64,000 nucleotides of DNA, taken from positions 164,572 to 228,571 of the forward strand of contig JAITFZ010000014.1 in assembly GCA_031280965.1 (NCBI GenBank). The letters run 5' to 3'. This document shows, one piece after another, positions 1 through 64,000 of the stretch. Below the pieces are notes generated by a model. It was not told the origin of the DNA. It did no database searches and worked only from the letters and a program-made list of their open reading frames with translations. The position numbers and the translations under genes were made by a program. Every line of letters starts with the position of its first letter. Position 1 is the stretch's first letter. The stretch comes from Oscillospiraceae bacterium. Its GTDB lineage: Bacteria > Bacillota > Clostridia > Oscillospirales > Ruminococcaceae.

Positions 1-2
1 CA

Positions 3-191
3 TGCAAAGGCAGTGTAGAGCTTCGCGATGACGACAAGCCCGAAACGGTACTCGCAAGACTTAAAACCTACCACGAGAAAACCGCACCGCTGATTAACTT
101 CTACGACAGCCGCGGAAAACTCAGAACTGTTGAGGGTCAGGAAAAAATAGAGGATACCACCAGATTGACGCTTGAAGCAATTGACTCTTGA
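3..191 (+). CDS. adk: Adenylate kinase, C-terminal fragment (cut by window edge)
   Basis: Only the last 62 codons lie in the window. The reading frame has the conserved adenylate kinase tail: a LRDDDKPETVLARL stretch, then a YHEKTAPLINFY segment and a short variable end. Adenylate kinase converts ATP and AMP to two ADP in the cytoplasm. Its position directly before map, 15 bases away, is the usual secY-adk-map order inside the spc ribosomal operon. The LID and nucleotide-binding parts are outside the window, so zinc-binding status cannot be judged. Identification rests on the C-terminal motif plus context. Confidence 0.9.
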   Translation, partial: CKGSVELRDDDKPETVLARLKTYHEKTAPLINFYDSRGKLRTVEGQEKIEDTTRLTLEAIDS

Positions 192-206
192 CACGCATAG
201 TTTTGC

Positions 207-959
207 ATGATAATAGTCAAAAATTCTTCCGAATTACAAAAAATACGGAAATCGTGCGAGCTTTCGGCAAGGACACTTCGGCTTGCGGGTGAGAAAATCA
301 CCGCCGGAATAAGTACCTGGGAGCTTGACCGAATTATCCGCGAATATATCGAAAGGCACGGCGGAAGACCGTCGTTCCTAAGGTATCGCGGCTTTAGAGG
401 AAGCGCGTGTATTTCAGTCAATCATGAGCTTATACACGGAATTCCTTCCAAGAAAAAAATATTAAAAGATGGCGATATTGTTTCGGTTGACGTGGGGGCT
501 TTTCTTGACGGCTGGCACGGCGACAACGCCGCAACATTCAGAGTAGGCAAAGTTTCAGAAGAAGCCGACAGATTGCTTCGCGTCACGGAAGAATGTCTTT
601 ATGAAGCCATCAAAACCGCCCGACCGGGAAACCGAATAGGCGACATCTCGAACGCAATACAGACTTATTGCGAAGGCAAAGGCTTTTTTGTGGTGAAAGA
701 ATACATCGGTCACGGAATAGGCAGGGATTTGCACGAAGCCCCGGATATACCGAACTTCGGGAAAGCCGGAAAAGGCGCAAGACTTACCCCCGGAATGACA
801 ATTTGCATTGAACCGATGGTGAATCAGTCAACTTCTGATGTGAAAATTCTTTCCGATAATTGGACGGTAGTGGAAGCAAACGGGAATTTATGCGCGCACT
901 TCGAGCATACAATTGCAATAACTGAGGGTCAGCCTTTAATTCTGACGAAATTAAATTAA
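207..959 (+). CDS. map: Methionine aminopeptidase, type I
   Basis: 250 residues, the normal length for a short type Ia enzyme without an N-terminal zinc finger. It removes the initiator methionine from new proteins in the cytoplasm using two metal ions. All five metal ligands can be seen in order: the two Asp of VSVDVGAFLDGWHGDNAATF, His in GHGIGRDLHE, Glu in TICIEPMV and Glu in HFEHTIAIT. It lies between adk and a KOW protein in the ribosomal operon and is probably co-transcribed with both. Nothing unusual seen. Confidence 0.97.
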   Translation: MIIVKNSSELQKIRKSCELSARTLRLAGEKITAGISTWELDRIIREYIERHGGRPSFLRYRGFRGSACISVNHELIHGIPSKKKILKDGDIVSVDVGAFLDGWHGDNAATFRVGKVSEEADRLLRVTEECLYEAIKTARPGNRIGDISNAIQTYCEGKGFFVVKEYIGHGIGRDLHEAPDIPNFGKAGKGARLTPGMTICIEPMVNQSTSDVKILSDNWTVVEANGNLCAHFEHTIAITEGQPLILTKLN

Positions 960-960
960 A

Positions 961-1227
961 ATGGAAATAAAAATCGGAACTATTGTAAAAAGCATAGCGG
1001 GTCACGACAAGGGAAGCTTTTATGTTGTCGTCGGTTATGAGAATAACATGCCGTTGATTGCGGACGGACGGCGCAGAAAACTTGAAAAACCAAAAGCGAA
1101 AAACCCGAAGCACACAGCGAAAACAAACACAGTTACAGAACCCGCCGAGTTAACGAACAAAAAACTTCGCGCTGTACTGCATAGTTTTAATTTTCCAAAT
1201 GAAGGCACAGGAGAACCCGCATGTTGA
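961..1227 (+). CDS. KOW-domain RNA-binding protein (L14e-like)
   Basis: 88 residues. The N-terminal half reads as a KOW-type small beta barrel (GTIVKSIAGHDKGSFYVVVG), followed by a basic stretch rich in Lys and Arg and a polar tail. Clostridia commonly carry such a small KOW protein, distantly like archaeal/eukaryotic L14e, exactly between map and infA. It starts one base after the map stop codon, so translation is probably coupled. Likely a ribosome- or RNA-associated protein; the exact role is not established. Family and position are well supported; function is inferred. Confidence 0.85.
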   Translation: MEIKIGTIVKSIAGHDKGSFYVVVGYENNMPLIADGRRRKLEKPKAKNPKHTAKTNTVTEPAELTNKKLRAVLHSFNFPNEGTGEPAC

Positions 1228-1242
1228 GGAAGGTGATTAGAC

Positions 1243-1461
1243 TTGTCAAAAGAAGATGTAATTGAAGTTGAGGGTATAATACTTGAAGCTTTGCCAAACG
1301 CGACTTTTCAAGTCGAACTGTCGAACGGGCACAAGATTCTCGCCCACGTCAGCGGGAAGTTAAGAATGAACTTTATCCGTATTTTGCCGGGCGATAGGGT
1401 GACGATTGAGATGTCGCCTTACGACCTCACAAAAGGCAGAATCACATGGAGAGCTAAATAA
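1243..1461 (+). CDS. infA: Translation initiation factor IF-1
   Basis: 72 residues, standard for IF-1, a single OB-fold protein that binds the ribosomal A site during initiation. The start is TTG at 1243, preceded by a GAGGAAGGTGA ribosome binding site. The protein begins [11 protein letters not shown] and contains the family stretches [22 protein letters not shown] and [12 protein letters not shown], ending RITWRAK. Followed 15 bases later by rpmJ, as in most Firmicutes. Confidence 0.98.
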
Positions 1462-1476
1462 AATGGAGGAACAGTC

Positions 1477-1590
1477 ATGAAAGTAAGACCTTCGGTTAAA
1501 CCTATGTGCGAAAAGTGCAAGGTGATTAAACGCAACGGAAGAGTAATGGTAATTTGCAAGGAACCTAAGCATAAGCAAAGGCAAGGATAA
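1477..1590 (+). CDS. rpmJ: 50S ribosomal protein L36
   Basis: 37 residues, the usual size. The translation starts [19 protein letters not shown]. The four zinc ligands typical of the zinc-containing form are present: Cys11, Cys14, Cys27 and His32. A TGGAGGAACAGTC ribosome binding site precedes the ATG. It sits between infA and rpsM, its normal place in the alpha operon. Confidence 0.97.
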
Positions 1591-1612
1591 ACCATAAGAA
1601 AGGAAAAAAGCT

Positions 1613-1981
1613 ATGGCAAGAATTTCAGGCGTAGATTTGCCTAAAGACAAACGAATTGAAATCGGGCTGACCTATGTTTTCGGGATTGGCAGAAGGACAT
1701 CAAACGATATTTTAACAGCGGCGGGTGTTAGCCCTGATACACGCGTAAAAGACTTAACGGAAGCGGAAGAATCTAAAATCCGTGAAGTTATTGACGCGAG
1801 TTACATGGTTGAGGGTGATTTACGGCGCGATGTGGCGCTTAACATAAAGCGTCTGGTAGAAATCAACTGTTATCGCGGTCAGCGTCACCGCAAAGGTTTA
1901 CCTGTACGCGGACAAAGAACGAGAACAAACGCGAGAACACGCAAAGGTCCCCGTAAGACAATCGCTAATAAGAAGAAATAA
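1613..1981 (+). CDS. rpsM: 30S ribosomal protein S13
   Basis: 122 residues. Begins [19 protein letters not shown] and carries the helix-two-turn-helix region and the basic tail [20 protein letters not shown] typical of S13, which contacts 16S rRNA in the head of the small subunit and forms intersubunit bridges. AGAAAGG precedes the start. Part of the alpha operon with rpsK, rpsD, rpoA and rplQ. Confidence 0.98.
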
Positions 1982-2039
1982 TAAACCTGCCGCTTAGCGG
2001 CATCCCTACACCGGAGGGGATAAAACAGGAGGAAAAAAC

Positions 2040-2450
2040 ATGGCAAAACAAGCGTCAAAGGGCGGCAAAAAGCCCGTAATACGCAGACGGCGCGAACGCA
2101 AGAATATAGAGAACGGTTCGGCACATATTCAATCCACGTTCAACAATACCATCGTTACCATTTCGGATTTGCAGGGTAATGCACTTTCGTGGGCATCGGC
2201 GGGCGGACTCGGCTTCAGAGGCTCTCGTAAATCCACGCCTTTCGCGGCGCAGTCAGCGGCGGAAACCGCAGCTAAAGCGGCTATGGAGCATGGACTTAAA
2301 ACCGTTGAAGTGTACGTAAAGGGACCGGGTTCAGGACGCGAAGCGGCAATCCGCGCTTTACAGGGCGCAGGGCTTGAGGTGCGCATGATTAAAGACGTCA
2401 CTCCTATTCCCCACAATGGTTGCCGTCCCCCGAAACGCAGACGCGTATAG
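2040..2450 (+). CDS. rpsK: 30S ribosomal protein S11
   Basis: 136 residues. Contains the family signatures [35 protein letters not shown] and the C-terminal [17 protein letters not shown]11 lines the platform of the 30S subunit. An AGGAGG ribosome binding site precedes the ATG. The 58 bases after rpsM contain a short inverted repeat (CCGC..GCGG near 1987-2000) that may be a weak hairpin. Confidence 0.98.
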
Positions 2451-2541
2451 GGAACACATTCCGAAAAAAATCAAGTCATGTTTGCTTGACGTCAGCAATG
2501 CTGATAATTTTTTAAGAAACAATTATGGAGGAAAATTTTCA

Positions 2542-3144
2542 ATGGCTATTGATAGAACCCCGATTTCAAAAAGGTGTAAGGCACTCGGAATCAGTCCGGC
2601 GGTACTCGGTTACACCGCGAAGAAAGAAACCAAGCGCAACAGAAACCAAAACAGCAGGAAAAAAATATCCGAGTACGGACTGCAGCTTAAAGAAAAGCAA
2701 AAGCTGAAGTTCATTTACGGAGTCTTAGAAAGACAGTTCCATCATTATTACGTAATTGCAACACGTGAAGACGGTGTTTCGGGCGAAAACTTAATCAGAC
2801 TTCTCGAAACCCGGCTCGACAGCGTTGTTTTCAGAATGGGTTTAGCTATAACCAGACGTGAAGCCAGACAGCTTGTAGGTCACGGGCATTTTACAGTGAA
2901 CGGAAAGCGTGTGGACATACCCTCTTTCAGGGTAAAGGCGGGCGATGTTGTAGCACTCAAGGAAAAAAGCAGAAAAAGTCCAAAGTTTGAGCAAATCGCT
3001 GATTCGGTACACGGCAGAATCTTCCCTCTGTGGCTTGACGTGAACAAGGAAACCATGAGCGCAACGATTTTGCGCACACCCCAGCGTGATGAGCTTGATT
3101 TTGAGATTCAAGAACATTTGATTATAGAATTGTATTCTAAATAG
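2542..3144 (+). CDS. rpsD: 30S ribosomal protein S4
   Basis: 200 residues from the ATG at 2542, which has a TATGGAGGAAAA ribosome binding site. The same frame is open further upstream into rpsK, but the upstream residues do not look like S4 and lack a ribosome binding site. The S4 RNA-binding motif is clear (LETRLDSVVFRMGLAITRR, then GHFTVNGKRVDIPS). The N-terminus has a single Cys (RCKALG), so this is the zinc-free form. S4 starts 30S assembly and in some bacteria represses the alpha operon. The 91-base gap after rpsK holds two short hairpin-like repeats that could be a leader. Confidence 0.97.
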   Translation: MAIDRTPISKRCKALGISPAVLGYTAKKETKRNRNQNSRKKISEYGLQLKEKQKLKFIYGVLERQFHHYYVIATREDGVSGENLIRLLETRLDSVVFRMGLAITRREARQLVGHGHFTVNGKRVDIPSFRVKAGDVVALKEKSRKSPKFEQIADSVHGRIFPLWLDVNKETMSATILRTPQRDELDFEIQEHLIIELYSK

Positions 3145-3290
3145 TCAAAATCCCGCATATAATGTATATAGTGCTATACAAAAAACACCTTGCTCTGCGA
3201 AAGGAATGGGTTATGCCCATGATTTAAATGTGGTGTAAGCGGTGAACGAATTTTCATATCTCGTTGTTGCGAGAAAGGATTGGTGAGAAA

Positions 3291-4250
3291 ATGCTTGAAA
3301 AAATCGAAAAGCCGGAAATAGAAACTGTTAAGTTAAAACCCGATGGGAAATATGGAGTGTTCAGTCTCGAACCGCTTGAACACGGCTATGGAAACACTCT
3401 CGGAAACAGCCTGCGACGCGTACTGCTTTCATCTTTACCCGGTGTGGCGGTTACATCTGTGAAAATCGACGGCATACAGCATGAGTTTTCCACAATTAAC
3501 GGAATCAAAGAGGATGTAACCGAAATCATTCTCAACGTTAAAGGGCTAATCGCCAAGATGTACGGCGATGCGCCTAAAACGGTCTACATTGAAGCTGATG
3601 GCGAATGTACGGTAACAGCGGCTGACATTAAGACCGACTCAGAAATCGAAATTCTTGACCCCGGAATGCACATCGCGACCCTTTCTCCGGGCGCGAAGCT
3701 TTATATGGAAATGACCTTTGACAGAGGGCGCGGCTATGTAAGCGCAGAAAAGAACAAAGCGATTTTCTCGCCTATGCCGATTGGTGTAATCGCGGTTGAC
3801 AGCATTTACACCCCTGTCACGAAAGTTAACTACTCGGTTGAAAATACCCGCGTCGGTCAGAGAACCGATTACGATAAGCTCTCGATTGAAGTTTGGACAG
3901 ACGGAACTATTTCTGCTAAGGAAGCTATTTCGTATGCGGCTAAGGTGCTTAGTGAGCATTTGGCGCTGTTTGTGGACTTATCGGACGAGCCGGCTCAACC
4001 GGAGTTGATGGTGGAAAAGGACGACAAGAGCAAGGACAAGATTCTCGAAATGACAATAGAGGACTTAGACTTATCGGTGCGTTCATTCAACTGTCTGAAA
4101 CGTGCGGGAATAAACACTGTTGACGACCTCATCAACAAGAGCCAGGAAGACATGATGAAAGTTCGTAACCTCGGTAAAAAATCGTTTGAGGAAGTAAGGG
4201 CGAAGCTGATTTCACTCGGCTTTGACCTCGCGTCAAGCGAAGACGTGTAA
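3291..4250 (+). CDS. rpoA: RNA polymerase subunit alpha
   Basis: 319 residues from the ATG at 3291, preceded by GAAAGGATTGGTGAG. An upstream TTG at 3264 is in frame but has no ribosome binding site. The N-terminal assembly domain includes [17 protein letters not shown]; the C-terminal promoter-contacting domain includes [19 protein letters not shown] and [12 protein letters not shown] flexible linker sits near residues 225-240. The 146-base gap after rpsD contains a small hairpin ATGGG-TTATG-CCCAT near 3207-3221. Confidence 0.98.
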
Positions 4251-4299
4251 TTCGCAGGGGAAAATTCCATATTTGCCCGCTAAGAAAGGATAAAATAAA

Positions 4300-4638
4300 A
4301 TGGCAATGAGAAAGTTAGGCAGAAAAACCGCTAACAGAAAAGCAATGCTTCGCGCTATGGTAACTTTTCTGCTTGAGAACGGTAAAATAGAAACCACCGT
4401 GACCCGCGCAAAAGAAGTACGCAGTGAAGCGGAAAAAATAATCACTCTCGGCAAAAAGTCAGACCTACATTCAAAGCGTCAGGTTTTTTCATACGTCACA
4501 AAGGAAATCGTGTCGAAAAAGCTGTTTGACGAAATCTCGCCTAAATATGCCGAACGCGAAGGCGGCTACACCCGCATAATTAAAATTGGACCGCGACGCG
4601 GCGATGCGGCGGAAATGGCGATTATTGAACTGGTATAA
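4300..4638 (+). CDS. rplQ: 50S ribosomal protein L17
   Basis: 112 residues, the normal short form. Family signatures [17 protein letters not shown] near the start and [24 protein letters not shown] at the end are both clear. It is the last gene of the alpha operon and is followed at once by a strong terminator. Confidence 0.98.
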
Positions 4639-4643
4639 TATGT

Positions 4644-4682
4644 TTAGAAGGGAGGCAGTTTGCGTCCCTTCTAATTTATTTT
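4644..4682 (+). terminator. Rho-independent terminator after rplQ
   Basis: A 10-base-pair perfect stem (TTAGAAGGGA with TCCCTTCTAA) and an 11-base loop, followed by ATTTATTTT. It ends the ribosomal operon and slightly overlaps the 3' end of the opposing small gene. Confidence 0.92.
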
Positions 4683-4905
4683 AAGATAGTTCATTCTTTT
4701 CATTAATGTCTTTTACTATTTGAAGTATTTCTTTTAGAGCGTATTCGGTGACGAGTTCTTTTTTCTCCATCTTGTCACGTTCAATAAAATGTTGCTCAGC
4801 TCTTTGCTGGGCTTTTACTAATCTGCCTTTTAAATTATCTAAAGCATCTATCATATCTGTAATATCGTTGAAAAGTAAATAATAAAGACTTTTATAGTTA
4901 TCCAA
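4681..4905 (-). CDS. Small helical protein, divergent partner of an HTH regulator
   Basis: About 74 residues, mostly charged and predicted helical or coiled coil (DALDNLKGRLVKAQQRAEQHF, then DKMEKKELVTEYALKEILQI). The likely start is a TTG at 4905, placed after a GGGGGTG ribosome binding site; a further in-frame ATG at 4959 lies inside the operator palindrome and is less likely. I do not recognise the family. It is transcribed away from an XRE-type regulator, an arrangement typical of small toxin-antitoxin-like or self-regulated modules, but no toxin fold is visible. Function unknown. Confidence 0.6.
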   Translation of the reverse strand: MDNYKSLYYLLFNDITDMIDALDNLKGRLVKAQQRAEQHFIERDKMEKKELVTEYALKEILQIVKDINEKNELS

Positions 4906-4927
4906 AATTTTCACCCCCAAGTATATT

Positions 4928-4999
4928 ATAGTCCAATATGGTCTTGATGTCAAGACCAATATTGCCTAAAATTGTTTAGCCCAATTTGGACTATGATAT
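4928..4999. promoter_or_regulatory. Shared operator region of the divergent small pair
   Basis: Dense symmetry between the two divergent small genes: outer arms AGTCCAAT (from 4929) and ATTTGGACT (ending about 4993) are inverted copies, and between them lies GGTCTTGA-TG-TCAAGACC, an 8+8 palindrome at about 4939-4956. This fits binding by the adjacent XRE protein and autoregulation of both genes. The symmetry is seen; the binding partner is inferred. Confidence 0.6.
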
Positions 5000-5020
5000 A
5001 CTTATTTATGGGTGATGATA

Positions 5021-5272
5021 TTGTCATATACAAGATTAAAAGATTTACGCATTGATTCGGATAAGAAGCAACGGCAAATTGCTGAAATGCTACATGTAAA
5101 TCAACGTACTTATTCCCGCTACGAAATGGGGCAAAGACAAATTCCAATTGATTCCTTAAAAAAACTTGCCGATTTTTATGATACAAGTATAGATTATTTG
5201 TTGTACAGAACCGATTTGAAGAAACCTTATCCGGAATCGAAGAAGTTGAAGCTCTTACAGGAACTTGAATGA
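5021..5272 (+). CDS. XRE-family transcriptional regulator
   Basis: About 83 residues from a TTG at 5021 that follows a GGGTGAT ribosome binding site; in-frame GTG/ATG codons at 5012 and 5015 lie inside that site. The sequence is a classic Cro/CI helix-turn-helix: LKDLRIDSDKKQRQIAEML, HVNQRTYSRYEMGQRQIP, then SLKKLADFYDTSIDYLLYRT. Single-domain repressors of this kind usually control their own promoter and a neighbour. The palindromes between it and the divergent small gene support that. Confidence 0.88.
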   Translation: MSYTRLKDLRIDSDKKQRQIAEMLHVNQRTYSRYEMGQRQIPIDSLKKLADFYDTSIDYLLYRTDLKKPYPESKKLKLLQELE

Positions 5273-5321
5273 TTATGAAAGACAAGAACCCCCGCTGTTT
5301 TATATTTTAATTACAAAAAAG

Positions 5322-5363
5322 CATAAATAAAAAGAAACGCTGTTGCGTTTCTTTTTATTTATG
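5322..5363. terminator. Bidirectional terminator, 19-bp stem
   Basis: Perfect 19-base-pair stem (5322-5340 with 5345-5363) around a TGTT loop, with A-rich and T-rich arms giving a U tract in both directions. It serves the regulator gene on the plus strand and the hydrolase gene on the minus strand. Its 3' arm overlaps the last codons of the latter. Confidence 0.9.
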
Positions 5364-5892
5364 TACATTGCATTACATAGGTTTTCAAATTACCTTCGTA
5401 TACGATTTTCTCGCTCGCTTTCAGGAGTTCCTGCGGACTTACGAATACCCGCGGCGTACCGAGGTCAAAGACACCGCTTTCGTATAGAATGTAGTAAACG
5501 AATTCAGAGCAGAAGAATTTATTCTTGTGCTTATAATCAAGGCGGAAAAAGTTTGCGAATAAGCCTAAATAATTGTATTTATAATGCTTACTGCGAAGCA
5601 GGAATTCATCAAGCTTAATCATTGCCTTTTCATACTGCTCTTCGGTCACATCCAATTCTAAAACCACGCCCGGTAAATTGGCGCATTTACCGTAGACACC
5701 TTCGTTGAAGTTTTCCTGCTTGAAGCCGCAAGGGCACGGATAAGAAGTCCAATGACGCCCGAAACTGAACATCGAACGCAACTCTTCATCAAGAGAGAGC
5801 GCGGCGTGAGTGTATTTGTTTCGTTTAAACAAATTCATCAGTTTTGCCGGAAACGTAGGGCTTTTAATCAGGACAATGTAAAATTTTTTCAT
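5359..5892 (-). CDS. YiiX-like permuted papain-fold hydrolase
   Basis: 177 residues. A His in YTHAAL (about residue 29) and a Cys in FFCSEFVYYIL (about residue 128) match the His-before-Cys order of the permuted NlpC/P60-papain superfamily that includes YiiX and YebB. Such enzymes are thought to cleave amide or thioester bonds in peptidoglycan or lipids; the substrate here is unknown. No signal peptide, so it is probably cytoplasmic. It lies 6 bases after an unknown gene and in line with an amidohydrolase, so the three may be one operon. The family call is fairly sure; the function is open. Confidence 0.75.
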   Translation of the reverse strand: MKKFYIVLIKSPTFPAKLMNLFKRNKYTHAALSLDEELRSMFSFGRHWTSYPCPCGFKQENFNEGVYGKCANLPGVVLELDVTEEQYEKAMIKLDEFLLRSKHYKYNYLGLFANFFRLDYKHKNKFFCSEFVYYILYESGVFDLGTPRVFVSPQELLKASEKIVYEGNLKTYVMQCT

Positions 5893-5898
5893 GGCTTT

Positions 5899-6300
5899 TT
5901 ATTTAATCTCCTTTAACAGTGTATCCAAGTCTATACATGTAATATCGTCTACACCTGTTCGTGTAATTGATGTCTTTATTTCCGAGTCGCCGAGCATCTT
6001 GTTTACATATTCGTTATCGCCGCCGTATGTACCTGCGTGAGCGAACTTGTAAATACTGTCGGATGTTACGGCTTCTATGTCGCCTGTTACCTGATTGGCG
6101 TTAAACGTTCGCACAGTACCGCCCGTGAACGAACCTTCCTTAATTTCGCCGTTGTTGTCGGTTACATAAGTATAACCGAGCGGACCGGCGACGGCGGATT
6201 CAAGCATTGTGACCATACTTCCGACGCGCTGTGTACTCTTGCTGTCCCTCTTAGGTACACCGCTTAAATCGGTTATGCTTTTTATCACGTACTTATTCAT
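5899..6300 (-). CDS. Hypothetical protein
   Basis: 133 residues from the ATG at 6300, preceded by AAGAGGAT; an upstream in-frame start would overlap the preceding gene and has no ribosome binding site. I do not recognise it. It is polar with no membrane segment. The middle is Gly/Thr-rich (GPLGYTYVTDNNGEIKEGSF) and looks like beta strands; the C-terminus (DDITCIDLDTLLKEIK) is likely helical. It is 10 bases after an amidohydrolase gene and 6 bases before the papain-like gene on the same strand. Confidence 0.7.
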   Translation of the reverse strand: MNKYVIKSITDLSGVPKRDSKSTQRVGSMVTMLESAVAGPLGYTYVTDNNGEIKEGSFTGGTVRTFNANQVTGDIEAVTSDSIYKFAHAGTYGGDNEYVNKMLGDSEIKTSITRTGVDDITCIDLDTLLKEIK

Positions 6301-6310
6301 TATAATCCTC

Positions 6311-7600
6311 TTACGACAGCTTGTCAAGTATAGCGCTTGTTGCTCTGTGTGCTTGCGAAACAACCCTCTCGTAATCTATCGTCAGGTACTCACCATCCTT
6401 GTAAAGGATTTTTCCGTCTGCCATAGTGAGTATTATATCGCCGCCACACGCGGAATAAACCACATTATTAACCAAATCATGCGCGGGGTTCATGTTTGGT
6501 TTTGTTATGTCAAGCACAATTAAGTCCGCCGCGAATCCGGTTTTAAGAAGTCCGCAGTCCTCCCGCCCCTGTGATAATGCGCCTGCCCTTGTTGCCGCAT
6601 ATAATGTGTCCCTCGGCGGGGAAGCGGCGGGCGAAGCGAAAATCCCTTTATGTAAAAGCGAGAAAAACTTCATCTCCTCTATAAAGTTAAGGCTGTTGTT
6701 GCTTGCTGTGCCGTCGGTACCGACAGCAACATTAATGCCGGCGGCTTTAAGCGCGGGAACGTTACAGGTTCCGCTGGCAAGCTTCAGGTTGCTGACAGGG
6801 CAGGACGCCACGGTTACGCCTTTTTCCTTTAAAACAGCAATATCCCCATCTTCAAGGTGAACACAGTGCGCGGCTGTTGTCGGAGAATCAAACAAGCCCA
6901 TTTCATTAAGGTAAGCCGCAGGGGTTTTCCCGTGCCGCTTTTTGCACTCCTCATGCTCGAATTTGGTTTCGCTGACGTGAACATGCATACGTGTGCCGAT
7001 TTCCCCGGTGTATTCAGCTAACCGACGCACGGTTTTGGGGTTTGAGGTGTATTCGGCATGAAGCGACATATCTATTTTTATGCGCCCGTCTGCGGTATTA
7101 TGGAAATTTTTATATAATTCGGCCGCTTCCTTAAACCTGACAGTATCGTATAAATCTTCGTCCGTGAAGTTGACGATAGCTCTGCCTATGTTGCCTTTTA
7201 CCTTTGCTTCACTGAAAGCTCTTACCATATCATCGCAAAAAGCGTACATATCGGTAACAGATACAATCCCGAAGCGCACAGATTCCGCTAAACCGAGCAT
7301 AGTTCCGATATAAACATCTTCACCGTTCATTTTATCCTCAAAAGGGAAAATGCGGGTTTCAAGCCAGTCCTGCAACGCAAGGTTCTCACCGTAGCCTCGC
7401 AGAAGTGTCATGGGGGTGTGCGCGTGACAGTTGTAAAACGCGCTCATAAGAAGCCGCCCGTCGCCGGCATATACTTCGCCGAAGTCGTCATAAGGCTTAC
7501 TGTCGCCGATAAAAGCGATTTTGTCGTCCTTAATGCCGACAAACATATTAGGGCGGACGTTTTGATTTTCGTCGATTATTGTTATGTTGTTAAATAACAT
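6311..7600 (-). CDS. Amidohydrolase, probable SAH/MTA deaminase
   Basis: 429 residues, typical of the MtaD/SsnA/TrzN branch. A metal-binding pair appears in FYNCHAHTPMTLLRGYGENL (HxH), further His in MHVHVSE and AAHCVHL, and the catalytic Asp in VAVGTDGTASNN. The run RGYGENLALQDWLETRIFP resembles deaminases acting on S-adenosylhomocysteine or 5'-methylthioadenosine, which release ammonia and give the inosyl product. The cytoplasmic salvage role is inferred from family; related guanine or chlorohydrolase activities cannot be excluded. First gene of a short minus-strand operon; an AGCCTCCGG complement gives a good ribosome binding site. Confidence 0.82.
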   Translation of the reverse strand: MLFNNITIIDENQNVRPNMFVGIKDDKIAFIGDSKPYDDFGEVYAGDGRLLMSAFYNCHAHTPMTLLRGYGENLALQDWLETRIFPFEDKMNGEDVYIGTMLGLAESVRFGIVSVTDMYAFCDDMVRAFSEAKVKGNIGRAIVNFTDEDLYDTVRFKEAAELYKNFHNTADGRIKIDMSLHAEYTSNPKTVRRLAEYTGEIGTRMHVHVSETKFEHEECKKRHGKTPAAYLNEMGLFDSPTTAAHCVHLEDGDIAVLKEKGVTVASCPVSNLKLASGTCNVPALKAAGINVAVGTDGTASNNSLNFIEEMKFFSLLHKGIFASPAASPPRDTLYAATRAGALSQGREDCGLLKTGFAADLIVLDITKPNMNPAHDLVNNVVYSACGGDIILTMADGKILYKDGEYLTIDYERVVSQAHRATSAILDKLS

Positions 7601-7718
7601 TTGAGCCTCCGGAAAAATTTTTTATTATTTTTTCTAAAAATTTTGTGCTTTGGTGTTTTTTATCGGAAGAAACAACAGATATATATATTTCCATGCATAA
7701 CTCTAAAATTTGACGAAA

Positions 7719-8990
7719 TTATTTATCAATACTTTTTATTAAAGCCTTAAAATGCTCGCCGCGTTCCTCAAAATTTTTGTAAGTATTATAACTTGCGGCG
7801 GCGGGCGAGAGAATACAACAGCGCTTTGTAACCTTTACGGCATAATTCACAGCTTCCTCCATATCCTGTGCGCGATATATGTTAATACTGCCGGTTTCAA
7901 GTGTGTCCGCGACTTTAAAGCCACTGTCGGGCAGGGCTATCAGATTAATTATACCACGATTTTGATTTTTGTCAACTTTTTGTAAAAAATTGGTAAGTTC
8001 TTCGTAATTTATTCCCCTGTCCATGCCGCCGATAATAATTGTATCGGTATCGGGGAAGGCTTCAAGCGCAAAAATCGCCGCCTTTGGAATTGTGCTGATG
8101 CTGTCGTTAATGAATTTTACGCCGTTTATCTCGCCTACGGACTCAAGCCGGTGCGGCAAGCCTTCAAAATTTTGTGCGGCTTTGACCGCCTGCTCTTTGT
8201 CACAGCCAAAGAGAGCGGCGGTTTTAAGCGCGACGGCGATATTGTTATAATTATGCCCGCCGCGTAATTTTGTTGCTTTTGGGTCTAACAGGGCGCGGTA
8301 TTGGTGCAAATCATCATCTTCACCGCGAATCAGTATATCGCCCTCACGCTGATACCTGTAAATGTTTTCCTTCGCCGCACGGTAATCCGCGAAGCTGTTG
8401 TAATGGTCTAAATGCTCCTCGTAAATATTAAGAAGAACCGCGATATGGGGGGAAGCCTGCACGAATTCAAGCTGATGGCAGGACATTTCACAAACCGCCG
8501 TAACAGCAGAGTCAATACCCTCGTCAAGGCGCGAAGACGAGCTTTCATGCAGAGAAATAAACTCAAGCGGCGGAACTCCGATATTCCCAATCAGTACAGC
8601 GTTTTTTCCACAAGATGTCAGAATATGGTAAATCAGCGAAGAAACTGTTGATTTTCCTTTGGTTCCGGTTATGCCGATGATTTTATTTTTTCTGAACCGT
8701 AGCAGTAAATCGGTTTGAGAAGTGATTTTCCTCTTAACAGAATCGGGGATTTCAAGCCCCTTGAAGCTAATTCCGGGCGATTTCATAATAATGTCTGTTT
8801 CGCGGTCATAAAGCGCGTCAAGATAATTTTCGCCTACGTAAAATTTATATGGTAAATTTTTTACGGCTTCGGGGTTTTTATCGGCAACAATGATTTTACA
8901 GGGCAGGTTTTCAAGGATTTTTAAAGTAGATTTTCCCTCCAAGCCTAAGCCGAGGATTAAAACCGTTTTATCTGTAAAGAATTCATTCAT
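7719..8990 (-). CDS. murD: MurD-type ligase, probably MurD2 (adds L-Glu)
   Basis: About 423 residues from the ATG at 8990. An in-frame TTG at 9020 would add ten residues encoded by a repeat element. Mur ligase features: N-terminal Rossmann-like GLGLEGKSTLK, ATP loop GITGTKGKST, then NYNNIAVA and a C-terminal SPAAASYNTYKNFEERG. The glutamate-contact loop reads NDSISTIP, whereas classic D-Glu-adding MurD has DSKATN. With the murL-like gene directly upstream, this fits MurD2, which adds L-Glu to UDP-MurNAc-L-Ala. The ATG overlaps the stop codon of a mini-ORF inside the repeat. Ligase identity is sure; L-Glu preference is inferred. Confidence 0.88.
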   Translation of the reverse strand: MNEFFTDKTVLILGLGLEGKSTLKILENLPCKIIVADKNPEAVKNLPYKFYVGENYLDALYDRETDIIMKSPGISFKGLEIPDSVKRKITSQTDLLLRFRKNKIIGITGTKGKSTVSSLIYHILTSCGKNAVLIGNIGVPPLEFISLHESSSSRLDEGIDSAVTAVCEMSCHQLEFVQASPHIAVLLNIYEEHLDHYNSFADYRAAKENIYRYQREGDILIRGEDDDLHQYRALLDPKATKLRGGHNYNNIAVALKTAALFGCDKEQAVKAAQNFEGLPHRLESVGEINGVKFINDSISTIPKAAIFALEAFPDTDTIIIGGMDRGINYEELTNFLQKVDKNQNRGIINLIALPDSGFKVADTLETGSINIYRAQDMEEAVNYAVKVTKRCCILSPAAASYNTYKNFEERGEHFKALIKSIDK

Positions 8991-8991
8991 T

Positions 8992-9091
8992 TTATTTTCA
9001 TAAAGTCCTTTCTTCACCAACAGAGGACAGCTTCGTTTTAAAACGAAGCGAAAACGACGTTTTCCCCGTTTAAGTTGTGTTTTGTTTCAAC
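8992..9091 (-). repeat. Interspersed repeat, copy 1 (long form, with palindrome)
   Basis: About 100 bases, read on the minus strand from GTTGAAACAAAACACAAC to GACTTTATGAAAATAA. It covers the last codons and stop of murL and reaches the murD start. It contains the 18-base perfect palindrome CTTCGTTTTAAAACGAAG and ends with AAAGGACTTTATG, which sets up a mini-ORF (ATG AAA ATA AAA TGA, 9001 to 8987) overlapping the murD ATG. Other copies are at 23037-23195 (two) and 46552-46651. Confidence 0.85.
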
Positions 9092-10389
9092 CTCAGTAAC
9101 CTTAAAAATTCATCGGGTACGAAGTTGTTTTCATCGAAATATCCGTCGAGAGGAGCGGGGGTTTCGCGTGGGTTTTCGGCGTACTTTTGAAGCAGAAACG
9201 GCAGGTTTTCACGTTTTCTCAACGCTTCTGACAGCGCAAGGTTGATTTCCGCCCTTGTACCCACGCACTCGAAAGGTTTAACTTCGCTCTCATAAGCCAA
9301 ACCATTGAAAATAGTTTCTAATTCGGGGTTGTTGAGCAGGTTTTCATTGAAAACAGCGGTTAGTTTTTCGTCGTTTAAAAACGCCGAAAGCATAATATAA
9401 ACATAAAGACACTTTGCACACTTACAACACCAGGTATTTGTTTTGGAACCGACGTTACAGCTTTGAAAAACACTTAGATATTGCGGAAATTCAATAAACT
9501 TTTTAGTAATCTGCCATTCGCTCAAGGGACGCAAAAAGCTGAAATACTCGGGAAGCCCTGCGCCCGTTTTCACGGTATATTCGCGGAAATCGCGCTCGAA
9601 GTCAATACTTTTACTGTACTGATGATTGACGCCGGTGCTTGTGTTCCCTTCGTTCGCACTGCTTTCGTTCGACAATACGATATACTTTTTTCCTGACAAA
9701 CAGGCAAAAATAAGTGAGGAAAATGCAATTACCGAAGAAAACGGCGTATGACCGTTAAGATAACCGCGTTTATTAAGTTCGAGCAGAGCGGGGTCAATCG
9801 TGCGGGAAACCTTGATAATTTGCGAATCGGCGTAACCTGCGGTTTTCGCGCAGTCCAACGCGCTTTGAATATTTCCGGCAATGTAACAGACGCCGGTTTC
9901 TTTTTGCGCCCTAAGCAGTTCAAGCGTAACCACGCTGTCTTTGCCGCCGCCGACGGGAATTAAGCAACCCGATAAATCAAGCTTTCCCGGCGGACGCAAC
10001 TTCTCGCCTGTTGCATATATTTGCATAAAATCATCATCGGCTTCTATGCTGTTGCGATAGAAAAATTCACCGAGACCGTTCCGGTACAGTTTCTTCCACC
10101 AGTTTATCTGCCATTCGTCAAGCGCTCCGCACCTAACCTCGACAATCGGCGGGCAGACACACTTCCAGTAGCTGATAAGTTCAGCCATGCCGAGATTAAA
10201 AGCTAATAATTCTATATCTGCACCTTTCGTATCAAAATCGAACGTCCATTTAGGTGAAAAGAAAAACTCATCGTCAGAACCGCTCCCCGAAACAGAAAAA
10301 TTAAAATAAATTGTTCCGCCCGATATTCCGTAATCGTGATAGATAAGCCTTTCATGCTTCCTGCGTAATTCGGTATATTTACTATTCAT
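9070..10389 (-). CDS. murL: MurL-type UDP-MurNAc-L-Ala-L-Glu epimerase
   Basis: 439 residues. A PP-loop ATP site (PVGGGKDSVV, GGGKDS at residues 147-152) and later NESSANEGN, NHQYSKSIDFE and a Cys cluster (CNVGSKTNTWCCKCAKC) match MurL, first known from Xanthomonas. There it epimerises the terminal L-Glu of UDP-MurNAc-L-Ala-L-Glu to D-Glu with ATP, giving the normal precursor without glutamate racemase. The gene lies just upstream of a MurD-type ligase with an altered glutamate loop, the expected partner. Its last six codons and stop lie within an interspersed repeat. Family call by motif memory; not verified by search. Confidence 0.82.
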   Translation of the reverse strand: MNSKYTELRRKHERLIYHDYGISGGTIYFNFSVSGSGSDDEFFFSPKWTFDFDTKGADIELLAFNLGMAELISYWKCVCPPIVEVRCGALDEWQINWWKKLYRNGLGEFFYRNSIEADDDFMQIYATGEKLRPPGKLDLSGCLIPVGGGKDSVVTLELLRAQKETGVCYIAGNIQSALDCAKTAGYADSQIIKVSRTIDPALLELNKRGYLNGHTPFSSVIAFSSLIFACLSGKKYIVLSNESSANEGNTSTGVNHQYSKSIDFERDFREYTVKTGAGLPEYFSFLRPLSEWQITKKFIEFPQYLSVFQSCNVGSKTNTWCCKCAKCLYVYIMLSAFLNDEKLTAVFNENLLNNPELETIFNGLAYESEVKPFECVGTRAEINLALSEALRKRENLPFLLQKYAENPRETPAPLDGYFDENNFVPDEFLRLLRLKQNTT

Positions 10390-10410
10390 AACGCTCCTTT
10401 GAGATTTATG

Positions 10411-10439
10411 TTGAATTTTAGCGAATAATATGTTAAAAT
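10411..10439 (+). promoter_or_regulatory. Sigma-A-type promoter for the propeller gene
   Basis: TTGAAT, 17-base spacer, TAAAAT, 37 bases before the ATG at 10476. A GGAGAACAG ribosome binding site lies between. Confidence 0.65.
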
Positions 10440-10475
10440 AAATAAAGAGTCAGATTTTTACGGAGAACAGCAAAA

Positions 10476-12794
10476 ATGATTGAAGTTATAAACGCAGGCG
10501 TATTCTTGACCGAAATAAAGAAGCTGAACCTTTCGGGCAGAGATTTTCTTGAAATAATCGGGAATTCCAAAATAAGCAACGATATTTACAGCGAAATAAA
10601 GGAAAGCGACGGGCTTACCTACGAGCGGTTGGTGGAGCTTTTAGAGGGGTCGGCGTTAGTTTCCGGTGATTATGCGCGGCTCTTAAAGGACGCATCGGCA
10701 CTTGCGCGGCTTCGCGAACATCAGAACCGCAAAAAAAGCGAGGAAAAATTAAGCTTAGCTTTAGTTCAGGCGCAGAAGCGGCTCGAAGAGCAGGAACGCT
10801 TAGAGCGGTTAGAAGCTTCGAGAAAAGCTGAACAGCTTTTAACCGAGGCGCGCAAAAAAATCAAAGAAGAGCGGCAACGGGAAAATTCCGCAACGCGTGA
10901 AGTTACGAAAACCTTAGAAATCCCCGTTTCTGATGACGTTTCTGCAATTGAAGGCGGTGCTTTTGAAGCTGAAGCGGATTTTTCCGAAGAAAGCGGAGCT
11001 TATGCAATCGGGGAAGATGGCGAAATCACCCAAAACGAAGACGAAGATGATGACGACGATGAAATAATTCATGTTTCCGCCGCCGATAATAAAGGTGCAT
11101 TAGTTTTCTGCTTTTTTATGGCACTTGTTTTAACATGCGCGAGTTTTGCCGTGCGCTGGTTTATGACGGGTTCCTTCCTGATTGAAAGAGAGCGGGCGAT
11201 TGTTCTCTTTGTGCCGGAAACTTACTTTGAGCTTGCCGAAAGGCTTCTCGGCGCAGGTGATTCGCCGTCAATACGGGAAGCGCCGGAAATAATCCATAAA
11301 ACAACAACCGCGGAAAACCCGCGCAAAACTCTGCTTTTTAACGAACGGTATATTTTCAATATAATGGATAATACAATATTTGCGATTGAATTCCAAAGCG
11401 GAAGCATGAGCAAGGTTGCCGAAATCGAGTACTACGGAGAACAAATACGCGAGATGTATCTGCTGAATGAGCGGCTTTACGTAATATCCGAGTTTGAATC
11501 CGAGCGAAGCTACAGGCATGAAGAAGTTATTTTAGCAGGCGGCGGCGTTCATGAAACGGCAGACCCGCCGGAAATAACATTAATAGAGGGCGATTTCACG
11601 CAGAAAATGGTTTCCGTGCGTGTTTATAATGCGCGGGATTTTAAAGTTCAGCCGGAGCTTACGTTTACGGCAGACGGCGGGTACAACACAGTTTTGCTTC
11701 ATAAGAACAAATTGATTTTAGCAACCGACTATACCCCGCACGAACCTCGCGCCCACAGCGACTTAACGGCGTTTGTGCCGGCTTATTTCATGGACGGTGA
11801 GATGAATTTTGCGGATATGTCTAATATTTACGCGCCGCCCGCCCCGCTTATGAATACTGATATGACTGTAATAAGTGTGATTGACGGTGAAAGCGCGGCT
11901 GTGTTCGTGACAGCCGGCGGCGCAGGAAGCGTTTATTTAGGTGAAGACGCGCTCTTCATCGCACAAACGGCAGGGAAAAAATCGCGGCTTATAAGGCTCG
12001 ATGTAACGGGCGAAAATGAACAGGAAGCCTCTGCGGCGTCTATATTCTGCGATATAGACGGTGTAATTCCCGTCGGCGCCGTCAGCGAGCGGCACAGCAT
12101 ACTGCGTGTCGGCGCATATAACAACGATAAGGGCGCACTTTATATCTTTAACAACGAGCTTGATTTACTTTCAAGGGTTATAAATATAGGAAACGAGCCC
12201 CCCCGAAGTATATTGTTTGACAACTCATTTGTATATTTCATCGGAGACAGGCTTTATGTCTTTGACACAACAAATCCGGGCGATGTTACGCCGGCTGATG
12301 AACCGTTCGCACATATATATTCCGACGATTTTCTTAGAATTTCCGCCCTTGAAAGGCTTGAGATTGCCGTTGAGGTTGATGCAGACGGCAGACGTGCGGG
12401 GATTCGCCTGAATGTGCATAAAGGTGAATCAGTGACTGCGACACATTTAATTACTGCTGAAAGCAATGTTGCCGGAAATTGGAATCCTTTTCTGTTTACA
12501 GATGCGGAATATGACAAAGAAGCGGTTTTCATATGTGAACAAAAGGGCATAATAATTATACCGATTAAATATTCTAACGGCATCGCCGATATAGAGAAGG
12601 TTTTAATTTTTGATTATGACGGGGCAAATCTTACAAAAAGAAATGAAATTGTATATGTTTACGAACTCGGCGGCGGCAACGAGCGGCGGCGCGCCATACT
12701 TGCCGATGGTTATATTTATAGCTTCTGGGGTATGACGGCGGTCAGCGCGGGCGCGGCTGACGGGGTTGTGGCTGATAAAATCGAATTACAATAG
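10476..12794 (+). CDS. Membrane-anchored beta-propeller protein
   Basis: 772 residues. Order of parts: a cytoplasmic N-terminal region (1-80); a charged coiled coil at about 85-150 (KSEEKLSLALVQAQKRLEEQ onward); a very acidic linker (EDEDDDDDEI near 190); one membrane helix (LVFCFFMALVLTCASFAVRWF, about 209-230); then some 530 extracellular residues rich in beta strands, with repeated units such as LLHKNKLILATD and LFDNSFVYFIGDRLYVFD. The outer part resembles the secreted C-terminal beta-propeller family distantly related to WD40. Probably a scaffold or sensor linking envelope and cytoplasm; no catalytic motif found. It stands alone between divergent murL and hprK. Confidence 0.72.
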   Translation: MIEVINAGVFLTEIKKLNLSGRDFLEIIGNSKISNDIYSEIKESDGLTYERLVELLEGSALVSGDYARLLKDASALARLREHQNRKKSEEKLSLALVQAQKRLEEQERLERLEASRKAEQLLTEARKKIKEERQRENSATREVTKTLEIPVSDDVSAIEGGAFEAEADFSEESGAYAIGEDGEITQNEDEDDDDDEIIHVSAADNKGALVFCFFMALVLTCASFAVRWFMTGSFLIERERAIVLFVPETYFELAERLLGAGDSPSIREAPEIIHKTTTAENPRKTLLFNERYIFNIMDNTIFAIEFQSGSMSKVAEIEYYGEQIREMYLLNERLYVISEFESERSYRHEEVILAGGGVHETADPPEITLIEGDFTQKMVSVRVYNARDFKVQPELTFTADGGYNTVLLHKNKLILATDYTPHEPRAHSDLTAFVPAYFMDGEMNFADMSNIYAPPAPLMNTDMTVISVIDGESAAVFVTAGGAGSVYLGEDALFIAQTAGKKSRLIRLDVTGENEQEASAASIFCDIDGVIPVGAVSERHSILRVGAYNNDKGALYIFNNELDLLSRVINIGNEPPRSILFDNSFVYFIGDRLYVFDTTNPGDVTPADEPFAHIYSDDFLRISALERLEIAVEVDADGRRAGIRLNVHKGESVTATHLITAESNVAGNWNPFLFTDAEYDKEAVFICEQKGIIIIPIKYSNGIADIEKVLIFDYDGANLTKRNEIVYVYELGGGNERRRAILADGYIYSFWGMTAVSAGAADGVVADKIELQ

Positions 12795-12848
12795 TTTCTC
12801 ATACCTTAATCTTTATTCTATCATATTTTTAAATATATAGCAATACCT

Positions 12849-12878
12849 GTTGAAATTCTTTCAACTATATAGTATACT
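12849..12878 (+). promoter_or_regulatory. Promoter with overlapping inverted repeat before hprK
   Basis: TTGAAA (12850), 17-base spacer, TATACT (12873). The -35 box is part of a perfect inverted repeat GTTGAAA-TTC-TTTCAAC at 12849-12865, which could be an operator. It probably drives hprK-murB-rapZ-whiA-aroB. Confidence 0.72.
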
Positions 12879-12964
12879 TAAAATATTGGGATGATATAGA
12901 AGAAGACGAACCTTCCCACGATGAGATTTTAGCGTTTGAAGAGTATTGTGCAAGAAAAAATTAA
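12854..12964 (+). pseudogene. Startless coding remnant upstream of hprK
   Basis: An open frame with no start codon runs across the promoter and ends at 12964 with a protein-like acidic tail (WDDIEEDEPSHDEILAFEEY, then CARKN). The ending recalls C-termini of small ribbon-helix-helix antitoxins, but that is only a resemblance. It may be the surviving 3' end of a deleted gene whose DNA now carries the hprK promoter, or chance. Confidence 0.3.
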
Positions 12965-12996
12965 TAAGAAAAAATAAAAAACAGAAAGGAAATCAA

Positions 12997-13962
12997 ATGC
13001 CACAAGAATTTTACGTAGGACTTGACGTATTGGTAAAGGAATTCGAGTTAGAAGCGCTGTATTCGCCGTCCGACCTGTCCGAAATCCACATTAAAAACAA
13101 CGATGTAAACCGCCCTGGCTTACAGCTCGTGGGGTTCTACGAGTATTATGACAACAGCCGTATTCAAATAGCTGGGAAAGCCGAATTCGCCTACTTAGGA
13201 CTATATAATGAGGAGGAAAGGAACGAGGTTTTCAACAGGCTGTTTGCAACCAACCCGCCGGTGTTTATAATTGCGCGGGAGATTGACATTGAGCCGTTTC
13301 CTGAAATTATGTCTGTAGCGGCGATTCACAAAGTGCCGGTGCTTAGAAGCAAGGAAAGCACGTCAACCTTTATGGCGAAATTAATCGCTTTCCTAAACAT
13401 AAAACTCGCGCCGCGGATTACGCGCCACGGTGTACTGATTGAAGTTTACGGCGAAGGTATGCTTATTTTAGGTGACAGCGGTGTGGGTAAGAGCGAAACG
13501 GCAATCGAGCTTATTAAGCGCGGACACAGGCTGATTGCGGACGACGCGGTTGAAATCCGCCGCACATCCAATATAACATTAGTCGGAAGTTCACCCGATA
13601 ATATTCGCCACTTCCTTGAACTGCGCGGAGTCGGTATTATAAATGCCCGCCAGCTTTTCGGTATAGGTGCTGTTAAAGTTTCGGAGAAAATCGACCTTGT
13701 TGTTGAGATGGAGCTTTGGAATCCCGAGAAAGTCTACGAACGTATGGGCATGGATAATCATTATATGGCTATTTTGGGCGTAAAAATCCCGCACCTGACT
13801 ATTCCCGTTAAGCCGGGGCGTAACTTAGCTGTAATTCTTGAAGTTGCGGCGATGAACAACCGTCAGAAAAAGATGGGTTACAATGCGGCACAGGAGCTTC
13901 TTGACAATTTGGGACTTAATATAGAAGCAAGCGACACCGTCAAAGATTGGGAACACAGCTGA
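12997..13962 (+). CDS. hprK: HPr kinase/phosphorylase
   Basis: 321 residues from the ATG at 12997, which follows GAAAGGA; an earlier in-frame ATG at 12946 has no ribosome binding site. It phosphorylates Ser46 of HPr with ATP or pyrophosphate and reverses the reaction, controlling carbon catabolite repression in Firmicutes. Visible: the catalytic region RITRHGVLIEVYGEG, Walker A GDSGVGKSE near residue 158, the family signature LELRGVGIINARQLFG, and the C-terminal NRQKKMGYNAAQEL. First gene of a likely operon with murB, rapZ, whiA and aroB. Confidence 0.97.
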   Translation: MPQEFYVGLDVLVKEFELEALYSPSDLSEIHIKNNDVNRPGLQLVGFYEYYDNSRIQIAGKAEFAYLGLYNEEERNEVFNRLFATNPPVFIIAREIDIEPFPEIMSVAAIHKVPVLRSKESTSTFMAKLIAFLNIKLAPRITRHGVLIEVYGEGMLILGDSGVGKSETAIELIKRGHRLIADDAVEIRRTSNITLVGSSPDNIRHFLELRGVGIINARQLFGIGAVKVSEKIDLVVEMELWNPEKVYERMGMDNHYMAILGVKIPHLTIPVKPGRNLAVILEVAAMNNRQKKMGYNAAQELLDNLGLNIEASDTVKDWEHS

Positions 13963-14010
13963 TACAGGATTTAGGTTTTATGAGTCAGGGATTCAGAATA
14001 GAATATAACT

Positions 14011-14895
14011 ATGATTAATTATAATAAAATTGAAAAAATATGCAGGAAATACGGTGCGGATTTTGAAATAAACGCGCCGCTTGCGCTGTACACAACCTTT
14101 AAAATCGGCGGACCGTGCGATTTTCTGATTAAAATTAATAATCAAGAGTTAGTTAGCGAGATTGTGAAAAGCGAAATCCCTTTTCGCATACTCGGAAACG
14201 GCAGTAACGTGTTAGTGAAAGACGAGGGAATACGAGGTGCGGTATTGCTGTTCGGTCGGGATTTCGCAAATGTTTTCACAGACAACGAAAATGCTTACTG
14301 TGAAGCGGGTGCGAACCTGACAAGCGTTTGTCATACGATGCGGGACGCTTCGCTGACAGGTTTAGAGTTCGCTTACGGTATTCCCGGAACAGTCGGAGGC
14401 GCGGTTTATATGAACGCGGGAGCCTATGACGGCGAAATCTCAAATGTTTTGGTTTACGCAGAATACATTGATGAAGACGGCGTAATAAAAAGGCTTAACG
14501 AAGGCTTTTCTTATAGGAAAAGCTCGTTTATGAGTGCAAAAAGAGTAATAACAAGCGCGAGTTTTAAACTGCAAAAAGGCGATAAAGCGCAAATTGCCGC
14601 GAAAATGGAAGATTTCATGAATCGGCGCAGGGATAAGCAACCGCTTGAATTCCCGAGTGCGGGCAGTACGTTTAAAAGACCGGAAGGCGACTATGCGTCA
14701 AGATTAATTGACGTGTGCGGCTTGAAAGGTTTTTCTGTCGGCGGCGCGCAGGTAAGCGAGAAACATGCAGGCTTTATTATCAACAAAGGCAACGCAACCT
14801 GTAAAGATGTATTGAAACTCACAGAAGCGGTGAAAGAGCGGGTTTTCAAGGAAACAGGATTCATGCTTGAACGGGAAGTTGAGGTGCTTGGATAA
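14011..14895 (+). CDS. murB: UDP-N-acetylenolpyruvoylglucosamine reductase
   Basis: 294 residues, the short Gram-positive type. It reduces the enolpyruvyl group made by MurA to UDP-MurNAc using FAD and NADPH. FAD-binding stretches ILGNGSNVLVKDEG and FAYGIPGTVGGAVYMNAGAY are clear, as are the catalytic Arg (YRKSSF) and Ser (SAGSTFKRP); the catalytic Glu is probably in the final EREVEV. It ends 2 bases before rapZ. hprK-murB-rapZ is a common order in Clostridia. Confidence 0.97.
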   Translation: MINYNKIEKICRKYGADFEINAPLALYTTFKIGGPCDFLIKINNQELVSEIVKSEIPFRILGNGSNVLVKDEGIRGAVLLFGRDFANVFTDNENAYCEAGANLTSVCHTMRDASLTGLEFAYGIPGTVGGAVYMNAGAYDGEISNVLVYAEYIDEDGVIKRLNEGFSYRKSSFMSAKRVITSASFKLQKGDKAQIAAKMEDFMNRRRDKQPLEFPSAGSTFKRPEGDYASRLIDVCGLKGFSVGGAQVSEKHAGFIINKGNATCKDVLKLTEAVKERVFKETGFMLEREVEVLG

Positions 14896-14897
14896 TT

Positions 14898-15752
14898 ATG
14901 GAAATTATCATTATAACAGGTTTATCAGGCTCGGGGAAGTCGTGCGTGGCTGATATTTTAGAAGATGCGGGCTACTTTTGCGTGGATAATCTCCCGCCCG
15001 GACTTATCCCGAAATTCGTTGAGGTATGTAAGGATAATTCCGAAATAGAAAAAATCGCGCTTGTAACCGACATTCGCGGCGGTTCGATGTTCCTGTCACT
15101 GCCGGAAAGACTAAAAGAACTGCGCGAACAAGGGTATCGTGTGCGTTTGCTTTACACGGACGCAGAGCCGGAAATTATAAAAAAGCGTTTCAATGAAACG
15201 CGTCGCCGTCACCCGCTGACGGATTTGGCGAAGGGCGACTTAGATAAAGCCGTTGCCGCCGAAAACGAGATTCTCGCGTCATTAAAGCAATCGGCAGACC
15301 TTTATATAGATACCGGCGGGATTGGAGTTTCGCGCCTTAAAGAGCATGTTCTCGAACTGTTAGAGCATGATTTTTCAGCCGCGATGACAATAACCTGTAT
15401 GTCGTTCGGGTTCAAGCACGGGAATATAGGAAGCGGGCAGACGGATTTGCTGTTCGATGTACGGTTTTTGCCAAATCCTTTTTACGAAGACGAGTTAAAG
15501 GAAAAAACCGGACTTGACGCACAGGTGCGCGATTTTGTCATGAATTCGGATTGCACAAAAACACTCATCGCCAAACTTAGCGACCTGCTTGATTTTATGG
15601 TTCCCGAATATGTCAGGGAAGGTAAAAGCCGCCTTACAATAGCGTTCGGGTGTACGGGCGGACGGCACAGAAGCGTGGCGCTTGCCGAATATTTCCGCGA
15701 CCGGCTTTCCGACAAAGGCTACAGCGCGGCAACATTGCATAAAAATATTTAG
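14898..15752 (+). CDS. rapZ: RNase adapter / nucleotide-binding protein RapZ (YvcJ)
   Basis: 284 residues. N-terminal P-loop GLSGSGKS with the following YFCVDNLPPGLIPKF typical of this family, and the C-terminal block SFGFKHGNIG, DVRFLPNPFY and FGCTGGRHRSVALAEYF. In Gram-positives it hydrolyses GTP/ATP and is linked to competence and metabolic signalling; in E. coli it guides RNase E to a small RNA. Its usual companion yvcK is absent between it and whiA. Confidence 0.96.
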   Translation: MEIIIITGLSGSGKSCVADILEDAGYFCVDNLPPGLIPKFVEVCKDNSEIEKIALVTDIRGGSMFLSLPERLKELREQGYRVRLLYTDAEPEIIKKRFNETRRRHPLTDLAKGDLDKAVAAENEILASLKQSADLYIDTGGIGVSRLKEHVLELLEHDFSAAMTITCMSFGFKHGNIGSGQTDLLFDVRFLPNPFYEDELKEKTGLDAQVRDFVMNSDCTKTLIAKLSDLLDFMVPEYVREGKSRLTIAFGCTGGRHRSVALAEYFRDRLSDKGYSAATLHKNI

Positions 15753-15767
15753 GGGTATATAATAATA

Positions 15768-16562
15768 ATGTCCTTTTCAAGTGAAGTTAAAAACGAGCTG
15801 AGCCGAATCCGTGAAACCTTGAAAAATCATCGTAAAATTTTGCTTCACGGTATGCTCTGCGGTTCGCGAAAAGCTGTTCCGGGCATTGAAAACGAACAGG
15901 TGATTGCGCTGTTCAATAAGCTGACGGGTGAATTCGGTACGTATGACGTTAATTATATGAGCGGGATTAACATAAACGGCGGTGACCGCGAAACCGGTTT
16001 ATTTTTGCGAGGTTTATTTTTAACATGCGGGACTGTTTCCGACCCGGGCAAAAACTATCACCTTGAGCTTAGCGTACCTGATGAAAATAAGATAGACGCG
16101 CTGTTTACGCTTATTAATGAAATTGGGATTGCAATAAGGAAATCGACCCGTAAATCCCGTCCGCTTCTCTACATTAAAGAAAGCGAAATGATTTCGGATT
16201 TTCTGACCTTTATAGGAGCGGGGGTAAACTCAATGGAGGTTATGAACGCGAAAATCCTGAAAGAAGTGCGTAATAACGTAAACCGCGCCGTAAATTGCGA
16301 TGCGGCGAACATAGAAAAAACAACCCGTGCCGCCGGGAAGCAAATCGCGGACATAGAGTTGATTTCCGAGAGAAAAGGCGCGGATTTTCTGTCGCCGGAA
16401 TTGCGGCAGATTGCACAATTGCGCCTTAACAATATTGAGATGAGCCTTAAAGAAATCGGCGAGGCGTGTGAGCCGAGGTTAAGCAGAAGCGGAGTTTTTC
16501 ACAGGCTCGAAAAAATTAACAGTATAGCGGAGAAACTAAGGAATGAGCATCAGGAAAATTAA
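15768..16562 (+). CDS. whiA: WhiA-type DNA-binding protein (short form)
   Basis: 264 residues, shorter than the usual 300-330. The N-terminus MSFSSEVKNELSRI and the C-terminal HTH (LSPELRQIAQLRLNNIEMSL, then RSGVFHRLEKI) are typical. The middle corresponds to the two LAGLIDADG-like repeats, of which FLRGLFLTCGTVSDP is recognisable but shortened. WhiA affects cell division and chromosome segregation in Firmicutes. The end overlaps the aroB start by 20 bases, so the two are coupled. Assignment is supported by rapZ upstream. Confidence 0.88.
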   Translation: MSFSSEVKNELSRIRETLKNHRKILLHGMLCGSRKAVPGIENEQVIALFNKLTGEFGTYDVNYMSGININGGDRETGLFLRGLFLTCGTVSDPGKNYHLELSVPDENKIDALFTLINEIGIAIRKSTRKSRPLLYIKESEMISDFLTFIGAGVNSMEVMNAKILKEVRNNVNRAVNCDAANIEKTTRAAGKQIADIELISERKGADFLSPELRQIAQLRLNNIEMSLKEIGEACEPRLSRSGVFHRLEKINSIAEKLRNEHQEN

Positions 16563-17649
16563 AATTAATGCCGGGCGCTCTTATAATGTAATCATCGGAA
16601 AAGGTTTACTGGCGGATTTGGCGGAGCATTTACCGTATTTTAAAGGCGGTACCGCTGTTATAATTACCGACAGTAATGTTTTTCCGCTTTATGAGCAAAA
16701 AGCCCGCAAGTCGCTTGAAAGCGCGGGTTACAGGGTGCTGACACATGCTTTTGAAAGCGGCGAGAAGCATAAGACGACCGATGAATTAGTTAGTATACTT
16801 AACTTTTTAGCCGATAATAAAGTCACCCGCTCCGACTTCATAATCGCGCTCGGCGGCGGGATTACCGGAGATATGGCGGGCTTCGCCGCGGGAATTTATC
16901 TGCGCGGAATCGGGTATGTTCAAGTCCCGACGACATTACTCGCCGCCGTAGATTCCTCGGTTGGCGGGAAGACGGCGGTGAACTTAAACGCCGGAAAGAA
17001 TTTAGCGGGGCTGTTTTATCAGCCGAAAGCCGTAATCTGCGACCCCGATACCTTTGAAACACTCGATGACTTAACATTTGCCGACGGCGTTTCGGAAGCG
17101 GTGAAGCACGGCTTTATAACCGATGAAGGTTTCTTTCGCAGGCTGAGCGGTAAAACCCGCGCAGAATATATGAACGATATAATTGAAATTATTGCGCGAA
17201 ATGTCGAAATTAAGGGCGGAATCGTGGAAGCTGATGAATTTGAGCAGGGGAGAAGGCAGTTGCTTAATTTCGGGCATACGGCAGGACATGCGATTGAAAA
17301 ATGCACAAACCACTCCGTTTCACACGGACAAGCCGTTGCGGCGGGAATGGTTTTGATGAGCAGAGCGGCGTATAAAAAAGGTTTCTGCTACTGCGATTAC
17401 TCGCAGGAAATAAAAGCGGCTTTTTCGGGTTTTTTAGGTACTTTTAATATACATTTAAGCGCAGAGCAATTGTATGAAGTTGCGCTTTCGGATAAAAAAA
17501 GAAGCGGAAAGACACCCTCTGCGGGAGGAGCGTCCTCTGCGGGAGGAAAAATTAATATAATAATCCCTGAACGTATCGGAAAATGCGTTGTTAAGGAAAT
17601 TGAAGCGGCGGAACTTCTTGATGTATTTAAGGCGGGGTTATTTGTATAA
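16543..17649 (+). CDS. aroB: 3-dehydroquinate synthase
   Basis: 368 residues. It converts DAHP to 3-dehydroquinate, the second step of the shikimate pathway, using NAD and a metal. Motifs: ALGGGITGDMAGFAAG, QVPTTLLAAVDSSVGGKTAVN and metal-binding LLNFGHTAGHAIE. Near the C-terminus an in-frame duplicated segment (SAGGASSAGG, 17518-17550) looks like a small tandem expansion in a surface loop. It overlaps whiA, an unusual partner for a shikimate gene. Confidence 0.96.
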   Translation: MSIRKIKINAGRSYNVIIGKGLLADLAEHLPYFKGGTAVIITDSNVFPLYEQKARKSLESAGYRVLTHAFESGEKHKTTDELVSILNFLADNKVTRSDFIIALGGGITGDMAGFAAGIYLRGIGYVQVPTTLLAAVDSSVGGKTAVNLNAGKNLAGLFYQPKAVICDPDTFETLDDLTFADGVSEAVKHGFITDEGFFRRLSGKTRAEYMNDIIEIIARNVEIKGGIVEADEFEQGRRQLLNFGHTAGHAIEKCTNHSVSHGQAVAAGMVLMSRAAYKKGFCYCDYSQEIKAAFSGFLGTFNIHLSAEQLYEVALSDKKRSGKTPSAGGASSAGGKINIIIPERIGKCVVKEIEAAELLDVFKAGLFV

Positions 17650-17675
17650 TGTGAAATTCCGCCCCCTTAAATCTT

Positions 17676-18887
17676 CTATAAACCAAACAATTCTTTTGTA
17701 CTTCGCGCAATCAGCAATTCTTCGTTCGTAGGAACGACCCAAACTTCGGTTTTACTGCCTTTGACAGTAACGCACTCTAAATCGCCGCGCACCGTGCTGT
17801 TCAGCGATTTGTCAAGTTCAATGCCGAGGAACTGCATATCCGAGCAGATGTCTTCTCTGACATCAAAGGCGTTTTCGCCTATGCCGCCCGTAAATATAAC
17901 ATAATCTAACCCGTTCATTACCGCCGCATATGCGCCGATATACTTTTTTATGCCGTAGCGCAGTATATCGCCGGCAAGTTTTGCTTTCTTATCGCCCGCT
18001 TTAATGGCGTTCGTAAGGTCGCGGTTATCGCTGTAGCCGCCGATTCCGAGCAAACCGGATTTTTTATTGAGCAGGCTTTCCATTTCGGCGGGCGTTATAT
18101 TCAGCTTCTTCATCATATAAGTCACTGCCGACGGGTCAAGCGCGCCGGAACGGGTTCCCATAAGAATACCGTCAAGCGGCGTGAAGCCCATGGAGGTGTC
18201 AACGGACTTTCCGCCGTCAACCGCAGTGATTGACGAACCATTCCCGAGATGGCAGGAAACAATTTTCATGGCAGATATGTCTTTTCCGAGGTGCAGGGCT
18301 AATTTTTTGGTAACATAGCTGTGCGAGGAACCGTGGAAGCCGTACTTTCTGACGTTGTACTTTTCGTAAAACTCGTAAGGCATACCGTATATGTAAGCTT
18401 TTTCGGGTATGGTTGCGTGGAATGCGGTATCAAAAACAGCCGCCTGCGGTACGCTTTCGGGAATTACCGCCTTACAGGCGCGAAGCGCGAGCGCATTCGC
18501 AGGATTATGAACCGGCGCGAGTTCACTGAGGTCTTCTATTGTTTTGATTACCTCTTCTGTAGCGCTTACCGTTCCCGAATAAACCTCGCCGCCGTGTACA
18601 ACTCTGTGTCCGACCGCTCCGATTTCATCCATGCTTGATAAAACTGCCGCTTCGCCTTTGGTGAGCGCGTCCACAACGCTCATAAATGCCTCGGTGTGCG
18701 TCGGGAAATTTACATCCGCTTCGATTTTTTTGCTCTCACCGGGCGCTCCGATGCTCGCAACATGCGTTATGCGCCCGTCGATACCTATTCTTTCGCAATT
18801 TCCTTTTGCTAAGACACTTTCATCGTTTAAATTAATCAACTGATATTTGAGCGATGAACTGCCGGCGTTGACTACAAGAATCTTCAT
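17676..18887 (-). CDS. ackA: Acetate kinase
   Basis: 403 residues. It interconverts acetyl phosphate plus ADP and acetate plus ATP, the energy-yielding end of acetate fermentation. Motifs: VNAGSSSLKYQL at the start, VVHGG, GFHGSSHSYVT, LGNGSSITAV, GTRSGALDPS and FTGGIGENA. It is divergent from tmcAL, whose enzyme uses acetate, a pairing often seen in Firmicutes. No pta gene is in the window. Confidence 0.98.
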   Translation of the reverse strand: MKILVVNAGSSSLKYQLINLNDESVLAKGNCERIGIDGRITHVASIGAPGESKKIEADVNFPTHTEAFMSVVDALTKGEAAVLSSMDEIGAVGHRVVHGGEVYSGTVSATEEVIKTIEDLSELAPVHNPANALALRACKAVIPESVPQAAVFDTAFHATIPEKAYIYGMPYEFYEKYNVRKYGFHGSSHSYVTKKLALHLGKDISAMKIVSCHLGNGSSITAVDGGKSVDTSMGFTPLDGILMGTRSGALDPSAVTYMMKKLNITPAEMESLLNKKSGLLGIGGYSDNRDLTNAIKAGDKKAKLAGDILRYGIKKYIGAYAAVMNGLDYVIFTGGIGENAFDVREDICSDMQFLGIELDKSLNSTVRGDLECVTVKGSKTEVWVVPTNEELLIARSTKELFGL

Positions 18888-18923
18888 AAATATGCCCCCT
18901 AAATTAATAATAACATATCTTTA

Positions 18924-18952
18924 ATTTTATACTTTATTCGGGAAAAAAGCAA
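18924..18952 (-). promoter_or_regulatory. Sigma-A-type promoter for ackA
   Basis: On the minus strand: TTGCTT, 17-base spacer, TAAAAT, with an AGGGGGC ribosome binding site before the ackA ATG. Confidence 0.65.
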
Positions 18953-18992
18953 GTGTTTTTGCAAATTATTTTCGCAGGAGCAGATGGTAATA

Positions 18993-19026
18993 CTAAAATC
19001 CAATAAATCGGTTTATTGGATTTTAG
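18993..19026. repeat. 15-bp perfect inverted repeat upstream of tmcAL
   Basis: CTAAAATCCAATAAA-TCGG-TTTATTGGATTTTAG: fifteen paired bases and a four-base loop, about 48 bases before the tmcAL ATG. It has no U tract on either side, so it is more like an operator or mRNA leader hairpin than a terminator. Confidence 0.75.
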
Positions 19027-19073
19027 AGAAGGTGTTGCTGCGACAGTATAATCTGCCGAAAGGAGCAAATTAT

Positions 19074-20300
19074 ATGAAAACTGCCGCGATTATCTGCGAA
19101 TACAACCCCTTTCACAACGGTCATAAATACCACATCGAGCGCACAAAGAGCGAATTCGGCGCAACGCACATTGTCGCCGTAATGAGCGGGAATTTTACTC
19201 AGCGGGGCGATGTGGCTGTTTTCGATAAGTTCACCCGTGCGAAGTTCGCGCTTGAACACGGTGTTGATTTAGTTTTAGAATTGCCGGTCGCGGCTTCGCT
19301 CGGTAGCGCGGAGGACTTTTCGGCGGGCGCGGTAAGTATTTTAAACAGCCTGAACTGCACAGATTTGCTGAGCTTCGGAAGCGAGTGCGGCGATATTGAC
19401 CTTTTAAAAGAAACAGCGGGCGCGGTAGTTTTCGCCTCTCAAACCGACGAGTTCCTCGGAATGATGAGACGCGGGACAACCTATCCCGCCGCGTTATCGA
19501 AAACAATTGAAAAATATTATGAGGATATAATCCCAAAAACATTAGCATCTCCCAACAACACCCTCGCAATAGAATATATCAAGGCTTTAGCGGATACCGG
19601 CTCGAAGATTGAACCTGTGACAATCAAGCGTTACGGCGCGGCGCATGATTCCGCTCAGGCTGTCGCACCTAAAAACATAAGCAATATGTTCGGCTCATAC
19701 TTTTCGCTTCAGGAAGACCGGCAGGAGCAGGAATTAAGTACCGCTTCCGCTTCTCTGCTGCGAAAGATGATTACAGACGGCGAAAATGTTTCCGTATTCA
19801 CGCCTTGCGCTTTCCCGCAGGAATACGCTTGTCTTTCCCGGCTTGAAACCGCTGTTCTTTATTGTTTGCGCTCAATGTCCGCGCTCGAAATAGGAAAAGC
19901 CCCGAATGTTCTTCACGGGCTTGAAAACCGTATTCACAAGGCGGCACGGGCAGCAAGAAATCTTTCGGAGCTGATGCTTTTCATAAAAACGAAGCGCTAT
20001 ACTTTAGCAAGGCTTAGGAGAATCGTGCTTTGTTGTCTGCTCGGAATTACAAAAACCGATGCAAAGCAGAAACCGCAATATATAAGGATTCTCGGCATGA
20101 ATGAGAAAGGTCGGGAAATACTTTCTAAAGCGAATTCAAATTTACCTATGGACGCTTCTCTTGCCGCGCTTATGAAAAAGAGCGATTCATGCAGAAAACA
20201 AGGGCTTCTTGAACTGCATTGCTCCGATATTTACGCATTAGCTTTCAAGAAAGCGCGACCCTGCGGACTTGAGCTTACTACAAAGCCTGTTATCGTTTAG
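19074..20300 (+). CDS. tmcAL: tRNA(Met) cytidine acetate ligase
   Basis: 408 residues from the ATG at 19074, which has an AAAGGAGC ribosome binding site; the frame stays open upstream into the inverted repeat but without family residues. It activates acetate with ATP and acetylates C34 of elongator tRNA-Met. The nucleotidyltransferase signature CEYNPFHNGHKYHI and MSGNFTQRGD are clear, followed by LPVAASLGSAEDFS and SLLRKMI. The neighbouring acetate kinase gene fits the acetate link. Confidence 0.93.
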   Translation: MKTAAIICEYNPFHNGHKYHIERTKSEFGATHIVAVMSGNFTQRGDVAVFDKFTRAKFALEHGVDLVLELPVAASLGSAEDFSAGAVSILNSLNCTDLLSFGSECGDIDLLKETAGAVVFASQTDEFLGMMRRGTTYPAALSKTIEKYYEDIIPKTLASPNNTLAIEYIKALADTGSKIEPVTIKRYGAAHDSAQAVAPKNISNMFGSYFSLQEDRQEQELSTASASLLRKMITDGENVSVFTPCAFPQEYACLSRLETAVLYCLRSMSALEIGKAPNVLHGLENRIHKAARAARNLSELMLFIKTKRYTLARLRRIVLCCLLGITKTDAKQKPQYIRILGMNEKGREILSKANSNLPMDASLAALMKKSDSCRKQGLLELHCSDIYALAFKKARPCGLELTTKPVIV

Positions 20301-20375
20301 TAAAATTCATCATTACGTATAAAATAAATAAATAAATGCGATAATATATAGTAAAAATGCGATTATATTAATATA

Positions 20376-20404
20376 TTGACAAGAGAATTTTTTTATGTTA
20401 TACT
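20376..20404 (+). promoter_or_regulatory. Near-consensus promoter for murA
   Basis: TTGACA, 17-base spacer, TATACT. Two direct copies of AAATGCGAT followed by an A/T run lie just upstream (about 20335-20370). Confidence 0.8.
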
Positions 20405-20462
20405 ATTAGAATAATTAGAGGGAATTTTTTCAAGAGAAAAATGAAAAAGAGGACATATAAAA

Positions 20463-21755
20463 TTGGAAAAATTTATTATAAACGGGGGAAGTAAACTTAA
20501 AGGTGCGGTTAACATCAGCGGGGCGAAAAATGCCGCTGTTGCTATTATCCCTGCCGCTATTCTTGCGGACGGGCCCTGCGTTCTTGAAAATGTACCTAAA
20601 ATAAATGATGTCACGGTCTGCCTGCAAATTCTTACCGAAATGGGCGCAAAGGTTAGGATGCGGGGTAAAAACACCATTCAGATAGACGCAAAGCATATCA
20701 GAGATACTGTCGTACCTTATGAAATGGCGCGTTCTATCAGGGCTTCTTATTATTTTATGGGGGCGTTGCTTACTAAGTTCAATCATGCAAAGGTTTCGAT
20801 GCCCGGGGGCTGTGCGCTCGGCGACCGTCCGATAGACCAGCATCTGAAGTGCTTCAAGGCGCTTGGCGCGAATTATTCAATTGAGCATGGTATGGTTGAA
20901 ATCACGGCGGATAAACTGATTGGCACACAGATTTACTTCGACAAAATCACAGTAGGCGCTACAATTAACGCCATGCTTGCCGCCGTAAAGGTTGACGGGC
21001 TTACAATACTTGAAAACGCCGCTAAAGAGCCGCATATAGTGGATTTAGCGAACTTTTTGAACTCAATGGGTGCGGACATTATGGGCGCGGGTACCGATGT
21101 CATTAAAATCCGCGGCGTGAAACAGCTTTCGGGCGCTAACTATGCCATTATCCCTGACCAGATTGAAGCGGGAACATACATGGTTGCGGCGGCGGCTACC
21201 GGTGGCGATGTTACAATTAAGAATATTATCCCAAAGCATCTTGAACCGATTACCTCGAAGCTTATCAAGATGGGTGTGGTAGTTGAGGAATATGATGACA
21301 GTATGCGTGTGGTCGGGGCAAGCGAGCCTTATGAACGCATGAACAACCTTAAAACCATGCCGCATCCGGGTTTCCCTACCGATATGCAGCCGCAGTTCGC
21401 GGCACTGCTGACTTTATCGAGCGGCACAAGCATTATCACCGAGAGCATTTATGAAGACAGATTCAGATATGTTGACGAGCTTCGCCGTATGGGCGCGGAC
21501 ATTTCGGTTGACGGCAAGGTCGCTGTAATTGAAGGCGTTGAAAAGCTTACCGGCGCACCGGTTAAAGCCGCCGATTTACGGGCGGGCGCGGCGCTTATAA
21601 TTGCCGGGCTCTGCGCGAAGGGGCGCACGGAAATAGAAGATATTTACCACATTGAGCGCGGTTATGAAGACATGGAACGCAAGCTCCGTGCAATCGGTGC
21701 AGATATAGTAAAGCGTAAATACCCCGACCCTGATACGATTAGGAATATAGGTTGA
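20463..21755 (+). CDS. murA: UDP-N-acetylglucosamine 1-carboxyvinyltransferase
   Basis: 430 residues. First committed step of peptidoglycan synthesis: transfer of enolpyruvate from PEP to UDP-GlcNAc. TTG start at 20463 after AGAGGACA. Catalytic Cys is present in PGGCALGDRP, the site blocked by fosfomycin, so sensitivity is expected. Substrate-loop residues SGAKNAAVAI at the N-terminus and RAGAALIIAGL at the C-terminus are typical. It has its own promoter and is not in an operon with the other mur genes here. Clostridia often carry two murA copies. Confidence 0.97.
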   Translation: MEKFIINGGSKLKGAVNISGAKNAAVAIIPAAILADGPCVLENVPKINDVTVCLQILTEMGAKVRMRGKNTIQIDAKHIRDTVVPYEMARSIRASYYFMGALLTKFNHAKVSMPGGCALGDRPIDQHLKCFKALGANYSIEHGMVEITADKLIGTQIYFDKITVGATINAMLAAVKVDGLTILENAAKEPHIVDLANFLNSMGADIMGAGTDVIKIRGVKQLSGANYAIIPDQIEAGTYMVAAAATGGDVTIKNIIPKHLEPITSKLIKMGVVVEEYDDSMRVVGASEPYERMNNLKTMPHPGFPTDMQPQFAALLTLSSGTSIITESIYEDRFRYVDELRRMGADISVDGKVAVIEGVEKLTGAPVKAADLRAGAALIIAGLCAKGRTEIEDIYHIERGYEDMERKLRAIGADIVKRKYPDPDTIRNIG

Positions 21756-21806
21756 TTTATACAAAACACGTAAAAAATCTCTCGGTATGTTTGGTTATTT
21801 AGTACC

Positions 21807-21835
21807 TTGCATTATATAGTACAGTATGTTACAAT
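21807..21835 (+). promoter_or_regulatory. Promoter for the DUF4870-type gene
   Basis: TTGCAT, 17-base spacer, TACAAT; the gene starts 46 bases downstream after AAGGAGAG. Confidence 0.65.
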
Positions 21836-21880
21836 ATAGGCAGGCTTTAAATAATTATGCAATAAGGAGAGATTTTTATT

Positions 21881-22270
21881 ATGGGAACAGATTACACCTC
21901 GTCTTTCGACCAACAGGACATAGCTTCCAACAAAGGAATTTCGTTAGTGGCTTATATATTGTTCTTCATTCCCTTGATTGTTGCCCCAAATTCAAAATTT
22001 GCGCGTTTTCACGCTAATCAAGGATTGATTATTTTCATTTTGGGGTTTTTCAGCAGCATTTTACAAGGTATTTTCAGTTTCGGAAGCTGGAGTTGGCAAT
22101 GGAGCCGGAGTTGGAGCAACTGGAGTAATTGGTTTTTTAATCCGTTTTCGATTATTTTTGGTTTATTCGGTTTAATTCTGTTCGCCGGTATTGTTTACGG
22201 AATTGTAAACGCTGTCAACGGAAGAGCCATTGAGCTTCCGCTAATAGGAAAATTCAGAATCCTGACTTAA
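21881..22270 (+). CDS. DUF4870-like small membrane protein
   Basis: 129 residues. Three likely membrane segments: SLVAYILFFIPLIVAP, LIIFILGFFSSILQGIF and FGLFGLILFAGIVYGIVNAV. The ARFHANQGLIIF motif between the first two is the hallmark of the DUF4870/Tic20-like family. A Trp/Ser-rich stretch (SWSWQWSRSWSNWSNW) separates helices two and three. Single-gene unit with its own promoter and terminator. Function unknown. Confidence 0.8.
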   Translation: MGTDYTSSFDQQDIASNKGISLVAYILFFIPLIVAPNSKFARFHANQGLIIFILGFFSSILQGIFSFGSWSWQWSRSWSNWSNWFFNPFSIIFGLFGLILFAGIVYGIVNAVNGRAIELPLIGKFRILT

Positions 22271-22282
22271 AAAACATTGAAA

Positions 22283-22314
22283 CGGCAGACGCATTGCGTG
22301 TCTGCCGCTTTTTA
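22283..22314 (+). terminator. Terminator after the DUF4870-type gene
   Basis: Stem CGGCAGAC/GTCTGCCG (8 bp) with a 9-base loop, followed by CTTTTTAG. Confidence 0.8.
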
Positions 22315-22315
22315 G

Positions 22316-22936
22316 CTATCCTGTTAACCCGTAGTACTCTTTCAGCTTCCTTAATACTTTTTCGATTGTTTCGTCATCCGGTATAAAGAGAAAATCGCTG
22401 TTTATCTCCTCTTCACCTATAAAAAAGCTGTTGTTAATAATTATCATCGGTTGGTTGCTCTTTTTCCGCTCGTCCAGTCCTATGTCGGCGTCAATGTTCT
22501 TGCTGTGCGTAGGGGTTGAAATATCAATAAACAGCCCCGTCATTGAAGCGAGTGAGTTACAGTAAGCGCCGGAAGTGATGTTTCCGATTTCCTGAATTAC
22601 CGAAAGGCTCATATCATCAAGGTCGCCTAAATCCTCAAGGTTATTCTGAAAAAAGTAGTTGATAATTTTGACGGCAAATTGCTTGCTTAGCAGTTGCAGA
22701 ATATTACCCTTTGCATCGCCTTGCAACCCGAGCCTGACCGCCCAGGACACCTCACTGCGTTTTTGAAGGTAATCAGACGCTTCTGTCGGCGTCATTATGT
22801 AAACCGTCGGGATGCTCATAATTACCTTCATATTAAGCATCTGCGCCAGCGATGTGGAGGCGTGACCCATGCCAATGCTGCCGATTTCCTTCAGTATATC
22901 AAGATTATCGTTTAAAAGAATAGTAAAATTATCCAC
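22316..22936 (-). CDS. CheC-family phosphatase-like protein
   Basis: 206 residues with two related halves, as in CheC, which removes phosphate from CheY-P. The active-site pattern is ExxN in each half. The second copy is intact (IQEIGNITSGAY), but the first reads LKEIGSIGMGHA, with Ser in place of Asn, so only one functional site is likely. No other chemotaxis gene is visible, so it may act on another response regulator, for example the REC proteins encoded at 26-31 kb. Two tandem repeat copies lie upstream. Confidence 0.82.
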   Translation of the reverse strand: MDNFTILLNDNLDILKEIGSIGMGHASTSLAQMLNMKVIMSIPTVYIMTPTEASDYLQKRSEVSWAVRLGLQGDAKGNILQLLSKQFAVKIINYFFQNNLEDLGDLDDMSLSVIQEIGNITSGAYCNSLASMTGLFIDISTPTHSKNIDADIGLDERKKSNQPMIIINNSFFIGEEEINSDFLFIPDDETIEKVLRKLKEYYGLTG

Positions 22937-23036
22937 CGTTCATTTTCTTCCTTTAAATAGTTAATTGTAAGACCCATACTTCATAATAACATATTTCTTT
23001 GTTTTTTTCAATAGTATTTTTATTTTTATTTGTTCA

Positions 23037-23195
23037 TATTTTCATAAAGTCCTTTCTTAACCAATGAGGGATGAAAATAACGTTTTCCCCGTTTCGGTTG
23101 TATTTTGTTTCAAACTTATTTTCATAAAGTCCTTTCTTAACCAATCAGGGATGAAAATAACCTTTTCCCCGTTTCGGTTGTGTTTTGTTTCAACC
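23037..23195 (-). repeat. Interspersed repeat, copies 2 and 3 in tandem (short form)
   Basis: Two units of about 79 bases at 23037-23115 and 23117-23195, period 80, nearly identical. Read on the minus strand each runs from GTTTGAAACAAAA or GGTTGAAACAAAA through CGAAACGGGGAAAA to AAGAAAGGACTTTATGAAAAT. They lack the central palindrome found in the copies at 8992 and 46552. They lie 100 bases upstream of the CheC-like gene, in the same orientation. The rest of 22937-23293 holds A/T-rich DNA and the promoter at 23231. Confidence 0.85.
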
Positions 23196-23230
23196 TTATT
23201 ATGTAATTTAAAATAATTTATAAATTTCTC

Positions 23231-23259
23231 TTTACATTTTGTTAAAAATGTTTTATAAT
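23231..23259 (+). promoter_or_regulatory. Promoter for the YtxH-like gene
   Basis: TTTACA, 17-base spacer, TATAAT; followed by GGGGAGG and the ATG at 23294. Confidence 0.75.
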
Positions 23260-23293
23260 TATAGATAACATCAATTTCGGGGAGGTAATTTTT

Positions 23294-23710
23294 ATGAAGC
23301 TTACTACTATTTTAATCGGCGGAGCCGCGCTCGTCGGTCTCGGGATTTATTTAAGCAGGAAATTCCGTTCACAAGCAGAAGAAGAGGATGCCGTAATTTA
23401 CGCGGAAGAGAAGGAAACCTACGGCGAAAAATTGCACAAGGCTTCCATGTTCGCCGTCGGTGCAATTAAAACAGGCGCTGATAAAATTGTCGAGGGGATT
23501 AAAGACATCAGAAACCAGGATATGGTGAAAAAAGGTGAAGTAGCCATTGAGAGTGCGAAAGAAACCGCAAGCGATTTCATCGGCGACCTGAAGGACAAAG
23601 TTACCGGCGCAAGCCGTGCCGCCATCGATAGTGTCGATATTGACGATGATGATATTATAGATGAAGGCAACGATTATTTCATGGCTGAAGATGCCGAAGA
23701 GGATATGTAA
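23294..23710 (+). CDS. YtxH-like small membrane-anchored protein
   Basis: 138 residues: an N-terminal membrane helix (LTTILIGGAALVGLGIYL), an amphipathic middle of YtxH/apolipoprotein-like character (GADKIVEGIKDIRN, then AIESAKETASDFIGDLKDKV) and an acidic tail (VDIDDDDIIDEGNDYF). Such proteins are general-stress or envelope-associated in Firmicutes; the function is unproven. A monocistronic unit with its own promoter and terminator. Confidence 0.7.
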   Translation: MKLTTILIGGAALVGLGIYLSRKFRSQAEEEDAVIYAEEKETYGEKLHKASMFAVGAIKTGADKIVEGIKDIRNQDMVKKGEVAIESAKETASDFIGDLKDKVTGASRAAIDSVDIDDDDIIDEGNDYFMAEDAEEDM

Positions 23711-23747
23711 AAAAATCGGGACACCTTGTAAAGTGTCCCGATTTTTT
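23710..23747. terminator. Bidirectional terminator
   Basis: 15-bp perfect stem AAAAAATCGGGACAC/GTGTCCCGATTTTTT with an 8-base loop. U tracts in both directions serve the YtxH-like gene and the opposing citrate synthase gene. Confidence 0.92.
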
Positions 23748-23755
23748 GAATTTTG

Positions 23756-25126
23756 TTATCTGTTGTTGAAATCAATATATTCCCGATGTTTATTGATGTT
23801 TTTGTAGGCGGGTCTGATGATTTTGCCGCCGCCAATCAGTTCTTCCATTCTGTGAGAACACCAGCCCGCAATCCTCGCAATTGCGAAAATCGGAGTGAAA
23901 AGCTCTTCCGGCAGTTCAAGCATTTTATAAACAAAGCCGCTGTAATAATCAACGTTGGCGCTTACGCCCTTATAAGTTTTGCGCTTTGCGCCGATTACTT
24001 CGGGGGCAAGCCGCTCAACGCGGGAATAAAGCTCGAACTCTTCCGCAAGCCCTTTTTCCTTTGAAAGCCGCTCGACATACTGCTTGAAAATAAGCGCTCT
24101 CGGGTCGGAAAGGGAATAGACCGCGTGTCCCATACCGTAAATAAGCCCGAGGTTGTCGAAACCTTTTTTATCAAGCAAATCGGCGAGATACTGCTCGATT
24201 TCAAGGTCGTTTTCCCAGTTTTTAACCTTTTGCTTCATATCATCGAACATTTGCGAAACTTTTATGTTCGCGCCGCCGTGCTTCGGACCTTTAAGCGAGC
24301 CGATTGCGGCGGCTATGGTTGAATAGGTATCGGTGCCGGACGAGGTGACTACCCTTGACGTAAAGGTCGAGTTGTTGCCGCCGCCGTGGTCGGCGTGAAG
24401 AACCAAGGCAATATCAAGCACTTCCGCTTCAAGCTCGGTGTAATGATTGTCGGGGCGCAACATATACAGGATATTGCGCGCTGTCGAAAGCTCCGGTAAC
24501 GGTGCGTGAATATAAAGGCTCTGACCCTCATAAAAGTGCTTGTAGCCGTGATAACCGTAGACGGCAAGCCTCGGGAAAAGCGAAATAAGTTGAATCGACT
24601 GCCTTAAAACATTCGGGATTGAAATATCGTCCGCTTTTTCATCATAAGAATAAAGCGTCAGCACACTTCTCGCCAGCGAGTTCATCATATCGCGGCTCGG
24701 CGCCTTCAATATCACGTCCCGAGTGAAGCTCGGGGGCAGGTCGCGGTATGCCACCATCAGTTCGTTAAAGAATTTTAGCTGTTCGGGCGTCGGCAGTTCC
24801 CCGAAAAGAAGCAGATAAATTGTTTCCTCAAAGCCGTGACGCTTGTCCTTAACAAAGCCTTTCACGATTTCATCAATATCATAGCCGTGATAATACAGCT
24901 TTCCCTCGCACGGAATCATCTCGCCGTCGTCAATTGTATAGGATTTAACCTCAGCTATATTCGTAAGTCCTGCGAGTACGCCTTTTCCGCTGATGTCGCG
25001 AAGACCGCGTTTAACCTCAAATTTAGCGTAAAGCTCAGGATTAATCTGCATATTGCTGACAATCCGCTCTGACAATTTTACTATGTCGTCTGTTACTTCC
25101 GAGTAAGAACTCAATTTTTGTACCAT
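23756..25126 (-). CDS. gltA: Citrate synthase
   Basis: 456 residues. It condenses oxaloacetate and acetyl-CoA to citrate. The catalytic triad is recognisable: His in LHADHGGGNNST, His in YGMGHAVYSLSDPRA, and Asp in ANVDYYSGFVY. KGPKHGGANIKV is also typical. The N-terminus is longer than in E. coli GltA and like that of clostridial enzymes; it may also act on propionyl-CoA. It stands alone, without aconitase or isocitrate dehydrogenase, so it likely supplies glutamate synthesis rather than a full cycle. Confidence 0.95.
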   Translation of the reverse strand: MVQKLSSYSEVTDDIVKLSERIVSNMQINPELYAKFEVKRGLRDISGKGVLAGLTNIAEVKSYTIDDGEMIPCEGKLYYHGYDIDEIVKGFVKDKRHGFEETIYLLLFGELPTPEQLKFFNELMVAYRDLPPSFTRDVILKAPSRDMMNSLARSVLTLYSYDEKADDISIPNVLRQSIQLISLFPRLAVYGYHGYKHFYEGQSLYIHAPLPELSTARNILYMLRPDNHYTELEAEVLDIALVLHADHGGGNNSTFTSRVVTSSGTDTYSTIAAAIGSLKGPKHGGANIKVSQMFDDMKQKVKNWENDLEIEQYLADLLDKKGFDNLGLIYGMGHAVYSLSDPRALIFKQYVERLSKEKGLAEEFELYSRVERLAPEVIGAKRKTYKGVSANVDYYSGFVYKMLELPEELFTPIFAIARIAGWCSHRMEELIGGGKIIRPAYKNINKHREYIDFNNR

Positions 25127-25154
25127 AAAATATTATCTCCTTTCTACTTTTTTA

Positions 25155-25183
25155 ATTGTACCATAATTTCTTTTTTTTTGCAA
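25155..25183 (-). promoter_or_regulatory. Promoter for citrate synthase
   Basis: On the minus strand: TTGCAA, 17-base spacer containing an A9 tract, TACAAT; followed by AAAGGAG and the start at 25126. Confidence 0.65.
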
Positions 25184-25204
25184 CACAAAATTTTCGATAT
25201 ATTG

Positions 25205-25233
25205 TTGAATTTTTTTTTCATTTATGATATACT
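25205..25233 (+). promoter_or_regulatory. Promoter for the gene at 25288
   Basis: TTGAAT, 17-base spacer with a T8 run, TATACT. Confidence 0.7.
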
Positions 25234-25287
25234 TAATGTGTGTATGCCGTAAAAAACGGATTTGAACGGAAGAATCGGTGAAAACGT

Positions 25288-26100
25288 ATGAAAGTTATTA
25301 AATCAAATACTTACAATATAATAAGCTCCGAGCCCTTTGAAATTCCATTTCCTGTGGTTTTTGAGCTTCTGTCGGGTAATACTCTGCTTGTCGAATATAC
25401 GATTTCGGAGGCAGGCGTGGTTGATTACAGCTTTAATCCTAACGCTAACGAAAAAATTCTGACAAGTATAAGACGCCCGCTTACATTAAGCGACATTTAC
25501 TTCCTTTTTTCAAGCAGAATTTTCCCGGATAAAACGCCCTATACCGCAATTGAAATGGAACGCTTTGAAATTGAGGAGTATCAGCAATACGCAATTATAC
25601 GCAAAACACGCGGTATGTTGCCCGGCGACAAGTACTGGTTCCGTTTTGAGGGCGAGTATATAAATTACAAAACCGCCTTACATGAAAACCGCGCTTATTA
25701 CGAAAACAGTTACAAAAAATACCTTGAGTCAATTGAAACAGCAAGCGCCGCCGCGGTTGCCGAAGAAGCCGAAATTCAAGAAGAAACAACGGAAACTCTC
25801 GCCGAACCTCTACAGCCCGAAATGTCGAAAGTTGATGTTGATATTATGCGCGATGATATGGTGAATTCGCTGATGAGTTCGCTTAGCAATGAACTTAAAA
25901 TACAGGAGTCAATCGACCCGCCGGAAATAGTGTCTGACGAAAAAATGTCCGATGACGCGATAGCGGTGCTTTTGGCGGCGAGCTTTGCGTCCGAACCGCC
26001 TGTCGAAACAACCGCTGCTCCTGCGGAAGTGAGCGAATCTGCGTCAAGTGAAAAAATATCCGACGACGCGATAGCGGCGCTGTTCGCGCAGAATCAGTAA
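25288..26100 (+). CDS. Hypothetical protein with C-terminal motif repeat
   Basis: 270 residues. Residues 1-150 look like a globular beta-rich domain (PFPVVFELLSGNTLLVEYTI, RGMLPGDKYWFRFEGEY). The rest is acidic, Ala/Glu/Pro-rich and probably disordered, with two copies of a short motif: DEKMSDDAIAVLLAAS and SEKISDDAIAALFAQN at the very end. The motif recalls the short xSxDEIxALL peptides found in FliM/FliN-type motility proteins, which bind a partner. No membrane segment. Convergent with the large histidine kinase gene. Function unknown. Confidence 0.7.
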   Translation: MKVIKSNTYNIISSEPFEIPFPVVFELLSGNTLLVEYTISEAGVVDYSFNPNANEKILTSIRRPLTLSDIYFLFSSRIFPDKTPYTAIEMERFEIEEYQQYAIIRKTRGMLPGDKYWFRFEGEYINYKTALHENRAYYENSYKKYLESIETASAAAVAEEAEIQEETTETLAEPLQPEMSKVDVDIMRDDMVNSLMSSLSNELKIQESIDPPEIVSDEKMSDDAIAVLLAASFASEPPVETTAAPAEVSESASSEKISDDAIAALFAQNQ

Positions 26101-26131
26101 TGAACCCGCCGACAGTGCTGTATGAAGTCTG

Positions 26132-29100
26132 TTAAATATAACCAAGCAACCCTTGAATCAGTTCCGTTGCTTCATCATAATCGCTCATCAGGATTTTTGT
26201 GGATATGCTCCTTACGGTTCCCGCTGTTTTTTCCTCCCGCGCTATTTTTTGCAATGTGCCGATTGCTAAATTAATTGCGCCGGCGTCCATGTCATGAAGC
26301 GCCTTCAAAAGCTTGTTAAGTTCTGCTTTTAATAATCCTGAAGACTCCCGGCTTTCGCCGCGCTCTGCCTCATATGCGCTGACCGCTTCTTTTATTCTGC
26401 CGAGCAGAGCGTTAAGGTTCGCTGTGAATTCATCGTTGCGTGTTTTTATAAATGCCGAATCGTCTTGCCTTGCGGCGAGTTCCATAGTATATGCGAAACC
26501 GGATAATTCGTCGGCGCCTACGCTTGCGGCGGCGCTTTTTAATGCGTGAACGCAGGTTGTATACAACTGCATATCGCCGTTTTCTATACATTCATTCAAA
26601 AGGTCAATCCGTTCTGTACCGTCCTCTATAAATGTGGAAAGTGTTTCCATGTAATATTCATACGAACCTGCCGAAATAGATAAACCTTTTTTCACGTTCA
26701 GCCCTTCTATTTCAAAAGCGGGTTTGATTTCTTGTTCGTCTGCCGAAATGATTATACTGTTTGCGTCCGATAAGCCTTTTTGCTTTTCCCTCGGGATTAA
26801 TCTCTCTAAAACCGAATTCAGTTTTACAGTGTCAATAGGCTTTGACAGATAATCGTTGAAGCCGTTTTCGAGATACATTTCCCTCATACCGGCAACAGCG
26901 TTGGCTGTCAGCGCAACAATCGGAATGTTTTTGAAATATTGCTCATCATCATTGCTTTCACCGAGCGCCCTTATGCGTACTGTAGCTTCCATGCCGTCCA
27001 TTTCAGGCATACGATGGTCCATGAAGATTAAATCATAATCCTTCTTTTGAATCGCTTTGATTGCGTCCGCCCCGCTGTTACAAAGGTCAATCTTCATCTT
27101 ATACGGCATAAGCAGTCCTTTAGCCACGCGCAGATTCGTGTTAATATCATCTACAATGAGTACCTTTGCGCCCGGCGCAACAAACCTGACAACGCTTTCG
27201 CCGATTTCACTGTATATATAGTTATCGGAAATATTATTAAGGATATTTGCGATAGATACAGAATAAACCGGCATGGAAAGCACACCTAAACCTCTGTCCG
27301 GGACTTTTTCGCCGAATTCCGCAAGCAGTACAATTCTCGGATTATTTTTAATTTTCAGCAATATATCCTTGCTTCTCTCATAAAAGGTGTACGATGTGAA
27401 TATAAAAGAGAAGTTTTCGCCCGCTCCGACCGCCGTTAATTCAGCTTCATCAGAAACGATCGTGCAGTAGCCGCCCATATTCTCTATAGACCGGCAAATT
27501 GAATTTGAGTATATGTCGCGCCGCTCATAAACTAATACCTTCTTGTTTTCCGGTTCATTGATGTGCGCTAACTTCTCGTGGCTGTAAACTCCCTGTGGCA
27601 GTATAACGACGAATTTACTGCCTTTGCCGTACTCGGATTCAACGTTAATCGTGCCGTCCATAGCTTTTAAAAGGCTGTTGGTTATGGTAAGACCAAGCCC
27701 CACGCCCTCTATTCCTCTTCCGGCTTCATCGTCTACCTGCACATACTCGGAGAAAAGCCTGTTTATATGCTCCGGTTTTATACCCCTGCCGCTGTCCGAA
27801 ACCTCCATGACAAGGTTAATCGAATCCTCGCCGGTCTTTTCGCAGGTGGCTGAAAAGGTCACGAAGCCTTTATCGGTATACTTCACGGCATTGCCGAGTA
27901 GATTAATCAAAACCTGGCGAAGTCTTACTTCATCGCCGATTAGCGAGTTCGGAATATTACTGTCTATGTTAACCGCAAATCTGATGGGAGAATCAATGAT
28001 TCTCATTCGGACAATGTTGATTACATCGTTGAGCAGGGAGGAGAACTGATATTCCCTCGGAACTATTTTAAGGTTCCCCGCTTCGATTCTTGAAAAGTCT
28101 AAAATACCGTTGATAATAGACAGCAAATTAGAACCCGCCTGCCTTGCCGTAGAAATATGTTCGCGCAGAACATACGGGTCTTCCTCCCGAAGCGCAAGTT
28201 CCGTCATACCTATGATTGCGTTCATAGGTGTGCGGATTTCATGGCTCATATGTGCAAGAAACGCGCTCTTGGCGCGGCTTCCCTCCTCCGCCTGCTCCCT
28301 TGCTTTAATCAACTCGGTTATATCAAATGCATGCTGAAGGTGAACTTTGTTACCGTCGGGCCAGTCAATATAACAATCGGTGTGGCGGACATAACTATCT
28401 AAAACATCAACATATTCGTCCCATATAATAACCTGTTCGGGATTTTCATTTAACTTAAAGCACGGACAAAATTCACACATTTCATCAAGACCGCGGAAGA
28501 GCTTGTAGCAAAATTTTCCTGCAATATCGGTATCTTCCATTTTGAAAAGCCTTTTCATTTTTTGGTTGACAAAAAGCAGCTCGCCCGTTCCGGGAATAGT
28601 GGCGTAAATATTCGCGTCAATGCTGTCTAATATATTCTCAAGCGCGCTTAACGAATTGTTTTTGATTCTGTTTGCTTCCTCGGCATCTTCCACTGCCAGC
28701 GCTAAGCGTGTGGTAGCGTCAATAATATCGCGGGTCATGTTGTTTCGTATAAAAGCGTTGGCAATCATTAATCCGGCAGAACGCATGATTTTTTCCTCGT
28801 TCTCCGTGAACAGCCGCTCGTTGCGGCAGTCGTCAAAGCCGACAAACCCCCAAAAATCGTCCTGTACAAAAACCGGCATCACAAATATGGATATGATTCC
28901 TCTCCGAAGCATTTGAATCTGGTCTTCATCAGACATGTCGCGTACCAAGCTGTTAATGCAGTCTCCTTTTGAAAGAATCGCTTCCCATGTGGGCTGGGCT
29001 TCTTCGTAAGGCACATCGTACAGGAATTCACTGCTTGTTGTTACGGCATTTTCTTCCCACTCATAAGCAAGCGCACAATGAAGGCGCCCGCCTTTCATAT

Positions 29101-29896
29101 GATTTTTCCATATGGTAACACGCTCTACGCCGACAGCTTCTCCCATAATAATCATAGCTTTGAGCATGGTTTCCTTGAAGTCTTCCAAATCCGGTTCTAA
29201 CAGAATTTCGGATACACGGTTAACGCTTTCGAGAAGGCGGTTCTGCCTGTCGAGTTCCTCCGTCAATGTGTGAAGCTCGGTTATATCACGTATAACCCCG
29301 AGCAGTCCTGTTACCTTGTCATCGCGCATTAAAGGCGTTTTAACGGTTTCAAAGTATCTGCGCGTACCATCGGGATAAGTGAACCAACCGTTTGTTTTAA
29401 CAACAATTCTTTCAGAAATAACTTTTTTGTCGTTTTCTGCGAAATTGGGCGGCAATCTGGCGATAAGCCCCTCTATGTCATATGCTGTTTTTCCCGTTAT
29501 TTCCGCTTCACTAAGCCCTACGAACTCCTGATAATTACGGTTGCAATTCACGTAGGTTAAGTTTAAATCTTTGCTAAGCATCATATCGGGAATTGCTTTA
29601 TATATAGTATCAAGGAAGACAAGCTGATTTTTATAAAGATTGCTGATATGCTTATTTTTAATAAACAACAGCGTCAGAATAATCAGCAGTACCGAAAGAA
29701 CGCCGGCAAACAAATTTATAAAAAACGAGCGTTGCTCAGCCATTTTCTGCGAGAAATCCTCAATCCCTACGAATTCGGTTGTTTCTGAGTCTGTATCGGT
29801 TTCCGGTTCGCTATTGCCAAAACAACCCGCGACACCAAATAAGGCGACGCAGGCAGTAATTACGAGCAAAAGAGCGGTTATTCTTTTTTTTCTCAT
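26132..29896 (-). CDS. Membrane hybrid histidine kinase with HPt domain
   Basis: 1254 residues. Parts in order: N-terminal signal-like segment with a lipobox-like VAGC (Cys25); membrane helix at about 58-80; PAS at about 90-205; GAF at about 230-385; second PAS at about 410-525; HisKA with [15 protein letters not shown] near 550; HATPase at about 660-775 ([11 protein letters not shown]); a degenerate receiver-like stretch; a receiver domain at about 910-1030 with Asp in [13 protein letters not shown]; HPt with His in VHALKSAAA near 1117. A full internal phosphorelay. Its start overlaps the HD-GYP regulator's stop codon (ATGA), so the two form one operon and the HD-GYP protein is the likely output. 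Confidence 0.92.
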
Positions 29897-30963
29897 TCGG
29901 TTCCCACCCTTTCAAACTCTTTCTCGTATTCAATGAATAAAGCGACAAGTGCCGGGTCAAAGTGCGTTCCGCTGCTGTCTTTTATGGTTTCAACTGCCTG
30001 ACTGTGGCTGAACGGCTTCTTATACGGGCGCTCTGATATAAGCGCGTCATAAACATCAACAATCGCCATAACCCTGCCGAGCAACGGTATAGCAGTCCCT
30101 TTAAGTCCTAAAGGGTAGCCGCTTCCGTCCCATTTTTCGTGATGTGTGGAAATAAAGGTTTTCGCATATTCCAAAAATTCCCATTCCGATGTACTTTCTT
30201 TAATTTTGTCAATAATTTTCTCGCCGAAAATCGTATGTGCTTTTACCTGCTCAAATTCTTCGGGGGAGAGTTTTCCCGGCTTCAAAAGAATCACGTCTTT
30301 TATAGCTATTTTACCTACGTCATGAAGCTGAGCCGATTGAAGCACAAGGTTTGTATCCCAGTTCAAAACTTCTTTTTTGTATAAACCTTTTTCCTGCATT
30401 GCTTCAAGCATAACGGTGAGATAGCCCTGCGTACGTGCGATATGACCGCCCGTAATATCATCGCGGTATTCCACCAGTTCCGCCATCGTGTGAAGGAGAG
30501 CGTTTTGCAGTTCCATAACAGAGCGTGTTTTGGTTGCGACCCGCTCAAGCAAATCGTTGTTCATACGCTCAAGTTCCTGTTTCTGGGCTTCCACAAGCAG
30601 ATGTACTTCGATTCTCTTAAACAGGAGCGGCGGCGAAAAAGGTTTGGTTATGTAATCAATTGCGCCGAGCGATAATCCCTCAAGTTCGCTTTTGCCGTCG
30701 CTTTTTGCAGTCAGGAAAATAACAGGGATGTTAGCGGTTTTTTCGTTTTTCTTGAGAACGGTTATAACTTCATAACCGTTCATAATCGGCATATTTACAT
30801 CAAGCAGAATTAAATCGGGCGTGACTTTTTCAAGAAGCGAAAAAAGTTTTTCACCCGACGGAACAGTAAAAACATCATATTTTGCGGTGAGATTGTTCTT
30901 TGCCACCACTAAGTTAGTCATATCGTCGTCAACAATGATGATTAGTTTACGTCTTTCTTCCAT
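29893..30963 (-). CDS. HD-GYP response regulator (c-di-GMP phosphodiesterase)
   Basis: 356 residues. N-terminal receiver domain (IIIVDDDM, phospho-acceptor Asp in [15 protein letters not shown], Lys in YITKPFSPP), a short coiled linker, then an HD-GYP domain with all hallmarks: [20 protein letters not shown] and [16 protein letters not shown]. Proteins of this layout degrade cyclic di-GMP to pGpG or GMP when phosphorylated. First gene of a two-gene operon with the hybrid kinase. A consensus promoter lies upstream. Confidence 0.95.
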
Positions 30964-31010
30964 ATGAGATTCCTCCGGAACAAAAGCTTTAATGTTTACC
31001 CGACACTTAA

Positions 31011-31039
31011 ATTATACTTTGTTTTACAGATTTTGTCAA
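31011..31039 (-). promoter_or_regulatory. Consensus sigma-A promoter for the HD-GYP/kinase operon
   Basis: On the minus strand: TTGACA, 17-base spacer, TATAAT, a perfect consensus match; a CCGGAGGA ribosome binding site precedes the ATG at 30963. Confidence 0.85.
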
Positions 31040-31042
31040 TAG

Positions 31043-31252
31043 TTAAAAACCTAACTTTCTCATCTTTTCGGCAATAAGCTCTCTGCGTTTTACGGTTCTT
31101 TCTTCATCAATGCGCCAAACGCTGTTTTTTCGCTGTATTACATCGCCCTCTTTTGCGTTTTCGGGAAGCAGGGAACGCGGTAAATTAAGGCGTTTATCGC
31201 CGTATTCGCAGACTGCGGTGTCTTCCTCAAATCTGTCTATAATATAAATCAT
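31043..31252 (-). CDS. DUF3006 family protein
   Basis: 69 residues from the ATG at 31252 that overlaps the stop codon of the preceding gene (ATGA). The sequence MIYIIDRFEEDTAVCEYGD followed by a LPRSLLPENAKEGDVI block is the DUF3006 pattern, a small beta-rich protein usually encoded right after a ComEC-like beta-lactamase-fold hydrolase, as here. Function unknown; probably a partner of that hydrolase. Confidence 0.82.
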   Translation of the reverse strand: MIYIIDRFEEDTAVCEYGDKRLNLPRSLLPENAKEGDVIQRKNSVWRIDEERTVKRRELIAEKMRKLGF

Positions 31253-32214
31253 GCGTTTCCTTTCTGAACATAAACCGAAAGCCCGCCGGCAGTGCAATCA
31301 AAAACAATGTTTCCGTGCAAATCAGTGCGGAGAATCTCGTAATCCCTGCGTTCAATCCTATTCAGCACCTCGTCTCTCGGATGGTTGTAGGAGTTGGGTG
31401 AACCTACGCTTATAACCGCATATCTGCCGCTTACCATGTTCAGAAACTTTGCCGTACTTGACGTCAGGCTTCCGTGGTGCGCGACGTGAAGCACATCGGC
31501 GCGTATGTCAATTTCTCTGTCTGTTATGTCATTTTCGGCGATGCTTTCTATGTCGCCCGTAAATAAAAACGAGCTTGAAACGGAAGCTTCTTCGGCTGTA
31601 TGAGTGAATTTAGCGACAATCGAATAGTCGTTGAGTTTTTCATATTCGCTGTCAGAAAAAGGGGCGATTACTTCAAGTCTTGAATTATTTCCAAGGTCGA
31701 AAATCATTCCCGATTCTGCCCAAATAACCTCAGTCCCGCTATTAGAAATGCTGTCTAAAAGCCGCTCAAAGGCGGTAGTAGTCGGAATAAGCGCTTCGCT
31801 TACCCTCGGCATAATAATCCTGTCCGCGCCGAATTCATTTATGATATTTCCCATGCCGCCGATGTGGTCGGAATGTGGGTGTGAAACAATTATAAAGTCT
31901 AACTTCCTTACGCCCTGCGCCCGCAGATAATTAATTACCGCCCCCGAATATTCCCGCTCACCGCTATCTATAAGCAGGTTGTTTTCGGGCGTTATTATAA
32001 GCGCACAGTCGCCCTGCCCGACATCAATAAAATGCACCGAAACACCATCAGACGATGCGAAAGCCTTATTTCCGCTAAGCCCGAAGAAGCTGTAAATCTC
32101 ATGCCACCTGCCGTTTGCCGTTATGAACACCGAGACGGCGGCGACAATACCGAGCAATGCCAAAACTGCTTTATTTTTTACGCTTTTTCTTGCTTGTGTG
32201 TTTCCTTTTTGCAT
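31249..32214 (-). CDS. ComEC-like metallo-beta-lactamase-fold hydrolase, membrane-anchored
   Basis: 321 residues. One N-terminal membrane helix (AVLALLGIVAAVSVFITANG), then a beta-lactamase fold with VHFIDVGQGDCALI, SHPHSDHIGG (metal site HxHxDH), FTGDIES, and DVLHVAHHGSLTSST. This is the domain found at the C-terminus of competence protein ComEC, here as a stand-alone extracellular enzyme that probably degrades nucleic acids. It overlaps the YgiQ-type gene by 44 bases and the DUF3006 gene by 4. Confidence 0.88.
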   Translation of the reverse strand: MQKGNTQARKSVKNKAVLALLGIVAAVSVFITANGRWHEIYSFFGLSGNKAFASSDGVSVHFIDVGQGDCALIITPENNLLIDSGEREYSGAVINYLRAQGVRKLDFIIVSHPHSDHIGGMGNIINEFGADRIIMPRVSEALIPTTTAFERLLDSISNSGTEVIWAESGMIFDLGNNSRLEVIAPFSDSEYEKLNDYSIVAKFTHTAEEASVSSSFLFTGDIESIAENDITDREIDIRADVLHVAHHGSLTSSTAKFLNMVSGRYAVISVGSPNSYNHPRDEVLNRIERRDYEILRTDLHGNIVFDCTAGGLSVYVQKGNA

Positions 32215-33982
32215 GGTTTCCCGCCTTTTCGCTTCCGATGAAGCTGTTAATTAAATCTCTGCGATTTGCCGCGATTAACGCGGCTCTTACTATTTCGCGG
32301 TTATCCGGTTTGTAATATTGCAGTAATGCGCGTTGCATTTGCTTTTCCTTCACGCTTTTCGGGACGTAAATTTTTTCGAGAGTAAGCGGGTTCAGTTCTG
32401 TATAAAACATCGCGGTTGAAATAGTTCCGGGAGTCGGGTAAAAATCCTGAACCTGTTCGGGTCTGATGTTGTGCTTTTTAAGGAAAACTGCGAGTTCAAC
32501 TGCGTCTTTCAAGGTCGCGCCGGGGTGCGAGGACATAAAATAAGGCACAAGATACTGCTCCTTTTTGCACTTTTTGCTTTCATCATAAAAAGCTTTTGCA
32601 AACTTTTCATATTCCTCAATTCGCGGCTTGCCCATCAGTTCAAGCACATTCGGCGAACAATGCTCCGGTGCGACTTTTAACTGCCCGCTCGTGTGGTGCT
32701 TTACAAGTTCGCGCAGGAATTCCCCGCTCCTGTCTTTATTTACGTAATCGAAACGAATCCCAGAACGTATAAAGACTTTCTTCACGCCTTTTAAGTTCCG
32801 CAGTTTCCGTAAAAGCCGGAGATATTCCTCATGTCCCGTTTCAAGACTTTCGCAGGAAAAACACCGCTTGTTTTTGCACATCCCGCTCTTCATCTGTTTT
32901 TTGCATGACGGTTTTCGGAAGTTTGCGGTCGGGCCGCCGACATCGTGGATATAACCTTTGAAGTTCGGCTTTTTTGTGAGTTCCGTTGCTTCTTCAATCA
33001 CCGATTCTTCGCTTCTTGTTTGTATTCTTCGCCCCTGATGAAACGCAAGCGAGCAAAACGAGCAAAAGCCGAAACAACCGCGGTTGTGAATAATTGAAAA
33101 CTCGACTTCCTCTATTGCGGGAACTCCGCCTTGCTTCTCGTAAACCGGATGATAAGCCCGTGCATACGGAAGCGCGTAAATCCTGTCCATTTCCTGTTCT
33201 GTAAGGCTTCTTTGCGGCGGGTTCTGAATCAACATTTTATTTCCGTGACGCTGAATTACAGTCTTGCCTGTAACCTCGTCCTGCTCGCTGTATTGAATTT
33301 TGCACGCTTTTGCGTAGGCGGTTTTATTTTCCGGTGATTTCAAATGCTCATAATTGGCGCATTGCGCCGCTCCGTGCGGCGTCTGCGACGGTTCTGTAAG
33401 ATAGCAGGTTCCGCGCAAGTCACGAATATCAGCGGCGCGTTCGCCGGTGCGAAAACGTTCGGCGAGTTGAACAAGTGTAAGCTCTGCCATTCCGTAAAGC
33501 AGTAAATCCGCGCCGCTGCTTACTAAAACCGACGGCATTACGCCGCCGCTCCAGTAATCATAATGCGCGAAACGCCGCAAAGACGCTTCAAGCCCGCCGA
33601 TTATAACATCACATTCGGGAAAAAGCTTTTTTAGATTTTGGCAGTATACGGTGAGTGCGCGGTCGGGGCGTTTACCGCCGACTCCGCCCGCGCTGTAAGC
33701 ATCGTTGTTGCGCTTTTTCCCCGATACCGTGTAGTTTGCGACCATGCTGTCGATGTTCCCGCCTGTCACCATGAAGGCGTATCGGGGCGCGCCGAGCCGG
33801 GTGTAATCGCCGTCGCTGACAGGCTGTGATATAATACCGACAGAGAAGCCGAGGCTTTCAAGCATACGTGAAACTACGGCGATGCCGAATGACGGGTGGT
33901 CAACGTAAGCATCGCCGGTTATGCAGATAAAGTCAAAAGTATAACCCTGCTTTGTAACAGGTAAAAATTCTTTACTTTCCAT
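32171..33982 (-). CDS. ygiQ: YgiQ-family radical SAM protein
   Basis: 603 residues. Family N-terminus with DFICITGDAYVDHPSFG, and the radical SAM cluster motif NRGCFGFCSFCSLAFHQGR (CxxxCxxC). A further Cys-rich segment (CKKQMKSGMCKNKRCFSC) and a basic, Lys-rich tail follow. Members are widespread but their reaction is not established. The start overlaps the ftsK stop by one base (TAATG), so translation is coupled. Confidence 0.92.
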   Translation of the reverse strand: MESKEFLPVTKQGYTFDFICITGDAYVDHPSFGIAVVSRMLESLGFSVGIISQPVSDGDYTRLGAPRYAFMVTGGNIDSMVANYTVSGKKRNNDAYSAGGVGGKRPDRALTVYCQNLKKLFPECDVIIGGLEASLRRFAHYDYWSGGVMPSVLVSSGADLLLYGMAELTLVQLAERFRTGERAADIRDLRGTCYLTEPSQTPHGAAQCANYEHLKSPENKTAYAKACKIQYSEQDEVTGKTVIQRHGNKMLIQNPPQRSLTEQEMDRIYALPYARAYHPVYEKQGGVPAIEEVEFSIIHNRGCFGFCSFCSLAFHQGRRIQTRSEESVIEEATELTKKPNFKGYIHDVGGPTANFRKPSCKKQMKSGMCKNKRCFSCESLETGHEEYLRLLRKLRNLKGVKKVFIRSGIRFDYVNKDRSGEFLRELVKHHTSGQLKVAPEHCSPNVLELMGKPRIEEYEKFAKAFYDESKKCKKEQYLVPYFMSSHPGATLKDAVELAVFLKKHNIRPEQVQDFYPTPGTISTAMFYTELNPLTLEKIYVPKSVKEKQMQRALLQYYKPDNREIVRAALIAANRRDLINSFIGSEKAGNHAKRKHTSKKKRKK

Positions 33983-36516
33983 TAATCCTGTTTGTTAATT
34001 TTCCTTTCAAGCCATTCCTGCCGCGTCATTATAACCTGTCTCGGCTTACTGCCTTCAAACGTGCCTACAATGCCCATCTGCTCCATTATATCAATCAGCC
34101 TTGCCGCCCGTCCGTAACCGAGTTTCAGCTTTCTTTGCAGATAAGATGTACTTGCCTGCCCGGCTTCAATTACCGCATCAATTGCCTCATCAAGCTTGTC
34201 GTCGGAAACATCCAACTCGCCTGCCTGCGTAGTCATTTTCTCCTTGTCTGACTTGCTAAGCCCGACAAGCTCTGCATTTTCTTCAATTTCTTTAATTACG
34301 CTCTCGTCATAATCAAGTACAAACGACTTTTTAATAAAATCGACAGTACGCTCAACTTCCTTTTCGGAAACCCAGCAACCCTGCACACGAATAGGCTTTG
34401 GCGTACCTACCGGATTATAGAGCATATCGCCTTTTCCGAGAAGCTTTTCCGCCGCGCCCGCCGAATCAATAATCGTCCGACTGTCTATTTGAGAGGCAAC
34501 CCGCAATGCGATTCTGCTTGGTATATTCGCTTTAATCAAACCTGTTATAACATCAACCGAAGGCCGCTGTGTCGCGATTACAAGATGTATTCCCGCCGCA
34601 CGCCCCATCTGCGCCAAGCGGCAGACGCCGCTCTCGACTTCTCCCGAAGCCGCCATCATTAAGTCGGCGAATTCATCTATGAATATGACAACCTGCGGCA
34701 TTTTTTCAAGCTCGGGGTCGCCAACGCACAGCGAGTTATACCCGCTCAAATCTCGAACGCCGTATTCGGCGAAGGTCTTGTTTCGGTTAAGCATTTCCGT
34801 AACCGCCCAGCTAAGCGCGCCCGCCGCCTTCTTAGGGTCGGTAACAACAGGAATAAGCAGATGCGGTATACCGTTATAAATAGTGAACTCAACCATCTTC
34901 GGGTCAATCATAACAAAGCGCACGTCCTCGGGAGTAGCTCTGAACAGTATACTCATAATTATGGAATTTACGCAGACGGACTTACCGGAGCCGGTGGTTC
35001 CCGCAATCAGAATATGCGGCATTTTCGCAATATCGCAAACAATAATCTCGCCCGAAATGTCCATGCCGATTACAGCCGCCAACTTCGAGTCGCAACCTCT
35101 GAACACCTCGCTGTCAATAAGCGAACGAATATGAACCGTGTCGGTTGTGCGGTTTGGCACTTCGATTCCGACGGCGCGCTTGTTGGGAATGGGCGCTTCA
35201 ATTCTTACGCCGGCTGTTGCGAGGTTGAGTGCGATGTCGTCAATTAAGCCTGTGATTTTTGCTATTTTTACCCCTTCGGCGGGCTGTAATTCATACCTTG
35301 TGACCGCCGGACCTCTGCACACGCCGACAATTTTAGTCAGTACGCCGAAGCTTTTAAGCGTTTCAACCAACGTTTCGGAATTCTGTGCAAGCTCAGATTC
35401 AATGTCCAGTGTGCTTTGTATCGGAACAGGTTCGATTAGGAGTGTTACAGGCGGAAGCGTATACTGCTGTTCCGCGCTTCCGCTTCCTGTTAAATTATCG
35501 TCAGGCATTGCGGTGGCAGACGTAAAGTTCAGAGTCTGCTCGTTTTGCTCGTTTAATGCTTCCAGTTCTTGCTTTTCCTTGATATATTCACCGACCGCCT
35601 TGAAGAAATCATCGGGTTCTTCTTCGGCTGTTTCAACCGGCGGTGCTTCAGGTTTCGGTTTCACCGGTTCGTCGCTTATATAAGCATGAAGCTCTTCCTG
35701 AAAATTCCCGTGGTGGTCTTCGGGGTTTTCTTTTGAAGCGGTTCGTCCCGCATTAGTGGCGGCTTCGATTGAAGCAAATTTTAACCTTTTGCTTATGTCA
35801 ATTTCCATTTCCGATTTAGGTTCCGATTTCGCGGCTTCTTTTTCAAGCTTTTTCTTTTCCTCGTTGAGCATTCGTAAATGCTCGCTGTCTTCGCGCATTT
35901 GTTCGCTCTTGTCCCTGATTTTTCTGCCGATAAAACGGAAAGGCTTAGCGATGATTTTCAAAAATTCATGCAGGGTTATATCGGACGCAAGCATGAAAAC
36001 TATAAAAGCAATCAGTACAACCATTATTCCTGCCGGAATCTGCCCGAAGCGCATCAGTAACCAACCCAGCAGAATACTCACAAGTCCGCCGCCTTGAAGT
36101 TTTATGCCATTTTCATAAAGGTTTTCAAACTTTCCTTCAAAGAAAACGATTTGTATTCCCGCGCTGATAATCAGCAATATGATGCTTAGCTGAATTAACT
36201 TGGCGGTAACACTGCCTTTGCCCTTGTTCATGGAAATCATGACGGATATATAAATCAATATCGGTCCGGTAAAAAACACCGAGAAGCCGAACATTCCTCG
36301 CAGAAAAGTATTAATATGGTCGGCGGCATTTTTAGATTCTTCGTTCACGTTCCCGACAAACGAAAAAACTATAAGCAGAATACCGGCGCAAAAAAGCACT
36401 AAAGACCAAAGCTTACGCCTTCTTTTATCCCGCGCCAACGCCTCGCCGGAACGGGCTTTTTCGGCTTTTTCTCTTGCGGTTTCTTTTTTAGGTGCAGTTT
36501 TCCTTACAGGTGCCAT
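33982..36516 (-). CDS. ftsK: FtsK/SpoIIIE DNA translocase
   Basis: 844 residues. About four N-terminal membrane helices (residues 35-180), a charged linker (200-390), then the motor: Walker A GTTGSGKSVCVNS, VFIDEFADLMM and ATQRPSVDVITG, and a C-terminal winged-helix gamma domain (TSYLQRKLKLGYGRAARLID) that reads KOPS/SRS sequences. It pumps chromosomal DNA through the division or sporulation septum. Whether it is the vegetative or the sporulation paralogue cannot be told from sequence alone. Confidence 0.95.
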   Translation of the reverse strand: MAPVRKTAPKKETAREKAEKARSGEALARDKRRRKLWSLVLFCAGILLIVFSFVGNVNEESKNAADHINTFLRGMFGFSVFFTGPILIYISVMISMNKGKGSVTAKLIQLSIILLIISAGIQIVFFEGKFENLYENGIKLQGGGLVSILLGWLLMRFGQIPAGIMVVLIAFIVFMLASDITLHEFLKIIAKPFRFIGRKIRDKSEQMREDSEHLRMLNEEKKKLEKEAAKSEPKSEMEIDISKRLKFASIEAATNAGRTASKENPEDHHGNFQEELHAYISDEPVKPKPEAPPVETAEEEPDDFFKAVGEYIKEKQELEALNEQNEQTLNFTSATAMPDDNLTGSGSAEQQYTLPPVTLLIEPVPIQSTLDIESELAQNSETLVETLKSFGVLTKIVGVCRGPAVTRYELQPAEGVKIAKITGLIDDIALNLATAGVRIEAPIPNKRAVGIEVPNRTTDTVHIRSLIDSEVFRGCDSKLAAVIGMDISGEIIVCDIAKMPHILIAGTTGSGKSVCVNSIIMSILFRATPEDVRFVMIDPKMVEFTIYNGIPHLLIPVVTDPKKAAGALSWAVTEMLNRNKTFAEYGVRDLSGYNSLCVGDPELEKMPQVVIFIDEFADLMMAASGEVESGVCRLAQMGRAAGIHLVIATQRPSVDVITGLIKANIPSRIALRVASQIDSRTIIDSAGAAEKLLGKGDMLYNPVGTPKPIRVQGCWVSEKEVERTVDFIKKSFVLDYDESVIKEIEENAELVGLSKSDKEKMTTQAGELDVSDDKLDEAIDAVIEAGQASTSYLQRKLKLGYGRAARLIDIMEQMGIVGTFEGSKPRQVIMTRQEWLERKINKQD

Positions 36517-36546
36517 TTTGATTTCCTCGTTTTTAATTTATATTGT

Positions 36547-37407
36547 TTATATAATCAGCGAAATTAAATCCATGTTTTCGAGTACGCCCCAAACTATGCA
36601 AAGCACACCGAGAATCGCTGTATAAACACCGAAGATTTTAAACTTTTCTTTTTTTGCTATTACTTTTACAAGCTTTATTGCAAAAAAGCCTACCACAGCC
36701 GAAACAACGAAGCCGAGCAACAGCTCGGAATAATTAAGTTCGAGCTCACTTTGAAACGCTTCCCGAAGTTCCAAAAGCCCGCCGCCTAAAATTGCGGGAA
36801 TTCCCAAGATAAATGAAAACGCCACAGCAGTCTGTCTTGAAAACCCGCATAAAAGCCCGCTTGTTATAGTTGAGCCGGAACGCGATACGCCCGGAAAAAG
36901 CGCGATGCATTGAAATAAGCCTACTACAACCGCATCGGTGATTTTCATGTCTTTTCCGGTTTTAATGCCTTTTACGCAAGCATCGGATAAGAAAAGCAGA
37001 ATAGCCGTAAGAATAAACGCACAGCCTTCAAAAATAATATCGCCGTCGCCCTCGGGCGCGGTGAAATAATCTTTTAAAAAGATGTATACAGGCACTAAAA
37101 CAGAAGTCGCGATTATTGTCATGAAGAGCATTTTTCGGTTGTCGTTCATGGTACTCCATTTGAACTTTCCGGTAAACACATCGGCGATTGTAAGAAAAAA
37201 TTCTTTAATCATGCCGAGAATTATGCTCCTGAACGCAATAAAAACCGCAACCAATGTGCCGAGGTGTAAAACCACGATTACAAGCAAACTATCTTCTCTC
37301 GGCTCAACAAAATGCCCGAAAACCGATAAATGACCCGAACTTGAAACCGGCAAAAACTCAGTAAGCCCCTGTATAATTCCTTTTATTATTATGAATAAGT
37401 ATTCCAC
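36547..37407 (-). CDS. uppP: Undecaprenyl-diphosphatase
   Basis: 286 residues, multi-spanning membrane protein of the BacA/UppP family, which recycles the lipid carrier of cell-wall synthesis and confers bacitracin tolerance. Signatures: GLTEFLPVSSSGHLSV near the N-terminus and PGVSRSGSTITSGL in the middle. GTG start after AAGAGGAAA. It lies between ftsK and an AT-hook protein gene on the same strand. Confidence 0.96.
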   Translation of the reverse strand: MEYLFIIIKGIIQGLTEFLPVSSSGHLSVFGHFVEPREDSLLVIVVLHLGTLVAVFIAFRSIILGMIKEFFLTIADVFTGKFKWSTMNDNRKMLFMTIIATSVLVPVYIFLKDYFTAPEGDGDIIFEGCAFILTAILLFLSDACVKGIKTGKDMKITDAVVVGLFQCIALFPGVSRSGSTITSGLLCGFSRQTAVAFSFILGIPAILGGGLLELREAFQSELELNYSELLLGFVVSAVVGFFAIKLVKVIAKKEKFKIFGVYTAILGVLCIVWGVLENMDLISLII

Positions 37408-37447
37408 ATTTTCCTCTTTTGATTTATGTATAATCGGCGCACGGACA

Positions 37448-37475
37448 GTGCTGAGTCTTTTTCAAGATTCAGCAC
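37448..37475. terminator. Hairpin between the AT-hook gene and uppP
   Basis: An 11-pair stem with one G-T pair (GTGCTGAGTCT/AGATTCAGCAC) and a 6-base loop, but no clear U tract. A terminator, attenuator or processing hairpin are all possible. Confidence 0.5.
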
Positions 37476-37503
37476 AATATCCGCCGCCGATTTTATAGTA
37501 ATA

Positions 37504-38262
37504 TTATGAAAGCAAACAGCTCTTTATGATGTCGCAGAGCGCTTTTGACTGGTCGTTAACGCCGGCTTTTCTGATAAGTGCGCGAAGCAGTAATACCGCG
37601 CTTTCCTCATCAAGATTAGCAATCGCTTTTTGAAGTTTTGGTGTTTTTTCAATGGAAATCTGCATTAAGATTTCATCGTTTGCTTTAGGTGTTCTCGGTG
37701 CTTTTGCTACCGGCGCTTTCGGTGCTTTTGCCACCGGCGCTTTCACGGTTGAAGCGGGTTTGCGCCCTCTTTTCTTAGGTTCTGCAACTTCGGTCGGAAT
37801 AGCCTTAACAGCGGGTTTGCGTCCTCTTTTCTTAGGTTCGGCAACTTCAACCGGAACAGCCTTAACAGCGGGTTTTCTGCCGGGCTTTTTCGCGGGTTTT
37901 GAATCAACGGCAACTTTGGCTTTTGCAGGTGCTTTTTTCGCGGAAGCAACAAGTTTTTTGTCGTTTAAAAAGCTTTTTAATAATTCTTCGCTGAATTCGC
38001 CCTTTTCGTCAGCTTCGCCCGTATAATAATACGGTGAAACGCCGAGTAACTGCGCCATTGAAAGAACCATTTTTGGGGAAGCCGAGCCTTTTTGAAACGC
38101 ATTGTAAAACGTTGCGCGATTAAGTCCAGAGAGTTCGGTGATTTTTTTCTTGATGTCGGCGGAAGCGGTTTTAAAACCTTCCGAAATTCTGTCTTTTGAT
38201 TTTTGTGCGTCGATGCTTAAATTAGTTTTTTTAAGACCTTCAATTTGCTTTGCGGTTAACAT
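37504..38262 (-). CDS. HTH protein with AT-hook repeats (histone-like tail)
   Basis: 252 residues. Residues 1-85 contain an XRE-like helix-turn-helix (ITELSGLNRATFYNAFQKG, then MVLSMAQLLGVSPYYYTGE). The middle is Lys/Ala/Pro-rich, with three AT-hook cores KKPGRKPA, KKRGRKPA and KKRGRKPA set in 19-residue repeats, followed by KAPVAKAPKAPVAKAP. The C-terminus (about 200-252) is a compact helical domain. A DNA-binding nucleoid or regulatory protein is likely, combining sequence reading and minor-groove binding. A strong promoter suggests high expression. Confidence 0.8.
   Translation of the reverse strand: MLTAKQIEGLKKTNLSIDAQKSKDRISEGFKTASADIKKKITELSGLNRATFYNAFQKGSASPKMVLSMAQLLGVSPYYYTGEADEKGEFSEELLKSFLNDKKLVASAKKAPAKAKVAVDSKPAKKPGRKPAVKAVPVEVAEPKKRGRKPAVKAIPTEVAEPKKRGRKPASTVKAPVAKAPKAPVAKAPRTPKANDEILMQISIEKTPKLQKAIANLDEESAVLLLRALIRKAGVNDQSKALCDIIKSCLLS
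37754..37885. repeat. 57-bp tandem repeat encoding AT-hooks
   Basis: Two full units (37754-37810, 37811-37867) and a partial third, in frame; each encodes one GRKPA hook plus spacer. Differences between units are few, pointing to recent duplication. Confidence 0.85.
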
Positions 38263-38297
38263 AAGTTAAACCCTCCATTTTATTGTAATATAACGAT

Positions 38298-38326
38298 AGT
38301 ATAGCAGATGAACTTAAATATGTCAA
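38298..38326 (-). promoter_or_regulatory. Promoter for the AT-hook gene
   Basis: On the minus strand: TTGACA, 17-base spacer, TATACT; followed by a TGGAGGG ribosome binding site. Confidence 0.8.
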
Positions 38327-38435
38327 GTATTAAATAAATATTAGTCAGATATCTTGCCAAACATTAAAAAATAGTGTGTAATACTGTGTGAAAAAAGCAG
38401 AAAAAATAAAACATGACTTTTATTTTACACATCTC

Positions 38436-38464
38436 TTGACTTACGCCTGTAAATGTTATATAAT
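38436..38464 (+). promoter_or_regulatory. Promoter for the EAL gene
   Basis: TTGACT, 17-base spacer, TATAAT; leader of about 30 bases and AGAGGT ribosome binding site before the ATG at 38502. Confidence 0.8.
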
Positions 38465-38501
38465 ACTTTTAGTACAATGTATTATATTTAGAGGTAATCA
38501 A

Positions 38502-40187
38502 ATGCAAACAACCGCGCTACATACAATCGTTGATATTAACGATTTTCCGGCAGGGATACTCCAACTCCGCTGCGACGCAGAGCGAATGAAAATCACATAT
38601 GCTAATGATTATTATTACGGGCTTTTCGGGATGGAGGAGGAGGAATACTCCTCGCTTAAACCCGATGAAGCCGGACTGCAGCTTGCTTACAATTCTGATT
38701 TTTTAGAAAATGCGGACAAGACGCAGATAAAAGCGGGTGAAGAGATTTCGTTTTATTTCAAGGCGAGGAAAAAGAATCACGAGCTTACTTATATCGGGGT
38801 CATCGCGAAACTTATTCGCGCCGACGGGGAAACAATGATTTTCGACGCCTGCGCTCAGTGCATAGACTGGATTGTGAACCGCCTGTCTAACTACGATAAG
38901 CTTACGGGACTGCCGAAAATCCATACTCTTAACGAAAGCTTCGCCGAAATGATGAACGGTGCGGGGGAAGGTGAGCGTTTTGCCGTGATTTCGGCTGATT
39001 TCAATAACTTTAAGCTTATTAACGAGAAAATCGGCGGCGAAAAAGGCGACGAGGTATTAATTGCTTTCGGAAAGGCAATAAACACGCTTGCTAAGAATCG
39101 CGGCTGTTGTTGCCGTGTGTTCTCGGACAAATATGTGATGTTCTTTCAATATTCCGAGGACGAGGACGTAAAGGGCGATATAGAAAATCTTATAGACGGA
39201 TTTACTAAAAAACTGCGCGGCGAATTCGATTATTGTAATTTTAGTGTAAGCGCGGGGCTTTATTTAATTACCGCACCCGATGATTCCAACCTCACCTTAT
39301 TTATTGATAAGGCAAACATAGCGCGCAAAAATGCCAAACTCGCACAAAACGCACAGGAAAACAGTTGTATGATTTATAAGGAGGAAATGAAAAACGAACT
39401 CAACCGTGCCATGCAAATAACCGCCGAAGCGGAGCGGGCGATTCAAAAAAGGGAGTTTGTTGTTTATTACCAGCCGAAAATTTCTTTGAAAACAAAAACC
39501 GTAATAGGAGCAGAGGCGCTTGTACGCTGGAAAAAGCCCGATGGTACGCTGGTTCCGCCGGGTGAGTTTCTGCCGTATCTTGAAAAAAGTTCGTTCATAA
39601 AGGAAGTTGATTTTTACGTATATGACGATGTTTGCCGCTGTATAAGAGCGGAACTTGACAAGGGAAAGGAAATACTTCCTGTTTCTGTTAACGTTTCACG
39701 CGTACATTTAAAAGACGATGATTTTATCGAAAAAGTAAACGCACTTGCTGAAAAATACGATATACCGCCCGAGCTTCTTGAATTTGAACTGACAGAAAAC
39801 GCTTTCTTGGATGATGAGCAGAGCGCGGTTCAAATCCTAAAGGAGCTTAGGGAAAAAGGATTCATGGTATCAATAGACGATTTCGGCTCGGGGTACAGCT
39901 CGCTCAACTTACTTAAGAGTCTCCCTGTCGATATATTAAAATTAGACAGAGCGTTTTTCGGGAGAAGTGATTTAATCGAAAACAATGCGATTGTCGTCAA
40001 CAGCATTATAGATATGGCAAGCCGGATGAAAATAAATGTAATTTGCGAAGGCGTTGAAACAGCGGAGCAGGTGGAGTTTTTGAAAAATACCGAGTGTGAT
40101 TCAGTTCAGGGGTTTTATTACGCTAAACCGATTCCGCAGGAGGAATTTGAGGGATTTAAGAATAAATTTGACGGGAAAGGTTCGTGA
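38502..40187 (+). CDS. PAS-GGDEF-EAL protein, active EAL and degenerate GGDEF
   Basis: 561 residues from the ATG at 38502; the frame is open upstream but covers the promoter. A PAS-like N-terminus (about 1-115), GGDEF-fold domain (about 125-275) whose signature reads RVFSDKYVMFF instead of GGDEF, so cyclase activity is not expected, and an EAL domain with all key residues: GAEALVRW, SVNVSRVHL, LEFELTENAF, SIDDFGSGYSSL, KLDRAFF, CEGVET and VQGFYYAKP. A c-di-GMP phosphodiesterase; the degenerate GGDEF may bind GTP as a regulator. No membrane segment. Confidence 0.92.
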   Translation: MQTTALHTIVDINDFPAGILQLRCDAERMKITYANDYYYGLFGMEEEEYSSLKPDEAGLQLAYNSDFLENADKTQIKAGEEISFYFKARKKNHELTYIGVIAKLIRADGETMIFDACAQCIDWIVNRLSNYDKLTGLPKIHTLNESFAEMMNGAGEGERFAVISADFNNFKLINEKIGGEKGDEVLIAFGKAINTLAKNRGCCCRVFSDKYVMFFQYSEDEDVKGDIENLIDGFTKKLRGEFDYCNFSVSAGLYLITAPDDSNLTLFIDKANIARKNAKLAQNAQENSCMIYKEEMKNELNRAMQITAEAERAIQKREFVVYYQPKISLKTKTVIGAEALVRWKKPDGTLVPPGEFLPYLEKSSFIKEVDFYVYDDVCRCIRAELDKGKEILPVSVNVSRVHLKDDDFIEKVNALAEKYDIPPELLEFELTENAFLDDEQSAVQILKELREKGFMVSIDDFGSGYSSLNLLKSLPVDILKLDRAFFGRSDLIENNAIVVNSIIDMASRMKINVICEGVETAEQVEFLKNTECDSVQGFYYAKPIPQEEFEGFKNKFDGKGS

Positions 40188-40227
40188 AAGAAATTTTCGC
40201 TGTACTCGGAGTTTTGTGCTTTCACAC

Positions 40228-40256
40228 TTGCTTTTTTATAAAATGTGCGTTAATAT
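40228..40256 (+). promoter_or_regulatory. Promoter for the gene at 40275
   Basis: TTGCTT, 17-base spacer, TAATAT; a short leader leads to CGAGGTGAC and ATG. Confidence 0.5.
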
Positions 40257-40274
40257 AATCTTCGAGGTGACGAC

Positions 40275-40634
40275 ATGATAAAAAGATACTTTTTTTATTT
40301 AATACGCTGGCAGTTAAGTACGCCTGTTTTAGCGTTCGTACTGATTCTGCTCAGTGAAATGAACACCATAACCGCCACCATCATCGCGAACCTGATAGGC
40401 GGGCTGATTTTCTTTTGGATAGATAGGTTTATATTTAAAACTATTACTAAAAGCCCGCTTTGGGAAATCAGAGATGATGTTATTTGCCATGATTGCGGAG
40501 TAACGGGGAGGGGCTATCGTATTGTTGAGTGGTTCAAATATAACCGCCGTGGGGATAAGAAGCCGCAGTTTAGGTGCGAGAGGTGTAAGGATACAAAGCG
40601 TCAGAAGATAGTAGAGAAGATTAAAAAGTGTTGA
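40275..40634 (+). CDS. Small membrane protein with a zinc-finger-like tail
   Basis: 119 residues. Two membrane helices (STPVLAFVLILLSEM and TIIANLIGGLIFFWIDRFIF), then a cytoplasmic tail with two CxxC pairs (VICHDCG, then FRCERCKD) that probably bind zinc. I know similar unnamed proteins in clostridia; no function is assigned. Single-gene unit with its own promoter and terminator. Confidence 0.75.
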   Translation: MIKRYFFYLIRWQLSTPVLAFVLILLSEMNTITATIIANLIGGLIFFWIDRFIFKTITKSPLWEIRDDVICHDCGVTGRGYRIVEWFKYNRRGDKKPQFRCERCKDTKRQKIVEKIKKC

Positions 40635-40642
40635 GAATACAA

Positions 40643-40677
40643 AACCCCCGCGTAAACGCAGAGTTTACGCGGGGGTT
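40643..40677. terminator. Bidirectional terminator, 15-bp GC-rich stem
   Basis: AACCCCCGCGTAAAC/GTTTACGCGGGGGTT around a 5-base loop. On the minus strand it is followed by TTTTGTATT, a good tail for metG; in the plus direction the tail is weaker. Confidence 0.85.
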
Positions 40678-40687
40678 ACATTGAATA

Positions 40688-42265
40688 TCAGTCTTCGTTT
40701 TTTATCAGTGTATTCAAATATTCAACTTCTTTCGCCACTTCAAACCGCGGGAAAATAATTTCGCCGCGTTTAACTGTAACATTCTGCGGGAGCGTTCCCC
40801 ACATTCCGGCGCTCCCGTAAGAAACGCAAGCGGTTTCTGCGCCGATTTGCCCGAATATTTTCGGCATGGTTGACGGCATAAACGGCGCGAGCAGGGAAGT
40901 GCAAATCCGAATTGTTTCAAGAAGATTATACAGAACACAAGCCAACCGAGGGTTATTGGCTTCATCTTTTGCTAAAATCCACGGCGTTGTTTCGTCAATA
41001 TATTTATTGGCACGTGAAATTACTTTAAAAATTTCTGACAGAGAAGTGCTTAACTGCGGCTCTTCAATCAAAGCATCGATTTTGCTTTTTAATCCGGAAG
41101 CGAGGGAGATTAACTCGCTGTCCTGCTCACTGCTCTGCACTTTTTCTGTTGGCAGCACAGAATTGAAATATTTCTCGACCATTGCAACTGTTCTCGAAAC
41201 CAAGTTGCCTAAATCGTTGGCAAGGTCGGTATTTATGCGGTTTAACATCAGTTCGTTGGAATAATCCACGTCGCCGCTGAATGGCATATCGCGCAGAATC
41301 TGATACCGCATAGCATCAACTCCGTAGCGTTCACCGAGTATGAACGGGTCCACGACATTACCGGTACTTTTACCCATTTTTTTACCGCCGAAGTTAATCC
41401 AGCCGTGAGAATAAAGCCGCTTAGGGAGCGGCAAATCCAATGCAAGCAGAATCGACGGCCATATGATTGAGTGGAAACGCACGATTTCTTTTGCGGTCAT
41501 GTGAATATCGGCAGGCCAGTACTTAAAATCATTATGCTCATCGTTTGCATAGCCGAGCAGGGTTATATAATTCGACAGCGCGTCAATCCAAACGTAAATG
41601 ACATGTTCCCCGTCAAATGAAACAGGTATGCCCCACTTAAAGGTCGTGCGCGATACGCAGAGGTCTTCTAATCCCGGTTTTATGAAATTGTTCATCATCT
41701 CGTTGACGCGGGAAGAAGGCTTCAGGTAATCGGTTTCGGTAAGCAGTTTCTCGATTCTTTCGGCGAAAGGCTGCATCTTCATGAAGTAAGCTTCTTCCCT
41801 GGCGTCGATGACATCGCGCCCGCAATCCGGGCATTTTCCGTCTTTCAGTTGCGATTCCGTCCAGAAGCTCTCGTCGGGGACGCAGTACTTACCCGCATAC
41901 TCGCCCTTGTAAATATAACCTTTGTCGTAGATTTTCTTGAAAATATTCTGTACTGCGGATTTATGGTAATCATCGGTTGTGCGGATATAACGGTCGTAGC
42001 TTATATTCATGTAAGCCCAGAGCTTTTTGAAGCGCGCGGCGATTTCATCAACGTATAATTGCGGCTCCATTCCTGCTTTTTTCGCGCTTTCTTCAATTTT
42101 CATGCCGTGTTCATCCGTACCCGTACTGAACATCACGTCATAACCCTGCCAGCGCTTATAACGCGCAATCGTATCACATGCAGTTGTGGTGTAGCAGTGA
42201 CCGATGTGCGGGTTTCCGGACGGAAAGTAAATCGGTGTGGTAATATAAAATGTTTTGTTTTCCAA
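40688..42265 (-). CDS. metG: Methionyl-tRNA synthetase
   Basis: 525 residues from a TTG at 42265, eight bases after AAAGGAG; the frame is open further upstream but over the promoter. Class I signatures: TTPIYFPSGNPHIGHCYTT (HIGH) and KKMGKSTGN (KMSKS variant). A zinc-knuckle pair CPDCG and the WIDALSNY motif are present. It lacks the C-terminal EMAP-like tRNA-binding domain found in longer forms. Confidence 0.97.
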   Translation of the reverse strand: MENKTFYITTPIYFPSGNPHIGHCYTTTACDTIARYKRWQGYDVMFSTGTDEHGMKIEESAKKAGMEPQLYVDEIAARFKKLWAYMNISYDRYIRTTDDYHKSAVQNIFKKIYDKGYIYKGEYAGKYCVPDESFWTESQLKDGKCPDCGRDVIDAREEAYFMKMQPFAERIEKLLTETDYLKPSSRVNEMMNNFIKPGLEDLCVSRTTFKWGIPVSFDGEHVIYVWIDALSNYITLLGYANDEHNDFKYWPADIHMTAKEIVRFHSIIWPSILLALDLPLPKRLYSHGWINFGGKKMGKSTGNVVDPFILGERYGVDAMRYQILRDMPFSGDVDYSNELMLNRINTDLANDLGNLVSRTVAMVEKYFNSVLPTEKVQSSEQDSELISLASGLKSKIDALIEEPQLSTSLSEIFKVISRANKYIDETTPWILAKDEANNPRLACVLYNLLETIRICTSLLAPFMPSTMPKIFGQIGAETACVSYGSAGMWGTLPQNVTVKRGEIIFPRFEVAKEVEYLNTLIKNED

Positions 42266-42302
42266 AATGTTTTCTCCTTTTTTGTCTTTAATCTTATCAC
42301 AT

Positions 42303-42331
42303 AGTATACCATAAAATTGTCTTTTTGGCAA
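42303..42331 (-). promoter_or_regulatory. Promoter for metG
   Basis: On the minus strand: TTGCCA, 17-base spacer, TATACT. The short leader (about 35 bases) leaves no room for a T-box or S-box element. Confidence 0.75.
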
Positions 42332-42379
42332 GAACACATAAATTTCAGATGAAAAATTTACATTTCTCATAAAAAAGGC

Positions 42380-42408
42380 TTGCTTTTTTTCCCGATTTCT
42401 TGTAGAAT
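42380..42408 (+). promoter_or_regulatory. Promoter for the PucR-type regulator operon
   Basis: TTGCTT, 17-base spacer, TAGAAT, about 115 bases before the start at 42524. Confidence 0.6.
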
Positions 42409-42452
42409 ATATATATCTATGGTTAATCACACATTGAATTCGACACAGCGCC

Positions 42453-42478
42453 CGGCAGTTTAAGCAAGGAAACTGCCG
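42453..42478 (+). promoter_or_regulatory. Leader hairpin before the PucR-type gene
   Basis: Perfect 9-bp stem CGGCAGTTT/AAACTGCCG with an 8-base loop (AAGCAAGG) inside a leader of about 110 bases. I could not match it to a known riboswitch class. No U tract, so not a terminator. Confidence 0.5.
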
Positions 42479-42523
42479 TCAGGAGAGCAACGAAGAAGCA
42501 ATGTAATGAAAAGGAGACAGGAT

Positions 42524-43609
42524 ATGTCAAACAGATTATTTCAAGGGGTCATTCAGCAAATGAAGGACACAATCGGACGTGTAATCGGCGTAATCGACGA
42601 GAACGCGACCGTGGTTTCATGCAGCGAAACCACAAAACTCGGAACCAGCACGGATTTCTTCTCAATCGAAATTGGCGAATCGCACGATATTTTCATCAGG
42701 GACGGCTATACGTACAAGCCGTTCGGGATTCACTCAAAGCCCGACTACGCTGTTTTTGTCGAGGGCGTTGACGAAGCAGCAGGCAAGTACGCCTCGATTT
42801 TAGCGGTCACTCTTTCGAGCATAAAGCAGTATTATGACGAAAAATACGACCGCAACAACTTTATCAAGAACATAATTCTTGATAATGTCTTGCCCGGCGA
42901 TATAAGCATTAAATCCCGCGAACTGCATTTTAACGCGGATATTAACCGTGTGGTGTTCCTGATTAGTATAATTTCATCTAACGATGTATCGGCTTATGAT
43001 GTAATTCAAAATCTTTTTCCGGACAAAAACAAGGATTTTGTATTTAATATTACCGAAACCGACATAGTACTTGTTAAAGAAATCAAAATCAATACAGAAG
43101 TAAAAGACCTTGAAAAGTTAGCGCGCTCAATTTCGGACACGCTGTCGAGCGAGTTTTTCACTCGCGTAAATGTCGGCATCGGTACGCCGGTTATGGGCGT
43201 TAAAGACCTTTCGAGAAGCTTCAAGGAAGCGCAGATAGCCCTCGAAGTCGGGAAAGTTTTTGATACGGAAAAAACTATTATCAGCTACGACAACCTTGGT
43301 ATTGCGCGGCTTATTTATCACTTGCCCGTTATGCTGTGCGACACCTTTTTGTCGGAAGTTTTTAAGAAAGGCTCGATTGAATCCCTTGACCACGAAACTC
43401 TGTTCACGATTCAAAGGTTCTTCGAGAATAACCTCAACGTTTCCGAAACATCGCGTAAGCTTTTCGTACATAGGAACACTTTGGTTTACCGTCTTGATAA
43501 GATTCGGAAGCTGACGGGGCTTGACCTGCGTGAATTTGACCATGCGATTATATTTAAGATTGCGCTTATGGTTAAAAAATACTTATCTGCAGACCCTGTG
43601 AAGTTTTAA
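42524..43609 (+). CDS. PucR/CdaR-family transcriptional regulator
   Basis: 361 residues from the ATG at 42524, with AAAAGGAGA before it; an ATG at 42506 has none. N-terminal sensory part of about 120 residues, a GGDEF-like middle (VNVGIGTPVMGVKDLSRSFKEAQIALEVG) and a C-terminal PucR-type HTH (NNLNVSETSRKLFVHRNTLVYRLDKI). Such regulators respond to small metabolites; the ligand is unknown. It is the first gene before a radical SAM gene and ftsEX, and may control them or itself. Confidence 0.9.
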   Translation: MSNRLFQGVIQQMKDTIGRVIGVIDENATVVSCSETTKLGTSTDFFSIEIGESHDIFIRDGYTYKPFGIHSKPDYAVFVEGVDEAAGKYASILAVTLSSIKQYYDEKYDRNNFIKNIILDNVLPGDISIKSRELHFNADINRVVFLISIISSNDVSAYDVIQNLFPDKNKDFVFNITETDIVLVKEIKINTEVKDLEKLARSISDTLSSEFFTRVNVGIGTPVMGVKDLSRSFKEAQIALEVGKVFDTEKTIISYDNLGIARLIYHLPVMLCDTFLSEVFKKGSIESLDHETLFTIQRFFENNLNVSETSRKLFVHRNTLVYRLDKIRKLTGLDLREFDHAIIFKIALMVKKYLSADPVKF

Positions 43610-43621
43610 GGGGGGTTAAAA

Positions 43622-44905
43622 ATGGCGTATAATAATGACGAGAACTCTTCACGTAATCGCTATCGAAATCCGGAAAGCAAACTTCAGTATCACTGGGACA
43701 AAGTACAGCACCTGTTAAATGGTGAGCCGGAGAAAATTGCACCCGTTACCATACATTTTGCACCTACGCTGGAATGTAATCATAATTGTTACTTCTGTAC
43801 ATACGGGGAGGCAAAGAAAAAACACTGCGGCGCTGTTAAAATGAGCCTTGAAAATGCTAAGGATTATTTGAAAAAGCTTAACGATGCCGGAGTAAGGGGT
43901 ATAATATTTACCGGCGGCGGTGACCCGTGTACTCACGAAGACTTGATTCATATGATGGAAGAATGCAACTTGCTCGGAATGCACTTTGCATTAAACACCA
44001 ACGGCGGTCTGCTTTCATCGGAATTATCCGAATCAATATTAAAACTTAATCCGGTTTATGTGAGGGTAAGTATTAATGCGGGCAGTCCAAAGTTTCAACG
44101 TTTAATGGCTGGAAAAGATGATTTTGACGAGATTTTAACAAACTTTAAGGCTTTGCTGATGAATAAAGTGAGGTTGAATAATGATGTTAATGTTTCCGCG
44201 GCGTGTGTTGTCGGAGAAATTAATTATCTTGACCTTAAAAATCTTGCTGATGCTATTTTAAAAATTGAAAAAGAGGTTGAAAAGGAAACAGGGATAAACC
44301 CGCAGATTGACATTCACATTCGCCCCATTTATAATCATAAAACATCGAAAATATACGATAAGTATGACGAGGAATTTATTAATCGGGTTAAGTCGATTTT
44401 ACAGGAGCGCGAAAACGGGTTGCAGGCGGTTGAATCTTTCGAGCGTTTTATCGAAGAAAATGAACAGACGCCGCAGGCGATTCTTGACAAAGCGCTGAAG
44501 ATTATTGAAGATGAGATTAAACCCGAATTAAAGAACGGGAACTCGAAAATAAATATTTTTTACCCAAATGAAAGAATGAAAACAGTTGGCGTGAGAAATA
44601 AAAAAGCTTATGATTGCTGTTTGGGGTTGTATTTTTACGGAACGGTTTGGAGCGACGGAAAACTTTATCCCTGTGTTGAATATGCGGGCATCGAAGAATA
44701 CGCTGTCGGTGATTTGAATAATAATACCGCACGTGAAATTCTGTCCTCGGAAGAGAGAAAAAAGGCGATTGCCCGAATGAACGAAAGACTGCATGAATGT
44801 CCGCCGGTATGCGCTTATAATGAAATGAATATTTATCTTGACAATCTCATTAAAGGCGCGGAAAAATTCTCGGCAGAAAAAACAAGAGGTATAAGTTTTA
44901 TATAA
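43622..44905 (+). CDS. Radical SAM enzyme with extra Cys cluster
   Basis: 427 residues. Cluster motif LECNHNCYFCTYGEA (CxxxCxxC), IIFTGGGDPCTHEDL matching the GGE-like SAM site, and a C-terminal Cys-rich region (YDCCLGLYFYGTVWSDGKLY, then PCVEYAG and HECPPVCAYN) like SPASM domains, which bind additional iron-sulfur clusters. Members modify peptides or small molecules; no precursor-peptide gene is obvious next door. It sits 12 bases after the PucR-type gene and 23 before ftsE. Substrate unknown. Confidence 0.85.
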   Translation: MAYNNDENSSRNRYRNPESKLQYHWDKVQHLLNGEPEKIAPVTIHFAPTLECNHNCYFCTYGEAKKKHCGAVKMSLENAKDYLKKLNDAGVRGIIFTGGGDPCTHEDLIHMMEECNLLGMHFALNTNGGLLSSELSESILKLNPVYVRVSINAGSPKFQRLMAGKDDFDEILTNFKALLMNKVRLNNDVNVSAACVVGEINYLDLKNLADAILKIEKEVEKETGINPQIDIHIRPIYNHKTSKIYDKYDEEFINRVKSILQERENGLQAVESFERFIEENEQTPQAILDKALKIIEDEIKPELKNGNSKINIFYPNERMKTVGVRNKKAYDCCLGLYFYGTVWSDGKLYPCVEYAGIEEYAVGDLNNNTAREILSSEERKKAIARMNERLHECPPVCAYNEMNIYLDNLIKGAEKFSAEKTRGISFI

Positions 44906-44928
44906 CAATGCAGAATCACAGGTGAAAA

Positions 44929-45618
44929 ATGGTTGAACTCAAAAACGTTGATGTACACTACAAAGAAGGCGGCGTAGATGCGCTCAACGACGTAAATTTA
45001 AGAATAAACGACGGTGAATTCGTTTTTATCGTAGGAAATTCGGGCGCGGGTAAAAGTACGCTCCTGAAGCTTTTGACGCGGGAAAGGGTTCCTACGGGCG
45101 GACGGGTTTTCGTTAACGGTTTTAATTTATCGAAACTGCGGGAAGGCAAAATTCCGAAGTTCCGCCGTTCAATCGGCATGATATTTCAGGATTTCCGGCT
45201 GATTCCGAATTTGACGGTTTATGAAAATGTAGCGTTTGTACTGCGCGTAACCGACCGTTCAAGGCGCTTCATACGGCAGAGAGTACCATATGTGCTGAAC
45301 TTAGTCAGACTGACGGATAAAGCGCGGGCGTATCCTTCGCAATTATCGGGCGGGGAACAGCAACGCGTGGCAATTGCGCGCGCCTTTGCGTCCGACCCCG
45401 GATTGATTATAGCGGACGAGCCTACCGGAAATATCGACCCCGAGCTTTCTTATGAAATCGTTGAGCTGCTCAAGGATATTAACAAGTGCGGAACCACGGT
45501 CATTATGGTTACGCATGAGCATGATTTGGTGAAATATTTCGGGGGACGGATTATCAGCCTTAAAAAAGGCAATGTTGATTTCGATGATTATATAGGGGGA
45601 AACAATGAAGGGCAGTAA
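44929..45618 (+). CDS. ftsE: Cell-division ATP-binding protein FtsE
   Basis: 229 residues. ABC ATPase with Walker [16 protein letters not shown], signature [15 protein letters not shown], Walker [14 protein letters not shown] and MVTHEHDLV. The [20 protein letters not shown] block is characteristic of FtsE. With FtsX it controls cell-wall hydrolases at the septum. It overlaps ftsX by 14 bases. Confidence 0.97.
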
Positions 45619-46516
45619 TTTTTCGTACCTTGTAAAGCAGGGCGTTGTTTCGGTGTGGCACAACAGGGTAATGTCATTCGCGAGCTTTTGTATACTAATG
45701 GTGAGTTTGCTGTTAATTGCTTTAGCGGTGTTGTTTTCAATCGATATAGGTATAGCTATAGGTAACATCGAGGACACAAACGAGATTCTCGTCTTTGTGG
45801 AAAACGATTTACCGGAGTCGGAAATAAGCTATATTTCCGATATTCTGAACAGCTATAAAAACGAATACGTCAGCAGTGTTGACTTTTTTTCAAAGGAAGA
45901 TGCGTGGGAAAGCGAGCGCGAGTGGTTCGGAGAGGTTATGTATATTCTTTTTGACTCGGTAGGCGATAACCCGATGCCCCACACTTTTATTGTTTCATTG
46001 CGGGATATTACGAGAATGAATGAAGCCGCAACGCGCTTTAGCGCAATTGAGGGTGTTATAGGTGTGCGGGCGCCGTATGATTTCGCAGAAGTGTTAATCT
46101 CTATACGAAACACGTTTGCTATATTGGGAATCGCGATTTTAGCCGCGCTGATTGTTGTCTGCCTTGTAATTATTTACAATACGGCGAGAGCAAGCGTTTT
46201 TGCGCGAAGAATGCAAATCAGTATAATGAAGCACGTCGGCGCAACCAACGCATTCATAAAAATACCGTTCTTTATAGAAGGAATGTTCATAGGTATTATT
46301 GCGGGGGTAGCTTCGTGGTTTTTAACAAAAATCGCTTATGAAACAGTCGTTTCGATATTTTCGGAAGAAATTATGCTGATTCAGGTATTAGGGCTTACGA
46401 GCATCACCGATTTTAATGATATACGCTGGATTGTGCTTGCGGCGAATTGTTTTGCCGGCGCATTGCTCGGTGCGGTCGGAACTGTATTCAGCATGGGAAA
46501 ACACCTAAAAGTATAA
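45605..46516 (+). CDS. ftsX: Cell-division permease-like protein FtsX
   Basis: 303 residues. An N-terminal membrane helix (ASFCILMVSLLLIALAVLF), an extracellular loop of about 120 residues, then three helices, as in FtsX. SYLVKQGVVSVWHNRVMSF at the start and RMQISIMKHVGATNAFIK after the second helix are family features. It pairs with FtsE; the extracellular loop usually contacts a peptidoglycan hydrolase. The next gene encodes an S41-like protein, a possible partner. Confidence 0.95.
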   Translation: MKGSNFSYLVKQGVVSVWHNRVMSFASFCILMVSLLLIALAVLFSIDIGIAIGNIEDTNEILVFVENDLPESEISYISDILNSYKNEYVSSVDFFSKEDAWESEREWFGEVMYILFDSVGDNPMPHTFIVSLRDITRMNEAATRFSAIEGVIGVRAPYDFAEVLISIRNTFAILGIAILAALIVVCLVIIYNTARASVFARRMQISIMKHVGATNAFIKIPFFIEGMFIGIIAGVASWFLTKIAYETVVSIFSEEIMLIQVLGLTSITDFNDIRWIVLAANCFAGALLGAVGTVFSMGKHLKV

Positions 46517-46551
46517 TTAACAGGTAATAAGGAATAATGAAGGGGAAATAA

Positions 46552-46651
46552 GTTTGAAACAAAATACAACTGAAATGGGGAAAATGTTGTTTTCACTTCG
46601 TTTTAAAACGAAGCTATCCTCTGTTGGCGAAGAAAGGACTTTATGAAAATA
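46552..46651 (+). repeat. Interspersed repeat, copy 4 (long form, with palindrome)
   Basis: About 100 bases, from GTTTGAAACAAAATACAACTG to GACTTTATGAAAATA, with the 18-base palindrome CTTCGTTTTAAAACGAAG in the middle. It ends in AAAGGACTTTATG, giving a mini-ORF ATG AAA ATA TGA (46643-46654) whose stop overlaps the ATG of the S41-like gene at 46651. It shares this layout with the copy at 8992-9091. Confidence 0.88.
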
Positions 46652-47871
46652 TGAACAAAAAATTTTCGCTCGGCGTTTGCATAAGCTTAATCGCTGTCGC
46701 TTGCGCCGTAACATTTGTGTTGACAATGAGCCTTTCGCTTGACATCTATAACCAAAGAATCGCAGGCGTCGGAGAGCGCGAGGCGATTTACGCAAAATTG
46801 CAGGACATCGACTCTTATGTCAGGAACAACTTTTTTGAAACAATTGACGAAGACAGGCTTGCCGCCGGCATAATGAGCGGCTATATGTCAGGACTCGGCG
46901 ATAATAAAAGCAGATACATACCCGATTTAGAGTTTTATGAGTTATCCCAGTATATGAAAGGGCGTATAATTACCACGGGTGTTCAGGTTGTGCGTAATGA
47001 AGACGGGTATATCAGAATAACTGATGTTTACGATGGTTCATCGGCAAAGATTCAAGGAGTTGAGGTTGGCGATATTATTACGCATATTAATAATATACAG
47101 GTGCTTGAACTCGGCGCCGAGAACGCAATAAAGCTTCTTTCTGTTGACGAAAGTGCGCGTGTTAATATAACAATTCAGCGCGACGGCGAAGAACAGCGAT
47201 TCAGCTTAATACGCCAGGAAATAGATTTGTTAACAGTCAGGGGGATTATGCACGAAGACATCGGATTTATCAGAATCAGCGGTTTTGCCGAAAACACGGG
47301 CAACCAGTTCGATATGATTATTGACGAAATGCTTGCAAATGATATAAAAGGGTTGATAATAGACGTGAGAGGGCTGAGCGGGTGCATGATTGCGCCGCAA
47401 AGACAGATTCTCGACAGGCTTCTGCCGCGTTCGGCGGCGGCTGTGGCGGAATACAGGAACGGAAGTATTAATACTATTATAGAAATAACAAGCGATTCGG
47501 ATATCAGTCTGCCGATTACACTAATAGCCGACGGAAGCACGGCAGAGGGCGGCGAACTTTTTGCGGCGGCGCTGAAAGATTTTGCGGCGGCGCAGATTGT
47601 CGGCACTCCCACAAAGGGAGACCCGGTCTTTACAACAATACGATTGCTCGGCGACGGGAGCGCGGTGCTGCTTTCAAACATGAAAGTGCGTTCGGGCGGA
47701 GGGACGAGTTTTGACGGCGAGGGAATAAGACCGGACTTTTTTATAGAACTCGCAACACCGGCAGATACTGACTTGGATAACCTTGAATACACGCTCGACC
47801 TGCAAATCAGAAAGGCGTTTGAGGTTACCGAAGCAAGAATATCACAAATAACAATACAGGAGGAACAATAA
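46651..47871 (+). CDS. S41 (CtpA)-like protein with PDZ domain, probably inactive
   Basis: 406 residues from the ATG at 46651; a TTG at 46624 in frame would add nine residues encoded by the repeat. N-terminal membrane helix (GVCISLIAVACAVTFVLTMS), PDZ domain at about 105-195 (SSAKIQGVEVGDIITHIN), then the S41 core. Where active members have GSASASE the sequence reads DGSTAEGGELFA near residue 295, and the GKG lysine site reads PTKGDPVF, so both Ser and Lys of the dyad seem lost. Likely a cell-wall scaffold next to FtsEX rather than a protease. Fold sure; inactivity from hand alignment. Confidence 0.85.
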   Translation: MNKKFSLGVCISLIAVACAVTFVLTMSLSLDIYNQRIAGVGEREAIYAKLQDIDSYVRNNFFETIDEDRLAAGIMSGYMSGLGDNKSRYIPDLEFYELSQYMKGRIITTGVQVVRNEDGYIRITDVYDGSSAKIQGVEVGDIITHINNIQVLELGAENAIKLLSVDESARVNITIQRDGEEQRFSLIRQEIDLLTVRGIMHEDIGFIRISGFAENTGNQFDMIIDEMLANDIKGLIIDVRGLSGCMIAPQRQILDRLLPRSAAAVAEYRNGSINTIIEITSDSDISLPITLIADGSTAEGGELFAAALKDFAAAQIVGTPTKGDPVFTTIRLLGDGSAVLLSNMKVRSGGGTSFDGEGIRPDFFIELATPADTDLDNLEYTLDLQIRKAFEVTEARISQITIQEEQ

Positions 47872-47872
47872 C

Positions 47873-48346
47873 ATGGCAAAGCAGACAATTTTAACACAAG
47901 AGGGACTAAACAAACTTGAGAAGGAGCTTGAACTTTTAAAAACCGTAAAACGCCGCGATATTGCTGAGAAAATAAAAACCGCGCTTTCTTTTGGCGACCT
48001 CGCCGAGAACTCGGAATACGATGAGGCTAAAAACGAACAGGGGATTGTCGAGGCGCGTATAGCTGAGATTGAAGTTACGCTCATGAATGTGGAAATTCTT
48101 GACGCGGACAGTTTGACAACGGAAGAAGTGCAAATAGGTAACAAGGTAAAAATAAAAAACACCGAAACTTCAAAAGAAATGAACTTACACATTGTCGGCT
48201 CTAAGGAAGTCGATATGAAAGCGGGCAAAATTTCTGACGAATCTCCAATAGGGAAAGCCTGCATAGGTCACAAAGCCGGCGATATAATTACTGCCGAAGC
48301 GCCTGCGGGTTTAGTTTCCTACGAAATAATTGAAATTTCCAAATAA
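47873..48346 (+). CDS. greA: Transcription elongation factor GreA
   Basis: 157 residues. N-terminal coiled coil with LTQEGLNKLEKELELLKT and the acidic tip FGDLAENSEYDEAKNEQ, then the FKBP-like C-terminal domain (SPIGKACIGHKAGDII). It rescues backtracked RNA polymerase by stimulating transcript cleavage. It starts one base after the stop of the S41-like gene and slightly precedes lysS, a common greA-lysS order. Confidence 0.97.
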   Translation: MAKQTILTQEGLNKLEKELELLKTVKRRDIAEKIKTALSFGDLAENSEYDEAKNEQGIVEARIAEIEVTLMNVEILDADSLTTEEVQIGNKVKIKNTETSKEMNLHIVGSKEVDMKAGKISDESPIGKACIGHKAGDIITAEAPAGLVSYEIIEISK

Positions 48347-48365
48347 AAAAATAAAGGACAAAAAT

Positions 48366-49811
48366 ATGCAAGACAACAATAACGAAACAATATTAACCGA
48401 TGAAGAAATAAACGCGAATTTAAGTGAGCAGAACCGGATTAGGCTTGAGAAGCTGACCGAGCTTAAAAACGCGGGTATGAATCCTTATGAAATCACAAAG
48501 TTTCCCGTTGACACAAAGAATGTCGATATTGCCGGAAAATTCGGCGAATATGAAAATAAAGACGTTTGCATTGCGGGGAGGATTATGAGCTGGCGCGATA
48601 TGGGAAAGGCAAACTTCATAGATGTTCGCGATGCTTCGGGGAGAATGCAGGTTTATGTAAAAACAGACGACATAGGCGAAGAAAAATTCGCTGAATTTAA
48701 AAAGTGGGATTTGGGCGATATAGTGGGGGTTAAGGGCTTTGTCTTCAGGACAAGGCGCGGTGAAATTTCTGTACACGCAAAGGAAATTACGCTTCTTTCA
48801 AAGTCGCTGTTACCTCTGCCCGAGAAATGGCACGGATTACGGGATAAGGAAGAGCGTTACAGAAAGCGCTACCTTGATTTAATCGCCAATCCTGATGTTA
48901 AAGACGTATTCGTCAAACGCTCATTGATTCTGAAAGAAATCAGAAGCTATCTTGATAATTTAGGCTTCCTTGAAGTTGACACGCCGGTACTGCATACTGT
49001 GGAAACAGGCGCGGCGGCAAGACCTTTTATCACGCACCACAACACGCTTGATATACAGATGTTCCTGCGTATTGAAACGGAACTATATTTGAAAAAGCTG
49101 ATTGTAGGCGGATTTGACAAGGTTTATGAAGTCGGGCGTATATTTCGGAACGAGGGCATGGACAGCACTCACAACCCCGAATTCACTATGATTGAGATGT
49201 ACTGGGCATATGTTGATTATTTTGCGATGATGGATTTAATCGAGGAAATGTACAAACATCTGTGCCTTACAATTTGCGGTTCTGATACCGTAAATTACAA
49301 AGGAATCCAAATTGAACTCGGAAAGCCGTGGAAACGGATGACAATGCGCGAAGCTGTTGAAAAGTATGCGGGAAAGCGCGATGTAACCGGAAACGAGCTT
49401 ATTGAATTGTTTGAAGAATTCGCCGAGCCTAATTTAATTCAACCGACTATAATTTACGATTATCCCGTGGAAAATTCGCCGCTTGCGAAGCGTAAGGCAA
49501 ACGACCATATGTTTACGGAAAGGTTTGAATTCTTTATAAATGCCTGTGAATTCGGGAATGCGTTCAGCGAGCTTAACGACCCGTCAGACCAGCGTGAACG
49601 CTTTGTAAAGCAGGTTGAAGAGCGCAGGAAGCAGGGAGCAAACTCACAGCTTGACGAGGATTTTCTAACCGCGCTTGAATACGGATTGCCGCCGACGGGC
49701 GGACTCGGTTTAGGGCTTGACAGGCTTGTAATGTTGCTTACCGACAGCGCGTCAATCCGCGATGTTCTGTTGTTTCCGACGATGAAGCCTGAAAATACTA
49801 CTCATTTTTAA
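48366..49811 (+). CDS. lysS: Lysyl-tRNA synthetase, class II
   Basis: 481 residues from the ATG at 48366, preceded by AAAGGAC. N-terminal OB-fold anticodon-binding domain (VCIAGRIMSWRDMGKANFID) and class II motifs: FLEVDTPVL, motif 2 FRNEGMDSTHNPEFTMIE, and motif 3 GLGLGLDRLVMLLT. Co-transcribed with greA and a membrane protein gene downstream. Confidence 0.97.
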   Translation: MQDNNNETILTDEEINANLSEQNRIRLEKLTELKNAGMNPYEITKFPVDTKNVDIAGKFGEYENKDVCIAGRIMSWRDMGKANFIDVRDASGRMQVYVKTDDIGEEKFAEFKKWDLGDIVGVKGFVFRTRRGEISVHAKEITLLSKSLLPLPEKWHGLRDKEERYRKRYLDLIANPDVKDVFVKRSLILKEIRSYLDNLGFLEVDTPVLHTVETGAAARPFITHHNTLDIQMFLRIETELYLKKLIVGGFDKVYEVGRIFRNEGMDSTHNPEFTMIEMYWAYVDYFAMMDLIEEMYKHLCLTICGSDTVNYKGIQIELGKPWKRMTMREAVEKYAGKRDVTGNELIELFEEFAEPNLIQPTIIYDYPVENSPLAKRKANDHMFTERFEFFINACEFGNAFSELNDPSDQRERFVKQVEERRKQGANSQLDEDFLTALEYGLPPTGGLGLGLDRLVMLLTDSASIRDVLLFPTMKPENTTHF

Positions 49812-49830
49812 TTTGACTGAAAGGGAAAGT

Positions 49831-50577
49831 ATGTCAACAAATTATGACAAAAGAGAGATTCTAAAGTTAAAGCAGGGTTTGATTGAGGACAGCGATATAA
49901 TCAAAAGGGAAGAGCCTGAAAAGATTGAACTCCGCGGCAAAAAGAAAATCGAAAACTTTTTTTATCACTATAAGATTCATGTAATTATCGTGCTGTTTTT
50001 TGGTTTGCTTATCAGCTTTTTTACTGTTGAAATTTTGATGAAGAAAAGGTCGGACGTTAACTTTATGCTTTTAGCTACGAACGAAGAAACAAGCGTGTTT
50101 GTATTCGTTTACACCGACGATATAGGCGAAGCTGTTGAAAAGTTCACTCCTCATTTTAACGGTAACAGATACGTTTATGCCGAATCGTTCCCCATCGACC
50201 TTTTCAACACAATGAACGCGGAGGGTGTTATAGCGGGTCAAACCAAGCTATTCGGGGAAATACGGGTGGGTACAACGAGAATGATTATGGGAAACCGTGA
50301 CGCTTTCGACAGAATAATCGGCGATGATTTAACCGTGGGGGATGTTTATGTAAACCTGAGCCGGCTTTATCCGGGCAATGAGAATATAGTTGAAGATGTG
50401 TTTTTCAGGGTGAGAGGAAGCGAATTGTCAAGGCTTGCCGATATGGACGAGCATTGTCCCGATGATTTTTATATAGCCGTAATTGAAATGAATTTGCACA
50501 ACAGCGGTCAGCAGCGCGCCCACGAACGCTCGCTTATTGTATTGGATAATATTATAAACGGAGCAGTTATAAATTAA
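49831..50577 (+). CDS. Hypothetical membrane-anchored protein
   Basis: 248 residues from the ATG at 49831, preceded by AAAGGGAAAG. A basic cytoplasmic N-terminus of about 50 residues, one membrane helix (IHVIIVLFFGLLISFFTVEIL), then an external domain of some 175 residues rich in charged residues (FVFVYTDDIGEAVEKFTPHF). I do not recognise the family. It lies 20 bases after lysS on the same strand and is closed by a terminator. Confidence 0.72.
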   Translation: MSTNYDKREILKLKQGLIEDSDIIKREEPEKIELRGKKKIENFFYHYKIHVIIVLFFGLLISFFTVEILMKKRSDVNFMLLATNEETSVFVFVYTDDIGEAVEKFTPHFNGNRYVYAESFPIDLFNTMNAEGVIAGQTKLFGEIRVGTTRMIMGNRDAFDRIIGDDLTVGDVYVNLSRLYPGNENIVEDVFFRVRGSELSRLADMDEHCPDDFYIAVIEMNLHNSGQQRAHERSLIVLDNIINGAVIN

Positions 50578-50578
50578 A

Positions 50579-50606
50579 AGGGGGAATAAATTCCCCCTGC
50601 GCTTTT
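50579..50606. terminator. Terminator between convergent genes
   Basis: AGGGGGAA/TTCCCCCT 8-bp stem with a TAAA loop, followed by GCGCTTTTA. It lies between the membrane protein gene and the small minus-strand gene. Confidence 0.75.
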
Positions 50607-50784
50607 ACTTTGGATTGTTGTTTACTATTTTCCGGGCGAGTGTGTCATCGGCTTCCAAAAGCGGATAAACCGTGCCGTCTCTCGTTGTATAGCTTTCAGG
50701 GATACTGTTTGTAAAAAGCGGAGTAACGGTTCTGTCCGGCTTAATACGCGTTTTATTCCCGTTTAGAATTTTTTTATTGTTCAT
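50605..50784 (-). CDS. Small protein of 59 residues
   Basis: Read by hand on the minus strand from ATG at 50784 to TAA at 50605, preceded by GCGAGGT. The protein is MNNKKILNGNKTRIKPDRTV followed by TPLFTNSIPESYTTRDGTVY and PLLEADDTLARKIVNNNPK. The composition is protein-like and the end abuts a terminator, which favours a real gene. No recognised family and no membrane segment. Without it the gap of 50578-50843 would be empty. Confidence 0.6.
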   Translation of the reverse strand: MNNKKILNGNKTRIKPDRTVTPLFTNSIPESYTTRDGTVYPLLEADDTLARKIVNNNPK

Positions 50785-50843
50785 ATTTAATAACCTCGCA
50801 GATTTATTAGTTTAAAAATATTGTTTTCCGAAAGGACAAATAT

Positions 50844-51407
50844 ATGCGTAAAAAATCTTTTTTAAGGCTTTTGTTTGAAACATTAGGGAGCGCTGTCATC
50901 GGTAACGTAATGGCGCTTGTAGTTACTATATCGCTGGCGAGTTTCGGAACAGGCAACGCGTTGCTTGGAATATCGGCGTTCTGCTCGATTTCGGTTTATC
51001 TTATGCTCGTGTTCAATTCGGGATATAAGGACGGCGAAATCGACAGAAAGCTGATTCAAAGGAAAGTTATAGAAAAACCGGAAGGCGGTAAGTGGGTGAA
51101 AATCGGTTGCCTTATCGGCGGGTTTTTCTGTGTGGCGAGCGCGCTTCTGCTTTTATTCACCGGGAGCGGCGGGGAAACAGGTACAGCAATAAGCGCGGAC
51201 GGCGGCTATCTGAACCCTTTCCGGCTTGCGCTCGGGGCAATCATGGCGGTATCGCTGCTACTCGGCGGTACTGAAATCCCGATTTGGTCGCCGCTTGTGT
51301 TTATGGGGATTTTTGCGCTGACGCCGGTTGCATGCAGATTCGGGTACTGGGTGGGGGTTTATGAAAAATGGACAATTGATAATATAGTTTATAAAAAGAA
51401 AAAATAA
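50844..51407 (+). CDS. Multi-spanning membrane protein of unknown function
   Basis: 187 residues with about five membrane helices (VIGNVMALVVTISLASFG, ALLGISAFCSISVYLMLVF, IGCLIGGFFCVASALLLLF, LALGAIMAVSLLLGG, SPLVFMGIFALTPVACRFGYW) and a basic cytoplasmic loop (DGEIDRKLIQRKVIEK). Start after GAAAGGAC. No family recognised; single gene before the two-component island. Confidence 0.7.
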   Translation: MRKKSFLRLLFETLGSAVIGNVMALVVTISLASFGTGNALLGISAFCSISVYLMLVFNSGYKDGEIDRKLIQRKVIEKPEGGKWVKIGCLIGGFFCVASALLLLFTGSGGETGTAISADGGYLNPFRLALGAIMAVSLLLGGTEIPIWSPLVFMGIFALTPVACRFGYWVGVYEKWTIDNIVYKKKK

Positions 51408-51450
51408 CAGAAATCTTGACAATTTTTATCTTTTCATATATTAATAAAGC

Positions 51451-51485
51451 AACTTCACGCCAACTTCACATTGGCGTGATATTAT
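51451..51485 (+). promoter_or_regulatory. Direct-repeat operator and -10 box before the response regulator
   Basis: AACTTCAC repeated with an 11-base period (51451 and 51462) and TATTAT (51480) as -10. The repeats take the place of the -35 box, as in promoters activated by OmpR/PhoB-type regulators. An overlapping inverted repeat CACGCCAA/TTGGCGTG spans 51456-51478. A separate TTGACA at 51416 with 17-base spacer to TATTAA is an alternative basal promoter. Confidence 0.7.
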
Positions 51486-51511
51486 AGTGAAAAGCCAAAA
51501 GGAGCATCACT

Positions 51512-52180
51512 ATGCAAACTATTCTGATTGTCGAAGATGATAAAAACACTAATCAAGTAATTACCGAATTTTTGAAAGAAGCCGGATACAATGTCCTGTC
51601 TGTTTTTGACGGCACGGAAGCCATGACGGTTTTTTATGAAAACAAGGTCGCTTTGGCTGTGCTTGACATTATGCTCCCGAAACAAAACGGCATTGAAGTC
51701 TTAAAATATATTCGTTCATTAAGCAATATCCCGGTAATTATGCTGACCGCTCTCGGCGACGAATACACTCAAATCAAAAGTTTCGACCTGCAAGCTGACG
51801 AGTATGTGACAAAGCCGTTTTCTCCTATTGTTTTAGTTAAGCGAATAGAAGCGTTACTAAAACGTGTAAACCCTATAAACAACACAATTTTGTCAATCGG
51901 TGATGTTGTAATTGATTTTTCCGCTTATACTGTAATGAAAGACAACATGCCTTTGGATTTAACGACAAAAGAAATAGACATTATTAAATATCTCGCTGAA
52001 AATGTTGGCAAAGTAGTATCCCGTCAGCAAATTCTTGATGCCGTTTGGGGGTTTGATACTGTTTCATCGGACAGAACGATTGACACGCATATAAAGAATA
52101 TCCGTAAAAAACTTGGCGTAGAATGCATCTCTACTGTAAAGAATGTCGGCTATAAATTCGAGGTGTGTCATGAAAATTAA
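51512..52180 (+). CDS. OmpR-family response regulator
   Basis: 222 residues. Receiver domain (ILIVEDDKNT, phospho-acceptor Asp in LAVLDIMLPKQNG, Lys in YVTKPFSP) and a winged-helix DNA-binding domain (LTTKEIDIIKYLAENVGKVV, DRTIDTHIKNIRKKLG). It is followed by its kinase (overlap of 11 bases) and a two-permease ABC transporter, the layout of envelope-stress or antimicrobial-peptide modules. Its likely sites are the AACTTCA repeats before itself and before the transporter genes. Confidence 0.95.
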   Translation: MQTILIVEDDKNTNQVITEFLKEAGYNVLSVFDGTEAMTVFYENKVALAVLDIMLPKQNGIEVLKYIRSLSNIPVIMLTALGDEYTQIKSFDLQADEYVTKPFSPIVLVKRIEALLKRVNPINNTILSIGDVVIDFSAYTVMKDNMPLDLTTKEIDIIKYLAENVGKVVSRQQILDAVWGFDTVSSDRTIDTHIKNIRKKLGVECISTVKNVGYKFEVCHEN

Positions 52181-53585
52181 ACTAAAAATATTTCCTAAAA
52201 CATTTATAAGCTCTTTATTATTGATTGTAGGTGTTGTTGTTATTGCTTTTTTTCTTATCGGCATACTAACACCGCAATTTTATCGTGCATATAAAGAGGA
52301 AATGTTAAATGCAGACCTCGACACGCTCATACCTTTATTGGAAAACACGGGAAGAGCCGAATTAACATGGCAGTTAGAACAATTCGCGGCAATGCACGAA
52401 TATGGTATTATCCTGCGTGATGAAGAAGGTAACACGCTTTTTTCACGGACATTCGGTATGTCGGTATCAATGATACAACCCCCTTCACCCAATAGCGGAA
52501 ATTTTGCCGGAAGCTCAGCCACAGCAAGGGACGAAAGCTTTGCCGAAGATGAACGAATCACGAGCGGAGATATGACATTTATAACCGAGCTAATTGCCGA
52601 AAGTCGCTTATTTAGAGATGGCACGGGTCACACACTTGTTTTGAATCTATCATTATCAATACAACCAATAGACGAAGCCAATACGGTTTTGTACCGTGTA
52701 TTTCCATATGCTTTATTGATAAGCATAGTTTTAAGTGCGGCGGTTTCCTTTATATATGCCAAAACGATTACTGCGCCCGTTAAGGCAATTTCAAAAACGG
52801 CACTTAAAATGAAAACGCTTGAAAAAGACGTTAAATGTAAAGTAAAATCTTCTGATGAAATCGGCGAGCTTGCCGGAAATATAAATGAACTTTACAGCAG
52901 ACTGCTTTTTGCAATAAACGATTTACAAAATGAAATTCAAAACACCGCCGCCGCCGATAAAGAAAAAATCGACTTCATGCTGACGGTTTCCCATGAACTG
53001 AAAACACCGCTTACTGCCGTTAAAGGCATGATTGAGGGCATGGCTTATAATGTCGGCGTTTACAAAGACAGGGACGAGTATCTTAATCGTTGCGGGGAAA
53101 AGATTGACGAACTGACCGCACTTCTTAACGAAATTCTTAACGCTTCAAGGCTTGAAATGTCACCGCTGCCGGAAGACTATAAAAACACAAAGATTAGCAA
53201 GTTAATTAAAGATACGGCGGCAACGCATGATATGATTGCATTATCCGAACAGGTAACTATAAAAATTGATGCAGACGAGAATATTATTAAATCTGTTCCT
53301 GTTCTGCTGTTTTCAAAAGCATTATCTAATATAATCTCAAATGCGGTTAAATATTCCGATAAAGGCGGCACCGTAAAGATTTATACGGACAATGAGCAGC
53401 TTATCATTGAAAATAACTGCACTCCGCTTACTCCCGAAGAATTGAGCCGTGTATTTGAGCCGCTTTACAGCGCGGGCGAAGGTCACGGTTTGGGGTTGTA
53501 TCTGACCGAGCGTATTTTGAAAGTCTGCGGATTGGAATATAAATTTACTCCATTTGAAAAAGGCATGAAATTTATTTTATTTTAA
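52170..53585 (+). CDS. Sensor histidine kinase
   Basis: 471 residues from the ATG at 52170, overlapping the regulator gene. Membrane helix 1 (FISSLLLIVGVVVIAFFLIGIL), an extracellular sensor of about 145 residues, helix 2 (YALLISIVLSAAVSFIYAKTI), HAMP, HisKA with MLTVSHELKTPLTAVKGM, and HATPase with GHGLGLYLTERIL. A classic two-helix sensor with a real external domain, unlike the short BceS-type sensors, so it probably detects its signal directly. Confidence 0.95.
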   Translation: MKIKLKIFPKTFISSLLLIVGVVVIAFFLIGILTPQFYRAYKEEMLNADLDTLIPLLENTGRAELTWQLEQFAAMHEYGIILRDEEGNTLFSRTFGMSVSMIQPPSPNSGNFAGSSATARDESFAEDERITSGDMTFITELIAESRLFRDGTGHTLVLNLSLSIQPIDEANTVLYRVFPYALLISIVLSAAVSFIYAKTITAPVKAISKTALKMKTLEKDVKCKVKSSDEIGELAGNINELYSRLLFAINDLQNEIQNTAAADKEKIDFMLTVSHELKTPLTAVKGMIEGMAYNVGVYKDRDEYLNRCGEKIDELTALLNEILNASRLEMSPLPEDYKNTKISKLIKDTAATHDMIALSEQVTIKIDADENIIKSVPVLLFSKALSNIISNAVKYSDKGGTVKIYTDNEQLIIENNCTPLTPEELSRVFEPLYSAGEGHGLGLYLTERILKVCGLEYKFTPFEKGMKFILF

Positions 53586-53590
53586 TAAAA

Positions 53591-53625
53591 AACTTCATAT
53601 CAGCTACAAATTGCCTCTGTATACT
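53591..53625 (+). promoter_or_regulatory. Probable regulator-controlled promoter of the ABC transporter genes
   Basis: AACTTCAT at 53591, a weaker copy (AGCTACAA) 11 bases on, and TATACT at 53620. The first repeat starts 29 bases before the -10 box, the same distance as in the regulator promoter at 51451-51485. Confidence 0.65.
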
Positions 53626-53652
53626 GTGTAACAGAAAGGGGGCAGTTTTTAT

Positions 53653-54702
53653 ATGCGAAAGATTTTTAAACTATCTTATGAGTATATTCTGTTTTACTTG
53701 CAACTTCTTTTTATCGCGCTGTTTGTTTTGGTTTTATTGGCGTATAACCTTGACATTGCAGAGAAGAGTTTTTTGGAACGCAGAATGTTTTCGGAAAATG
53801 TGCGGGGAATGTGGCTCGGCGACCCGCGGGTTGACACAGATGTAGCGTTTGAGTTTCCCGAAATCCCCAACGCGGATTATATGCTTTACAAGAATCTTGA
53901 CGACAGCTTTGACATCACGCGGGCGATATGGGGAACAAGCGACGTGTTCGGGTTATCTTCCTTTATTGACGAGGGGCGGTTCTTTAACACAGACGATTAC
54001 GCAAGTAACGTACAGGCAGTTGTTGTGGGGTCGGACATGGTTTTCCGCTCATTTGAGGAAAACGGCAAGCGATACCTTCACTATGACGGGCGATTGTTTG
54101 AGGTAATCGGCGTGTTCTGCGAAACAGGAACGGTTCTCGACAGAACTATCTACGTCAATCTGCGGAGTATTTTGGAAACCCATGAACACTTAGCGTTATA
54201 TTACATTGATGCAAGGGACGAAGATACGGTAAGCAGGGTTGTTTCCGAATTTCAGCAAAACGCCGAAGGTAAATATAAAATTATGCTGCAAGAATATGAA
54301 TCGTCCGTGCATTACGGAGGCATAGGGGGCGTAAATCATACCATGCTTCTTACAGCGGTAATAGCGGCAGTTTTAAATCTGCTCATAACCGTAATATTCT
54401 TCGTAACTCACAAAAAACACAAAGTAGCTGTGCAAAAACTATACGGCATGACAAGTAAAAATTTAGCGTGGAGTTACGGCAAAAGCATAGCTGTTATTAT
54501 TACAGCGTCGTTTATTTCGGTTGTGTTGGTAATCGTCGGGTTATCGCAGTATATGGGCGGGTTCTTTACGCTTGAAAAATTAGCGGTGTATCACTTTATG
54601 ATTATGGGCGGCGGGTTGATTGCGCTTGGAATGGCGGTTGTGTTCTTTATTGTAAAGTTAGCACGAAAAGTAAATATCAGCGACACGCTGAAAGGGAGGT
54701 GA
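53653..54702 (+). CDS. ABC transporter permease (FtsX-type)
   Basis: 349 residues. An N-terminal membrane helix (LFIALFVLVLLAYNL), an extracellular domain of about 190 residues, then three C-terminal helices (TAVIAAVLNLLITVIFFV, VIITASFISVVLVIVGL, MGGGLIALGMAVVFFIV), the MacB/FtsX layout. KHKVAVQKLYGMTSKNLAW between helices is the typical coupling-helix region. Probably a heterodimer with the next permease. Export or signal-transduction role inferred from the neighbours. Confidence 0.87.
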   Translation: MRKIFKLSYEYILFYLQLLFIALFVLVLLAYNLDIAEKSFLERRMFSENVRGMWLGDPRVDTDVAFEFPEIPNADYMLYKNLDDSFDITRAIWGTSDVFGLSSFIDEGRFFNTDDYASNVQAVVVGSDMVFRSFEENGKRYLHYDGRLFEVIGVFCETGTVLDRTIYVNLRSILETHEHLALYYIDARDEDTVSRVVSEFQQNAEGKYKIMLQEYESSVHYGGIGGVNHTMLLTAVIAAVLNLLITVIFFVTHKKHKVAVQKLYGMTSKNLAWSYGKSIAVIITASFISVVLVIVGLSQYMGGFFTLEKLAVYHFMIMGGGLIALGMAVVFFIVKLARKVNISDTLKGR

Positions 54703-54706
54703 GTAA

Positions 54707-56080
54707 ATGTTGAAAATATTATGGCTTGAAATGAAAAACTATCTCAAAGGAAATGCGGCGGTTTTTATTCTGTCGGTCTTGGCGTTCACGTTTGCCTGTA
54801 TAACGATTAACTTAACGATGTTTAATTATCTGCAAGCAGACAAGTTCCGCCGAGAAAATGAGGAAAGTTACGGGAATAAATCATTTTATAAAGTGTCGCT
54901 TCCTCCTTCTTCAGCGGTTTTTATGAGAGTGTTCGGTAACGACAACAGGGAAAATATCATTAAAGCATTTGAACAGCTAAAAAATGACCCGTTGTTTGAA
55001 TATCGTTACAGACAGCCCAATTCGATTGAGTTTTTCGATTTTGATAATCCGAACTTCGGAGTCGCCGATTTTCCGCGTTACAGGGACGAGTTTTTGCATG
55101 GCTACGAGCAGGGCAGAACGGAATTTGCAAAGCAGGACGATTATTTATCGCTCAAAGGACTTTACGCCGACCGTTTACTGATTAACGAGCCGAATGTCAA
55201 TATCGCTTCCGGCAGATGGTTTACAGAGGAAGAGTTTTACGTTCATGACCCGAATGATATTCAGTTCCCTGTTATTCTCGGTGCGGGCTACAGCGATTTG
55301 TATGAAATCGGAGACATTATTGAATATATGCAAATGGGTTCGGTAAACCCCATCACCCTGCATGTTATCGGCTTTTTGGAACAGGACGGTTGGTTCTACG
55401 ATAACAACAATGAAAGATTGTTGTTAAATCGTTATATGGTTGTTCCCTCGCCGGAGATAACGTATAACTTTATATTACCGGACGGCAGTTACTGTGAGTT
55501 TGCGAGGTTTGTTTACAACTCCTCAATAATGATGAACGCCCGAATAGTCGCTGATGAACAGAGTGCGGCGGCGGCAATGCAGAGAGTGTATCAGATTTGG
55601 GGTGAAAACAAGCTGTATGAGTTTGAACTGTTTGATGAAACAGACGGAGCGCAAAGGTGGCTTGTCATGGCGAGGGAACAAACGCTTTCTAACTTAATTA
55701 TCAGCGTTTTTACACTTTTGGTCTGCGTTCTGATGTTTTCCATACAGGCGAGTTACAAGCTGAACAAATATAAGAAAAAGTACGGGATTTACATGATGAG
55801 CGGAATCACGGCAAAGCAGTTATTGGCACTTATGCTTCAAGATGTTGTTCTGATGTTCGCGCTGTCATTCGGCTTGATGTTTGCTCTGACGGAAATATAT
55901 AGAACAATTTGGTTTAGTAACCCTGCAACATTCCATCGGTTCGATATTACACCCATAAGTATGGAAACAGTCGTTGTGCTGCTGATTACACAGTTGTTAC
56001 TGCTGTGCTTTATAGGTATAACGGGGCATAGAAAAATTCACAAAACAGACATGAGCGCGGCATTGCGCGAACATGAATAG
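54707..56080 (+). CDS. ABC transporter permease (FtsX-type), larger partner
   Basis: 457 residues with the same four-helix layout as the preceding gene but a longer extracellular domain (about residues 40-320). Helices: AVFILSVLAFTFACITI, LIISVFTLLVCVLMFSI, VVLMFALSFGLMFAL, VVVLLITQLLLLCFIGI. The KYKKKYGIYMMSGITAKQLL motif marks the coupling helix. Starts four bases after the smaller permease; translation is coupled. Confidence 0.87.
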   Translation: MLKILWLEMKNYLKGNAAVFILSVLAFTFACITINLTMFNYLQADKFRRENEESYGNKSFYKVSLPPSSAVFMRVFGNDNRENIIKAFEQLKNDPLFEYRYRQPNSIEFFDFDNPNFGVADFPRYRDEFLHGYEQGRTEFAKQDDYLSLKGLYADRLLINEPNVNIASGRWFTEEEFYVHDPNDIQFPVILGAGYSDLYEIGDIIEYMQMGSVNPITLHVIGFLEQDGWFYDNNNERLLLNRYMVVPSPEITYNFILPDGSYCEFARFVYNSSIMMNARIVADEQSAAAAMQRVYQIWGENKLYEFELFDETDGAQRWLVMAREQTLSNLIISVFTLLVCVLMFSIQASYKLNKYKKKYGIYMMSGITAKQLLALMLQDVVLMFALSFGLMFALTEIYRTIWFSNPATFHRFDITPISMETVVVLLITQLLLLCFIGITGHRKIHKTDMSAALREHE

Positions 56081-56089
56081 GAGGTAAAC

Positions 56090-56779
56090 ATGGAACTGTT
56101 AAAATTAGAGCGTATAACAAAAAAATACGGTCAGTCGCAAAACATAACCGCATTAAATCAATTCAACCTAAATGTCAGAGAGGGAGAAATGCTTGCTCTC
56201 ATGGGTAAATCGGGTTCGGGCAAGTCTACCGTTCTTAACATCATTTCAGGGATTGACGGTTTGCAAAAAGGCAGTTATAAATTCAAAAATCAAGAAATGG
56301 CAAAAGTCAAGGGTGATAAAATGACGGTGTTCAGGCGAGATAATATCGGCTTTATTCTGCAACACTTCGCTTTGATTCAAGACGCGACTATTTATGATAA
56401 TATCGCTCTGCCCTTGCGGCTAAGCCGCAAACCTAAAGCGGAAATCAAGGAGAGAGTGCGAAAGTTGGCGGCAGAACTCGGCATAGAAAAGCAGTTAAAG
56501 AAATATCCGAAAGAATTATCGGGCGGCGAGGCGCAAAGAGCGGCAATCGCAAGAGCAATTATCAATCAACCCCAATTAATTCTCGCGGACGAACCGACAG
56601 GCGCACTTGACGAGGAAAACAGCCGTAAAATAATGGAGATTTTCCAAAAGCTGAACGCACAGGGCAATACTTTTATTATCGTCACACACGACCCTAATGT
56701 CGGGGCGATGTGCAAAAGAACCGTCCATATTAAAGACGGAAAAAATTATGAAACGGGAGGAGGTGAAATTAATGCGTAA
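56090..56779 (+). CDS. ABC transporter ATP-binding protein (LolD/MacB type)
   Basis: 229 residues. Walker A MGKSGSGKSTVLNII, Q-loop ILQHFALIQDATIYDNI, signature LSGGEAQRAAIARAI, Walker B LILADEPTGALDEENS and VTHDPNVGAMC. It belongs to the group that energises FtsX-type permeases. It overlaps the lipoprotein gene by 8 bases. Confidence 0.95.
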   Translation: MELLKLERITKKYGQSQNITALNQFNLNVREGEMLALMGKSGSGKSTVLNIISGIDGLQKGSYKFKNQEMAKVKGDKMTVFRRDNIGFILQHFALIQDATIYDNIALPLRLSRKPKAEIKERVRKLAAELGIEKQLKKYPKELSGGEAQRAAIARAIINQPQLILADEPTGALDEENSRKIMEIFQKLNAQGNTFIIVTHDPNVGAMCKRTVHIKDGKNYETGGGEINA

Positions 56780-57122
56780 ATCAAGAATAGGTTTACTGTT
56801 AATCGCTTTTTCGGCAGTGATGATGTTATTGACTTTAACCGCTTGTACAGATAATGAAAGCGATTCACCAAGCGGCAACAACACATTGTCCGAAGAAAGC
56901 GGAAACTATCAATTTGACGATAGTGTTACTATTCCTTCCGGCGGGGAGAGAGTACGCGACAGCGACGGGTGGCAGAGCTTTGAGGACGGCTCCGGCGACG
57001 GATTCAGCGTGACTGTTGAAGATGATGATAATGACATCATTATCATGGGTGAACAATCGTTTGAGGTCGATGTAACCGGTGACAACGAACATCGTTTCAG
57101 CCATTCGGCCGGTGCTGATTAA
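56772..57122 (+). CDS. Small lipoprotein of the transporter operon
   Basis: 116 residues from the ATG at 56772, with GGAGGAGGTG before it. Signal peptide and lipobox LTLTAC (Cys at about 25), then a polar Ser/Asp-rich chain with no recognised domain (SVTVEDDDNDIIIMGEQSFE). It ends the operon before a terminator. By position it could be the external sensing or substrate-capture partner of the exporter; no homologue recognised. Confidence 0.75.
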   Translation: MRKSRIGLLLIAFSAVMMLLTLTACTDNESDSPSGNNTLSEESGNYQFDDSVTIPSGGERVRDSDGWQSFEDGSGDGFSVTVEDDDNDIIIMGEQSFEVDVTGDNEHRFSHSAGAD

Positions 57123-57144
57123 GCAAGAACTCCAAGAAAGCAGA

Positions 57145-57180
57145 AGCAGAGGATTTATTTATCCTCTGCTTTTTATTTTA
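57145..57180 (+). terminator. Terminator of the two-component/ABC operon
   Basis: 10-bp stem AGCAGAGGAT/ATCCTCTGCT, 6-base loop, then TTTTATTTTA. Confidence 0.92.
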
Positions 57181-57203
57181 TGTTTGTTTCTATTATGCTG
57201 CTC

Positions 57204-58037
57204 TTACAGCTTCTTCTCTCCCATCCACTGCTCACTCACCACATGAAACCCTAATTTACTGTACCAATCAGCGATTGCGACATAACGCAGTTCCGCCGCC
57301 GTACAACCCTCTTGCTTGAGAAAGTTCATGCCCTCGGCTACCATTCGCCGCCCTATGCCAAGCCCCCGCGCTTTATTAATAACGCCGACACAGCCGATAT
57401 AGGCAAATTTTTCTTTTTCGCCTGAAAATTGCGCATCTTCCGTAATTAAAATCTGAAAGCCCGTGATTTCACCGTCCGAAACCGCAAGCATGACAGGGTC
57501 TTTGCAGTCCTCGAAAAAACGCACCCACTTTGAATCTGCGTCTTCCACAGCGGCAAGCAGTTCTTCCTTGTCCGCTTCCTCGGCAAACCGAAAGCTGACC
57601 GATTCCGGTAACGGCGGCAGATTAAGCGCGTCCGAGTCAAATATATCAAGCTGAATACTCATGTTCACGCTTGTCCACTCGGCTTCGTAACCTCTTTTCA
57701 TGAAAAAAGAGGTAATATCAGGATTTTCGGCAGGAACACCCTGCAAGACATAATAACGTCCCTGTCCGAGTATAATATGAGCCGCTCCCGATGATTTAAT
57801 ATGCTCCTCGGATACTTTCAGCAGCCCGCTCCCATAGCCTTTGCCGCGATGCTTTTCATCAACGCACAAGAGCGTAATTGAGTTTCCGTGAATCATTGAA
57901 AACCCAATAGTTTCTTTACCTTCATAAACCCGGATTATACACGCTATTTCGGGTTTAAGGCAATTGTTCCACACTTCCCGGTTCATTTGAAAACCGGGAA
58001 AACATTTATTATATAGCTGAAAAATATCGTAGCTCAT
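57204..58037 (-). CDS. GNAT acetyltransferase with two GNAT domains
   Basis: 277 residues from the ATG at 58037, with AAGGAG before it; the frame is open upstream through the promoter. Two GNAT copies: the first with LCVDEKHRGKGYGSGLL (about residues 60-75), the second with IGCVGVINKARGLGIGRRMV (about 215-235). Each carries the RGxGxG acetyl-CoA loop. Substrate unknown; likely a small amine, peptide or antibiotic. Single gene with its own promoter. Confidence 0.9.
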   Translation of the reverse strand: MSYDIFQLYNKCFPGFQMNREVWNNCLKPEIACIIRVYEGKETIGFSMIHGNSITLLCVDEKHRGKGYGSGLLKVSEEHIKSSGAAHIILGQGRYYVLQGVPAENPDITSFFMKRGYEAEWTSVNMSIQLDIFDSDALNLPPLPESVSFRFAEEADKEELLAAVEDADSKWVRFFEDCKDPVMLAVSDGEITGFQILITEDAQFSGEKEKFAYIGCVGVINKARGLGIGRRMVAEGMNFLKQEGCTAAELRYVAIADWYSKLGFHVVSEQWMGEKKL

Positions 58038-58064
58038 GTCAAATCTCCTTATGGGATTTATTTT

Positions 58065-58093
58065 ATTATACCATAAATATTTTGACAAGGCAA
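58065..58093 (-). promoter_or_regulatory. Promoter for the GNAT gene
   Basis: On the minus strand: TTGCCT, 17-base spacer, TATAAT. Confidence 0.7.
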
Positions 58094-58246
58094 GTGTGTT
58101 ATAAGATAACTTTAAAAAATCTGTAAAGAAAACATGCGGGAAGCTGTTCAAACTGAAAACGCGGTGGGATTTGATATGGTATGCCGCTCCTGTATCTGTA
58201 CTGCTGAATATCAGCATTTTGCCCCGCTTGCCGTATTAGCTTTTCG

Positions 58247-59017
58247 TTATAACGTAATCCACATAGCAGGACGAATTCCAAAACCACCGATGTCGTGGTC
58301 AAACATTGTCATGTTAGTGCCGCTAAATTCAAGAGCAATTTCACCGTTTTCGCGAATAAAAGCGAATTTTCCGCTGTCGCTGTTACCTCCCATATAAAAA
58401 CCGGGTGTGCGTAAATACCACCATTGAGGGCTGTCGTTGTAATTCGCAATGCTTGCCGAATTGTTGACAAAGTATTTTTGAACTTCCGTTAAGCTCAATA
58501 TAAATATTTTGTCGTTTGTGTCAGGTCCCGCATCTGCGTAATCCCCCGCATCAAAATAATGCTGTGGATTAATGTTTTCTATCTGTGTTTCAATTATACG
58601 TGCCCTGTCTGCTGCATCAAAACTGTTATAAAATTCGCTGTTCAGATATACTCGCAAATCACAGTCAACCCATGTAATTGTATTGTTTACCATTGCACCA
58701 TTATGAATACTTCTTCTTTCCAAAATATTTTCACTGACAATTAATGCTTTATCTCCGCTTCTTTCAAGAACAATCCAATTATATCCGCCAAATTGTAATT
58801 TGTCAACTACGGGCGGGGCTGTTACAGGCGGAGTTGTTGTTACTACGGGTTCGGAGGTTGTGGTTATAACGGGGGGCGTTGTTGTGGTTATCGGGGTTGT
58901 TGTAGTAGTCGGTGTGGTTATATCGGCATTACCGCTGTCGTTAGGTTGCTCACCTCCACAAGCCGTGAGCGTAAGTATTAGCATAAATGCAAGTGCGATT
59001 GCTAAAAATTTTCTCAT
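58247..59017 (-). CDS. Lipoprotein with Thr-rich linker and DUF6273-like domain
   Basis: 256 residues. Signal peptide with lipobox LTLTACGG (Cys at about 20), a Thr/Pro-rich linker (about 33-70), then a globular domain that begins LQFGGYNWIVLERSGDKALI and ends GFGIRPAMWITL. This pattern fits the DUF6273 family of surface proteins in gut Firmicutes. The linker would project the domain from the membrane. No enzyme motif. It is preceded by a related lipoprotein gene on the same strand, with a small hairpin (GGGAGC/GCTCCC, 59048-59064) between. Confidence 0.8.
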   Translation of the reverse strand: MRKFLAIALAFMLILTLTACGGEQPNDSGNADITTPTTTTTPITTTTPPVITTTSEPVVTTTPPVTAPPVVDKLQFGGYNWIVLERSGDKALIVSENILERRSIHNGAMVNNTITWVDCDLRVYLNSEFYNSFDAADRARIIETQIENINPQHYFDAGDYADAGPDTNDKIFILSLTEVQKYFVNNSASIANYNDSPQWWYLRTPGFYMGGNSDSGKFAFIRENGEIALEFSGTNMTMFDHDIGGFGIRPAMWITL

Positions 59018-59083
59018 TATATTTTGCTCCTTTTATTTTTGGTAAGCGGGAGCAAAATGCTCCCACCTGTAGTATTGGATTAA

Positions 59084-60079
59084 TTACGGCATGGAATCTA
59101 CAAAATTAAAACCGCTGTTGTTTGCAACCTCAATATGTTCATGCTTAGTCCACGTGTCCAAGTTAGAACTATCTACAACAAAGTAAGCAACGTTTCCGAC
59201 AATAGCTAAAACTTCACCTTTAAGGTCGACTTCACTATACAGTTGTGCAAATTCCTCATTTTCAAATGTGCGTTTAACTACACGGTAAATAACATTACCG
59301 TCTCCGTCAAAACTCCTTAAGTCATCAATAGCGTGCCTATTATAACCATAAATCACACCATGAGGAATAGATATTATTAGATAATTATTTGACAATGTCC
59401 TAAAATAATTTGCATCTGCTGTGCCTTGATTTGCTAATTCTGCAATCTGTGGGCTGCTATACACAACAGTATTAGGGTACAGTAGTGTGGGTGTTGGGTC
59501 GGGTGTAGGCGCTGGGTCGGGTGTGGGAATGTCAACAACAGGCGGTACATAGCCGGAAATTAGTGTAACAGGCTGTGCTTGACGTTGAACGCCGTTAAGT
59601 TTGAAATGTATATCGTATGTTGCGAGGTCATAAAGAATTGATGTAAAATGAATAACATAAGTTGTTCTATCGAAATTTTCCATGTAGTTAAAAATTATAT
59701 CATCATTGAAATTTGAACGGTCTAAGGCAATTCTCGTGCCGTCTTTTTCTAATTCAAAATCTGATAAGTCGCTCCAACTTATTTTATCTTGTTCATGTTG
59801 ACCGTTAAATTTAATACTGATTCCCCATATTGAAATCATTCCTTCTTCCGAACCGTCACCAGTAAACGATGTCATAAAATAATCTCCGTTATCGGGAGTG
59901 TTTGAGTTATCGAGGTCTTGCGTTTCCGGTTCGCTCGGTGTGGTTGTTGTAACAGGGGCTGTTGTTGTTGTCGGGGTTGTTATGTCATTGTTTCCGCTCG
60001 GCTCGGTATCTCCCCCGCAAGCCGTAAGGGTAAGTATTAGCGATAATGTCAGAAGTGTTGCGATTAGTTTGTTTTTCAT
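59084..60079 (-). CDS. Lipoprotein with Thr-rich linker, unknown domains
   Basis: 331 residues. Signal peptide and lipobox LTLTACGG, a Thr-rich linker (about 34-50), a first beta-rich domain (about 65-175), a Pro/Asp-rich spacer (IPTPDPAPTPDPTPT, about 187-202) and a second domain (about 205-331). No family recognised. Its N-terminus is nearly the same as that of the next lipoprotein, suggesting a shared cassette-like origin of signal and linker. Confidence 0.78.
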   Translation of the reverse strand: MKNKLIATLLTLSLILTLTACGGDTEPSGNNDITTPTTTTAPVTTTTPSEPETQDLDNSNTPDNGDYFMTSFTGDGSEEGMISIWGISIKFNGQHEQDKISWSDLSDFELEKDGTRIALDRSNFNDDIIFNYMENFDRTTYVIHFTSILYDLATYDIHFKLNGVQRQAQPVTLISGYVPPVVDIPTPDPAPTPDPTPTLLYPNTVVYSSPQIAELANQGTADANYFRTLSNNYLIISIPHGVIYGYNRHAIDDLRSFDGDGNVIYRVVKRTFENEEFAQLYSEVDLKGEVLAIVGNVAYFVVDSSNLDTWTKHEHIEVANNSGFNFVDSMP

Positions 60080-60140
60080 TTTAATGCTCCTTTAAATATT
60101 ATTTTGTTCCCCTGCCCGATGAACGAGCAGAGATAGTTTT

Positions 60141-60325
60141 TTACCAATAGCGTGATACCCACGGTAATTCTTTGAAAGCGGGGTCATCTGTCAAAAGGGT
60201 CACGATGTTCCCAATCCATTTTCCCCGCAAGGTGAGCGTGTTGTGCGGTTAGAGGTAATTCCGTTGCGCAGAAACAAATTTTTGTATGCTTCTATATCTC
60301 GACCGCCCGCTCCATAAACCATTCA
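60141..60325 (-). pseudogene. VapC-like PIN-domain toxin remnant
   Basis: Read by hand on the minus strand. One frame gives DIEAYKNLFLRNGIT, a second LPLTAQHAHLAGKMDWEHRD then PFDR, a third TDDPAFKELPWVSRYW and a stop at 60141. Joined in this order they resemble the C-terminal half of PIN-domain toxins (LPxTxxHA, HRDPFDR, TxDxxF). At least two frameshifts and loss of the segment between PFDR and the last strand show it is dead. The rest of 60080-60493 has no gene; it holds an imperfect hairpin at 60361-60396 and the palindrome at 60468. Confidence 0.6.
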
Positions 60326-60467
60326 CTCTCGCGAACGGCGAAAGCATCACCGCACTCTATTAGACCTCCACTGAATTAGATTTCCGTGGAGCTCTAATAT
60401 AATTTTCGCACAAATAAGTATCAACTAAATATCAAATTAAAACTTAAATGGCGTTCCCGATTTTTTC

Positions 60468-60491
60468 AAAGTGGTCGAATTCGACCACTTT
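60468..60491. terminator. 24-base perfect palindrome with T tract
   Basis: AAAGTGGTCGAATTCGACCACTTT followed by TTTTATT on the plus strand. It looks like a terminator for plus-strand transcripts but lies just past the stop codon of a minus-strand gene, where the tail is weaker. An operator role is also possible because the palindrome is unbroken. Confidence 0.6.
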
Positions 60492-60493
60492 TT

Positions 60494-61900
60494 TTATTGC
60501 ACACCTTTCATAAGTGGAATGTCAAACTCCTTATCACTCGACAGCATTAATAATACCTCGGGATAACCTAAACGATATAAAGTGCCATTGCCTGCTTCTC
60601 GGGAAACTCCGGGGAGGTCGGTCAAAATTCTGTATGCTTCTCTATCACGGAAAACTTGATTAACTGAGCAATCGGTAGTTCTCTTGTGGGTTATTGTTGC
60701 TTCTAAAAATAACGGCGGTTTTGTTATATCTGAGCACGTCATTAAATCAACTTCGCCTATTTCTGTATCAACAAATTTATATGAATAGTGAATCTTCTCA
60801 TATCCTCTGCGGTATATTTCTTCCGATTTGACAGCTAATTCATACAATTCGCCATATAATGCAGGGTTGCTACATAGAATTCCAACTATGTCCTCAATAT
60901 TTATCATTAGGCGAGTGTAAACCAAAGGGCTGATGACACTTAAAGTGTATTCTTTTAATACTCTATCTAAACTTTCGGCACTGTCAACCTCAGCTAAAAG
61001 TACATGAGCTAAGTCTATTTTTTGTTTTTCATCAGTATTCTTTTTCAAATCGACAAACGCATATCCGTTCGCCAATAGAAAATTCAATGCCTGCGCTATC
61101 TCTTTTGGAGATAATTCGGTTGATAATGCGTTAGACTGCCCTATCAAAGAACTTGATAAGTCAATTCCTAATTTACGCAAGGTCTTAGCTGTGTATTCTT
61201 GTTTCCCCGGAACTGTTTCGCCAAAACTCTTTGTATTCACATGACGGTTCAATGTGTATGCAAGCACATTGTAGACTGCCTTTGCTAAATCTTTTGATAA
61301 TACTTTATGTCTTGTATCGCAGAACAAGTTTTTCGCAGAGATTTGCATTTCATCAGAAACTTCACCAAAGTATCCTGCATTCAAAGTAATTTGCATACCT
61401 TCGGGAACATCTTTCAAACGATAGAAGTCTTGAATATCGCTGTCCGTGGGAGTATAATTTTCTCCATACTCGCCGATTCGTCCCGAAAAGTACAAATATT
61501 CCTCAAAACTCAAAGGGAACATTTCTATTTTATCACTGCGACAACCTAAATGTTCAATTCCAAGCTGAGATAATGCGCCGTAAGATGAGCCTGTTATTAC
61601 TAATCGTCTACCCTCTAACTCAGTATGAACATCACGATAAACCATGTCGTAATCTTGCACATAACCAATTTCATCAAAACATAATAACTGCTCCGGCCTG
61701 TCAAAAAGTTCCTCATACTCGTTGGTGGTCATGGGGGTTTCTTTGAAATTGACATAATAGCCGTTGTGCGCTTCTGCAAACTGTTTCAACACTGTAGATT
61801 TACCCACACGGCGAATCCCCAAAACAATTGCAACGCTTTGGTGATTGTCTTTCAACCATTTTTCAAGTTGGTAAAACGCTTTACGTTTTTTCATAATCAT
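60494..61900 (-). CDS. AAA-family ATPase with DUF4143-like C-terminal domain
   Basis: 468 residues. P-loop VLGIRRVGKSTVLKQF near residue 30, Walker B LLCFDEIGYVQD, sensor VITGSSYGAL, and a C-terminal half containing GEVDLMTCSDITKPPLFLEAT, which resembles a PD-(D/E)xK nuclease-like core. Such ATPases are common accessory genes of clostridia; their role is unclear, with toxin-antitoxin or defence use suggested. The start shares one base with the stop of the upstream small gene (TAATG). Confidence 0.85.
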   Translation of the reverse strand: MIMKKRKAFYQLEKWLKDNHQSVAIVLGIRRVGKSTVLKQFAEAHNGYYVNFKETPMTTNEYEELFDRPEQLLCFDEIGYVQDYDMVYRDVHTELEGRRLVITGSSYGALSQLGIEHLGCRSDKIEMFPLSFEEYLYFSGRIGEYGENYTPTDSDIQDFYRLKDVPEGMQITLNAGYFGEVSDEMQISAKNLFCDTRHKVLSKDLAKAVYNVLAYTLNRHVNTKSFGETVPGKQEYTAKTLRKLGIDLSSSLIGQSNALSTELSPKEIAQALNFLLANGYAFVDLKKNTDEKQKIDLAHVLLAEVDSAESLDRVLKEYTLSVISPLVYTRLMINIEDIVGILCSNPALYGELYELAVKSEEIYRRGYEKIHYSYKFVDTEIGEVDLMTCSDITKPPLFLEATITHKRTTDCSVNQVFRDREAYRILTDLPGVSREAGNGTLYRLGYPEVLLMLSSDKEFDIPLMKGVQ

Positions 61901-62273
61901 TATTTCCTCCTACCCCGATTATTCCTATACAAATCCGATTTTTCCAATGCCTTAACCAATACTTCCGTTTCTTCATCAGTCAAGGCTTTTGTGTTCAGCC
62001 CGATTTGCTTTCCGAGAAGTGCCAACTTCGCCCGACCTTTGCTCTTGCTTTTCATCAACTCGTCAATATCGCCCGTTAAGGTTTTTATAACGTCCGATTG
62101 TTCATCAGTACGGGCGTTCTTTTTATGCTCATCGTACATAGTGACAAGCAAGCTGCGGAATCGTTCAACGACTTTGTTCAGCAGAAATTCATCTTCGTTA
62201 ACTCGGCGATTGTTAGCTTGCGTTCATCACGCAAATCGCGCAGTTTCTTTTGTAGGGTGAGTGTGCAAATCAT
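61900..62273 (-). pseudogene. Small helical protein gene, apparently frameshifted
   Basis: From an ATG at 62273 the first frame gives MICTLTLQKKLRDLRDERKL then TIAEL before hitting a stop; a second frame continues with NEDEFLLNKVVERFRSLLVT and the 83-residue segment MYDEHKKNARTDEQSD...RNNRGRRK to 61900. A single missing base near 62200 would join them into one helical protein of about 120 residues. As it stands the gene is broken, or restarts internally at the ATG/TTG near 62151. It overlaps the AAA ATPase start, so it was probably its operon partner. Family not recognised; the first part recalls an XRE-like helix. Confidence 0.55.
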
Positions 62274-62286
62274 GGTGTACCTTTCT

Positions 62287-62329
62287 AATGTTACCGGATT
62301 CGGTTACATTTAATCTCACGGAATTCCGT
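62287..62329. promoter_or_regulatory. Two operator-like inverted repeats upstream of the ATPase operon
   Basis: AATGTTACCG-GATT-CGGTTACATT (62287-62310, one mismatch) and the perfect palindrome ACGGAATTCCGT (62318-62329). They lie just before the start of the frameshifted gene and could bind a regulator. Confidence 0.45.
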
Positions 62330-62604
62330 TAGTTTAAATTTATTCTATCATAAAATCTCGAATTTGTCAACGAAACCCATTTATGGGTTCACGGCAACAG
62401 CATTTTAAAAAGTCCCAAAATTACTTCCTGCAACTTTAAAGTATTAAGAGCGGCAATAAACATCTTCTTTTTTAATCCCGATACGCCCCCAATTGACGGA
62501 TTATAATAGGCTAAAAGCCACTTTGCGTAAAACATTCATATTATTAACCCGCAACAAAGAAAACCTAATTTGAAGATTGTTGATTAACGCAAGGAGGTGA
62601 AATC
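62330..62604. other. Intergenic stretch without a gene
   Basis: A/T-rich. A short hairpin GAAACCCAT/ATGGGTTC at about 62376-62394 is the only structure seen; no convincing promoter or open frame with a ribosome binding site. Confidence 0.5.
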
Positions 62605-62859
62605 ATGGTAAATACGCACCCAGCTATCCAAGAGGAGCTTGAAATGCTTAAGGAAAGGTTTCCGGGCAAACTGGAGCTTACATTAGACGAGTATGCAGAC
62701 TATTTTGGAATAGGGAGGCACTACGCCTGTCAGCATTTCAGTCGAATCAATAGTGGGAAAAACAAAATTAACCACAAACGGATAGGCAAATTGATAATCA
62801 TTCCCTTGATTGACTTCGCATACTGGCTCGCGCAACAAAAAGTGGTTGACGGACGGTAA
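62605..62859 (+). CDS. Excisionase-like small DNA-binding protein
   Basis: 84 residues, preceded by AAGGAGGTGAAATC. The sequence LTLDEYADYFGIGRHYACQHF followed by RIGKLIIIPLIDFAYWLAQQ is a MerR/excisionase-type helix-turn-helix, as found just upstream of tyrosine integrases in clostridial mobile elements. A short integrase-like reading frame follows 40 bases later and a tRNA gene lies 400 bases on, matching a decayed integration module. The protein itself seems intact. Confidence 0.75.
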   Translation: MVNTHPAIQEELEMLKERFPGKLELTLDEYADYFGIGRHYACQHFSRINSGKNKINHKRIGKLIIIPLIDFAYWLAQQKVVDGR

Positions 62860-62899
62860 AATACTTATTCTCCCGTCAGAGGAGGAGGTCAGAGAAAGT

Positions 62900-62977
62900 A
62901 TGAAGCGACGCCGAGGATTCGGCTCGACTATAGAAAAACATATTAATATGACGGCTACATCACAAATTAAGATGTAG
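62900..62977 (+). pseudogene. Integrase N-terminal stub
   Basis: ATG at 62900 after GAGGAGGTC starts MKRRRGFGSTIEKHINMT and stops after 25 codons. Many clostridial tyrosine integrases begin with such a basic RRGxGSIEK peptide directly after an excisionase gene, so this looks like the start of an integrase whose body was deleted. The following DNA (62978-63109) contains the repeated TGTCCCC words often seen beyond integrase genes and no open frame. A hairpin GGCTACATC/GATGTAGTC covers 62953-62979. Confidence 0.5.
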
Positions 62978-63109
62978 TCGTTTACGTTAGCCCTTTGTTC
63001 ATCGGGAAAATTGCTTGTAAAAATTGTCCCCGATTTGTCCCCTCTGCGTCTTTGAAATCGACCCCAAAGCCTACCAAAGCATAGAAAACAGAAATATTTT
63101 TTAAAAGGC

Positions 63110-63138
63110 TTGCATTTTCGTTTCCTTTATGTTATAAT
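63110..63138 (+). promoter_or_regulatory. Promoter upstream of tRNA-Gly
   Basis: TTGCAT, 17-base spacer, TATAAT, about 105 bases before the tRNA. Nothing else is visible between, so the tRNA would have a long 5' leader. Confidence 0.65.
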
Positions 63139-63243
63139 AGTAAAGCCAAACGAGAAAGCCTTTAGACAACAAGCGCTGTAGCATGGGATATGATGGTCGT
63201 TCGTCATAAAAAACAGACAAAATTTCCATGATTCAAAAATTTT

Positions 63244-63314
63244 GCGGGTGTAGTTCAGTGGTAGAATCCCAGCCTTCCAAGCTGGTCGTGTGGGTTCGAT
63301 TCCCATCACCCGCT
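63244..63314 (+). tRNA. tRNA-Gly (anticodon UCC)
   Basis: 71-base cloverleaf without encoded CCA. Acceptor GCGGGTG pairs with CACCCGC; D arm GTTCAGTGGTAGAAT; anticodon stem CCAGC/GCTGG with loop CTTCCAA (anticodon TCC); T arm GTGGGTTCGATTCCCAT. It lies next to an excisionase-like gene and integrase stub, so it may be an old attachment site. Confidence 0.95.
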
Positions 63315-63320
63315 TTTTTA

Positions 63321-63360
63321 GAGGAAATAACGATTTTCGTTATTTCCTCTTGTTTCTTTT
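63321..63360 (+). terminator. Terminator after tRNA-Gly
   Basis: 13-bp perfect stem GAGGAAATAACGA/TCGTTATTTCCTC with a TTT loop, followed by TTGTTTCTTTT. Confidence 0.92.
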
Positions 63361-63466
63361 ATTCATGCGGCTTTGCACCGCATTTGCCCGCAAAATCACG
63401 AGAAAACGATATTTCTGCGGAAAGATAATGTGTATTATCTTGATTTACTTAAAAAATATGGTTCAA

Positions 63467-63544
63467 GGCAGAAATGAGAAAATTGGAGACCCTACCCTTG
63501 CCGATGCGATTGTTGACAGGATTGTAATTAGTTGTTATTTATGA
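63467..63544 (+). pseudogene. IstB-like (IS21 family) C-terminal remnant
   Basis: A 25-codon end of a frame reads GRNEKIGDPTLADAIVDRIV and five more residues before a stop. GDPTxADAIxDRxV is the conserved C-terminal motif of IstB, the ATPase helper of IS21-type transposases. Nothing upstream in frame resembles the rest, so this is a scrap of an insertion sequence. Confidence 0.6.
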
Positions 63545-63658
63545 TAATATTTGTATACACTATGTTTCTGGGTCAACAATAGAAGCCTAAGTTCAAAAAA
63601 GAACAGCATAGCCGTGTAGGTACGTTTTTTAGATGGCTATTGATATACCAATAATACC

Positions 63659-63687
63659 TTGCCAAAACTAAATAAATATGCTATAAT
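63659..63687 (+). promoter_or_regulatory. Promoter with possible leaderless start
   Basis: TTGCCA, 17-base spacer, TATAAT. The expected transcription start, about 7 bases downstream, coincides with an ATG at 63694. Confidence 0.55.
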
Positions 63688-63693
63688 AAAATT

Positions 63694-63825
63694 ATGGAAA
63701 ACGAATTAAAAACAAATGCGGTAAAATTGAGTCCGGAAGAACAATCCCAAATGTTACAGAAAAGAAGCGAAATTCTTCTGTTTCGACAAATATCGCTCTA
63801 CGTTTTAGAAATTATTTATACATGA
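63694..63825 (+). CDS. Short open frame, 43 residues
   Basis: MENELKTNAVKLSPEEQSQM followed by LQKRSEILLFRQISLYVLEI and IYT. No ribosome binding site, but a good promoter ends 7 bases before the ATG. It may be the truncated start of a transposon or phage gene. Function unknown. Confidence 0.35.
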   Translation: MENELKTNAVKLSPEEQSQMLQKRSEILLFRQISLYVLEIIYT

Positions 63826-63832
63826 TAACAAC

Positions 63833-63925
63833 TTACACATTAGCCGCTTCCTCGGCGATAACATTTGCAAATTCCGAATCGTCCTCAATAGATGCTTTTC
63901 TTGTTCGATAAAAGTCAATGCTCAT
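63833..63925 (-). CDS. Short open frame, 30 residues
   Basis: MSIDFYRTRKASIEDDSEFA followed by NVIAEEAANV. Protein-like composition but no ribosome binding site; perhaps a gene fragment. Confidence 0.2.
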   Translation of the reverse strand: MSIDFYRTRKASIEDDSEFANVIAEEAANV

Positions 63926-64000
63926 ATTTTTAAAGAATATTAACTTCCAAAGAAATTGAATACAATAATCAAAACAGCAGCCATCAACAATCCCATGCCG

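Follow-up and report, generated by a model that had tools for sequence, protein, structure and literature searches.

Small interspersed repeats with their own Shine-Dalgarno sequence lie between the native Shine-Dalgarno sequence and the start codon of genes in an Oscillospiraceae genome

The DNA analysed here, referred to as the window, is a 64-kb stretch of the genome of an Oscillospiraceae bacterium (genome G000, 36 contigs, 2.01 Mb; the window is C20:164572-228571). Four copies of one repeated element lie in it, within a base or two of the positions given in an initial annotation. Two are long copies placed directly before murD and before an S41 peptidase gene, and two are short copies that form a tandem pair. 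The features are as follows (SD, Shine-Dalgarno sequence).

7719..8990, minus strand: murD, whose start is adjoined by the element (Mur_ligase_M above cut-off; MurD-like_N and Mur_ligase_C below)
8987..9001, minus strand: mini-ORF ATG AAA ATA AAA TGA, whose TGA overlaps the murD ATG at 8990
8992..9092, minus strand: long-type copy of subfamily B (5' end GGTTGAAAC; 3' end GAAAATAA followed by 1 nt and ATG), between murL and murD
9006..9014, minus strand: own SD, AAGAAAGGA, of the murD-side copy
9070..10389, minus strand: murL-like ORF upstream of the element (DUF6395, weak, below cut-off)
23038..23115, minus strand: short-type copy, downstream member of the tandem pair, followed by ATGAACAAATAA and no gene (an exception)
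23116..23195, minus strand: short-type copy, upstream member of the tandem pair
46540..46546, plus strand: native SD-like stretch AAGGGGA 5' of the S41-side element (by eye)
46552..46650, plus strand: long-type copy of subfamily A, between an ftsX-like gene and the S41/PDZ peptidase gene
46630..46638, plus strand: own SD, AAGAAAGGA, of the S41-side copy
46643..46654, plus strand: mini-ORF ATG AAA ATA TGA, overlapping the ATG of the S41 gene
46651..47871, plus strand: S41 peptidase gene (Peptidase_S41, E 1.3e-24; PDZ)

Both mini-ORFs read as first annotated, and so does the end of the murL-like ORF, whose final residues and stop codon are now supplied by the element (C-terminus ...LRLKQNTT*). 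All copies had also been described as oriented with the gene downstream. One correction concerns the tandem pair, which points to cheC without adjoining it: ATG AAC AAA TAA follows the pair and the cheC start lies about 100 nt further on. The 16-nt core of the element, AAGAAAGGACTTTATG, has 4 exact sites in the window; at no more than 3 mismatches, 5 window sites were found compared to a mean of 0.81 in 100 shuffles. A scan of the window against Rfam gave only a tRNA above the gathering score. Elsewhere in the window, a 57-nt direct duplication (37753-37866, 89% identical) lies inside the ORF 37504-38262 on the minus strand, and an AT-rich imperfect palindrome of about 38 nt, with overlapping arms that are 88% complementary, occupies positions 62305-62342.

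Across the whole of G000, the 20-nt motif at the 3' end of the element, AAGAAAGGACTTTATGAAAA, gave 134 matches at no more than 3 mismatches (70 forward and 64 reverse), and a control with the reversed pattern gave none. Two lengths of copy are present: the short type has 79 nt, and the long type, into which an extra palindrome, GCTTCGTTTTAAAACGAAGC, is inserted, has about 100 nt. By their 5' ends, GTTTGAAACAAAAT and GGTTGAAACAAAAC, they fall into two subfamilies that largely match the loci with a gene ATG at +8 and at +11, respectively (see below). Head-to-tail tandem arrays with a period of 80-81 nt are common in G000. With members of about 57-103 nt, many dispersed similar copies and a patchy distribution among relatives, the element constitutes a small interspersed repeat family.

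The placement of copies was analysed for 116 of the 134 motif copies, within 316 kb of sequence around them. Removal of the 24 copies followed by another copy (15 by rule, 9 by eye) left 92 3'-terminal loci, and 85 of these adjoin, in the sense orientation, the start of an ORF of at least 60 aa; one of the 85 is doubtful (C32:1950), its ORF reading through a terminator-like hairpin. The next ATG after the element's own ATG was found at +8 in 66 loci, at +11 in 13, at +12 in 2 and at +9 in 1. No ATG is present at +8 to +12 in the other 10 loci; in 6 of them the long ORF begins at the element's own ATG, aroQ and rdgB being among the loci of this kind. Two of the seven exceptions lie by an ATG that does not open a gene (C20:96500 and C20:187629, the latter being the tandem pair at 23 kb of the window), one is without a start codon (C16:31030) and the remaining four (C13:40931, C2:17241, C20:9779 and C5:8524) open only 6-44 codons. 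The proposal that the repeat is co-oriented with genes and supplies their start signals is thus supported in the genome as a whole, orientation and distance to start codons being far from random. Chance rates of gene-start placement were taken from the window, with a gene list drawn up by hand from ORFs: a random intergenic point, taken with a random orientation, meets a gene start in 2% of cases, and gene starts account for 46 of 197 ATGs and 6 of 20 YATGAA sites in non-coding sequence. The observed 85 of 92 is above all three (binomial tails 7e-135, 3e-45 and 3e-36, respectively).

The bases around the insertion point are biased as well. In the +8 set, the fourth base of the gene is A in 58 of 66 cases compared to 43% of 97 element-free genes (p 5e-9), and the fifth base is A in 54 of 66 compared to 40% (p 2e-7). 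On the other side, AA precedes the G of the element in 49 of 61 copies, compared to AA before the ATG in 7 of 32 control genes. Both a target preference and microhomology at ATGAA fit these biases, and a YATGAA preference combined with the loss of insertions in coding sequence could explain some of the start-codon bias. Selection might even account for the placement by itself: insertion of an ordinary small transposable repeat would be fairly random, with a loose preference for YATGAA, and copies in start regions would persist as their own SD rescues the gene. The ATGAA preference of the +8 subfamily is in line with such a filter, as is the SD being the best conserved block of the element. We find this account rather doubtful. 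Among the non-coding YATGAA sites of the window, those outside gene starts outnumber those at gene starts by 14 to 6, whereas gene starts hold 85 of 92 insertions; in the +11 subfamily (13 loci) the ATGAA bias is lacking (A at base 4 in 6 of 13), and 12 of 13 still open an ORF of at least 60 aa; and old copies would be expected in neutral intergenic space.

The sequence displaced by the element was assessed in the 61 single copies with a clear 5' end, by scoring the 20 nt outside the element for their dG of pairing to the anti-SD. In all SD scoring we took the anti-SD to be the standard clostridial 16S tail; the 16S 3' tail was not found in the 9 genomes (MAGs) searched. The native 5' flanks have a mean dG of -6.9 kcal/mol and 82% are at or below -4, compared to -2.4 kcal/mol and 24% for random 20-mers and -4.4 and 53% for shuffled flanks; the SD of 32 element-free window genes gave -7.7 kcal/mol and 84%. 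Part of the flank signal reflects base composition, since shuffled flanks already reach 53% at this threshold. In the 61 copies the element most often lies 4-7 nt from the SD, and the distance from SD to ATG is 2-11 nt (mostly 4-9) in the 32 control genes, with a peak at 5-6 in the 97 element-free genes. As the strength and spacing of the flanking SD are close to those of element-free genes, the element occupies the native spacer between SD and start codon.

Inside the element, the best conserved block is its own SD, AAGAAAGG(A), with identities of 97-100% except for one base at 90% in 59 short copies and of 93-100% in 27 long copies, the copies coming from stretches fetched mainly by the 3' motif, which favours this block. 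An SD about 12-14 nt before the start codon is the feature common to the families described below, unlike the mini-ORF. In our view, it is probable that small mobile non-coding repeats enter translation-initiation regions and swap in their own SD, so that the insertion is tolerated. Located in the sense orientation between the native SD and the start codon, the element pushes the former away and would substitute its own (AAGAAAGGA or variants). The gene would stay translatable, and insertion even into usually essential genes would be tolerated because the SD of the element presumably now serves for initiation. At murL-murD and remA-gmk, which are junctions of overlapping genes in relatives, the element also gives the upstream gene a stop codon. 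A spacing of 12-14 nt between this SD and the gene is longer than usual, which counts against this reading.

Insertion at gene starts can be seen by comparing empty and filled orthologous junctions. The murL-murD junction is compact in G012, G017, G023 and G080, where murL runs into the murD start, and is filled in G000 and G027, with the element exactly at the junction; in G006 it holds a member of that genome's own family. At the second junction, remA overlaps gmk in G023 and G027, and an element lies before the gmk start in G000 (long type), G012 (short type), G017 (its own version) and G020 (diverged). None was recognised there by eye in G070, G080, G021, G071, G085, G010 and G006, and G003 gave no match in the remA-gmk comparison. 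The sets of filled genomes differ between the two junctions, which points to separate insertions at the same place. In G000 the element provides the stop codon of the upstream gene at both. At murD, the native target CTGAAATGA, reconstructed from relatives, is interrupted without duplication; elsewhere the flanking AA/ATG letters are ambiguous. Other candidate insert-like sequences were seen upstream of murD in G071 (L135, with hairpin arms GTTTGAATAAAAGC...GCTTTTATTC) and in G065 (L136), and may be further relatives of the family.

The spread of the family was determined with a sequence-only model of 32 members, run on 71 genomes of the same genus with 66 candidates scored per genome. Matches were found in 15 of the 71, with at least 33 in seven of them (G000, G006, G012, G020, G027, G070 and G085). 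A further version, missed by this model, is present in G017 (17 matches to its own query). Close members occur in G012 and G027 and divergent members in five further species (G006, G020, G070, G085 and G017), and the same placement recurs in these seven relatives, including the five with divergent sequences. In G012, 33 copies carry the exact motif, of which 2 are at an edge, 2 are in tandem and 29 are classifiable; the ATG is at +8 in 28 of the 29 and at +9 in one, and a single +8 ATG (L258) opens only 26 codons. The 57 exact-motif copies of G027 comprise 24 with an ATG at +8, 15 at +12, 6 in tandem, 6 without an ATG and 6 at other offsets; an ORF of at least 50 codons, or one running off the stretch, follows in 23 of the 24 and 14 of the 15. 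For G006, G070, G085 and G020, places were picked from the listed best matches, and 54 of 61 matches were kept, seven weak partial fragments being left out. Another copy follows in 14 of the 54, and an ORF starts within 18 nt in 37 of the 40 others, 35 of these starts lying within -2 to +4 nt. In G017, where 14 of the 17 matches were inspected by eye, 13 elements were recognised, two places being halves of one, and 12 of the 13 precede an ATG within a few nt (L365 is without a close ATG). Two G017 places (L360 and L364) hold extra sequence between two parts, sharing ...ACGACCGTAATTT(G/A)GCT(G/A)CGC, apparently a nested or composite form, and a separate repeat (GGGGCG..CCTTGCGGTCGCCC-like) lies near several elements of this genome (L361, L367 and L359). 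Outside the genus, the repeat was found in none of 24 order-level genomes; beyond two Oscillospiraceae MAGs, a scan of named genomes gave, among the matches listed, 5 single matches without the 5' half.

These comparisons bear on the function first proposed for the repeat, that of a translation-coupling module in which the mini-ORF ATG-AAA-ATA-TGA captures ribosomes and passes them to the gene through the ATGA overlap. The arrangement is frequent: the mini start is ATG at 78 of the 92 loci and GTG at 4, the TGA overlaps the gene ATG at 54 of 92, and the +8 geometry prevails among the classifiable G012 copies. Other observations count against the module. All 10 loci without a mini start codon keep an ORF of at least 60 aa, and within the 3' motif the G of the mini-ATG belongs to the more variable positions. 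The ATGAA preference also accounts for part of the ATGA overlap. Relatives often lack the mini-ORF or have it out of register: the +12 ATG of the 15 G027 copies shares the frame of the mini-ATG, and the spacer of several G006 copies contains no ATG. The overlap described in the initial annotation is thus real and common, but coupling as the function of the repeat seems unlikely.

The genes behind the element are diverse. From the 85 loci, 29 downstream proteins were chosen and scanned. Twenty were named with NCBIfam (glmU, dnaB, hpt, nadC, dxr, pyrH, rsmG, rpe, hisZ, gmk, coaD, lysA, gpmI, aroQ, rdgB, lysC, pfkA, galU, pheT and metF, with hisZ, lysA and galU below the curated cut-offs), and matches of the other nine in PHROGs include a phage minor head protein, a holin and two integrases. 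The suggested tie to cell-wall operons is not maintained in a set that includes dnaB, dxr, pyrH, gmk, coaD, pheT, pfkA and phage-like genes besides glmU, and without a common theme among the 29, the downstream genes do not look like a regulon of shared function. This also weighs against a spreading regulatory leader, that is, an RNA switch whose middle strand would pair with either the 5' strand or the SD and place many genes under one signal.

Structure predictions are divided on such a switch. RNAalifold proposes, for alignment A2, that the middle strand may pair with the SD strand, and the minimum-energy fold of L033 buries the SD and the mini-ATG. The element is clearly structured in some species: one G006 member (L152) folds better than shuffles (z -4.0), and five G017 members reach z-scores of -3.4 to -6.4. 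All five form a strong first hairpin, and three form a second hairpin before a free SD; the pairing of this second hairpin is kept with different letters in these three copies (by eye). On the other hand, z-scores are -1.3 in G070, -1.4 in G085, and -0.3 and -0.6 in G027, and two G000 members fold no better than shuffles (0.0 and -0.05). No covariation was found among 57 short copies of G000; alignment A1 gave no structure as a whole and no compensatory changes, and none of the 9 pairs of alignment A2 shows a two-sided change. A conserved RNA switch within G000 was rejected on the basis of the missing covariation and the folds of its two members, and we regard a regulatory leader as quite improbable for the family.

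A further idea is that the folded RNA element is bypassed or cut out, the native SD still serving the native start codon as in the split sites of phage T4 genes 38 and 25, a precedent described in the part of PMC3014915 available. The strength of the G017 hairpins fits this idea. With increasing divergence of the element, the native SD is not significantly weakened (Spearman rho -0.07, p 0.57, n 64), as the idea would have it, in a test of little power (81%, 90% and 64% at dG of -4 or below from the least to the most diverged third of elements). When both G017 hairpins are folded, the start codon is still preceded by about 20 unpaired nt; moreover, the element's own SD is strongly conserved, and tandem arrays of 2-3 copies occur, some with a further fragment. 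A bypass therefore appears very improbable.

Several observations indicate that the repeat is mobile, namely near-identical copies at different loci in G012, copies in viral contigs and copies before phage-like genes. Five viral contigs were matched, two of which hold a real copy, the other three lacking the 5' half. In the tailed-phage contig L267 (IMG/VR UViG 3300010167_000078), a G027-like copy lies before a gene start at about 14280-14367, with an SD-like stretch just upstream; this contig also carries two Ant/Rha-type anti-repressor genes. The copy in L268 (IMG/VR UViG 2820453354_000002) and its surroundings are identical to L251 from G027, and L268 is probably a provirus call within that genome. 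The repeat has thus entered phage-like DNA. By eye, the element has none of the terminal inverted repeats that mark a MITE (a non-autonomous transposon of the DDE type), its ends AAGTTTGAAAC (5') and ATGAAAAT (3') not being complementary, and its inverted repeats are internal. REP/RAYT and other palindromic elements derived from IS200/IS605 share hairpins, the lack of terminal inverted repeats and one orientation to the target. Their Y1 mobiliser is, however, absent from eight of the nine element-bearing genomes: the Y1 transposase (PF01797) gave no match in G000, G006, G012, G017, G027, G070, G080 and G085 and one weak match in G020, several of the nine MAGs being 71-91% complete. A reverse transcriptase (PF00078) was likewise rejected as mobiliser, being found in three of the nine only (G000, G012 and G017) and not in G006, G020, G027, G070, G080 and G085.

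That repeats enter initiation regions and are tolerated through their own SD is the reading we favour; whether insertion itself is directed to start regions, beyond selective filtering, is a less certain part of it. Tentatively, the family may represent a new class of mobile element, a 'start-codon homing' repeat that would recognise the SD and start codon, or the initiating mRNA, and whose replacement SD would allow essential genes to be colonised. Directed insertion would imply an activity able to distinguish a start codon from other ATGs. Should selection alone be at work, the copies are a natural experiment with dozens to more than 100 replaced ribosome-binding sites per genome in several species, which would make SD strength, spacing and coupling testable. 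In either case start-site annotation is disturbed, since a copy can give rise to mini-ORFs, N-terminal fusions and changed stop codons of upstream genes.

The following comparisons rest on the parts of the cited articles that were available. The pneumococcal BOX, RUP and SPRITE sequences (PMC3049150) are likewise small interspersed repeats regarded as mobile, parasitic entities. They are over-represented between convergent genes, a place where a small bacterial repeat does the least damage, whereas the element described here does the opposite. Nearly all of its copies are at start codons, in the few bases where a gene is most sensitive, usually essential genes included, and it apparently persists by replacing what it displaces. 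ERIC/IRU and other small mobile sequences of enterobacteria (PMC2229807) resemble it in being non-autonomous and co-transcribed, with orientation-dependent effects on mRNA. They are called MITE-like, and no start-codon rule is given, the terms 'start codon' and 'Shine' having 0 occurrences in the available text. The split ribosome-binding sites of T4 genes 38 and 25 (PMC3014915) also have RNA structure between SD and start codon, but these leaders are native, with SD and AUG 22 and 27 nt apart, and mobility or a second SD is unmentioned in the available part. In a literature search that ran outside bioRxiv and most subscription journals, with sources available in part, no earlier report of repeats between SD and start codon was recognised. 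The nearest printed case found is that of the TAACTGA direct repeats (PMC4679880), known from Beggiatoaceae, Cyanobacteria and Bacteroidetes and located upstream of start codons in Beggiatoaceae. Like the present element, they are numerous in a genome, for the most part co-oriented and within a few nt of the start codon that follows, and show no clear common gene function and no evident mechanism of transmission. The heptamer itself was found once in 11 of 85 G000 copies and twice or more in none, so that these copies are not direct repeats of this kind. The TAACTGA repeats have a 7-nt unit in short tandem sets that overlap the expected ribosome-binding site and have little SD character; the element described here, in contrast, is 57-103 nt long, leaves the native SD preserved on its 5' side, ahead of the start codon, and brings an SD of its own.
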